Shown here: positions 1-30,968 of the stretch, one piece after another
Position numbering within the stretch: position 1 is the stretch's first letter
Layout of the letters: every line of letters begins with the position of its first letter
Made by a program: the position numbers and the translations under genes
Virus record (IMG/VR): IMGVR_UViG_3300045006_000106
Coordinates: 1-30,968 of that record
DNA from: a virus
Strand: one strand, 5' to 3'
DNA: 30,968 nucleotides
The notes under the pieces: model-generated
The model's input: only the letters and a program-made list of their open reading frames with translations
Told to the model about the DNA's origin: nothing
Databases searched by the model: none

Positions 1-2
1 TT

Positions 3-788
3 AAGAATCAGCACTTCGATAGATATTATCACCATTCTACAGTTGATGATAATATGTTTGTGCAAGACTCATATATTAAAAAGTTGGACGCACTCGAAGA
101 AATTGATGTTGACCTTTATAGAGTAGCACGTCTTGGTAGGTTTGGGGCGATTGGAACTAAAGTGCTACCACAGATAAAAATCCTACCTTATCAGGAAGCT
201 ATGAGAAAAATTACCAGCAAACAGTTATATATAAAGAGAATTGGTATGGACTTTGGATTTTCAACAAGTTATAATGCTGTTGTGGAAATGTGGATAGATA
301 ATACAGATGAATACGCACAGGACCTTTACATTGTTTGGGAATACTATAAAAACCAGATGACAGATAATAGAACTGTAATTGACCTGAAAGGATTGCGAAG
401 CTCTGGAGACTTAATATTCGCTGATGGTGCTGAACCGAAGACTATTGCTTATTTCCAGCAAGAGGGATTTAATATAGTTGCTGCTTCTGAGGCAAAGTCA
501 AAAGGTGCAAGAGTTCAGAATACTAAAAAAGTTAAAAGGTTCAGGAATATTTTTATTGCTGATAATTGTATAAACTGTATTAATGAGCTGGAAGACTTGA
601 CAATAAAGCTTGACTCTAATACTGGAGATGAAATACCTGGAGAGTTTAATATAGACCCTCATACGTTTTCAGCTATTTGGTATGGGTTAGAAGGTTATGA
701 AGTTGCTGATATTAAGGAAGCTCTTTTAGATGAACACTCTATATTTAAACTGAATGAGGTTGACTTTACTGGCAACTACTTATGGTAG
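3..788 (+). CDS. Terminase large subunit, C-terminal nuclease part (5' truncated by window)
   Basis: The reading frame is open from the window edge, so the gene begins upstream and only its C-terminal part is present. The first residues (YYHHSTVDDN, then a segment ending LYRVARLGRFG) match the linker that follows the ATPase domain in PBSX-type large terminases. The rest looks like the RNase H-fold nuclease that cuts concatemeric DNA during packaging. Its candidate metal-binding acidic residues are the Asp in MDFGFS, the Asp in IFADGAEPK, and a late Asp in the DPHTFSAIWYGLE segment, which stands where many relatives have a DHxxDAxRY-type motif. The stop is TAG. The location just upstream of the portal gene is the usual head-packaging order. 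The small terminase and ATPase half should lie to the left of the window. Confidence 0.88.
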   Translation, partial: KNQHFDRYYHHSTVDDNMFVQDSYIKKLDALEEIDVDLYRVARLGRFGAIGTKVLPQIKILPYQEAMRKITSKQLYIKRIGMDFGFSTSYNAVVEMWIDNTDEYAQDLYIVWEYYKNQMTDNRTVIDLKGLRSSGDLIFADGAEPKTIAYFQQEGFNIVAASEAKSKGARVQNTKKVKRFRNIFIADNCINCINELEDLTIKLDSNTGDEIPGEFNIDPHTFSAIWYGLEGYEVADIKEALLDEHSIFKLNEVDFTGNYLW

Positions 789-869
789 CAAAACATAATT
801 GTAAATAATACAAATCTTAGTGATTTCCACAGACGATTTTACGGATACCAGGTAAAGTCCTGGCAGTGA
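789..869 (+). other. In-frame extension after the terminase TAG (readthrough or relict coding segment)
   Basis: After the terminase TAG (786-788) the same frame stays open for 26 codons to a TGA at 867-869. Its second half, SDFHRRFYGYQVKSWQ, looks protein-like rather than random AT-rich translation. There is no ATG, GTG or TTG in this frame, so it would be translated only by TAG readthrough or from a non-standard start. The TGA overlaps a GTG that opens the next short frame. A perfect hairpin, CCAGG/CCTGG at 848-863 with a 6-base loop, lies inside. It could be a readthrough extension, a decayed small gene, or a structured RNA. Confidence 0.25.
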
Positions 870-979
870 AAAAGTGGAACCAGTGGGCGCTACACGTAAA
901 ACAAGCAACTAAGAGAAAAACCGTTAATAATAATAATAAAACGTGGAAAATGGGAGTAAATGACAATGGTGCCAAATAA
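866..979 (+). CDS. Possible small basic protein (37 aa)
   Basis: A GTG at 866 overlaps the preceding TGA and opens a 37-codon frame with a Trp- and Lys-rich product (begins KKWNQWALHVKQATKRK after the start). The ribosome site is weak: an AGGT lies about 12 bases upstream. The end overlaps the next small gene by 14 bases. The composition is unlike the surrounding AT-rich spacer, which favours real coding, but the length is too short for certainty. The two adjacent fragments (789-869 and this one) would form one continuous product through a -1 shift near 866. No function can be assigned. Confidence 0.3.
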   Translation: MKKWNQWALHVKQATKRKTVNNNNKTWKMGVNDNGAK

Positions 980-1112
980 TAAAATTATAGCAGGACTCAT
1001 ACTTTTAATAGTTGTAGTTTTAGCTGGACAAATTGACCATAATGCTTTGCTCCCGCTTAAATTAAAGTATCACAGTAAGAAGCAAAATAATTTCTTCTAT
1101 TACGGAGTTTAA
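966..1112 (+). CDS. Small single-span membrane protein (48 aa)
   Basis: This short frame encodes one clear hydrophobic segment (IIAGLILLIVVVLAGQI, about residues 6-22) and a basic, aromatic C-terminal tail. I chose ATG 966 rather than the in-frame ATG 960, because the GGGAG at 952-956 is only 3 bases from 960 but 9 from 966. The stop is three bases before the next gene's ATG, so the two are probably co-translated. The family is not recognised. Small membrane proteins near terminase genes vary in role (holin-like, superinfection exclusion), and nothing here separates those options. Confidence 0.55.
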   Translation: MVPNNKIIAGLILLIVVVLAGQIDHNALLPLKLKYHSKKQNNFFYYGV

Positions 1113-1115
1113 ATA

Positions 1116-1319
1116 ATGCATAGCACAAAAGAAGAGCTAATTGAACAATATGGATTTGATGAAGCAACTGCAGATTTACTGTATTTTGCGTTTAATACAG
1201 GTGAAAGCCCAAGTAAATTATTAATAGAAGCTCATGAATTATCAAGGTCTGCATGCTTAACTCATAGAGAGTCTTGTAATAAAATAGTTGAAAAATATGA
1301 AGCGCTCTATAAAAGGTAA
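1116..1319 (+). CDS. Hypothetical protein, 67 aa
   Basis: A small, probably helical protein of unknown function, with three cysteines in its second half. It has a GGAG (1104-1107) eight bases before the ATG and starts three bases after the upstream small membrane protein. The internal segment from EELIEQYGF to TADLLYFAF suggests a compact helical or UBA-like fold, but this is a guess. It is the last gene before a terminator-rich intergenic element, so it probably closes the terminase transcription unit. Confidence 0.6.
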   Translation: MHSTKEELIEQYGFDEATADLLYFAFNTGESPSKLLIEAHELSRSACLTHRESCNKIVEKYEALYKR

Positions 1320-1399
1320 TAAAATCAAGACTAAAATCATATAAATAAGCTTAAAAACGAGCTTTATATTAAAAATAAGATGAAAACTTAAAAATTCAC

Positions 1400-1434
1400 A
1401 CCCCTACAATCAGCCATATGGGTTTTCTTTTTAC
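1400..1434 (+). terminator. Probable intrinsic terminator (copy 1, imperfect stem)
   Basis: An ACCC (1400-1403) can pair with GGGT (1420-1423), with an inner TA/TA pairing and one mismatch pair, followed by TTTTCTTTTT. The equivalent site in the second copy (20403) has a perfect 9-bp stem, which supports a terminator role here despite the weaker stem. It would end transcription from the terminase and small genes. Confidence 0.6.
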
Positions 1435-1466
1435 TCTTAATATAAATACCCACCTTAAAATAGGCT

Positions 1467-1492
1467 AAAACGTGGGCGATTTCACGTTTTTT
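1467..1492 (+). terminator. Second terminator-like hairpin upstream of portal gene
   Basis: AAAACGTG (1467-1474) pairs perfectly with CACGTTTT (1483-1490) around an 8-base loop and runs into a T tract. This lies inside the variable core of the 128-bp element, and copy 2 lacks the stem. It is only about 40 bases from the portal start, so it could attenuate readthrough into the head genes, or be an operator instead. Confidence 0.5.
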
Positions 1493-1531
1493 GCATAAAG
1501 TCAAGGTAAACACATCAATATGGAGGTTAAA

Positions 1532-3613
1532 ATGGCACTATTTGGACGTAAAAATAAAAAAGAAGAAGCTATAGAGTATAATGAAAAAGTTGCGGCTGAA
1601 TTTGCCAGAGACCAGAAACCGAATTTAATGGAGGCAGAATTTGCTATTAAAGATGGTTTGTATGTTGATGGCGTTAATGGTTTTACTGCTCCAAACTTTA
1701 CACCAAACACTGTAGATGAAATGCTGATTGATGAGGATATATCAAGCGCGTTAGTTTCAAGAAGATATGGTTTGTTGAAGAGGGATTGGACTATAAAAGC
1801 AGTAAATGCACTTGATGATGTTACTGTAGTTAAAAACTTGCTAAAAGATGTAAATATTCCTTTAGCTGTTGAAAATATATTTGAAGCACAGTATTATGGA
1901 TATTGTGCCATAGAAATTATGTGGGATATAGAAAACCAGACAATCAAGGAACTTAAAAAGAAACCTTGGTGGTGGTTTAAATACAATAGAAAAGATGGTT
2001 GGAAATTTGATACAAAACCTGTGCCTGAAAGAAAGTTTTTATTCCCAGTTTATCAAGGAACTATAGACGCACCATTAGGAAAGTCTATATTGGAGCCTTT
2101 AAATACTGTATTTGCATTGAAAAATACCACAGCAGAAACTTGGGGAAAATTTCTTAAGAAGTATGGTATGCCATGGATAATATATAATTATGATGGCAAT
2201 ATGATGAAGGATGCAAAGAAAAAAGAAGAACTTAGGGCAACATTAAAAGTTCTTAGGTCAGCAATAGAAAATTTAACTATTGCGCTCCCGAAACAACCAG
2301 GAGCCACTACAGATGATACTTTGAAATTCCAAGATATGTCAAAACTTGGTTCTGAAGTATATGAAAAGCTAGCTATGTTCTGTGAAAAGAAAATATCAAG
2401 AAGTATACTTGGTGGAACTTTGACTCAGGACGTAACAGAAAAAGGAACGTATGCTGCAGCTAAAGTTCATGCAGACGTAAAAGAGGAATTTGTTTTTTAT
2501 GATAGCCTTTTTATAAGGGAGGCATTCCAGCCACTAATAAATTGGCTTGGTGAATTGCATGGATTTGATGGTAAAAATTATTATCTTGCTTTTGAAGATA
2601 TTGATACAGACCCATTAAAAAAGAACCAGGCAGAAAGAGATGTTTTACTTTCTGGAATGGGAGTTAATTTCTCTGTAAAATATTATGCAGAGACATATGG
2701 AATACCTGAGTCAGAAATAACTGTAGTAGATAAAAATATGTCTAATGCTGAAAATGTAAAAAAGATAACAAGAAAAAACCCGTCAACAGCAGGGGAAAAT
2801 GTTGGTACCACTTCTGTTGCAGATACTCAGAAAAACGGTACTCCGAGTTCGTTTTCTGAGTTCGCACAGGAGATTTTAATAGATGAGGAAGACAATGATT
2901 TTTGGGAACAGTTTGATAGCAAGATGGAAGCACTTAATCTTGATGACTGGATTGAGAATGACTTTGGCAAATCAAATGACAAAAACACTGTAGTTTATGC
3001 GTTAATGTTTGCCACAGCAGTTTATGGATTTTTAAATGCAAATAATATAAAAGTAGTTACAAAATTAAGTACAGATAAAGTAAGTTTTGTAAGTGGTATA
3101 ATAAATGAGGTTCCTTCCATATTTGATAAGTTAGAAGAAATAGAAGCAATAGCAGAAAAAGCTTATAATAATTTCTATACTCAACTTACAATGAGAGCTG
3201 GTACATTGGAAAAAGAAGAATTGCTTTTAGGTGGTTATATAGGCGAAAATCCTTATAACTTAAGAGCAATAGTAGATACAAGTGCAAATATCGCTTACAA
3301 TAAAGCAAGATATGATGCGCAGATAGAAGTAATAGAAGAAAGACCAATATGGTTTTTAGATGTTACAATGGATGACAGAACTTCAAGAATATGTCAGTTG
3401 TTATATGGATTAGCATTTGAAGCTACTGACCCTATTTGGAGTACAATTTACCCACCAAACCATACTTACTGTAGAACAAGAGTTATTGCAATGTCAAGAG
3501 CAAGAGCTAAAGAGCTTGGAATAAAAATTGCAAACACAGAAGTAATAACAAACGCTGAATATTATAAAAAGTGGGTAACAAGTTCTTTTGCAACTAACTT
3601 ATCGGTGAATTAA
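1532..3613 (+). CDS. Portal protein (DUF935/Mu gp29-like) fused to MuF-type minor head protein
   Basis: The 693-residue product forms the dodecameric portal at the capsid vertex and, from its C-terminal part, probably supplies a minor head or injected protein. Residues about 30-440 match Mu-like DUF935 portals: the WWWFKYN region, AETWGKFLKKYGMPW, LGGTLTQDV followed by KGTYAAAKVHADV, and the FEDIDTDPLKK segment. The last ~90 residues match the Mu gpF/SPP1 gp7 domain: DVTMDDRTSRICQLLYG near residue 610 and PPNHTYCRTR near 645. In Mu these are two adjacent genes, so this is a fusion or unsplit form. I chose ATG 1532 because the GGAGG (1522-1526) overlaps the upstream in-frame ATG 1520 and is ideally spaced for 1532. 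It begins the Mu-like head operon. Confidence 0.88.
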   Translation: MALFGRKNKKEEAIEYNEKVAAEFARDQKPNLMEAEFAIKDGLYVDGVNGFTAPNFTPNTVDEMLIDEDISSALVSRRYGLLKRDWTIKAVNALDDVTVVKNLLKDVNIPLAVENIFEAQYYGYCAIEIMWDIENQTIKELKKKPWWWFKYNRKDGWKFDTKPVPERKFLFPVYQGTIDAPLGKSILEPLNTVFALKNTTAETWGKFLKKYGMPWIIYNYDGNMMKDAKKKEELRATLKVLRSAIENLTIALPKQPGATTDDTLKFQDMSKLGSEVYEKLAMFCEKKISRSILGGTLTQDVTEKGTYAAAKVHADVKEEFVFYDSLFIREAFQPLINWLGELHGFDGKNYYLAFEDIDTDPLKKNQAERDVLLSGMGVNFSVKYYAETYGIPESEITVVDKNMSNAENVKKITRKNPSTAGENVGTTSVADTQKNGTPSSFSEFAQEILIDEEDNDFWEQFDSKMEALNLDDWIENDFGKSNDKNTVVYALMFATAVYGFLNANNIKVVTKLSTDKVSFVSGIINEVPSIFDKLEEIEAIAEKAYNNFYTQLTMRAGTLEKEELLLGGYIGENPYNLRAIVDTSANIAYNKARYDAQIEVIEERPIWFLDVTMDDRTSRICQLLYGLAFEATDPIWSTIYPPNHTYCRTRVIAMSRARAKELGIKIANTEVITNAEYYKKWVTSSFATNLSVN

Positions 3614-3614
3614 A

Positions 3615-4091
3615 ATGGCTATCCGTAAGAAATATGGAGAAGCTACATTACAAGTAGGTTATTTAGTTGATTTGTCAAAGTTCAATGTAAAAATGGAAGA
3701 ACTTAAAAAGAACGCAAAATCAACTGGACCAATAATGCAAGGTATAGGGCAGGTAATGAAAAGAGAAGCACTTAAATGTTTTGATAATGAGGAAAGTCCA
3801 GATGGTGTTAAATGGCAACAATTAAGTTTTGAAAGGCTTAAAAGAAAACCACCAGGACTTAAGATATTAGAAGAACATGGAACTCTTAGAAATTCATTGC
3901 ACTCAAGAAGTACAAATACTTCTGCTTGGCTTGAAAGTGATTGTGGTTATGCTGAAGCCCATAATAACGGAAATGAAAATTTACCACAAAGACAATTTGC
4001 AGCAATAACCAAAATGGATAAAATTTTGTTTAAAGATAAAGTAAAAACAGGGTTAATAAGAAGAGATTTACTTGAAGAGGAAGGTGAATAA
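3615..4091 (+). CDS. Phage virion morphogenesis protein (Mu gpG-like)
   Basis: The 158-residue protein has the layout of the Mu gpG/Phage_tail_S family. It shows a SPDGVKWQQL segment, a basic KRKPPG with KIL, then a GTLRNSLHSR segment, a YAEAHNNG motif and a late LPQRQF. Members act in head-tail joining or tail completion. The start is one base after the portal stop, with GGTGA just upstream, so translation is coupled. Its position between the portal/MuF gene and the protease gene is the same as in Mu-like genomes, which supports the call independently of the motifs. Confidence 0.78.
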   Translation: MAIRKKYGEATLQVGYLVDLSKFNVKMEELKKNAKSTGPIMQGIGQVMKREALKCFDNEESPDGVKWQQLSFERLKRKPPGLKILEEHGTLRNSLHSRSTNTSAWLESDCGYAEAHNNGNENLPQRQFAAITKMDKILFKDKVKTGLIRRDLLEEEGE

Positions 4092-4092
4092 A

Positions 4093-5052
4093 TTGCTAAA
4101 GAAATTTTTTAAATGTGGAGACTACGGTGCTAAGGGAAACTGGACACCTGAAAAAGTAGAAGCAGCATTTAGCGAAAATACTGTAATACCACTTATTTAT
4201 GGTCATGTAGGTGATTATAAAACTTTGGGAATACCAAGAACAGCTATACCTTCTGGTGGTACTGTTGAATACAAAGGAATTACAGATGAGGGATTTGTGC
4301 TTGGTGAATTTACTTACAACGTGGTTACTGAAGAAGCTGTAATAAATAGACTATATACTGACTTTTCAGCAGGTTTTACAGCAGACGGAAAAGCAGACCA
4401 TGTTGCACTTTTAGGATATGCTCCACCTCATATAAAAGATTTGGATAAGGCTTTTTCACAAGATAGTGCAGAACTAACTTATACATACATAGAATATTCA
4501 GAAGGAGGTAAACAAATGACGTTAGCAGAAATATTAGCAGCTTTAAATGGTATGTCTCTTGCAGATAAACTTGAAGTAATTAAAGCTCTAAAAGGAAGTT
4601 TTTCAGATGCTGAGAAAGACGCAGCAAGAACTATAGCTTGGGAATTTGCCGAGTTTACCGGAGCAAAACCAGTTATAACAGTTGCAGAAACAGAGGCAGA
4701 AAAGAAATTAAAAGCAGATTTAGCAGAAAGTAGAAAGCAGATAGCCGAATTTGCAGCTACTGAAAAGAAAACAAAAGTTGATTCTTTTGTAGCTGAATTA
4801 ATGAGTTCAGCAAAAATACCAAAAGCTGTAGAAGCAAAGGTAAAAGAGTTTGCTGAGTCTATATTTGATAACCCTGTAATAGAGTTTTCAGATGATAGAA
4901 AAGTAAGTCCTATGGAATTGTTTAAAGGTATTTTTAATGAAATGCCAGCAATAATTCAGGCAGGCGAATTTGCAGCAGAACCTGGAAGTGAATTTACAGA
5001 AGAAGACCCATACACAGCTGCAGCAAAAGCATATGCTGAGAAAAATAAATAA
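4093..5052 (+). CDS. Head maturation protease with C-terminal scaffold (Mu gpI-like)
   Basis: This is the prohead protease, with a scaffold region as its C-terminal half. I chose TTG 4093, not the in-frame TTG 4072, because AGGAAGGTGA (4078-4087) is well placed for 4093. The N-terminal ~130 residues carry a candidate catalytic His in GHVGDYKTLGIPRTA (about residue 38) and a candidate Ser in FSAGF (about residues 90-94), as expected for Mu gpI-like proteases; these residues are inferred from position. From residue 142 the sequence becomes helical, Ala/Glu/Lys-rich and coiled-coil-like, typical of scaffolds. A strong internal ribosome site and in-frame ATG at 4516 indicate that the scaffold is also made alone. 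It lies directly upstream of the decoration and capsid genes. Confidence 0.78.
   Translation: MLKKFFKCGDYGAKGNWTPEKVEAAFSENTVIPLIYGHVGDYKTLGIPRTAIPSGGTVEYKGITDEGFVLGEFTYNVVTEEAVINRLYTDFSAGFTADGKADHVALLGYAPPHIKDLDKAFSQDSAELTYTYIEYSEGGKQMTLAEILAALNGMSLADKLEVIKALKGSFSDAEKDAARTIAWEFAEFTGAKPVITVAETEAEKKLKADLAESRKQIAEFAATEKKTKVDSFVAELMSSAKIPKAVEAKVKEFAESIFDNPVIEFSDDRKVSPMELFKGIFNEMPAIIQAGEFAAEPGSEFTEEDPYTAAAKAYAEKNK
4503..4508 (+). promoter_or_regulatory. Internal ribosome binding site for the scaffold
   Basis: A perfect AGGAGG stands seven bases before an in-frame ATG (4516) in the middle of the protease gene. Such a site inside a coding region, exactly at the protease-scaffold domain border, is strong evidence for a second translation start. 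Confidence 0.75.
4516..5052 (+). CDS. Nested scaffold protein (in-frame internal start)
   Basis: Translation from the internal ATG would give a 178-residue protein identical to the C-terminal part of the protease. It begins MTLAEILAALNGMS and is rich in Ala, Glu and Lys with long predicted helices, such as ETEAEKKLKADLAESRKQ, typical of capsid scaffolds that are digested or expelled in maturation. The layout is the same logic as lambda C/Nu3 and Mu I/Z, where a separate in-frame start makes the scaffold in excess over the protease. The perfect AGGAGG and good spacing are direct evidence; actual expression is inferred. Confidence 0.7.
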   Translation: MTLAEILAALNGMSLADKLEVIKALKGSFSDAEKDAARTIAWEFAEFTGAKPVITVAETEAEKKLKADLAESRKQIAEFAATEKKTKVDSFVAELMSSAKIPKAVEAKVKEFAESIFDNPVIEFSDDRKVSPMELFKGIFNEMPAIIQAGEFAAEPGSEFTEEDPYTAAAKAYAEKNK

Positions 5053-5067
5053 GGAGGAATAAATTAA

Positions 5068-5454
5068 ATGGCAGATAAATATTGGAGTTCAAAAACTGAC
5101 TATGGAAAAGATGAGTTATTCGTGAATGTAGAAGGCCAGAGGTCAGCATACTATGTGCTTACGGCTGACGCTTCAGCTGGTCAGGTACTCGAAAGAGATA
5201 ATACAAATCAGAAGGTTTTAGCTTTAGCTGCAGGCGATGCTTTTGGTATACTTGAGCATGATGGAAAAGCTGGGGACAGGGTGAGAGTAAGAATAAGAGG
5301 AGAAGTTATAGAGTCAAAACTTATAGGGCTTAAGGGTAATGCAGCAGCAGGAGCAGCTACTACAATTGCTGTATGGAAAAATACGCAGGCTCTTCAGGAT
5401 AAAGGAATATTTATGGCAACTCTTGCAAAAGATTATACTCAGGCTTCAATATAA
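5068..5454 (+). CDS. Probable head decoration protein
   Basis: The 128-residue protein lies between the protease/scaffold and the major capsid genes, where lambda gpD-like or Mu gp33-like decoration proteins are found. The sequence is beta-rich, with small-residue stretches (ADASAGQVL, KGNAAAGAATTIAVW) and a VRVRIRGEV strand, as in the small beta-tulip or DUF2190-like proteins that trim capsids. The ribosome site AAGGAGG is strong, consistent with a protein needed in hundreds of copies. The assignment is mostly from position and general composition. Confidence 0.6.
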   Translation: MADKYWSSKTDYGKDELFVNVEGQRSAYYVLTADASAGQVLERDNTNQKVLALAAGDAFGILEHDGKAGDRVRVRIRGEVIESKLIGLKGNAAAGAATTIAVWKNTQALQDKGIFMATLAKDYTQASI

Positions 5455-5479
5455 TAAATAATAAGGAGGTAGTAAATAA

Positions 5480-6475
5480 ATGGCACTTTCAAAATCGTGT
5501 TTAACATACATGGGAATAATCGCTACAATGACACCTTATGGTGTTGATGATACGTATTCCAAACTATTTAAAGGTAAACCGCTTGGACCAGCAGCAAATG
5601 TGTACATAGACTACACAACTGTTGCAAAGAAAAAACAGGTTGGAGATTATGTAAAAAGAGAAGAAACAGGTACTAAGGGGAAACTTCAGAGAGGTTCTTA
5701 TTCAGACTTCCAGTTTGAACCGCCTGTAATAGTATCAAGACAGTCATTTGACCCATCTGATTTGCTAAAAGTAAAAGCTGGTGAAATGATATACTTTAAC
5801 GGAACATCAAGAAAAGCAGAAGATTCTTATGTTGAAGATACTCTGCAGGAAATAAAAAATGCAATAGCTATGAGACAGGAAAATGCAAATTATCAGGTAG
5901 CTATGACTGGTAAGTTTTATGACTCAGAAGGTGCTCTTGTTAAAGACTACGGACTTGATGCCGCAACTGCTAAAACATGGGATGCAACCCACCCATTCCT
6001 TGAGATAATGAGACAGGAACTTTTCAGGTTCAGACTTAACAACGGAAAAAATCCTGATGTTATAAAGATTGGAACAACAATAATCGAGCACTTGATGAAA
6101 GATACTGTATTTACTGACCAGGTCTATAAACTTGGACTTGCTAAATTAACTACAGATAATGCTGAGTTTGTTATAGCAAATGTGTTCGGTAAAAACCTTG
6201 AAATGCATACTACAGTTACTATGGTAGATGATGGCGTTTCTGTTGCTGATGCTGGAATGTACGTTCATATGTACAATACAGACAGATTGCATAAGTCTTG
6301 GGCAGGTCTTACGTATGTAAATGGTGAAGACATTGAGATAGTAAGAACAGACTTGCTTGTAAGAACTTTTGTTGACCCTAAAGCAAAGACAAAAGAAATA
6401 ATTGGAGAGTCAGCTTATGCTCCAGTTCTATCAGACAAAAATGCAATACAGAGAACGGTAATAACAAAAGCTTAG
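5480..6475 (+). CDS. Major capsid protein (lambda gpE/Phage_cap_E type)
   Basis: The 331-residue protein has the size and layout of gpE-type HK97-fold major capsid proteins. It has a long N-terminal beta region with DYVKREETGTKGKLQRGSY, an E-loop-like stretch, a central ATHPFLEIMRQELFRFR helix, DVIKIGTTIIEHLM, and a late conserved strand region, KSWAGLTYVNGEDIEIVRT, near the end. It is preceded by AAGGAGG and followed by a clear terminator, as expected for the most abundant virion protein. It is probably not cleaved at a long delta domain, because scaffold is encoded separately upstream. Confidence 0.82.
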   Translation: MALSKSCLTYMGIIATMTPYGVDDTYSKLFKGKPLGPAANVYIDYTTVAKKKQVGDYVKREETGTKGKLQRGSYSDFQFEPPVIVSRQSFDPSDLLKVKAGEMIYFNGTSRKAEDSYVEDTLQEIKNAIAMRQENANYQVAMTGKFYDSEGALVKDYGLDAATAKTWDATHPFLEIMRQELFRFRLNNGKNPDVIKIGTTIIEHLMKDTVFTDQVYKLGLAKLTTDNAEFVIANVFGKNLEMHTTVTMVDDGVSVADAGMYVHMYNTDRLHKSWAGLTYVNGEDIEIVRTDLLVRTFVDPKAKTKEIIGESAYAPVLSDKNAIQRTVITKA

Positions 6476-6492
6476 TATTACTTATAAATAAC

Positions 6493-6527
6493 AGCGCTCT
6501 TCAATTTATTGTTGAGCGCTTTTCTTC
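6493..6527 (+). terminator. Intrinsic terminator after major capsid gene
   Basis: AGCGCTC (6493-6499) pairs with GAGCGCT (6514-6520), with an inner CAA/TTG pair and a TTTA loop, followed by TTTCTTCT. It sits between the capsid stop and the fibre ribosome site (AGGAGG 6531-6536). It would cap the head operon and lower expression of the fibre relative to capsid. Confidence 0.8.
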
Positions 6528-6541
6528 TAAAGGAGGTTTTT

Positions 6542-9500
6542 ATGGGATATTTAACTCATGCAGATTTTAACCCAGGTATGCAGTTAACTTTTTGTAGATG
6601 GCTTAATATAGATGAGTCAGCAAGTGATGCAACAGAGCAACTTGATGCAGCCATTAGTGAGTACGAAGCTGGAGCACTCGGGTATATTAAAATATTTATA
6701 AAACCTGAACTCATAGAAACAGACTCTCTAAAAGAACTGCTAAAATGGCACGTTCACTACTCAATCGGCGCGGGAGCTGAAGATGAAGAACTTGTAGCAG
6801 ACAAATTAACTGTAGTAAATAACATGATAAAGGCATTAAGAGAGGTACAACTAAATGCTCAGTTAAATACAAATGTTGATGAAGATACAGAGAGTGGTAT
6901 ATTTATCGCAGCATCTGAGGAACTAGAGGCTGATGCAGAAAATGGCGGTTTTGTATTTGGGCAAGATGGTAAAAATGGTAGAGAAGTAACATTAGGCATA
7001 GTTAACGGATATATAGCATGGAAATATACTGATGAAATAACTTACTATAATCTTGTTTCACTTGCTTCACTAAAAGGTGAAAAAGGTGATGAAGGAGTTC
7101 CAGGTGCATTAGCACTTAATGATGATTTGATAGGAATAGGTCATACATGGTCGAGTTTTAAGTTAGACAGTTTATTTACAAGTATGTCGCAGCAAATAAT
7201 TGACACTGTAAAAAGTGAGGCAGACTTGAGAGAACTTGCTGACACAGAGTTAAATACAAGACTTGATGATATACAAAATGAGCTTGACGCAGAAGAACTT
7301 ACAAGACAAACTGCGGACGCAAATCTTGGTGATAGAATAACTGATGTAACACAAGACCTAGCACTTGAAACACAAACAAGAGAACAGCAGTTAAGTGAAA
7401 AAGACACTGAAATATCAACAATAAACGCAGCACTTCAAACAGAGAAAACTGAAAGAGAAACTGATGTTGCAAATTTGCAGCAGCAGATAACTGATAGTCT
7501 GTCAACTGAGTCAACCGCAAGGCAAGGAGCTGACCAAACTTTACAGCAAAACATAAACACTGTTGCTGATAGCCTGTCAACTGAATCAACTGCAAGGCAA
7601 AATGCGGATACAGTTTTACAGCAAAATATAAACACATTAGGTAGTAATTTAACTGCTGAGTCAACTGCAAGACAAAGTGCTGATACAGTTTTACAGCAAA
7701 ACATAAACACTGTTGCTGAAAGCATATCAACTGAAATAACTGCAAGGCAAGGAGCAGACCAAACTTTACAGCAAAATATAAATACTGTTGTTGCTGGTTT
7801 AGAAAGTGAAGAAACTGCAAGGCAAAGTGCTGATACAGTTTTACAGCAAAATATAGATACAGTAGGCAGTAATTTATCTGCTGAAACAATTGCAAGACAA
7901 AACGCAGATACAAACTTAGAAAATACTAAAGAACCAAACATACAAGTTTCAACAACTGACAAGTATTACAGGGGTGATAAAACTTGGCAGACTTTAGAAA
8001 ATGATGTAAGAGCTACAAAAATGACTGGTTTGTCTTTAGTAACAAATGCTGTAATAACCGCTGTAGACTCAGTACTTGTTGGTTTAGGAAAGCTACAGGC
8101 ACAGATAACAGGAAATAAAACAACTGCCGACACCCATATATCAAGAACTGACAATCCACACAGCACTACAAAAAGTCAAGTTGGATTAGGCAATGTTGAT
8201 AATACGTCTGATGTAAATAAACCAATATCCGCAGCAACACAAAATGCATTAGATTTGAAAGCAACAAAAGGCACAGATAGTAATTTTACAGCAAAACAGA
8301 CTTTTAGTGCTGGAGTAAAAACAGACACAATAGAGGCAAGCTCTGATACAAAAGTAACAGTAAACAATAGTTTACACGTTAATGGAGATATAACATTAAC
8401 AGGTGCTATTGATGTTGTTTTTGCAACTATTACAGAAATAAAAGATAAAATATTTAGAACAAATAAAGAAGGTACCGACGCAACATCTGAAGGTGCTGGT
8501 ATGGAAGTTTATAGACCTTCTGGAAATGTTGGAGTATTTTGGAGTAATGTAAATAGTTGGTGGAATACTGTTGGTGGTGGAATAAATATTCCAGCAGGTA
8601 AAAAATATAAAATCAATGGTGTAGATTTAGCACCATCAGATATAGGTCTTGGAAATGTAGATAACACAACTGACGCAAGTAAAAATGTCTTATCTGCAAC
8701 AAAGTTTACAACACCAAGAAAAATAAATGGAGTAAATTTTGATGGAACAGTTGATATTACTGTAGTAGACGCAACTAAAGAACCTGTAATCTCTGGTGCA
8801 GGAACAACGGCACAGTTCTTTAGAGGTGATAAAACTTGGCAAGATTTTATGTCAGCAGCAAGAGCTACTACTATGTCAGGTATCGTATTTACTGCAAATT
8901 CACCTGTTGTAGCAGCTGACAGCCTGTTAGTTAGTATGGGCAAGCTCCAGGCACAGATTTCTGGTCATACAGGTGACACAAATAATCCACACAGCACTAC
9001 AAAAAGTCAAGTTGGATTAGGAAATGTTGACAATACTTCTGACGCAAATAAACCAATATCATTAGCAACCCAAACAGCATTAAATTTAAAAGCCAATGAT
9101 AATTCTGTGATACACAACACAGGAAACGAATCTAATATAACTGGTAATAAAAATGCTAACGGTGTATGGTCATTTGACACAGTATTAGTAGGTACAACAA
9201 CAAACGACGGGATAAATAAGCTACAGATTAATGGTAGTGTTAAATTCAGTGGTGGTGTAGATTTTGTGTCAACTAAGTTTAGAAGGGAAAGTGCGTCTAT
9301 ACCAATTGGAACGACACAGTGGCTTAGAATTGCTATTATACCAAAATACAGCGGGTTCAATATTAAGTTTATAGGGCATATTAGTTCTAGTAATACAATT
9401 GAATCATTTAGTATAATAGCAAAAGGTGACTATTTTACTTTAAATACAAGATTTGAAGTAGACGAGGTGTCTTATAACCAAAGATTATTATATGTCTGTG

Positions 9501-10387
9501 CAAAGGATATTGATGAAAGTAACCTTGGTATATATATTAGAGTAAGAACCAATGATTATGCCGCAGGCGTTGTATATTCAGCGCTAGGTCTCAACGATTT
9601 TTATCCAAAATTTGAAATTGACAATACAGTAGTAGACACATTAGATACTACAGGAAGTAGTATTTGTGAAATAGCGAATAATTCAAAAACACTTAAAATG
9701 AGTTTGCATGTCGAAGGTAGTACAACAGCTAAGTCTTTTGAATCAACTGATGGCACAATAAAAACAGTTTTGTCTTATTCTACTCTTGGCGTACTTGGTA
9801 CTATATCAAATCACGGCTTACAGTTTGTCATAAATTCTATTGAGGCAGCAAGATTTACGACTAATAATAACTTACTAATCGGCACAACAACTGACGATGG
9901 AGTTAATAAGTTACAAGTAAAAGGCTCACATCTTATTCAGAGCACAAATTCAAGACCACAATTCATAATTAAAAGAGAAGAAGATACAAGACAAGGACTT
10001 AGTATTACAGCAGGTGGTGGTGAAACTATTTTCCGTAGTTTTGAAGGAACTGATGTTGTGTATGGTAGCTATATTTTTAAAGCTGTCAAGGGTTCAACTG
10101 AAGTAGAAAGATTTTCATGTTCTAGTGATGGTAAATTCAAGATTAATGACCTCATAGGAACAGGAAACAGAGTGCTCATAGCAGACACGAGTGGTAATGT
10201 TAATGCGATAGATAAGCTGAAATATTTATTTAATAAAGTATTTATTAATACAGTTGCGGGTGTTGGTTCGACATCTGAATTTTCACAGTACGATATTCAG
10301 TTTTCTTGGCAAAGTGATACACAATTAAGAATAACAATGAAGGGGTCTGATAATGTTTTACGTTCAACAATATTAACGCTTAGTTAG
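6542..10387 (+). CDS. Large phage fibre protein with coiled-coil and fibre-shaft repeats
   Basis: The 1281-residue protein is a trimeric-fibre-type protein. I chose ATG 6542, which has AGGAGG six bases upstream; the open frame extends to a 6509 start that lacks this signal. An N-terminal ~120 residues may be the virion attachment domain. A short collagen-like GEKGDEGVPG lies near residue 180. A long alpha-helical region follows, ending in five tandem 25-residue repeats (from residue 326). Then come two copies of a fibre-shaft module with NPHSTTKSQVGLGNVDN, the motif common in tail fibres, and two LIGTTTxDGxNKLQ modules. No C-terminal chaperone is recognised. Its place right after the capsid gene, away from the tail genes, leaves open whether it is a head fibre or a tail fibre. 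Confidence 0.8.
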   Translation: MGYLTHADFNPGMQLTFCRWLNIDESASDATEQLDAAISEYEAGALGYIKIFIKPELIETDSLKELLKWHVHYSIGAGAEDEELVADKLTVVNNMIKALREVQLNAQLNTNVDEDTESGIFIAASEELEADAENGGFVFGQDGKNGREVTLGIVNGYIAWKYTDEITYYNLVSLASLKGEKGDEGVPGALALNDDLIGIGHTWSSFKLDSLFTSMSQQIIDTVKSEADLRELADTELNTRLDDIQNELDAEELTRQTADANLGDRITDVTQDLALETQTREQQLSEKDTEISTINAALQTEKTERETDVANLQQQITDSLSTESTARQGADQTLQQNINTVADSLSTESTARQNADTVLQQNINTLGSNLTAESTARQSADTVLQQNINTVAESISTEITARQGADQTLQQNINTVVAGLESEETARQSADTVLQQNIDTVGSNLSAETIARQNADTNLENTKEPNIQVSTTDKYYRGDKTWQTLENDVRATKMTGLSLVTNAVITAVDSVLVGLGKLQAQITGNKTTADTHISRTDNPHSTTKSQVGLGNVDNTSDVNKPISAATQNALDLKATKGTDSNFTAKQTFSAGVKTDTIEASSDTKVTVNNSLHVNGDITLTGAIDVVFATITEIKDKIFRTNKEGTDATSEGAGMEVYRPSGNVGVFWSNVNSWWNTVGGGINIPAGKKYKINGVDLAPSDIGLGNVDNTTDASKNVLSATKFTTPRKINGVNFDGTVDITVVDATKEPVISGAGTTAQFFRGDKTWQDFMSAARATTMSGIVFTANSPVVAADSLLVSMGKLQAQISGHTGDTNNPHSTTKSQVGLGNVDNTSDANKPISLATQTALNLKANDNSVIHNTGNESNITGNKNANGVWSFDTVLVGTTTNDGINKLQINGSVKFSGGVDFVSTKFRRESASIPIGTTQWLRIAIIPKYSGFNIKFIGHISSSNTIESFSIIAKGDYFTLNTRFEVDEVSYNQRLLYVCAKDIDESNLGIYIRVRTNDYAAGVVYSALGLNDFYPKFEIDNTVVDTLDTTGSSICEIANNSKTLKMSLHVEGSTTAKSFESTDGTIKTVLSYSTLGVLGTISNHGLQFVINSIEAARFTTNNNLLIGTTTDDGVNKLQVKGSHLIQSTNSRPQFIIKREEDTRQGLSITAGGGETIFRSFEGTDVVYGSYIFKAVKGSTEVERFSCSSDGKFKINDLIGTGNRVLIADTSGNVNAIDKLKYLFNKVFINTVAGVGSTSEFSQYDIQFSWQSDTQLRITMKGSDNVLRSTILTLS
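7517..7891 (+). repeat. Five tandem 75-bp (25-aa) coiled-coil repeats in fibre gene
   Basis: Five consecutive 75-base units encode ARQxADxxLQQNINTVxxxLxxEST-like repeats, and a partial sixth starts at 7892. Units vary among GADQT, NADTV and SADTV, so they are diverged rather than recent copies. The 25-residue period equals about 3.57 residues per turn over seven turns, between heptad and hendecad packing, so a nearly straight trimeric coiled coil is expected. Confidence 0.85.
7949..8263 (+). repeat. Fibre module, copy 1 (pairs with 8789-9094)
   Basis: This stretch encodes RGDKTWQ, then RATKMTGLSL, GKLQAQITG, NPHSTTKSQVGLGNVDN and a KPISAATQNALDLKA tail. A second copy with the same order lies at 8789-9094. 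The part at 8153-8229 is nearly identical in nucleotides to 8984-9060, which points to duplication or gene conversion within the fibre gene. Confidence 0.8.
8789..9094 (+). repeat. Fibre module, copy 2
   Basis: This is the second copy of the RGDKTWQ...NPHSTTKSQVGLGNVDN module. The diverged N-terminal half next to a near-identical C-terminal half suggests that recombination has homogenised the shaft motif. A related shorter SDIGLGNVDNTTDASKN segment lies between the two copies. Confidence 0.8.
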
Positions 10388-10397
10388 GAGGCTAAAA

Positions 10398-10469
10398 ATG
10401 AAAGTAGTAATTGATTATGATGTACTAAATGAGATAAACAAGTATTTGGTAACAAAACATTATAACTAA
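10398..10469 (+). CDS. Very small protein (23 aa) after the fibre gene
   Basis: A TAGGAGG overlaps the fibre stop and leads to ATG 10398 with ideal spacing. The product begins MKVVIDYDVLNEI and ends with a basic KHYN tail. A strong ribosome site placed exactly for such a short frame argues that it is translated. The role is unknown; a leader peptide or a small fibre-assembly factor are guesses. A perfect hairpin follows 15 bases downstream. Confidence 0.5.
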   Translation: MKVVIDYDVLNEINKYLVTKHYN

Positions 10470-10484
10470 ATTTAATATTTATAG

Positions 10485-10508
10485 ACCTGATTAAGAAATT
10501 AATCAGGT
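10485..10508 (+). terminator. Perfect 10-bp hairpin with GAAA loop
   Basis: ACCTGATTAA pairs perfectly with TTAATCAGGT around a GAAA tetraloop. The downstream TTATATAAGTCTT is a poor T tract, so this may be a weak terminator, an RNA stability element or a processing site. It separates the fibre cluster from the lysis-like cassette. Confidence 0.55.
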
Positions 10509-10540
10509 TATATAAGTCTTAAAACAAAGGAGGTACAAGT

Positions 10541-10990
10541 TTGAAGTTACTAAAATTAATAATTTTAATTGTAACATTGTTTGTAAGTTGTACTGCAGAA
10601 ACGAATGTACTATTTAATACAGTAAATCTTCATTATAATTGGAACTATTTGTTGAATAATAATAATGACATAGTTGCAGTTCAAAAAGATAACATTGTGG
10701 TTATGCACATGATTAATTCTTTTTATAGAGAAAGTTATGGAGTATTTATTACAACAAAGTTTACTAAAGATATTGAAGTTGGAATAGGTGCTTGTTCTGG
10801 TTATGATGATTATATTGTTTATAATCCATTTAAAGGAGACTATGATAAATGTACCGCTCCTAAAATTTACAATGATATAGCTTTACAAGGATTTTGGAGT
10901 TATGATATTAAAATAAACGATAAAGTTAAAATAAAAACGTTAATGACACCTGCAAATATAAGTAGTTTTGTAGTTGTAAATATAGACTAA
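10541..10990 (+). CDS. Putative phage-encoded lipoprotein
   Basis: A TTG start at 10541 is fixed by AAGGAGG (10527-10533) seven bases upstream. The first 17 residues form a lipoprotein signal peptide: two Lys, a hydrophobic LIILIVTLFV core, and a relaxed lipobox ending SC with Cys17. The mature part is about 130 residues, beta-rich, with a few more cysteines (ACSGYDDY, DKCTAP) and no recognised domain. A phage lipoprotein next to lysis genes could be an outer spanin-like or disruption protein, or a receptor-blocking protein like T5 Llp. The length and fold differ from typical Rz1. The signal peptide is well supported; the role is inferred. Confidence 0.65.
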   Translation: MKLLKLIILIVTLFVSCTAETNVLFNTVNLHYNWNYLLNNNNDIVAVQKDNIVVMHMINSFYRESYGVFITTKFTKDIEVGIGACSGYDDYIVYNPFKGDYDKCTAPKIYNDIALQGFWSYDIKINDKVKIKTLMTPANISSFVVVNID

Positions 10991-11001
10991 AGGAGGTACA
11001 A

Positions 11002-11511
11002 ATGGTAAAAATACTTGATATTGATAATGATGGACTTGTAACAAAAAGTGATTTAGAGCTTGTTGTAAAACAGTGTATAACTATGGACGGAAAAGTATCA
11101 ACTGTAGGGCTAACAAATACTGTGATAAAAATACTTTCTAATGAGTTTGAAGCAATAGGAAAGAAAAAAGAATTTATATCTCTGTTTAACACAGCTAAAC
11201 CTTATTTGAAAAATGTAGATTTTAGTAAGTTTGACACTGAGTTCTTTTGCATTCCAGATGTAAATAATGATGGTTTACATAATGCAGACGATATACTTGC
11301 TATTATAGAAGTACTTGTTACAGATGATGGAAAAGTTAGTTTTATTGAATTTGCAAGCAGTATAATGAACAAGTCAGTAAAATTGAACGCGCCAAAAGTA
11401 CAAATGAGTAACGTCATGGATGTTGCAGATATAGTTACAAACATAACAAAAGGCAATTATTTGGGTGCAGGCCTTGAGGGGGTGAAGCTCTTTGGAAAAA
11501 TTTTTGGCTAA
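11002..11511 (+). CDS. EF-hand/dockerin-like calcium-binding protein
   Basis: The 169-residue protein carries two EF-hand-type loops: DIDNDGLVTKSD at residues 6-17 and DVNNDGLHNADD at 86-97. Each has Asp at loop positions 1, 5 and 12 (with Asp or Asn at 3) and Gly at 6. The second loop with its following helix resembles a dockerin repeat, but spacing between the two loops is far too long for a true dockerin. The C-terminal ~50 residues hold hydrophobic helices (VMDVADIVTNIT and a final GLEGVKLFGKIFG). It is preceded by AAGGAGG and overlaps the M15 peptidase gene by 20 bases, so it is probably part of the lysis or cell-wall cassette, perhaps a calcium-dependent partner. Confidence 0.65.
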   Translation: MVKILDIDNDGLVTKSDLELVVKQCITMDGKVSTVGLTNTVIKILSNEFEAIGKKKEFISLFNTAKPYLKNVDFSKFDTEFFCIPDVNNDGLHNADDILAIIEVLVTDDGKVSFIEFASSIMNKSVKLNAPKVQMSNVMDVADIVTNITKGNYLGAGLEGVKLFGKIFG

Positions 11512-11998
11512 CTTTGGATTAGAAGAATGTGTCAGTAGAACAACGATGAAATCTATGGCAGTTGAAAACATTAAGAAGAAATTAAGAATGCCTTACTGGA
11601 ACGATTTAGATAAACTAGTTTCAGACTTAAAGAAAAATGGGATAATAACGCATGCCGTAATAAACAACTGGTACATGCATGAACATTGCTTAGAAACATT
11701 TACGCATGAAGTTAGACAGTGGTCAGGGCTGCGAGTTCCTGGTTGTGGTGAGGGCAGTCCAACAGCCCAGCACTATAAAGGCGGAGCAAGCGATATGTTA
11801 TGTTTTAAAGATGGTAAGCGTGTTGATAGTGAAACAATAAGACAGTATATAATTAAGAATCAGAAAAAATATCTTAACATAAAGGGAATAGAGCTTGGTG
11901 TTTCATGGGTGCACACAGATGATAAAGAAAGAGCTCCAAGGCTGTGGGGATTTTATAATCCTGTAACATTTCCTGGAAAGAAAGGAATGCAGTTATGA
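11492..11998 (+). CDS. Endolysin, peptidase M15 family (zinc D,D- or L,D-peptidase)
   Basis: The 168-residue protein has the zinc-ligand pattern of M15-type peptidases: His94 in QHYKGGASD, Asp101 in the same motif, and His141 in SWVHTD, preceded by the SGLRVPG strand. Family members cleave peptidoglycan cross-links or stems and serve as phage endolysins. TTG 11492 is chosen because AGGGGGTGA (11477-11485) is well spaced; the start lies within the end of the EF-hand gene. No signal peptide is seen, so a holin should be needed. The ATGA overlap with the next gene, a single-span membrane protein, fits an endolysin-holin pair. Confidence 0.85.
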   Translation: MEKFLANFGLEECVSRTTMKSMAVENIKKKLRMPYWNDLDKLVSDLKKNGIITHAVINNWYMHEHCLETFTHEVRQWSGLRVPGCGEGSPTAQHYKGGASDMLCFKDGKRVDSETIRQYIIKNQKKYLNIKGIELGVSWVHTDDKERAPRLWGFYNPVTFPGKKGMQL

Positions 11999-12474
11999 CA
12001 TTAGATGTTGAGGTATGGAAAATACTTGGTGCTGGTGGTATGTGTTTTGTGCTTGCATACATAATAGCAAAATTTTCATACAATAAAGAAATGAAGATAC
12101 TTGAAACAAATAAAACTCTTGAGCTTGAAAGGGTTAAAGCTGAAAAGAGAGAACAAGACATTCAAAGAGAAAAAGAACTTGCACAGATTAAAAATAACAG
12201 TAATTTGCAGGAACAGTTCATACAAATTATGCGTGAAGATAAGAACAATCTTTATGACAATATTGATAAACTTTGTACTAAGATTGATAAACTGGCGGAT
12301 ACCGTAAATATAGTAGTAAATAAAGACGATAAGCACTCTACACGCCTTGATGCTATATGCTTCGCAATAGATAATATAAACAATAAAATTGATACAATAA
12401 TGACACAAATAACATTAATTCATGAGCGAACCACAAATTGTGGAAACTCTGAAAATAAAAAGGAGGAAAATTAA
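11995..12474 (+). CDS. Membrane-anchored coiled-coil protein, putative holin or spanin
   Basis: The 159-residue protein has one transmembrane segment (about residues 8-27, ILGAGGMCFVLAYIIAKF) followed by a long charged coiled coil (about 32-150). The ATG overlaps the endolysin TGA as ATGA, so translation is coupled. One N-terminal span plus a coiled coil fits either an XhlA-like holin-associated protein or an inner-membrane spanin; a classic multi-span holin is not seen here. With the lipoprotein upstream, an inner/outer spanin pair is one reading. The stop is immediately followed by the tail tube ATG. Confidence 0.6.
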   Translation: MTLDVEVWKILGAGGMCFVLAYIIAKFSYNKEMKILETNKTLELERVKAEKREQDIQREKELAQIKNNSNLQEQFIQIMREDKNNLYDNIDKLCTKIDKLADTVNIVVNKDDKHSTRLDAICFAIDNINNKIDTIMTQITLIHERTTNCGNSENKKEEN

Positions 12475-13239
12475 ATGGCAGAAGTTTTACAAAATGTAAA
12501 CATAGGTCAAGCAATAGTAACATGGGGAAGTACAGGCGGAACACCAGTAGCAAATGAGGTGCCTTCCGGAAACGTAGATGGAACAAATAAGGCGTTTCAG
12601 TTAAAGAAAACAACAACTGTAGTAGGGCTATCAGTAATAGTAACGTCTTCTGGGGGTACTGAAACCGTTTACTCAGGCGCAAATATACTATCTACTGGCT
12701 CACCAACAGGGTCCCAAGCAGTCATAACCGCAGCAGGTGTAGTGACAATTGGAACAGCACCACCAGTTGGAAGCACCGTAAGAGTTAATTACTCTTATGG
12801 CTCAGGTGGTATGATTTTGGGAATGACAAAAGGGGCACCAGAAGTAAACATAGCGTCTGAAACTGAAGACCTTACAGTTGACCAGTACGGAAGCACCCCT
12901 GTAGCAACTGTGGTAAAAGGTACAAAAGGTTCTATAAAAATGACATTGGTAGAAATTCCAATACAGTATTATGATGAGTTTTCAACAATCTTTAAAAAGA
13001 CTGGTGTAAAGACTTATGATATAATGGCTGATACAAATATGGCTGTACCAAATAAGCCTCTGTCAATGAAACCAACTCATGCAGTATACAAGTCAATAGA
13101 TAAAATAAGTTTTGACCAGTGCACAGTAAAAGCTGACATAAAATATAAGTCAGAAAACGGACAATTCTTTGCAGCAGACTTAACATTTACAGCTCTTTGT
13201 GACTCAACAGGAAAACTTGGAACACTTACATTCCTATAA
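12475..13239 (+). CDS. Major tail tube protein with inserted beta-sandwich domain
   Basis: Residues 1-25 and 113-254 look like a siphophage tail tube protein. The N-terminus has an IVTWG strand, then GGMILGMTKGAPEVNIASE, a DQYGSTPV motif, IKMTLVE, and a C-terminal KYKSENGQFFAADLTF strand. Between them, residues about 28-112 form a separate small-residue-rich beta domain (PSGNVDGTNKAFQL to VRVNYSYG), similar in style to decoration or Ig-like modules in virion proteins. AAGGAGG overlaps the upstream gene's end, giving strong translation. A terminator follows. The call rests on these motifs and on position before the chaperone and tape measure genes. Confidence 0.72.
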   Translation: MAEVLQNVNIGQAIVTWGSTGGTPVANEVPSGNVDGTNKAFQLKKTTTVVGLSVIVTSSGGTETVYSGANILSTGSPTGSQAVITAAGVVTIGTAPPVGSTVRVNYSYGSGGMILGMTKGAPEVNIASETEDLTVDQYGSTPVATVVKGTKGSIKMTLVEIPIQYYDEFSTIFKKTGVKTYDIMADTNMAVPNKPLSMKPTHAVYKSIDKISFDQCTVKADIKYKSENGQFFAADLTFTALCDSTGKLGTLTFL

Positions 13240-13246
13240 TTAATGA

Positions 13247-13279
13247 AACCCCGTATGTAAAAGTACGGGGTTAATTTTA
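13247..13279 (+). terminator. Intrinsic terminator after tail tube gene
   Basis: AACCCCGTA (13247-13255) pairs perfectly with TACGGGGTT (13264-13272) around an 8-base loop and runs into AATTTTAT. Like the terminator after the capsid gene, it sits after a highly expressed structural gene and would reduce transcription of the low-copy chaperone and tape measure genes. Confidence 0.82.
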
Positions 13280-13296
13280 TAAACTCGGAGGAAAGC

Positions 13297-13701
13297 ATGG
13301 AAGAAACATTTTTTGATTTAGATAATGTGCAAAAGTATGTAAAAACAAACTGTATTAAATTTCAAGGAAAACTACATGAAGTTAAACAGATGAAATTAAA
13401 AGATTTTATAGCATTGCTTGAATTTGAAAATAAACAAGATAAAGAAATAGATAGTCTTTACAACCCAAGTACTTTTAGAATATTAATAAATAAAATAACA
13501 AGGTATAGAAAATCACCAAGAATAAAACATCTTGAGTTTTTAGTAAGCAAAATATGTCCAACAATAAAAGTAAGAAAATTGAATAATGACCAGATAGTAC
13601 ACTTAGAGCATTTTTTGTTTGATGAGGTACTTGCAACAAAAAAACTGATGCAGGAGAATATGAAACAGTTACAGAAGAACAAGGACCAACATATATTGTA
13701 A
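13297..13701 (+). CDS. Tail assembly chaperone (gpG-like)
   Basis: The 134-residue, helical, charged protein lies between the tail tube and tape measure genes, the fixed place of lambda gpG-type tail assembly chaperones. CGGAGG precedes the ATG. No clear domain is visible, but a run of seven A bases in frame near the 3' end (13638-13644) and a long open -1 frame downstream make it the shorter product of a frameshift pair. The chaperone normally coats the tape measure before tube polymerisation and is absent from the finished virion. Confidence 0.68.
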   Translation: MEETFFDLDNVQKYVKTNCIKFQGKLHEVKQMKLKDFIALLEFENKQDKEIDSLYNPSTFRILINKITRYRKSPRIKHLEFLVSKICPTIKVRKLNNDQIVHLEHFLFDEVLATKKLMQENMKQLQKNKDQHIL

Positions 13702-14045
13702 CAGGATTAAGTTTAAATCATATGATATTTAAACTTATGAGATATTTTCCTGCATATCATTATTACAGTGTTTTAGAGTTACCTTATAGGTTATTTTTCC
13801 AGATGTATGAAAGCATATCAGTAATAACAGCTGAAGAAGATTTAAGAATGTCAAAGATAATAGATAACTGGACATATTTAGAATATGGCACAAGTAAAGA
13901 TGAATTTTTTAAATTGAAGCAAGACTTAGTTAAAACAATAAATACTGTAATAAAAACTAAAAAAGTAGAAGTAGAACCAACACAAGAAGATTTTATAAAG
14001 TTGTGCAATATTTTTGGAGTTATGCCTCCGGGGAGTGTGAGTTAA
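13297..14045 (+). CDS. Tail assembly chaperone frameshift product (gpGT-like)
   Basis: A -1 shift at A_AAA_AAA (13638-13644) joins 116 codons of the first chaperone to the -1 frame, which is open from 13626 to the TAA at 14043-14045. The fusion would be 249 residues. The segment read only after the shift, TDAGEYETVTEEQGPTYIVT, then GLSLNHMIFKLM, is protein-like and continues smoothly into the region that otherwise would start at ATG 13722, which has no good ribosome site. This matches the conserved G/GT arrangement of long-tailed phages. The slip site is seen; the efficiency is not. Confidence 0.72.
13638..13644 (+). promoter_or_regulatory. Probable -1 ribosomal frameshift site
   Basis: The heptamer A AAA AAA is in the correct phase (zero-frame codons ACA AAA AAA CTG) for tandem tRNA slippage. 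The downstream frame is open for 133 further codons. An AGGAG at 13652-13656 lies just downstream and a stimulatory hairpin is not obvious. It is the only good slippery run in the overlap. Confidence 0.7.
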
Positions 14046-16681
14046 TGGCAAGGATAAAAAGCGGACCATCTCGTTCATCATATAAAAGAAGTTCTTCAGG
14101 TAGCTCGTCAAGCAGTTCTGGAGATGCTGATGTAATTATTAAAGCAGACTTAGACGTATCAAGTTATTCACAAGGACTAAATGACATAGAAGCAGCAACA
14201 AAACAAACTGTAGTAAATATGGAAAAATCACATGCTGACTCTGCCGATAAAATAGTAAAAAGCAATGCTGGAGTTGTTGATTCTAACAAAAAGGCTGAAT
14301 TGTCATTTGCATCACTTTCAAATGGTGTTCGTTCTTTTATGAAAGAAATGTTTATTGTTGGTGCTGTTGTAGGTATATTTACAAAAGTAGGAGATGCAAT
14401 TCTTAAGACAGATTTTGCATTAAAGGCGCTTGCTGCTACTGCAAGAGCTTTTGACCAAGATGTAGGTCAATCAACAAAAGTTATGAATGAGCTTGCTTCA
14501 GATGGTTTACTAACAGTTAAACAAGCTTCAGAAGGTCTAAGATACTTAATACAGTCTGGTTATACAGTTGACCAAGCTGAGAATATGGCAAAAGCAATGA
14601 AGGACATAGGCGCATATAATAACACAATAGGAGATTTAGGCCAGGCATTTGTTGACGCAGCTAAAGGTATAAGAACTGGAAGAGTACAGTTAACAGATAA
14701 CTTAGGACTTACAGAAAGATTTAGTCAGATAATGAAACGGGCTAATATAGATATAAGTAATGGTATAGACCTTCAGTCAAATGCTAATCAAAGAATGGCG
14801 TTCTACAATTCTTTAATGCAACAGAGAATAAGATTTGAAGGAGACGCAGCAAGGTCTTCTGGTGAACTTAATGGTGAATGGTTAAAACTTAAAAATCAAG
14901 CATTTTCTGCTATGGCTGATGTCGGCAAACTAATAGAAAATCCGCTTAAAGGTTTTATGTCATTATCAACTGTAGTACTCGGGGCAATATCAAAATTAAC
15001 AAAAGCTGCAGGTGAGATGTTTGCTGATATAGACGCTGAACTTAATAAAACATCTTGGTGGAAAGCATATAAAGAAAACTTTAAAGTAGGCTGGGAGTTT
15101 ATAGTAAGTTCTGCTACTGGTGCAGATAAAACAGAAGAAGAAAAATTAATTAAAGATATAGAAAAAAAGAAAAAGATATGGGAAGAGGCAGCAAAAAGAT
15201 ATAGACCTTTTGTAGAATGGTCAACAGATAAATTTGCTGAAGAAAAAAGAGCTGACTACATAAAGGCACAAGAAGCATTAGAAAAGTTTAGGATAGCACA
15301 AAAAAATGTAAAACCCAAAACATCAGCTACAGAAACAAATGAAGAAGGTGATAAAGAATTTGGTGGTCTTTCATTATCTGTTACTAATAGATGGAGAGAT
15401 GCACAGAATAAAATGAAATTAGCAGAGTTAGACCTTGCTAATAAAAATATAAATGAAGTTGAATATGAAATAATACAAGCTGAATATGAAAAAGAAAAAA
15501 ACATATATGAAAAAACAATAGGTATAGCTAATGAATTTGATACAAAGAAAAAGGCATATGATAAGGCTAAACTTAAAAATGACATTGATGAAATTATAAC
15601 AAACCAAGAATTACTTGCTGGTGAAACTATATCAAACATAAAAGGTGAGTCAGTTAGAATAGATGAAGAATGGCGTAAAGCAGAAGAAAAGGCCAGTTTA
15701 CTTAGAGACGTGTTTACTGAAAAACAAGAAAATGATGCAGAATTTACAAGATACATAAATAACCAAATAGAAAAACAAAGACAGGAAGATATAGATTTTT
15801 GGAATGAAGAAGCTGCTATGGCACTTGAAACTGAAAAAGAGTTAGACGAAGAAAGGCAGGCAGAAGAAGACAAACAATTAGAAGAAGGCTGGAATAATTT
15901 AGAAGAATGGATGTCACAAGTAGAACAAAAGAATAAAGCTATAATGGACCAGGCTAAGTTTGAAGGAGACCTAAGTAAAGAAGTTTTAACAGCCAGACAA
16001 GAAGCACAAGAGGCAGAGGGCAAACAATTTAACTTAGCAAAATCTATAGGTTTTCACAAGTATTCCACTGAAATAACAAAACAGTATTATAAAGACTTGG
16101 ATAAATTAGAAAATGATAATCTTTTGTCTGCTGAAGAAAAAGCTAAAAAGAAAAAAGAAATAGACGATAAGTACCTTGCTGATTTAAAAGAGGCAAAGAA
16201 GGAAGAAGTTGATTTACATAATTGGTCAGAGAAAATGCAAAATACTGCAATGGATAGACTAATAAGAGGGAAGCAAATCGGTTTTGTTATGCTAAGAGAA
16301 GTTATGAAACAAGAACTAAAAGAATGGATGTATTCTGAAGGTACTAAATGGGGACTTAAAGCGTTAGCAGAGGGTGGTGAGGCTTTAATAGCTTTGGCAA
16401 ACCCGTTAACTTGGCCATTAGTTCCTGGTCACTTAGCAGCAGCAGGGCAAGCAGCAGCAATAGCAGCTACTTTTGGAGTAACAGCCAATGCAATACAGGT
16501 AGACACAACAGAAGTAGACAAGTTTAATGACGGAAATACAACTACTACTGAAACAAAAACTGAAGATAAAAAGAGACTATATATCCACACAACTGATGCA
16601 GAAATTATAAGAAAGCTTGTTCCTGAAATAGGGCAAGCAATAGATGATGGTGTGGAAATTGTTATAGGCGGTGATAACTAA
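14045..16681 (+). CDS. Tape measure protein
   Basis: The 878-residue protein sets tail length and is packed inside the tube. ATG 14045 overlaps the upstream TAA as TAATG, with GGGGAG about nine bases before. Features are a Ser-rich N-terminus (11-25), a LFV-like helical region with a hydrophobic MFIVGAVVGIF segment near 102-112, and the tape-measure-type ASDGLLTVKQASEGLRYL to GLTERFSQ region. Long Glu/Lys-rich coiled coils follow (about 360-720). Near the end is an Ala/Gly hydrophobic stretch (LAAAGQAAAIAATFGV) that could interact with the host membrane on DNA entry. By the usual rule of about 0.15 nm per residue, the tail would be near 130 nm. Confidence 0.85.
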   Translation: MARIKSGPSRSSYKRSSSGSSSSSSGDADVIIKADLDVSSYSQGLNDIEAATKQTVVNMEKSHADSADKIVKSNAGVVDSNKKAELSFASLSNGVRSFMKEMFIVGAVVGIFTKVGDAILKTDFALKALAATARAFDQDVGQSTKVMNELASDGLLTVKQASEGLRYLIQSGYTVDQAENMAKAMKDIGAYNNTIGDLGQAFVDAAKGIRTGRVQLTDNLGLTERFSQIMKRANIDISNGIDLQSNANQRMAFYNSLMQQRIRFEGDAARSSGELNGEWLKLKNQAFSAMADVGKLIENPLKGFMSLSTVVLGAISKLTKAAGEMFADIDAELNKTSWWKAYKENFKVGWEFIVSSATGADKTEEEKLIKDIEKKKKIWEEAAKRYRPFVEWSTDKFAEEKRADYIKAQEALEKFRIAQKNVKPKTSATETNEEGDKEFGGLSLSVTNRWRDAQNKMKLAELDLANKNINEVEYEIIQAEYEKEKNIYEKTIGIANEFDTKKKAYDKAKLKNDIDEIITNQELLAGETISNIKGESVRIDEEWRKAEEKASLLRDVFTEKQENDAEFTRYINNQIEKQRQEDIDFWNEEAAMALETEKELDEERQAEEDKQLEEGWNNLEEWMSQVEQKNKAIMDQAKFEGDLSKEVLTARQEAQEAEGKQFNLAKSIGFHKYSTEITKQYYKDLDKLENDNLLSAEEKAKKKKEIDDKYLADLKEAKKEEVDLHNWSEKMQNTAMDRLIRGKQIGFVMLREVMKQELKEWMYSEGTKWGLKALAEGGEALIALANPLTWPLVPGHLAAAGQAAAIAATFGVTANAIQVDTTEVDKFNDGNTTTTETKTEDKKRLYIHTTDAEIIRKLVPEIGQAIDDGVEIVIGGDN

Positions 16682-17043
16682 TGATAATATTCGGTAAAGA
16701 CTTAGCGTTTAAATACGTTAAGTCTTTTAAATTTAATAACTCTGATTTAACAGTGATAGGTCAAGATAAAGAAATTTCAACATCTGCAAAATTAAAATTA
16801 AGTAGAAATGATAAGTATACTTTGGTACTACAGAATTTAGTAGAAGCCGATAAAATAGCTGTAATAAGAAATATAAATAATGCTAAGCTACTACTGACAA
16901 AAATACAGTTACCATTGACAGAAAAACCATTTGAGTGCTTCTTGTTAAGGTCAGGTTTACTTGCTGATGTTAGATTTTATGTTGATAAAGTGTCGTATGC
17001 TGATAAGAAAATTACAGTAGATTTAACTGTGATAGGGGGATAA
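16681..17043 (+). CDS. Small distal tail protein (paralogue of next gene's N-terminal domain)
   Basis: The 120-residue protein starts in a TAATGA overlap with the tape measure stop. Its order of motifs (FGKDLAFKYVKSFKF, SRNDKYTLVLQNL, VRFYVDKVSYADKKI, ending in a VDLTVIGG strand) parallels the first ~130 residues of the next protein (FGASIDWTRLKSFKY, STKDKYKMSLQAL, VKFFISSYSVNKTATL). That suggests a duplicated tail-tip domain. Directly after the tape measure, a distal tail or baseplate adapter protein is expected. No named family is recognised. Confidence 0.62.
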   Translation: MIIFGKDLAFKYVKSFKFNNSDLTVIGQDKEISTSAKLKLSRNDKYTLVLQNLVEADKIAVIRNINNAKLLLTKIQLPLTEKPFECFLLRSGLLADVRFYVDKVSYADKKITVDLTVIGG

Positions 17044-18939
17044 ATGGCAAATATAAGTTTATTCGGAGCAAGCATTGATTGGACAAGATTAAAGTCTTTT
17101 AAATATACTGGAACAGAACAAAGTGAAATACTAAATGAAAACAGTGTAGGAATAAGGGAAGTAATAGTAAGAAGCACAAAAGATAAATATAAGATGTCAT
17201 TACAAGCTTTAACACAGGCACAATATGATGCTATAGTAAAAACGTTGGATAGTTATAAAGATAATACTTACTATCAGATAAATATAACAGATAACCAGTA
17301 TGGTAAAGCATTTAGAGAACATATAAATTATGATATTGGTGGAAATGTAAAGTTTTTTATATCATCGTATTCAGTAAATAAAACAGCAACATTGTATAAT
17401 ATAGATATAGACTTGTATGAAGAATCTGGAAAAGGCATTTATGTTGACAAGTCAGGTACACAGCATACAATAGTTTATAGAGTTGTGATAGGAACGCCAA
17501 CACCTAAAACTTTTACAACACAGAATTATTTATTAACTCCATCTGGTATATCACAGGAAGTAAACCCAGCAGACTCAACATCTGTATTAGGTGGATTACA
17601 GTGTAAATTAATAAATGATGATTATGTTGTAAGTCAGTGGTTGCATGCAAATCTTGAAACTATATCAAGTACACTCAGCAACACTGTGTGCCAAGTTTAT
17701 GTTGATGTTGACTCTTCCCCAATATTGCTGTATACTGGATTTTTAAGAAGCGTGAAACCTGATGCATATGAAACAATGTATACACTTGAAATAGTAGATA
17801 TAAATGAAAAAGGTAAAGAACAAAGTTTAGTACAAAAAGACAATGGAAACGGTACTTATTCAGATTATTACTTTAAGAAGTCAGTAAGTAATTTTTCAAA
17901 TGCACCTACTGGATTTACGAAGTATGCAATTTATACAGACCCAACCACAAAAGAAGAAAAGAAAATAACAAGTACATCACAAATCCCAAGCGATGCTGTT
18001 ACTTCTGGCTGGTGGGATAATACAGTATATGTTATTGAGTTTACTGGGCACCCTTTAGACCTTGCAAAGAATATTTTAAATGACATAGGATTGGGAAGTT
18101 TTTTACCAGATGTACAAATAACAGCAATGAAAGCAAGAATTGATAATACTGTATTAAACAATCTTGTGTATAGATTTTATGAACCAATAGAAAGAACACT
18201 TGAATTTATACAGACAAACTGTTTTTTAGTTTCAAGTTGTTATTGTGCACCTAATACAGATGGCACTTTGGTTTTATACACACAGCAGCCATTTACAGCA
18301 CAAGACATACCTGGAATTTCAGTAATAGGTAATAACGACATTGTAAAAATAACAAATAGGGGCATAGATTTTTCTAATGTAGTTAATAACTTAGAAATAC
18401 ATTCTAAATATGACTCTATTAAAAAAGCATACTATAGAGCTGATAGATATGTTAATCCAGACTCAATTAAAAGATATAAGTCATTGTTACCTAAAACTCC
18501 AAGAATAATACAACTAATGGGCTCTGTAAAAGATAAATGGAATGATACTGACTGTGAACTCTTATCAAATATAATACAGACAAATGTATTAAAAAACTAT
18601 GCTGAAAACGCACAAACAATAGGTATATCCGTATTTTATAGCTCAGGTAAAGATGTTAAGTTAGGTGGTTATGTTTCTCTTTCCAGTGATGATATAATAA
18701 ATTGGAGAACATCAAACATAGGACTTAGAGGAATAGCTCAAACAACTGTAGATACTTCAACACCTTATGCTGTTATAGGCACGGATTATTGGACTGATGG
18801 CTCTGTTTATACTAAGGCATTGTGCACAGAACTTGGATTAACTTACCCAGATGATAACAAAATAGAAGTAACTTTATTTGCTAATTTAAACACTTTGCTC
18901 GCAACAGAGTGGAATGATTTAGTAAACTTAGGAGGATAA
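17044..18939 (+). CDS. Baseplate hub / tail-tip protein
   Basis: The 631-residue protein follows the stop of the upstream gene directly. Residues 1-130 are a paralogue of the upstream small protein. The central and C-terminal parts look like the beta-rich hub of siphophage tail tips. They include an early EVNPADSTSVLGGLQ strand, the FTGHPLDLAKNILNDIGLG motif near residue 335 that resembles the HPxDLxxxLL segments of such hubs, and a RTLEFIQTNCFLVSSCYC region. It is followed by the last tail gene, which is probably attached to it. A role in forming the central hub that holds receptor-binding proteins is inferred. Confidence 0.62.
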   Translation: MANISLFGASIDWTRLKSFKYTGTEQSEILNENSVGIREVIVRSTKDKYKMSLQALTQAQYDAIVKTLDSYKDNTYYQINITDNQYGKAFREHINYDIGGNVKFFISSYSVNKTATLYNIDIDLYEESGKGIYVDKSGTQHTIVYRVVIGTPTPKTFTTQNYLLTPSGISQEVNPADSTSVLGGLQCKLINDDYVVSQWLHANLETISSTLSNTVCQVYVDVDSSPILLYTGFLRSVKPDAYETMYTLEIVDINEKGKEQSLVQKDNGNGTYSDYYFKKSVSNFSNAPTGFTKYAIYTDPTTKEEKKITSTSQIPSDAVTSGWWDNTVYVIEFTGHPLDLAKNILNDIGLGSFLPDVQITAMKARIDNTVLNNLVYRFYEPIERTLEFIQTNCFLVSSCYCAPNTDGTLVLYTQQPFTAQDIPGISVIGNNDIVKITNRGIDFSNVVNNLEIHSKYDSIKKAYYRADRYVNPDSIKRYKSLLPKTPRIIQLMGSVKDKWNDTDCELLSNIIQTNVLKNYAENAQTIGISVFYSSGKDVKLGGYVSLSSDDIINWRTSNIGLRGIAQTTVDTSTPYAVIGTDYWTDGSVYTKALCTELGLTYPDDNKIEVTLFANLNTLLATEWNDLVNLGG

Positions 18940-18940
18940 C

Positions 18941-20368
18941 ATGTCTGTATTAATGAGGGTTATTGAAAAGAAAATTGCTTATGAAAAACACTGTGTTGAA
19001 CTTACTTTATTAGACACAAGGCAGCAAATATCAAAATATACAAGAAGTCATGTTGGTATGCAAGATTCTGATATAAAGCAAATAGGCAATATAGGAACAG
19101 GAAATTACATTACAGATTATTTTTTATTCACTATAGCGTATAAGCAGAAAAGAAATAATAATTGGTTAACAGATTTGGAGTTAAGAGTGCACAATAGATG
19201 TATCACAGTTTATAATGGTGAACCTTATAAAGTAATAGCACCGGAGATTACAGGTAGTTTTAAAGAATGGTGCACAGTTGGTGATGCCCCTTATGCCGGA
19301 AAACAAGAATATGAACTGCCAGCTTATAACGGTTCAACACCGTATGATAAAATTGCAGCACCACTTTTACCTATTACAGCTAATCTACTACACACTATTC
19401 TTGCAAATGAAAAAGTATTTAAAGCAAGATTAGAAAGAGTTAGAAAAGCTATATGGTGGAATAAAATGTGGTCAAGAGCAAAAGTGGCAGAGGTAACAGC
19501 AACAAGTGGAAATGTAAATACTGTAGTTACAAATGCATATACATGGAATAAGTACAATGTAAGTCATAGTGATAGTACGGGCTCAACAAAAGTTAAAGTT
19601 CATGAGTTTGAATGGATGTCACAAGCTAACGTTGGTAAAATGGCTCTAACTTATACTATTGAACTATATGGAGCTGCTGGGTCTTGGGTTGAATATTTCT
19701 TTATACCAATAGCTACAAATCCGACAGCTCAACAAAAACAACAGGTAGTAAATTGTCATGATGTTTCTAAATCTGGAAACTATATAATAATGCTTGGTCA
19801 GTATGCTGGATGGGAAACTGGACTTATGATTATAACGCCTTCAGTAAACTTTGACTATCACTGGCTTTGTTACTCTGATACAGGTAAAAGTATAATATTT
19901 AATGACCCTTGGAATGTAAAAGCAATTGGCATAAATGATAATGGGCAGATATTTATTGTTGAAGGTAACACAGTTAATTTTTATACAATTGGTGAGTATG
20001 TAGGAAATTACTTAAACATTGTATTTGTAAAGTCTATAACACTTCCATATAATATTTGTACAGCAAGATGGAAACAAAGAGTAGGAACATATTGTCTAGT
20101 ATTTACTACAACGGATGGAAAGTTTGGTGTTATTGACATTAATGATGACTACAGGATTTCATACTGTGTTACTGCTAATTTTGCTGATGGTAATAATGGG
20201 TTGCCTATAAATGTTATAGGACAAACTGCAAACACATATAGTACAGTTGGTTTAATGAGAAACGCTGGTGAAACCACTTATACTGACAGGCTTGGAAACT
20301 GGATAGAGGTTAGTACACTACAGACACCAGACCTTGTAAATTGTAAATGTAGTGATATTGGGGCCTAA
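18941..20368 (+). CDS. Putative tail-tip/host-recognition protein
   Basis: The 475-residue protein is the last gene of the structural block, with AGGAGG upstream of its ATG one base after the hub stop. The N-terminal ~110 residues (MRVIEKKIAYEKHCVELTLL to VYNGEPYKVIAPE) probably attach to the tail. The C-terminal ~250 residues are beta-rich, with repeated strands of the kind GNYIIMLGQYAGW, DNGQIFIVEGN and TDGKFGVIDIND, which suggests a propeller-like head. Receptor-binding proteins often occupy this position. No family is recognised, so host recognition is inference from position and shape. Confidence 0.5.
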   Translation: MSVLMRVIEKKIAYEKHCVELTLLDTRQQISKYTRSHVGMQDSDIKQIGNIGTGNYITDYFLFTIAYKQKRNNNWLTDLELRVHNRCITVYNGEPYKVIAPEITGSFKEWCTVGDAPYAGKQEYELPAYNGSTPYDKIAAPLLPITANLLHTILANEKVFKARLERVRKAIWWNKMWSRAKVAEVTATSGNVNTVVTNAYTWNKYNVSHSDSTGSTKVKVHEFEWMSQANVGKMALTYTIELYGAAGSWVEYFFIPIATNPTAQQKQQVVNCHDVSKSGNYIIMLGQYAGWETGLMIITPSVNFDYHWLCYSDTGKSIIFNDPWNVKAIGINDNGQIFIVEGNTVNFYTIGEYVGNYLNIVFVKSITLPYNICTARWKQRVGTYCLVFTTTDGKFGVIDINDDYRISYCVTANFADGNNGLPINVIGQTANTYSTVGLMRNAGETTYTDRLGNWIEVSTLQTPDLVNCKCSDIGA

Positions 20369-20385
20369 ATAGCTAAAATCTATAT

Positions 20386-20513
20386 AAAACTTAAAAATTC
20401 ACACCCGTATAATAGCCTATACGGGTTTTCTTTTTCTCCTTAATATAAATATATACCTTAAAATAGCCTTCGCCATATGAGATAACACATTTTTTACATA
20501 AAGTTAAGGTAAA
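20386..20513 (+). repeat. 128-bp intergenic element, copy 2
   Basis: This is the partner of 1383-1510: same length, ungapped alignment, and conserved flanks including ACCTTAAAATAG and CATAAAGTTAAGGTAAA. The inverted ACCTT (20455-20459) and AAGGT (20506-20510) again bracket a 56-bp core. The core differs from copy 1 and lacks the hairpin. It stands between the end of the tail genes and the putative origin region. Confidence 0.8.
20403..20435 (+). terminator. Intrinsic terminator closing the structural block
   Basis: ACCCGTATA (20403-20411) pairs perfectly with TATACGGGT (20418-20426), with a 6-base loop, followed by TTTCTTTTTC. It is the strongest terminator in the window and ends the tail transcript about 35 bases after the last tail gene. 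Confidence 0.9.
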
Positions 20514-20965
20514 AGCCTAGTGTAACCACAGAATGCATAATAAATAATAGTAATAATATAAATATAATATAAATAAAATAATAATTAAAATCCTTTAGTT
20601 ATTTATTATTCTTTATTGTAATTTATTTTTATTGTTTTGTTTTGATACACATTGTTTATTTTGATACACTTCACACACAATATTTTAGGCCTCACAAATT
20701 TTTAGAAAACTGTTTTTAATTTTTAGGCTTTTAAAAATAGGCATATACCCCTATAGGCCCCTAAATCCCGGTCAGTGTGTGTATTTTGACCGTTTCATTT
20801 TAATACACTTTGTTATAGATATATACACTTTTAAAATTAAAAATCAATAATATTGTAGTATAGATATATATTAATATTTATATATTTAAATATTAATAAT
20901 TTATAATATTATAATATTTAAAGATTGTTATTTTTGTAACGCACTTTTTCTTTATTATATATTTT
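20514..20965. other. AT-rich non-coding region, candidate replication origin
   Basis: No gene is seen here. It contains TTTTGATACAC at 20640-20650, TTTTGATACACTT at 20659-20671 (19-bp spacing), TTTTAATACACTT at 20798-20810, and an ATATACACTTTT near 20820, all in the same orientation, with a related GTGTGTATTTTGA in the opposite sense near 20777-20789. A short GC-richer island (CCCCTATAGGCCCC) lies at about 20750-20762. From about 20811 the DNA is almost pure A/T, as in an unwinding element. It lies directly before the recombination and replication genes. The origin role is inferred from layout. Confidence 0.45.
20769..20792. promoter_or_regulatory. Inverted repeat, candidate operator
   Basis: CGGTCA (20769-20774) and TGACCG (20787-20792) are perfect inverted arms around a 12-base GTGTGTGTATTT spacer. 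The spacing suits a dimeric DNA-binding protein on adjacent turns better than an RNA hairpin. It lies within the candidate origin. Confidence 0.4.
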
Positions 20966-21032
20966 ATATATACATTTTTAATATTTTTATCAAAATATAT
21001 ATTATTTTTAAATAACAAAACGTGATATAATA
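20966..21032 (+). promoter_or_regulatory. 67-bp promoter repeat, copy 1
   Basis: This block is repeated at 28466-28532 with about three differences, all in the first 17 bases; the last ~50 are identical. It contains TGATATAAT, an extended -10 (TATAAT 21026-21031), with A/T-rich upstream DNA and no clear TTGACA. The SbcC gene starts 54 bases after the -10. The conservation of a promoter-like block before two separate gene groups indicates a shared early or replication-gene promoter. Confidence 0.7.
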
Positions 21033-21079
21033 ATATTAATGAATAGCTGATATTCAAATGCTAATAAGGAGGTGAAACT

Positions 21080-22540
21080 ATGGAAGTAATATTGGAAAAC
21101 TTTAATAGTCACGTTAAATCTACTTTTGTGATTCCAAATGGTGAATTAACTGTAGTGACTGGTGAGAATGACCAAGGTAAAAGTTCTGCATTACAGGGTA
21201 TTTATTGGGTAGTTACTAATAATATCCAAGGAGACAAGTTTATTCATTTCGGGAAAGATTTTGCAGCTGTTACAATAATAAGAGATAACTGGTCAATACG
21301 AAAAGAAAGAGATACAAAAGGAAAAACAAAATATACTGTAATTATTGATGGAGTAAAAGAAGAATATTTTAAAACAGATGTTCCAGCAATAGTAGAGCAG
21401 CTATTTGGTTTAAAAAATATTAAGTTTGTAGATAATGAACTTAATATGAACTTTTGGTTCCAGCATGATAATCTGTTCTTATTATCAGAAGCGAGCAGCT
21501 ACAATGCACAGTTTTTTGGATATTTTGCAGGTACAGACGTTTTAGATAAGGTAATTAAAAATCTGCAATCTGATGTACTTAATTTTAATAGGCAGCAGAA
21601 AACAAAAATATCAGAACAGTATACGTTAAAAGGTAAACTTGATAAACTTGAAACTGTTGACTTACTTTCTATGGATTTAAGCAGACTTGAAGAAAAAGAT
21701 GAGTTACTGGAAAAATACATTAAGCTTGTTAACAAATACAGTAACACACAGATAAAAGTAATGGAAGCAAGCAAAGACTGTAAGAAAAACAGAATTGATT
21801 ATCTTGGAGCATTATCAGCACAAAATATAACAGTGAAACAAGAACTTTATACACTTAATTTTAGGTTAGAGTTAAAACCTTTAATTGAAAAATCCACTGA
21901 AGACATGAAAAAGCTAATTGAGAAGAATGAAAAGCTGTCAGAAATAAAAACATCAAATGATGAACTAAACACTGTAGTTGAAGCAATGCAAAAATTAAAT
22001 ACAAGTATTACAATAAACAGTAAGCTTGCATGCAATTACACAGTGCTAAATACAATAGTAGAAAAGAATAAAAGAAAAGCATTATTAGAAAGTATGAAAG
22101 AAAAAAGAAGTGAAGTGATAGCTGAACTTGGAAAAGCTTACAAACAACTTGATGGAAACAGGGCATTCACACTACTTGAAAACAACGCAAAACAGATAGG
22201 TGATAATATGAATAAAATAATGGTACTTTCTTCTTTGTTAACAAGTCATAAGTCAACAAATGAAAAACTTGTACATGCAGCAAGAATAGAATTAATGAAA
22301 GCAACGGTTAATACAGTTGATATAGTAAAAGTTGCTGAAAAAATTGCTAAAATTAAAAAGTTAAAAGTATTGACAGTCGATTTACAGATGTCACAAAGTA
22401 CATTAAACACTGTAGTAAACTTAACTGAAAAACTAAACACGGATTTATTAACAGTAGAAAAAGAATATCATGACAAATTACATGAAATAGGAGAGTGTCC
22501 ACTATGCGGCACAATTATAAAAGGAGATGGCCCGAATTGA
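21080..22540 (+). CDS. SbcC/Rad50-like ATPase, N-terminal half ending at zinc hook
   Basis: The 486-residue protein carries the N-terminal lobe of an SbcC/Rad50/T4 gp46-type ATPase: Walker A GENDQGKS at residues 28-35, and a Q-loop-like NFWFQHDNLFLL near 128-139. Then comes a coiled coil (about 170-465) ending in CPLC (473-476), half of a zinc hook. It stops ten residues later, so the returning coil and the Walker B lobe are missing from this chain. Those are found in the gene at 23580. Together with the Mre11-like protein it should process DNA ends in replication and recombination. Strong AAGGAGGTG ribosome site; first gene after the promoter repeat. Confidence 0.85.
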   Translation: MEVILENFNSHVKSTFVIPNGELTVVTGENDQGKSSALQGIYWVVTNNIQGDKFIHFGKDFAAVTIIRDNWSIRKERDTKGKTKYTVIIDGVKEEYFKTDVPAIVEQLFGLKNIKFVDNELNMNFWFQHDNLFLLSEASSYNAQFFGYFAGTDVLDKVIKNLQSDVLNFNRQQKTKISEQYTLKGKLDKLETVDLLSMDLSRLEEKDELLEKYIKLVNKYSNTQIKVMEASKDCKKNRIDYLGALSAQNITVKQELYTLNFRLELKPLIEKSTEDMKKLIEKNEKLSEIKTSNDELNTVVEAMQKLNTSITINSKLACNYTVLNTIVEKNKRKALLESMKEKRSEVIAELGKAYKQLDGNRAFTLLENNAKQIGDNMNKIMVLSSLLTSHKSTNEKLVHAARIELMKATVNTVDIVKVAEKIAKIKKLKVLTVDLQMSQSTLNTVVNLTEKLNTDLLTVEKEYHDKLHEIGECPLCGTIIKGDGPN

Positions 22541-22803
22541 GTGAAAAGAAAAGAACTGTTACATTTTTGAAGCTAACTGAAGAAGTAAATGAGTTAGAAG
22601 AAATAAGAAGTGATATTGTAGCAAGTATAAATGCTTTGAGACATGGTACACGACAAGATACAATAGAGGACTTAATTAGTAAAGAAACGCTTAAAGACCA
22701 AAGACCCACTGTTAAAATGTTAGCAAAAGAGTGGTACAGGCTCGGACTTAGAAAAGACTTAATAAATAATTCAAAAGTGGAGGTAATAGAAAATGACGAA
22801 TGA
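22537..22803 (+). CDS. Small protein in the SbcC locus (88 aa)
   Basis: TTG 22537 overlaps the SbcC-half stop as TTGA and has AAGGAGAT (22521-22528) eight bases upstream; an in-frame ATG at 22495 lacks this. The 88-residue product is helical and charged, with LTEEVNELEEIRSDI and a C-terminal MLAKEWYRLGLRKDL segment. No known domain. Tight coupling with the split ATPase suggests a partner protein. Confidence 0.6.
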   Translation: MSEKKRTVTFLKLTEEVNELEEIRSDIVASINALRHGTRQDTIEDLISKETLKDQRPTVKMLAKEWYRLGLRKDLINNSKVEVIENDE

Positions 22804-23041
22804 GGAAATATTAAAAATTGCTAAAGATAAAATTGAGTCAGCAAAATCAGCGCTAATAAGAAATGAAGCGCGTAAAGAACAAGCAGAAAAAGAGCTTGAA
22901 CAGATAAAAAATGAAATGGCTGCAAACGGAGTAACACCTGAAAACATAGTAGAGACAATAGAAAAACTTGAAAAAGAAGTTGAAGCAGAGACAAAAGCAT
23001 TACAGGAAGCAATCACTAAAATAGAAGAAGGGCTAAGCTAA
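22793..23041 (+). CDS. Small coiled-coil protein between the SbcC halves (82 aa)
   Basis: Nearly the whole 82-residue chain is predicted coiled coil, broken once at ANGVTPEN (about residues 44-51), so it could form a helical hairpin. ATG 22793 overlaps the previous gene by 11 bases and has GGAGG nine bases upstream. Its stop overlaps the next ATG by one base. Being encoded between the two halves of an ATPase whose coiled coil is unequal, it may contribute to the coiled-coil arm; that is only a proposal. Confidence 0.62.
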
Positions 23042-23277
23042 TGGAAGCAAACTACAAAGAAAAGCAAAACCTAAAATCAAAAATACTAATAATACCAAAC
23101 AATACAATGAAGAATACAACTGCAGCAGTACCAAGAATAAACCCAGTTAAAAATGTTGGGCGCAATGATATGTGTACTTGTGGCAGTGGAAAGAAATTTA
23201 AGAAATGCTGTGGCGAAAATAAATTTATAGAGGCTTATAAGTTAATAGAGCAAAGTCAATCAGAGCCTCAAAGGTAG
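23041..23277 (+). CDS. SEC-C motif zinc-binding protein (78 aa)
   Basis: Residues about 40-58 are a textbook SEC-C zinc motif: [19 protein letters not shown], with CxC and CC ligands, as at the C-terminus of SecA and in many small proteins. The N-terminal part is basic and the C-terminal part a short helix. The motif binds zinc and mediates protein or nucleic acid contacts. The ATG overlaps the coiled-coil gene's stop. A role with the SbcC-like complex is inferred only from the operon. Confidence 0.75.
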
Positions 23278-23284
23278 GTAAATT

Positions 23285-23578
23285 ATGAGACCAGATTTCA
23301 AAAAAGTAGAATTGAAAGAAAGCGCAAAATCAATGTTTACTTGGCTTGGTGAGTCTGATTTATATATAGTAAAAGAAAATTCAGGATATTATGATGTTGT
23401 TTCTGTTCCAAAAGACATACTTAAGCCAGCTACAATGGCAGGAGTAAATATAAATGATGTAATTTTTGTAGATGAAGAGCAAAAGTTAATGTACGTTAGA
23501 CAAGAAGATAGCACAGAAGTTTTGTTCTTAAGAGAAAAAGTTACAGATGTACTTAATACATTTTTAAAGAAGGTGTAA
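23285..23578 (+). CDS. Hypothetical protein in the SbcC locus (97 aa)
   Basis: A 97-residue mixed alpha/beta protein (SDLYIVKENSGYYDVVSV, then INDVIFVDEEQKLMYVRQE) of no recognised family. AAGGTAGG lies just before the ATG, and the stop is one base before the start of the C-terminal ATPase half. It belongs to the same translation chain. Confidence 0.6.
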   Translation: MRPDFKKVELKESAKSMFTWLGESDLYIVKENSGYYDVVSVPKDILKPATMAGVNINDVIFVDEEQKLMYVRQEDSTEVLFLREKVTDVLNTFLKKV

Positions 23579-23579
23579 T

Positions 23580-24200
23580 ATGGTACATAAAGAACTTGTT
23601 GATAAAGTAAAGTATTTATCAACATTAAAAAAGATAACAGAAAAAAGCTTAAGTGACACAATGGAAGAAGTTCACAAGCTAACAACTGTAATAGTAAAAT
23701 ATGAAAAAGCGGTTGAATTAGCAAAGAACACAAGTGCAATGGCAAGAGAAAGAATTGCTACTCATATTTCTTATGTAGTAGAAATGCTACTTAATTCAAC
23801 ATATCCAGAAAAGCATAGTTTTAAGATGGAATTTGTTGAAAGAAGAAACCAGGTAGAGATTGATTATTTTTTAAGTTATAATGGAAATAGTTACCAATTA
23901 AAGAAACCGTTTGTTGGGATTGGCGGAGGTAAAATTACAGTTATCTCTTTAGCAATGTTTTTAGCCGTAAATAATATAATTGATAATAAGATTTTAATAT
24001 TAGATGAAGCAACAAAAATGGTAGACAATGTGGCACTTGAAAAATTATCATCAATTGTAACAGAATACTGCAATACATTTAACAGAACAATCTTATTGAG
24101 TTCTCCAAGGGCTCAAATGGCAGATGCAGCAGCGGAAGTATATAATGTGAAAAAAGAAGGACTTGTAGCTGTTGTTAGGAGGTATAGAGATGGATTATAA
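23580..24200 (+). CDS. SbcC/Rad50-like ATPase, C-terminal half
   Basis: The 206-residue protein holds a short coiled coil (about 10-60) and the C-terminal ATPase lobe. The signature region reads GIGGGKITVISLAM (113-126), Walker B is KILILDEA (137-144) with Asp142/Glu143, and a D-loop-like MVD follows. The usual His switch (SH) appears as SSPR. It lacks Walker A, which is in the gene at 21080, so the two chains must join to make a working ATPase. The coil is much shorter than in the N-terminal half and has no CxxC, so hook and arm are asymmetric. The start is two bases after the upstream stop. Confidence 0.82.
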   Translation: MVHKELVDKVKYLSTLKKITEKSLSDTMEEVHKLTTVIVKYEKAVELAKNTSAMARERIATHISYVVEMLLNSTYPEKHSFKMEFVERRNQVEIDYFLSYNGNSYQLKKPFVGIGGGKITVISLAMFLAVNNIIDNKILILDEATKMVDNVALEKLSSIVTEYCNTFNRTILLSSPRAQMADAAAEVYNVKKEGLVAVVRRYRDGL

Positions 24201-25158
24201 ACCAAAGAAAATAATGGTTGTAGGTGATACTCATTTTCGTGCAAGTACTCCTGTAAAAAGAATAGATGACTTTGCAATGACAGGTATAAATAAATTGAAC
24301 TTTATACTTGAAACTGCAAATAAAGAAAAGTGTGAAAAGATATTTTTTACAGGTGATATATTTCATACCTACAAACTAAATAATGATATACTTCCTTTTA
24401 TTTATGCGTTTTCAAGGTTTCCTTTAATTGACAAATACACTGTAATAGGAAACCATGACATACCTCACCACAATGAAAGTAAAGTATTGGAAACACCTTT
24501 AGGACTTTTAGATAGTTTAGGTTATTTAAAGATATTGCCTAAAAAGTTAGTTTGTCCAGATATTACAGTATATGCTAAAAATTACTATAATGGAATAGAC
24601 AAAGATAGGGAAGTTTATCACATTGATGACACTGAACTAAATGATAGTCAGTTTAATATAGTAATAGCTCATAGTATGCTTGTAAATGACGAAGTTCCTT
24701 TCGACCATTGTAGTTTACAGGATGAGTTTATACAGAATACAAAAGCAGACATTGTAATTACAGGTCATGACCATTTAGGATATGGTGTTAAGAAATTTAA
24801 TAATACATATTTCTTTAATCCTGGAAGCGTGTTAAGGTCATCAATATCAGAAATAAATAGAACACCAAAAGTATATATATTGACACTATATTGGAATGAT
24901 GAAGGAACAAAAGATATTGATGTTAAAATAGTAAATATACCAATAGAAGAACCAGAAAAAACTTTCAATCTTCTATTAGTTGATATTGCAAAAGAAAAAG
25001 AGCAGGAAGTTAGTGAGTTTGTAAAGTTTTTAAGTTCAAGTAACCAGGAACTTGCTACAGATGTTTCAACACTTATAAAGACTTTAGCAGAAAAACATAA
25101 ATATGATAATGATGTTGTAGAACTTGTAACGGAGAAAATAAAACAACTGGAGGCTTAA
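24190..25158 (+). CDS. SbcD/Mre11-like nuclease (T4 gp47/T5 D12 type)
   Basis: The 322-residue protein has all calcineurin-type phosphoesterase motifs: GDTHF (Asp13, His15), FTGDIFH (Asp56), GNHD (88-90 as Asn-His-Asp), AHS (His161) and GHDH (193-195). These bind two metals and cut DNA ends with the Rad50-like partner. I chose ATG 24190, with AGGAGG at 24177-24182; a TTG at 24172 is in frame but upstream of that site. It overlaps the ATPase C-half by 11 bases, in line with a complex. The C-terminal ~70 residues probably bind the ATPase coils. Confidence 0.88.
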   Translation: MDYKPKKIMVVGDTHFRASTPVKRIDDFAMTGINKLNFILETANKEKCEKIFFTGDIFHTYKLNNDILPFIYAFSRFPLIDKYTVIGNHDIPHHNESKVLETPLGLLDSLGYLKILPKKLVCPDITVYAKNYYNGIDKDREVYHIDDTELNDSQFNIVIAHSMLVNDEVPFDHCSLQDEFIQNTKADIVITGHDHLGYGVKKFNNTYFFNPGSVLRSSISEINRTPKVYILTLYWNDEGTKDIDVKIVNIPIEEPEKTFNLLLVDIAKEKEQEVSEFVKFLSSSNQELATDVSTLIKTLAEKHKYDNDVVELVTEKIKQLEA

Positions 25159-25159
25159 G

Positions 25160-25306
25160 ATGTTTGAGAGTCCTTATAATGGAATACTAAAATCAGTAAT
25201 AAACATACTACATAACTTAAATGATGAAGAACTTGAAAAGCTAAGAAATGCAATCACTGTAGTTAAAAGAAAGAGAAAGAAAAATAAAACGGATGGAGGT
25301 AATTAG
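25160..25306 (+). CDS. Small basic protein (48 aa)
   Basis: The frame starts one base after the nuclease stop, with TGGAGG eight bases before the ATG. The product has a helical LNDEELEKLRNAITVV and a basic KRKRKKNK tail. Its last codons contain the GGAGG used by the next gene. Function is unknown; the basic tail could bind nucleic acid. Confidence 0.6.
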   Translation: MFESPYNGILKSVINILHNLNDEELEKLRNAITVVKRKRKKNKTDGGN

Positions 25307-25307
25307 A

Positions 25308-26018
25308 ATGAAAGGGTTTGAACAAGATTTAGCACAGGTAGTTGTAGAGTTAGGAAATCAGTGGGAAATGAGAGATAATATCATAGCAAACATGAAAGAA
25401 GTAAATGAAAAGCTAATATTTGAAAAGAAAAAAAAGTTTGACCATAAGATTTCAATGCAGCTAAAAGAAAATGAAGCGATGATGATGATAGACGGGAAAA
25501 CGGCTTCATACAACAATCAGCTATTTCAGGTTGGTAATGCGGAACAGAGAGATGCATTTAAGTCTATAGTTTGCTTTGAATTGATAAAGAAAGGAAATGA
25601 GATAGACAAAAATATATTATCTCTTGAAAATGAAATGAGGCAGTTGGAAAATAATCTTCTTGCAAATAAGATAAATTCTGAAGCACTAAAAGAAAAATCA
25701 GCAATGATAAGAACTGTAATAGAACTTGACGTTGCACAGACAAACCTTGCTGCTGAAGCTGATAAGTCAAAACAGATACTGGCTGAATTTGATGTAAATA
25801 AACAGTTACTACAGATTAAAATTGAAAATGAAGAAGCAATACTAAAAATGAGAGATACTTTTAAAACAAAAGAAATGCAGGCTAAGATGGAAATAGTAAA
25901 AATAGAGTCTGAAAATCTTGTTAAAGCTATGGAAACTGCTGAGATAAACAAGTCAACAGCTACAATTAACAATGCAACAGCTGAATTGAACCTAACAGCA
26001 ACAAAAATAGCAAGATAA
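25308..26018 (+). CDS. Coiled-coil protein of unknown function
   Basis: The 236-residue protein is coiled-coil or long-helix for most of its length (about 80-220), with Ala/Glu/Lys-rich repeats toward the C-terminus such as INNATAELNLTATKIAR. ATG 25308 is chosen because GGAGG (25295-25299) is spaced for it, not for ATG 25293. The TAA overlaps the next ATG. It may be a structural partner of the SbcCD-like complex or another replication factor; no family is recognised. Confidence 0.6.
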   Translation: MKGFEQDLAQVVVELGNQWEMRDNIIANMKEVNEKLIFEKKKKFDHKISMQLKENEAMMMIDGKTASYNNQLFQVGNAEQRDAFKSIVCFELIKKGNEIDKNILSLENEMRQLENNLLANKINSEALKEKSAMIRTVIELDVAQTNLAAEADKSKQILAEFDVNKQLLQIKIENEEAILKMRDTFKTKEMQAKMEIVKIESENLVKAMETAEINKSTATINNATAELNLTATKIAR

Positions 26019-26464
26019 TGAACAGGAAAATAATAGGTAAAGAAACAAGAGATGAAGGGTTACAGTTTGAAAAAGAATTAGCTAAAGCATTTGTTGAAAA
26101 AGGCTGTTGGGTTTTACCTATAAGTGATTATGGTCTTGGGGAAAAACCTCCGGACCTTCTTGTTATAGGTCCAGAGAAAAATTTATTAATAGAATGTAAA
26201 ACAACAAAATCAGGAAGTTTTAACAGTTCAGAAGTAAAACTGCACCAGGTAAAAAATCTCGTAAATTTTAAAAGAATAAAATGCTGTAATTACGGGTATG
26301 TTGCGGTTAATTTTTTAGCATACGGATATATTTGTTTTATTGATATTCATGTGCTTGCTGAACTAGTAAATAATTCAGGTTCAAAAAAGATTGACTTTAG
26401 CACAATGCAAGAAAATTCAAAAGTAGTTTCTACAGTATTTATGAATATAGAAAGTTTAATGTAA
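26018..26464 (+). CDS. Holliday junction resolvase-like nuclease (PD-(D/E)XK)
   Basis: The 148-residue protein has the core of PD-(D/E)XK nucleases of the Hjc/RecU type: a Glu in the first helix (Glu18 or Glu20), PPDLLVIG with Asp46, and LLIECKTTKSGSF with Glu59 and Lys61, followed by a helix. Such enzymes cut branched DNA, resolving replication and recombination junctions before packaging. TAATG overlap with the upstream stop. Location between the SbcD and helicase genes supports a recombination role. VRR-NUC-type or Mrr-like nucleases are alternatives. Confidence 0.75.
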   Translation: MNRKIIGKETRDEGLQFEKELAKAFVEKGCWVLPISDYGLGEKPPDLLVIGPEKNLLIECKTTKSGSFNSSEVKLHQVKNLVNFKRIKCCNYGYVAVNFLAYGYICFIDIHVLAELVNNSGSKKIDFSTMQENSKVVSTVFMNIESLM

Positions 26465-26476
26465 GGTGGTGAAAAA

Positions 26477-28168
26477 TTGATAAAAATTACAGTAGATAAA
26501 GATTGTACAATACACAATTTTAATGAGTTGCCAAAAGAACTACAAGCAAAAATAATTGATGATTTAACAGTGCCAAACCCAGAGTATGTATCAGCTAAAA
26601 AGAATGGGTTCAGTACTTTTAATACTTCACCAACGCTTAAGTTTTTTAGGTATAATTTTTCTGATTTAATAGTACCTAAGGCGTTCTTTGATGCAACTAA
26701 TAATAAGTATCAAGTTATTCAGACAACAAAGTGTAAAAATAAAGACTCATTGTCAATACTTGTAAAATCAGATAAAATACAGCTAAGGGACTATCAGGAA
26801 AAAGCATTAAAATCAGTTGAGAAAAACATAAATGGTATAATTGAAGCACCTGCAGGAAGCGGTAAGACAATAATAGGGATGCACATAATTGAGCAGAAAT
26901 GTAGGCGGGCTTTGTGGATAACACACACAAATGACCTATTAAACCAAGGAATTGAAGCGGCAAATCTATGCTTCATAAAACCAAGTATAGGAAAAATAAA
27001 TTCAGATTGTTGTGAGTTCTCAAGTAGTAATGATATTGTATTTGCTACAGTCCAGAGCTTAAATGAAGAAAGAATAGAACAACTTAATGAGTTTATCGAT
27101 ATTGTAATAATAGATGAAGCACACCACTACATGGCTACGGTATTTAATAACGTAATATCAAAATTAGATACTTGGCAGATGTTTGGTCTTACCGCCACGC
27201 CTGAAAGAAAAGATGGGTTAACTACAGTACTTGATTATTTTATTGGGCCTAAGAGAATAAAGATTGACAGGAAAGATTTATATGAGGCAGGAAAATTAAT
27301 AAAGCCTGAGATTAAGTTTATATTTACTGAATTTCATATGTCAACAGCAGGAGAAAGAAATGAAGTTGGTGGGGTTAATGCTGGTGATGATGTTAACTAC
27401 TCTGAAATAACTGGTTTGCTTTATAAAGATAAAGATAGAATAAATTTAATAGCACAAAATATTGTTGATGGGTTTAATCAGTATGGGTTTAGTTTAGTTT
27501 TATCTGACTCTATTAAATATTCTTTTGATGTTATGTGTGAAGTTGAAAGGCTATTTTTAAAGATAGGAAAGAATGTAAGCATAAAGTTAATTCATGGGGG
27601 CACGTCACAGTATAAATGGCAGAGAGTAGCAAGTAAAAGAGTAGCAGACCATATGTTTAATGAGGGTCAATGTGAAGACATAAAGTTCAATAAAGGTTAT
27701 CATGTAAAAATAAAAAATTACTCAGACGAAGATTTTTCAAGAATTAACTGTAGTAAGAAACAGCGTGAAGAAATATTAGCTGACTCAAGAATAGGAAAAG
27801 TTGATATTTTATTTGCAACAAAGTTAGCTAAAGAGGGACTTGACCTACCAAACCTTATAGTTGGTCATAAGATAAGCCCTGCAAGAGGTGATAGTACTGA
27901 AAAATGTAGTGAAACTGGTGCAACAAAAACAATAGCAACTGGCGGAAATGTAGAGCAAGAAATAGGCAGACTGCAAAGGCCAGCACCAGGAAAAACAAAA
28001 GCTGTATGGTATGATTATGTAGACTATAATGTTGGTATATTCAAAAATCAGTATTACAGTAGACGAAGGGTGTATGAAAGACTTGGTCTTGAAATACCTA
28101 AAAAGTTAAAAAACAAAGAAAGTTACAATGTTTTCAATGATAAAAAATTATTCGGATGGGGGGACTAA
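26477..28168 (+). CDS. DNA helicase, superfamily 2 (DEAH box)
   Basis: The 563-residue protein starts at TTG 26477 after AAGGTGGTGA. The motor shows LRDYQEKAL (103-111), Walker A APAGSGKT (124-131), DEAH (213-216), GLTATPER (237-244), and a C-terminal Q...GRLQRP motif VI near 495. It resembles the type III restriction/UvsW/T5 D10 class of SF2 helicases that remodel forks and branched DNA. The N-terminal ~100 residues are a separate domain. An unusual insertion of about 60 residues lies in the second RecA domain (around 375-420). It follows the resolvase gene. Confidence 0.85.
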   Translation: MIKITVDKDCTIHNFNELPKELQAKIIDDLTVPNPEYVSAKKNGFSTFNTSPTLKFFRYNFSDLIVPKAFFDATNNKYQVIQTTKCKNKDSLSILVKSDKIQLRDYQEKALKSVEKNINGIIEAPAGSGKTIIGMHIIEQKCRRALWITHTNDLLNQGIEAANLCFIKPSIGKINSDCCEFSSSNDIVFATVQSLNEERIEQLNEFIDIVIIDEAHHYMATVFNNVISKLDTWQMFGLTATPERKDGLTTVLDYFIGPKRIKIDRKDLYEAGKLIKPEIKFIFTEFHMSTAGERNEVGGVNAGDDVNYSEITGLLYKDKDRINLIAQNIVDGFNQYGFSLVLSDSIKYSFDVMCEVERLFLKIGKNVSIKLIHGGTSQYKWQRVASKRVADHMFNEGQCEDIKFNKGYHVKIKNYSDEDFSRINCSKKQREEILADSRIGKVDILFATKLAKEGLDLPNLIVGHKISPARGDSTEKCSETGATKTIATGGNVEQEIGRLQRPAPGKTKAVWYDYVDYNVGIFKNQYYSRRRVYERLGLEIPKKLKNKESYNVFNDKKLFGWGD

Positions 28169-28172
28169 AATA

Positions 28173-28454
28173 ATGGGATGTGGAAGACAAATAGGTGATA
28201 ACTGCAAAAATGCTTCGTGTTTAAAAGAAATATGTGATAATTTCTTCTATGGTGATATACCTACAGTAGATGCTTTGCCTGATGTTGATTTATCAGAAGA
28301 AATTATATGCCAAACAGACTGTAATACGTGCACAAATACAGTATGTTTTTATGATAAAGCAGAGTTAAAAGAACAAGTAACAGAGTACGAAGGCTGCTCT
28401 GCTGGTAAAAATGTTATGAGCTGCGATGGTAAATGCTCTGAATGCACAAAATAA
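28173..28454 (+). CDS. Cysteine-rich small protein (93 aa, 12 Cys)
   Basis: ATG 28173 is chosen because GGGGGGAC (28158-28164) is well placed; the in-frame 28128 start lies within the helicase gene. Cysteines occur in three groups (four N-terminal, CQTDCNTCTNTVC, then GCSAGKNVMSCDGKCSEC), so zinc or iron-sulfur binding is likely. No family is recognised. It ends the first replication operon before the second promoter. Confidence 0.65.
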   Translation: MGCGRQIGDNCKNASCLKEICDNFFYGDIPTVDALPDVDLSEEIICQTDCNTCTNTVCFYDKAELKEQVTEYEGCSAGKNVMSCDGKCSECTK

Positions 28455-28465
28455 GCATATACAGA

Positions 28466-28532
28466 ATATATACATTTTAACAATTTTTATCAAAATATAT
28501 ATTATTTTTAAATAACAAAACGTGATATAATA
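28466..28532 (+). promoter_or_regulatory. 67-bp promoter repeat, copy 2
   Basis: Nearly identical to 20966-21032 over the whole 67 bases, with the same TGATATAAT (TATAAT at 28526-28531). It drives the 233-residue protein and primase genes, with the first ATG 57 bases after the -10. Confidence 0.7.
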
Positions 28533-28587
28533 TCTATTATAAACAAATAGCCGTTAAGTCGGTAATAAAAATACGGAGGTAGTTTAA

Positions 28588-29289
28588 ATGACAACTAAAC
28601 TTGTAGAGATGGAAAAAGTAGGAGAGTCAACAGAAGTTAAAGATGTGGCAGTTAAGAGTGAAAACCCGGCAGCTGTTATTGCAAAAAAAGTTGGGGATAT
28701 TGTTGAAAGAGTTCGTGGTGACTTCTTGGCAGCAAATGCAAATCTTGGGCTTGACTTTGTGTATCTTGCTAACTGGATAACGATTGATGGTAAAGGCAAA
28801 TTTTGTGATGCAGCTACAGAGACAAAATTTGGTGAAACAATTGATGTTATTATAGGAAAAGGCGAAGAAAGATTTACTCTTTGGGGTGCTGAAGGCTCCG
28901 AGTTTGAAGGGCAGCTGCTAATAGCTGAAGGAACAATCGATGAAGCGTACACTAAGTATGCAGAAATGAAAGAAAACAATGAAGCATTTGCTGCAGCTCA
29001 TTCTTCTGATGATATTGCAAGCAGATACTTAATGCAAATAGTACCAGTTGAAAGCATTAAGTCTGAAGTTCCTGAAGTATTCTTGATTGACCTTGCAACA
29101 TCTGCTAAGTATGCATTCGGTAAATTTGCAGCAGAACTTTATAGAAAAGGAAATCAGCCAGCAGGAATACCAAAAATGACTCCAGTATCTGCTGTAGTTG
29201 TAAGGCTTAAAACAGTCGATAAAACAAATGCAAATAAACAGAACTATATATCTATAGAATTTGAAGCAGTAGAAATGTTAAAAATTTAA
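28588..29289 (+). CDS. Unknown 233-residue protein, first gene after promoter copy 2
   Basis: ACGGAGG precedes the ATG. The product is acidic, with a charged N-terminal tail, then a mixed alpha/beta body (a GLDFVYLANWITI segment, then GETIDVIIGKGEERFTLWG, and a C-terminal YISIEFEAVEMLK strand). It has its own promoter and stands before the primase, which is where many phages place a single-stranded DNA-binding protein. No OB-fold motif can be shown by eye, so this is only a possibility. Confidence 0.6.
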   Translation: MTTKLVEMEKVGESTEVKDVAVKSENPAAVIAKKVGDIVERVRGDFLAANANLGLDFVYLANWITIDGKGKFCDAATETKFGETIDVIIGKGEERFTLWGAEGSEFEGQLLIAEGTIDEAYTKYAEMKENNEAFAAAHSSDDIASRYLMQIVPVESIKSEVPEVFLIDLATSAKYAFGKFAAELYRKGNQPAGIPKMTPVSAVVVRLKTVDKTNANKQNYISIEFEAVEMLKI

Positions 29290-29307
29290 TAACTGGAGGA
29301 ACACCTT

Positions 29308-30968
29308 ATGTTCGATTATACATACGTTTGGCATAGTACAGGCACAGAGCAAGGCCAGTGGAAACGTATAGCTGTAACAGAGGTGGATGACTACCAGCAT
29401 AAAGAGGCAAACAACTTCAATTGTTTTGCCTCTTTGCAGCGTTATAAAACTAATGTCAAAGAACCAGATGAAGACTTTATATCTCCACTGTACTTTGACA
29501 TCGATAATGCTGACCTAGAAAAATCAAAAAGTGATGCTATTAAGGTAGTGACTCAATTATTATCTATGGGTCTTTCACCAGCAGAAATACAGATATATTT
29601 TTCTGGAAGTAAAGGTTTTCATATTTTAATAGATGAAAAAATTGTGGGAATAAGCCCAAATAAAAATCTACATAAAATACTAAAACATGTAGTACAGTAT
29701 ATAAGTTTTAAAGCAGGTAAAAAAGAAGATGGAACGTATGAAGCAGTAGAATCAGTTGATATGGTTGTATACACAATTAAAAGGTTATTGAGACTTGAAA
29801 ATAGTGTACACCATAAAACAAAATTATATAAGATACATTTATCATATGATGAACTTATAAATTTAACAACTGATGAAATAAAAGAGCTTGCTGCATTACC
29901 AAGAGAAAAGCAAAAGAAACAAAAAGTAAAGTTAAACACAAAATTCGTAGAGTTTTATAAGAGAAAGGAAGAAGAAGCACTTGAACTAATAAGTAACACT
30001 GTAATAACTGCAAGTAAAGGTGATTTTAGTTTTACAAAAGAAAGTGAAATGCCTTTATGTGTACAAGATATTTATGGTAATGGCTGGAAAAAAGATGGAG
30101 ATAGAAACCTTGCTACAATACAGTTAGCTTGTTATTTTAAAGAAGCTGGCTACCAATTAGATGAAACAAAAACCTTACTTGGAGCGTGGGTAGAAAAGCA
30201 TACAACAGCTAAAACAACATATGACAAACAAAGTAAAGTAGTAGCAACATGGTCAGTTATAACTTCTATATACCAGGAAGATGAGTATAAGTTTGATTGT
30301 GGGTTTATAAGAAGTTTACATGGAACTAAAGAAGCAAACAGTACAGATTATGATAGGGTAAAATGTGCGGGTTCATTTTGCAACTGTTTGCCAAAGAAAG
30401 ACGTTGGCGAAGCAGTTGACATAAGGCTTTCAGACTCAGCAAATGCAGAATACTATGGAAGTCTTGTTAAATCAAATGTAATGGTAGCTGGTAAAAAGCA
30501 AACTCCATATATAATTCCTAAAAGAATTGAGTATGTTTGTAAAGGTAAGAAGACATGTAAAATACCAGAATGCCCATTAGCGAGTATACCTTCTGGAATA
30601 GCTTATAAGGATATTAGTCCAATTGACAAAGAAAGTATTTCAATGTGTGGGGTTTCAGATGATTACATTCAATTAGTACTTAAAAAGTTATCAGGAATTT
30701 ATAACTGTAATAAGTTCACGATTGATGTAATAGAGCACACTAATATGGAAGAATTGCTTGTAATACCTATGGCTGATGACGTTATAAAATACTCAGATGA
30801 TACAAATACAGGTAAATATGTTTTAAGAAAAGTGTATACAATAGGTGATATGCCACTTGATGAGAATAAATACTATGATATTAAAGGTTGGGTTTACCCT
30901 CATCCTAAAAATCAGGAAGGTACGATAATAGTAACAGAAGCAAATGCACTACAGGATAAAACAGAAAG
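29308..30968 (+). CDS. Archaeo-eukaryotic-type primase, multidomain (3' truncated by window)
   Basis: ATG 29308 has GGAGG eight bases upstream and the frame is open to the window end (553 codons seen). Residues about 55-180 are an AEP primase core: YFDID (Asp64, Asp66), SGSKGFH (99-105), Asp151, and NSVHHKTKLYKI, equal to the SLHGKTG motif. Residues 245-362 resemble the PriL C-terminal iron-sulfur region: MPLC (Cys251), then GDRNLATIQLACYF, then Cys331, Cys353 and Cys358. Residues 390-553 have a CKGKKTC/PEC cysteine cluster and OB-like strands (KYYDIKGWVYPHP) resembling the N-terminal part of MCM-type helicases. A helicase domain may follow outside the window. It should prime phage DNA replication. 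Confidence 0.82.
   Translation, partial: MFDYTYVWHSTGTEQGQWKRIAVTEVDDYQHKEANNFNCFASLQRYKTNVKEPDEDFISPLYFDIDNADLEKSKSDAIKVVTQLLSMGLSPAEIQIYFSGSKGFHILIDEKIVGISPNKNLHKILKHVVQYISFKAGKKEDGTYEAVESVDMVVYTIKRLLRLENSVHHKTKLYKIHLSYDELINLTTDEIKELAALPREKQKKQKVKLNTKFVEFYKRKEEEALELISNTVITASKGDFSFTKESEMPLCVQDIYGNGWKKDGDRNLATIQLACYFKEAGYQLDETKTLLGAWVEKHTTAKTTYDKQSKVVATWSVITSIYQEDEYKFDCGFIRSLHGTKEANSTDYDRVKCAGSFCNCLPKKDVGEAVDIRLSDSANAEYYGSLVKSNVMVAGKKQTPYIIPKRIEYVCKGKKTCKIPECPLASIPSGIAYKDISPIDKESISMCGVSDDYIQLVLKKLSGIYNCNKFTIDVIEHTNMEELLVIPMADDVIKYSDDTNTGKYVLRKVYTIGDMPLDENKYYDIKGWVYPHPKNQEGTIIVTEANALQDKTE

Follow-up and report, generated by a model that had tools for sequence, protein, structure and literature searches.

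What does a virus encode when its record ends in the middle of a primase gene? The record considered here (IMGVR_UViG_3300045006_000106, 30,968 nucleotides, analysed over its whole length and called the window below) closes with a reading frame in which an earlier note, made from the letters of the window, had seen three archaeal-type parts in order: a PriS-like core, a four-cysteine region like the C-terminal domain (CTD) of PriL, and a cysteine cluster with an OB-like part. Domain matches, invariant residues and fold matches agree with that order. The gene at the record end encodes the front half of a primase-helicase that joins, in a single chain, parts of the archaeal/eukaryotic type: PriS, PriL and MCM.

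A gene truncated where the record ends

The frame begins with an ATG at 29308 on the plus strand. Eight bases upstream lies GGAGG (29295-29299), a ribosome-binding site read directly from the sequence. From the ATG the frame stays open through 553 codons to 30966, and the record stops at 30968. With the frame still open at that point, the gene has been cut by the end of the assembly or contig, not by a stop codon; here the earlier note, which had the frame running past the window, was correct. Exact-DNA and degenerate-pattern searches of viral contigs for the missing half found no overlapping contig.

What is known of the product (29308-30966) is thus its first 553 residues, the N-terminal part of an AEP-PriL-MCM fusion. 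It matches PHROG 18685 with an E value of 2.9e-189, residues 2-551 of the 553 aligning with family positions 11-563 of 1028, and similarity to the AEP-MCM proteins of that family spans its whole known length. It is also 46% identical, over 99% of its length, to a protein of Bacillus phage vB_BboS-125. These two matches exclude a chance frame; judged by sequence similarity, the gene at 29308 is real, far beyond chance. PHROG 18685 itself is labeled "unknown function," though the proteins in it are AEP-MCM primase-helicases.

Used by itself as the query of an initial scan, the window protein returned no relatives; approximately 25 complete, distinct ones came from scanning contigs of viruses and genomes. 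Some 24 of these are complete proteins of phages or prophages (1014-1049 amino acids, Bacillota-type) that are 43-48% identical to the window protein along its whole known length. Where a source is named, it is a phage or a prophage-like locus from Bacillales (Bacillus, Paenibacillus, Brevibacillus, Sutcliffiella) or Lachnospiraceae, except that one further relative, 28% identical to the window protein, comes from a Fermentibacterota contig. Most of the Bacillota-type members share 60-73% identity with L109, itself one of them. Set against the 43-48% that separates them from the window protein, this means that the window protein is a divergent branch. In a tree of 27 sequences, it sits on a long branch without a supported sister. 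The conservation counts given below come from an alignment of 26 sequences, 25 of them complete relatives.

A primase core with an intact active site

Residues 1-205 (29308-29922, plus strand) are an archaeo-eukaryotic primase (AEP) of the PriS-like kind, with an intact active site. The Pfam family DNA_primase_S matches residues 63-175 of the window protein with 32.4 bits, above its cut-off, and it matches every one of the 26 family members. Nine residues (D64, D66, S99, G100, G103, H105, D151, R159 and R162) are invariant in all 26, leaving motifs I, II and III intact. Motif I supplies the metal ligands D64-x-D66 (FDID, 29497-29505), motif II reads S99-G-S-K-G-F-H105 (29602-29622), and motif III contributes D151 (29758-29760). 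PriS structures from Sulfolobus and Pyrococcus (1zt2_A, 5of3_A, 1g71_A) are among the best PDB matches of an AlphaFold model of the window protein (pLDDT 84.5).

Iron-sulfur or zinc in the four-cysteine region

The region that follows (residues 205-364, 29920-30399, plus strand) is helical in the predicted model. It holds four cysteines that are invariant in 26 of 26 sequences: C251 (30058-30060) and the putative second, third and fourth ligands of a cluster, C331 (30298-30300), C353 (30364-30366) and C358 (30379-30381). Here, the question is whether such a region descends from PriL, the large subunit of primase.

The single window sequence scores 18.7 bits against Pfam PriL (PF04104), below the 22.4-bit cut-off; 24 of the 26 members match that family at E <= 0.1, the best with an E value of 7.1e-6. 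A profile of residues 205-364 searched against the PDB finds PriL chains only, and finds them weakly (best E 0.19). Profile similarity to PriL, which the earlier note had proposed as a check, is thus weak for the single sequence but holds across the family. A narrow profile-profile comparison, the 26 homologues against an alignment of five archaeal PriL sequences, gave no match, and the comparison became positive only once eight diverse AEPs from phages and MAGs had been added. This combined profile matched archaeal PriL with an hhalign value of 66% (E 5.5e-5), its best HMM score being 14.0 bits, against a maximum of 4.8 in 800 shuffled sequences.

The four-cysteine motif resembles the ligands of the [4Fe-4S] cluster in archaeal PriL, and a [4Fe-4S] cluster bound by the window protein is a plausible inference from that likeness. 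Alternatively, the region might be a zinc-binding PriCT domain rather than an Fe-S domain of the PriL type, a reading that touches one part only and is compatible with a primase-helicase overall. PriCT-1 is indeed matched, weakly, by 15 of the 26 members, and the corresponding domain was named PriCT-1 in the prophage protein BcMCM (PMC5141293). Further, the spacing in the window protein is C-x79-C-x21-C-x4-C, where archaeal PriL (L145) has C-x72-C-x8-C-x6-C, so that the last two intervals differ. Against zinc, however, stands the first cysteine: C251 aligns with the cysteine of the "PPC" or "PLC" of archaeal and yeast PriL, and the profile match to yeast PriL likewise puts it on the Cys of "PLC." Related phage AEPs, moreover, have C-x67to73-C-x8-C-x3to4-C, close to the archaeal pattern, and homology between PriCT domains and the Fe-S domain of PriL has been argued earlier (PMC5862659). 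We would give the zinc-binding domain slightly less than an even chance.

The C-termini of phage and MAG AEPs that stand alone or are otherwise fused (L003, L004, L005, L006, L036 and L039) also carry a four-cysteine PriL-like pattern, typically C-x67to73-C-x8-C-x3to4-C and more loosely spaced in L006 and L036. This hints that PriL-type cluster ligands may be common in phage AEPs.

One probable MCM front, two kinds of primase

Residues 366-553 (30403-30966, plus strand, cut by the record end) are beta-rich in the AlphaFold model, with an OB-like fold and a putative zinc site formed by C411, C417, C422 and C467 (30538-30708), each of these present in all 26 sequences except C417 (25 of 26). The best PDB matches of the window model, which contains no ATPase, are mostly MCM chains, and they include ATPase-free N-terminal parts of MCM (8q6o_7, E 8.2e-6); in these matches the model, with its several domains, was aligned globally, and the TM-scores are low. 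A profile of residues 366-553 found nothing in the PDB, and the same segment, as a profile of 26 homologues, had no profile-profile match to six archaeal MCM proteins. The resemblance to MCM N-terminal domains that the earlier note proposed is thus seen in the predicted fold, not in sequence profiles.

A second line of evidence comes from proteins that carry a different primase. Phage proteins in which a DnaG-type primase (with a CHC2 zinc ribbon and/or Toprim) is joined to MCM were found at L164:3981-6863, L165:4008-6908, L166:2684-5473 and L167:3152-6166. Such fusions occur in phages of Microbacterium, Bacillus (BSP7), Weizmannia and Paenibacillus, and are homologous to the window family. 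In the three that are closer, the homology begins at profile position 372-383, or at about window residue 372. From there onward, they have the same MCM module as the window family; their primase part, in contrast, is of the DnaG type and unrelated to the AEP of the window protein, and no AEP match was found in them. Because these fusions share the segment from about residue 372 without having an AEP, the segment 366-553 belongs to the helicase module. This module boundary and the predicted fold together lead us to infer that residues 366-553 are the zinc/OB-like front of an MCM.

This pattern suggests that primases have been swapped on a common MCM platform, with the switch at about residue 372. 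A fuller proposal would join two claims: that the AEP-MCM family has a genuine PriL-derived [4Fe-4S] domain, uniting PriS, PriL-CTD and MCM in one phage chain, and that the MCM module is a swappable helicase platform to which both AEP and DnaG-type primases have been attached at a common boundary. We regard the combined proposal as a near toss-up that leans a little toward doubt.

The motor, seen in the relatives

For the window phage, of course, the expected motor region lies beyond the record, which ends first (at residue 553), so its ATPase must be read from the relatives. An MCM P-loop domain is present in all 25 complete aligned relatives, which makes it almost certain that the missing half consists of an MCM AAA+ domain followed by a winged helix. 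In seven complete relatives that were aligned, the motor shows a Walker A of GDTGTGKS, a Walker B of WIDE and a conserved RRFD, and the C-terminal region fits a winged helix. Against solved structures, MCM is the family found (SsoMCM, E 2.7e-12); profile-profile comparison likewise gives MCM (96.8%, E 2.1e-10). An AlphaFold model of a full-length relative also matches MCMs, and its pLDDT falls below 50 at residues 666-779, within the ATPase region; as a consequence, the assignment of the motor rests on the sequence profiles. The fused MCM helicase suspected in the earlier note is thus present in the relatives and, through them, very probably in the window phage.

In the Fermentibacterota relative (L035:4644-8825, 1394 amino acids), an intein-like insert with Hint and LAGLIDADG hits lies inside the MCM Walker A (GDSGTGK...VVTHN/S).

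A known type and a new branch

An archaeal-style primase-helicase in one chain had seemed unusual for a bacteriophage. It is not new. The AEP-MCM fusion BcMCM, from a Bacillus cereus prophage, was reported in 2005 by McGeoch and Bell (reviewed in PMC4538821) and taken up in later work (Samuels, 2009; Sanchez-Berrondo, 2012; via PMC4538821, PMC5141293). A 2018 survey (PMC5862659) covered MCM-fused AEPs in mobile elements of bacteria, and the GenBank annotation of the BboS-125 gene already mentions an MCM homologue. Given the 2005 report and the survey, the present finding extends a known type: the window protein is a new, divergent member of the BcMCM-like AEP-MCM type, on record in Bacillus phages and prophages from 2005 onward.

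BcMCM has been described as AEP plus PriCT-1 plus helicase (PMC5141293), and the window protein follows the same order, AEP, PriCT/PriL-like region and, with its motor half very probably beyond the record end, MCM. BcMCM belongs to a prophage of a low-GC Gram-positive, and the window phage probably has a host of that kind. In work after 2005, BcMCM was reported to be a 3'-5' helicase with an ssDNA-stimulated ATPase, and a primase and DNA polymerase that prefers dNTPs (reviewed in PMC4538821). By analogy, the window protein would share its C-terminal half and its helicase, ATPase, primase and polymerase activities. The window protein is approximately 46-48% identical to proteins of the L008 type; these 1028-residue proteins, from L008 and loci almost identical to it, may represent BcMCM itself or close copies. 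A four-cysteine/PriL reading for BcMCM was not found in the reviews consulted.

The protein of vB_BboS-125 (AYP68415.1, PHROG 18685) has the same neighbor genes as the window protein and is complete, with 1027 residues and an MCM domain at 636-790, where the window protein is cut at 553. A Bacillus velezensis plasmid, p3 (L163, NZ_CP079100.1, 70.5 kb), carries this AEP-MCM and polymerase cassette too, at 71% identity to BboS-125. Because a "plasmid" carries such a cassette, p3 may be a plasmid prophage.

More distant systems share the parts in other arrangements. PolpTN2, from the Thermococcus plasmid pTN2, has a PriS-like AEP and a PriL-like domain with a predicted 4Fe-4S cluster (PMC5862659). 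Unlike the window family, it ends in a winged helix without MCM, and its motif II histidine was singled out as a departure (PMC5862659), whereas the window protein has that histidine. The archaeal PriS-PriL primase and MCM are related to all three window modules by profile and/or fold. In archaea, however, PriS, PriL and MCM are separate proteins, while in the window family they form one chain; further, two archaeal features, the N-terminal domain of PriL and the helical A-subdomain of the MCM front, have no counterpart seen and are not evident, respectively, in the window protein.

What is gained, then, is a function for PHROG 18685 and a divergent branch of the single-chain AEP-PriL-MCM replicase of phages, a type already known that has received little study. 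A single chain holding PriS, PriL-CTD and MCM would be a compact model for the coupling of priming to an MCM motor. The pairing of AEP-MCM with DnaG-MCM, in turn, offers a natural test of whether an MCM ring accepts unrelated primases.

Genomic context and proposed function

Immediately 5' of the primase gene lies a conserved partner gene (28588-29289; PHROG 17870, unknown function). Farther upstream are an SF2 (UvsW-like) helicase (26477-28168) and a Holliday-junction resolvase (Hjc/RecU-like, 26018-26464), all on the plus strand. In 23 loci, a homologue of the 28588 gene and the SF2 helicase stand upstream of the AEP-MCM gene, and a family-A polymerase (polA homologue) stands downstream, the match being weak in L130. 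Hjc/RecU-like, metallophosphoesterase and SMC-like genes are often present as well. The genes surrounding the AEP-MCM gene are a phage replication/recombination cassette.

The gene product is very probably the replicative primase-helicase of the phage itself, a single chain running from AEP through the PriL/PriCT-like four-cysteine region and the MCM zinc/OB collar to the MCM AAA+ domain and winged helix beyond the record. Most likely, an MCM-type ring, presumably hexameric, would unwind the phage DNA in the 3'-5' direction. The AEP domains on the N-terminal face of this ring would make primers, and these would presumably be handed to the family-A DNA polymerase encoded just downstream in the relatives. 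The PriL-like domain, perhaps with a [4Fe-4S] cluster, would play the part that PriL plays for PriS and bind the template and the initiating nucleotide.

The whole fusion might instead serve as a primase-polymerase for repair or fork restart only, and not as the main replicase. A role under particular conditions, for example re-initiation where a fork has stalled, has been proposed for BcMCM (PMC4538821), and SbcC-, SbcD-, Hjc- and UvsW-like recombination genes surround the AEP-MCM gene; this is nevertheless unlikely, as the catalytic residues of the AEP are all intact and the gene has been retained within a conserved phage replication cassette, in the relatives beside the phage DNA polymerase. 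Most improbable of all is a truncated or stand-alone primase (AEP, PriL-like part and zinc/OB tail) with its helicase on another gene, an arrangement known from Thermus phage P23-45 and Moorella phage MTATph1 (short AEP gene, separate DnaB gene nearby). In its favor, the motor half lies outside the record, and many phage AEPs are short, stand-alone proteins with DnaB-like helicases encoded close by. Against it, the frame here runs some 190 residues beyond the PriL-like part, through the MCM-N-like segment to the record end, and all complete proteins that share this segment run on into the MCM motor. A scan of nine of the window's genes also turned up no family of the DnaB type.

Three other features of the window deserve mention beside this one-chain primase-helicase. 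Between the structural and replication genes lie about 700 very AT-rich bases without a long open frame (20369-21079), in which no tRNA or Rfam match was found. Upstream of the Hjc/RecU and UvsW-like genes, the interval 21080-25158 holds SbcC/SMC-like ATPase pieces (at 21080 and 23580) and a metallophosphoesterase (at 24172), possibly a split SbcCD-like set. Last, a small, very cysteine-rich protein of 108 residues (28128-28454) overlaps the 3' end of the UvsW-like helicase gene.
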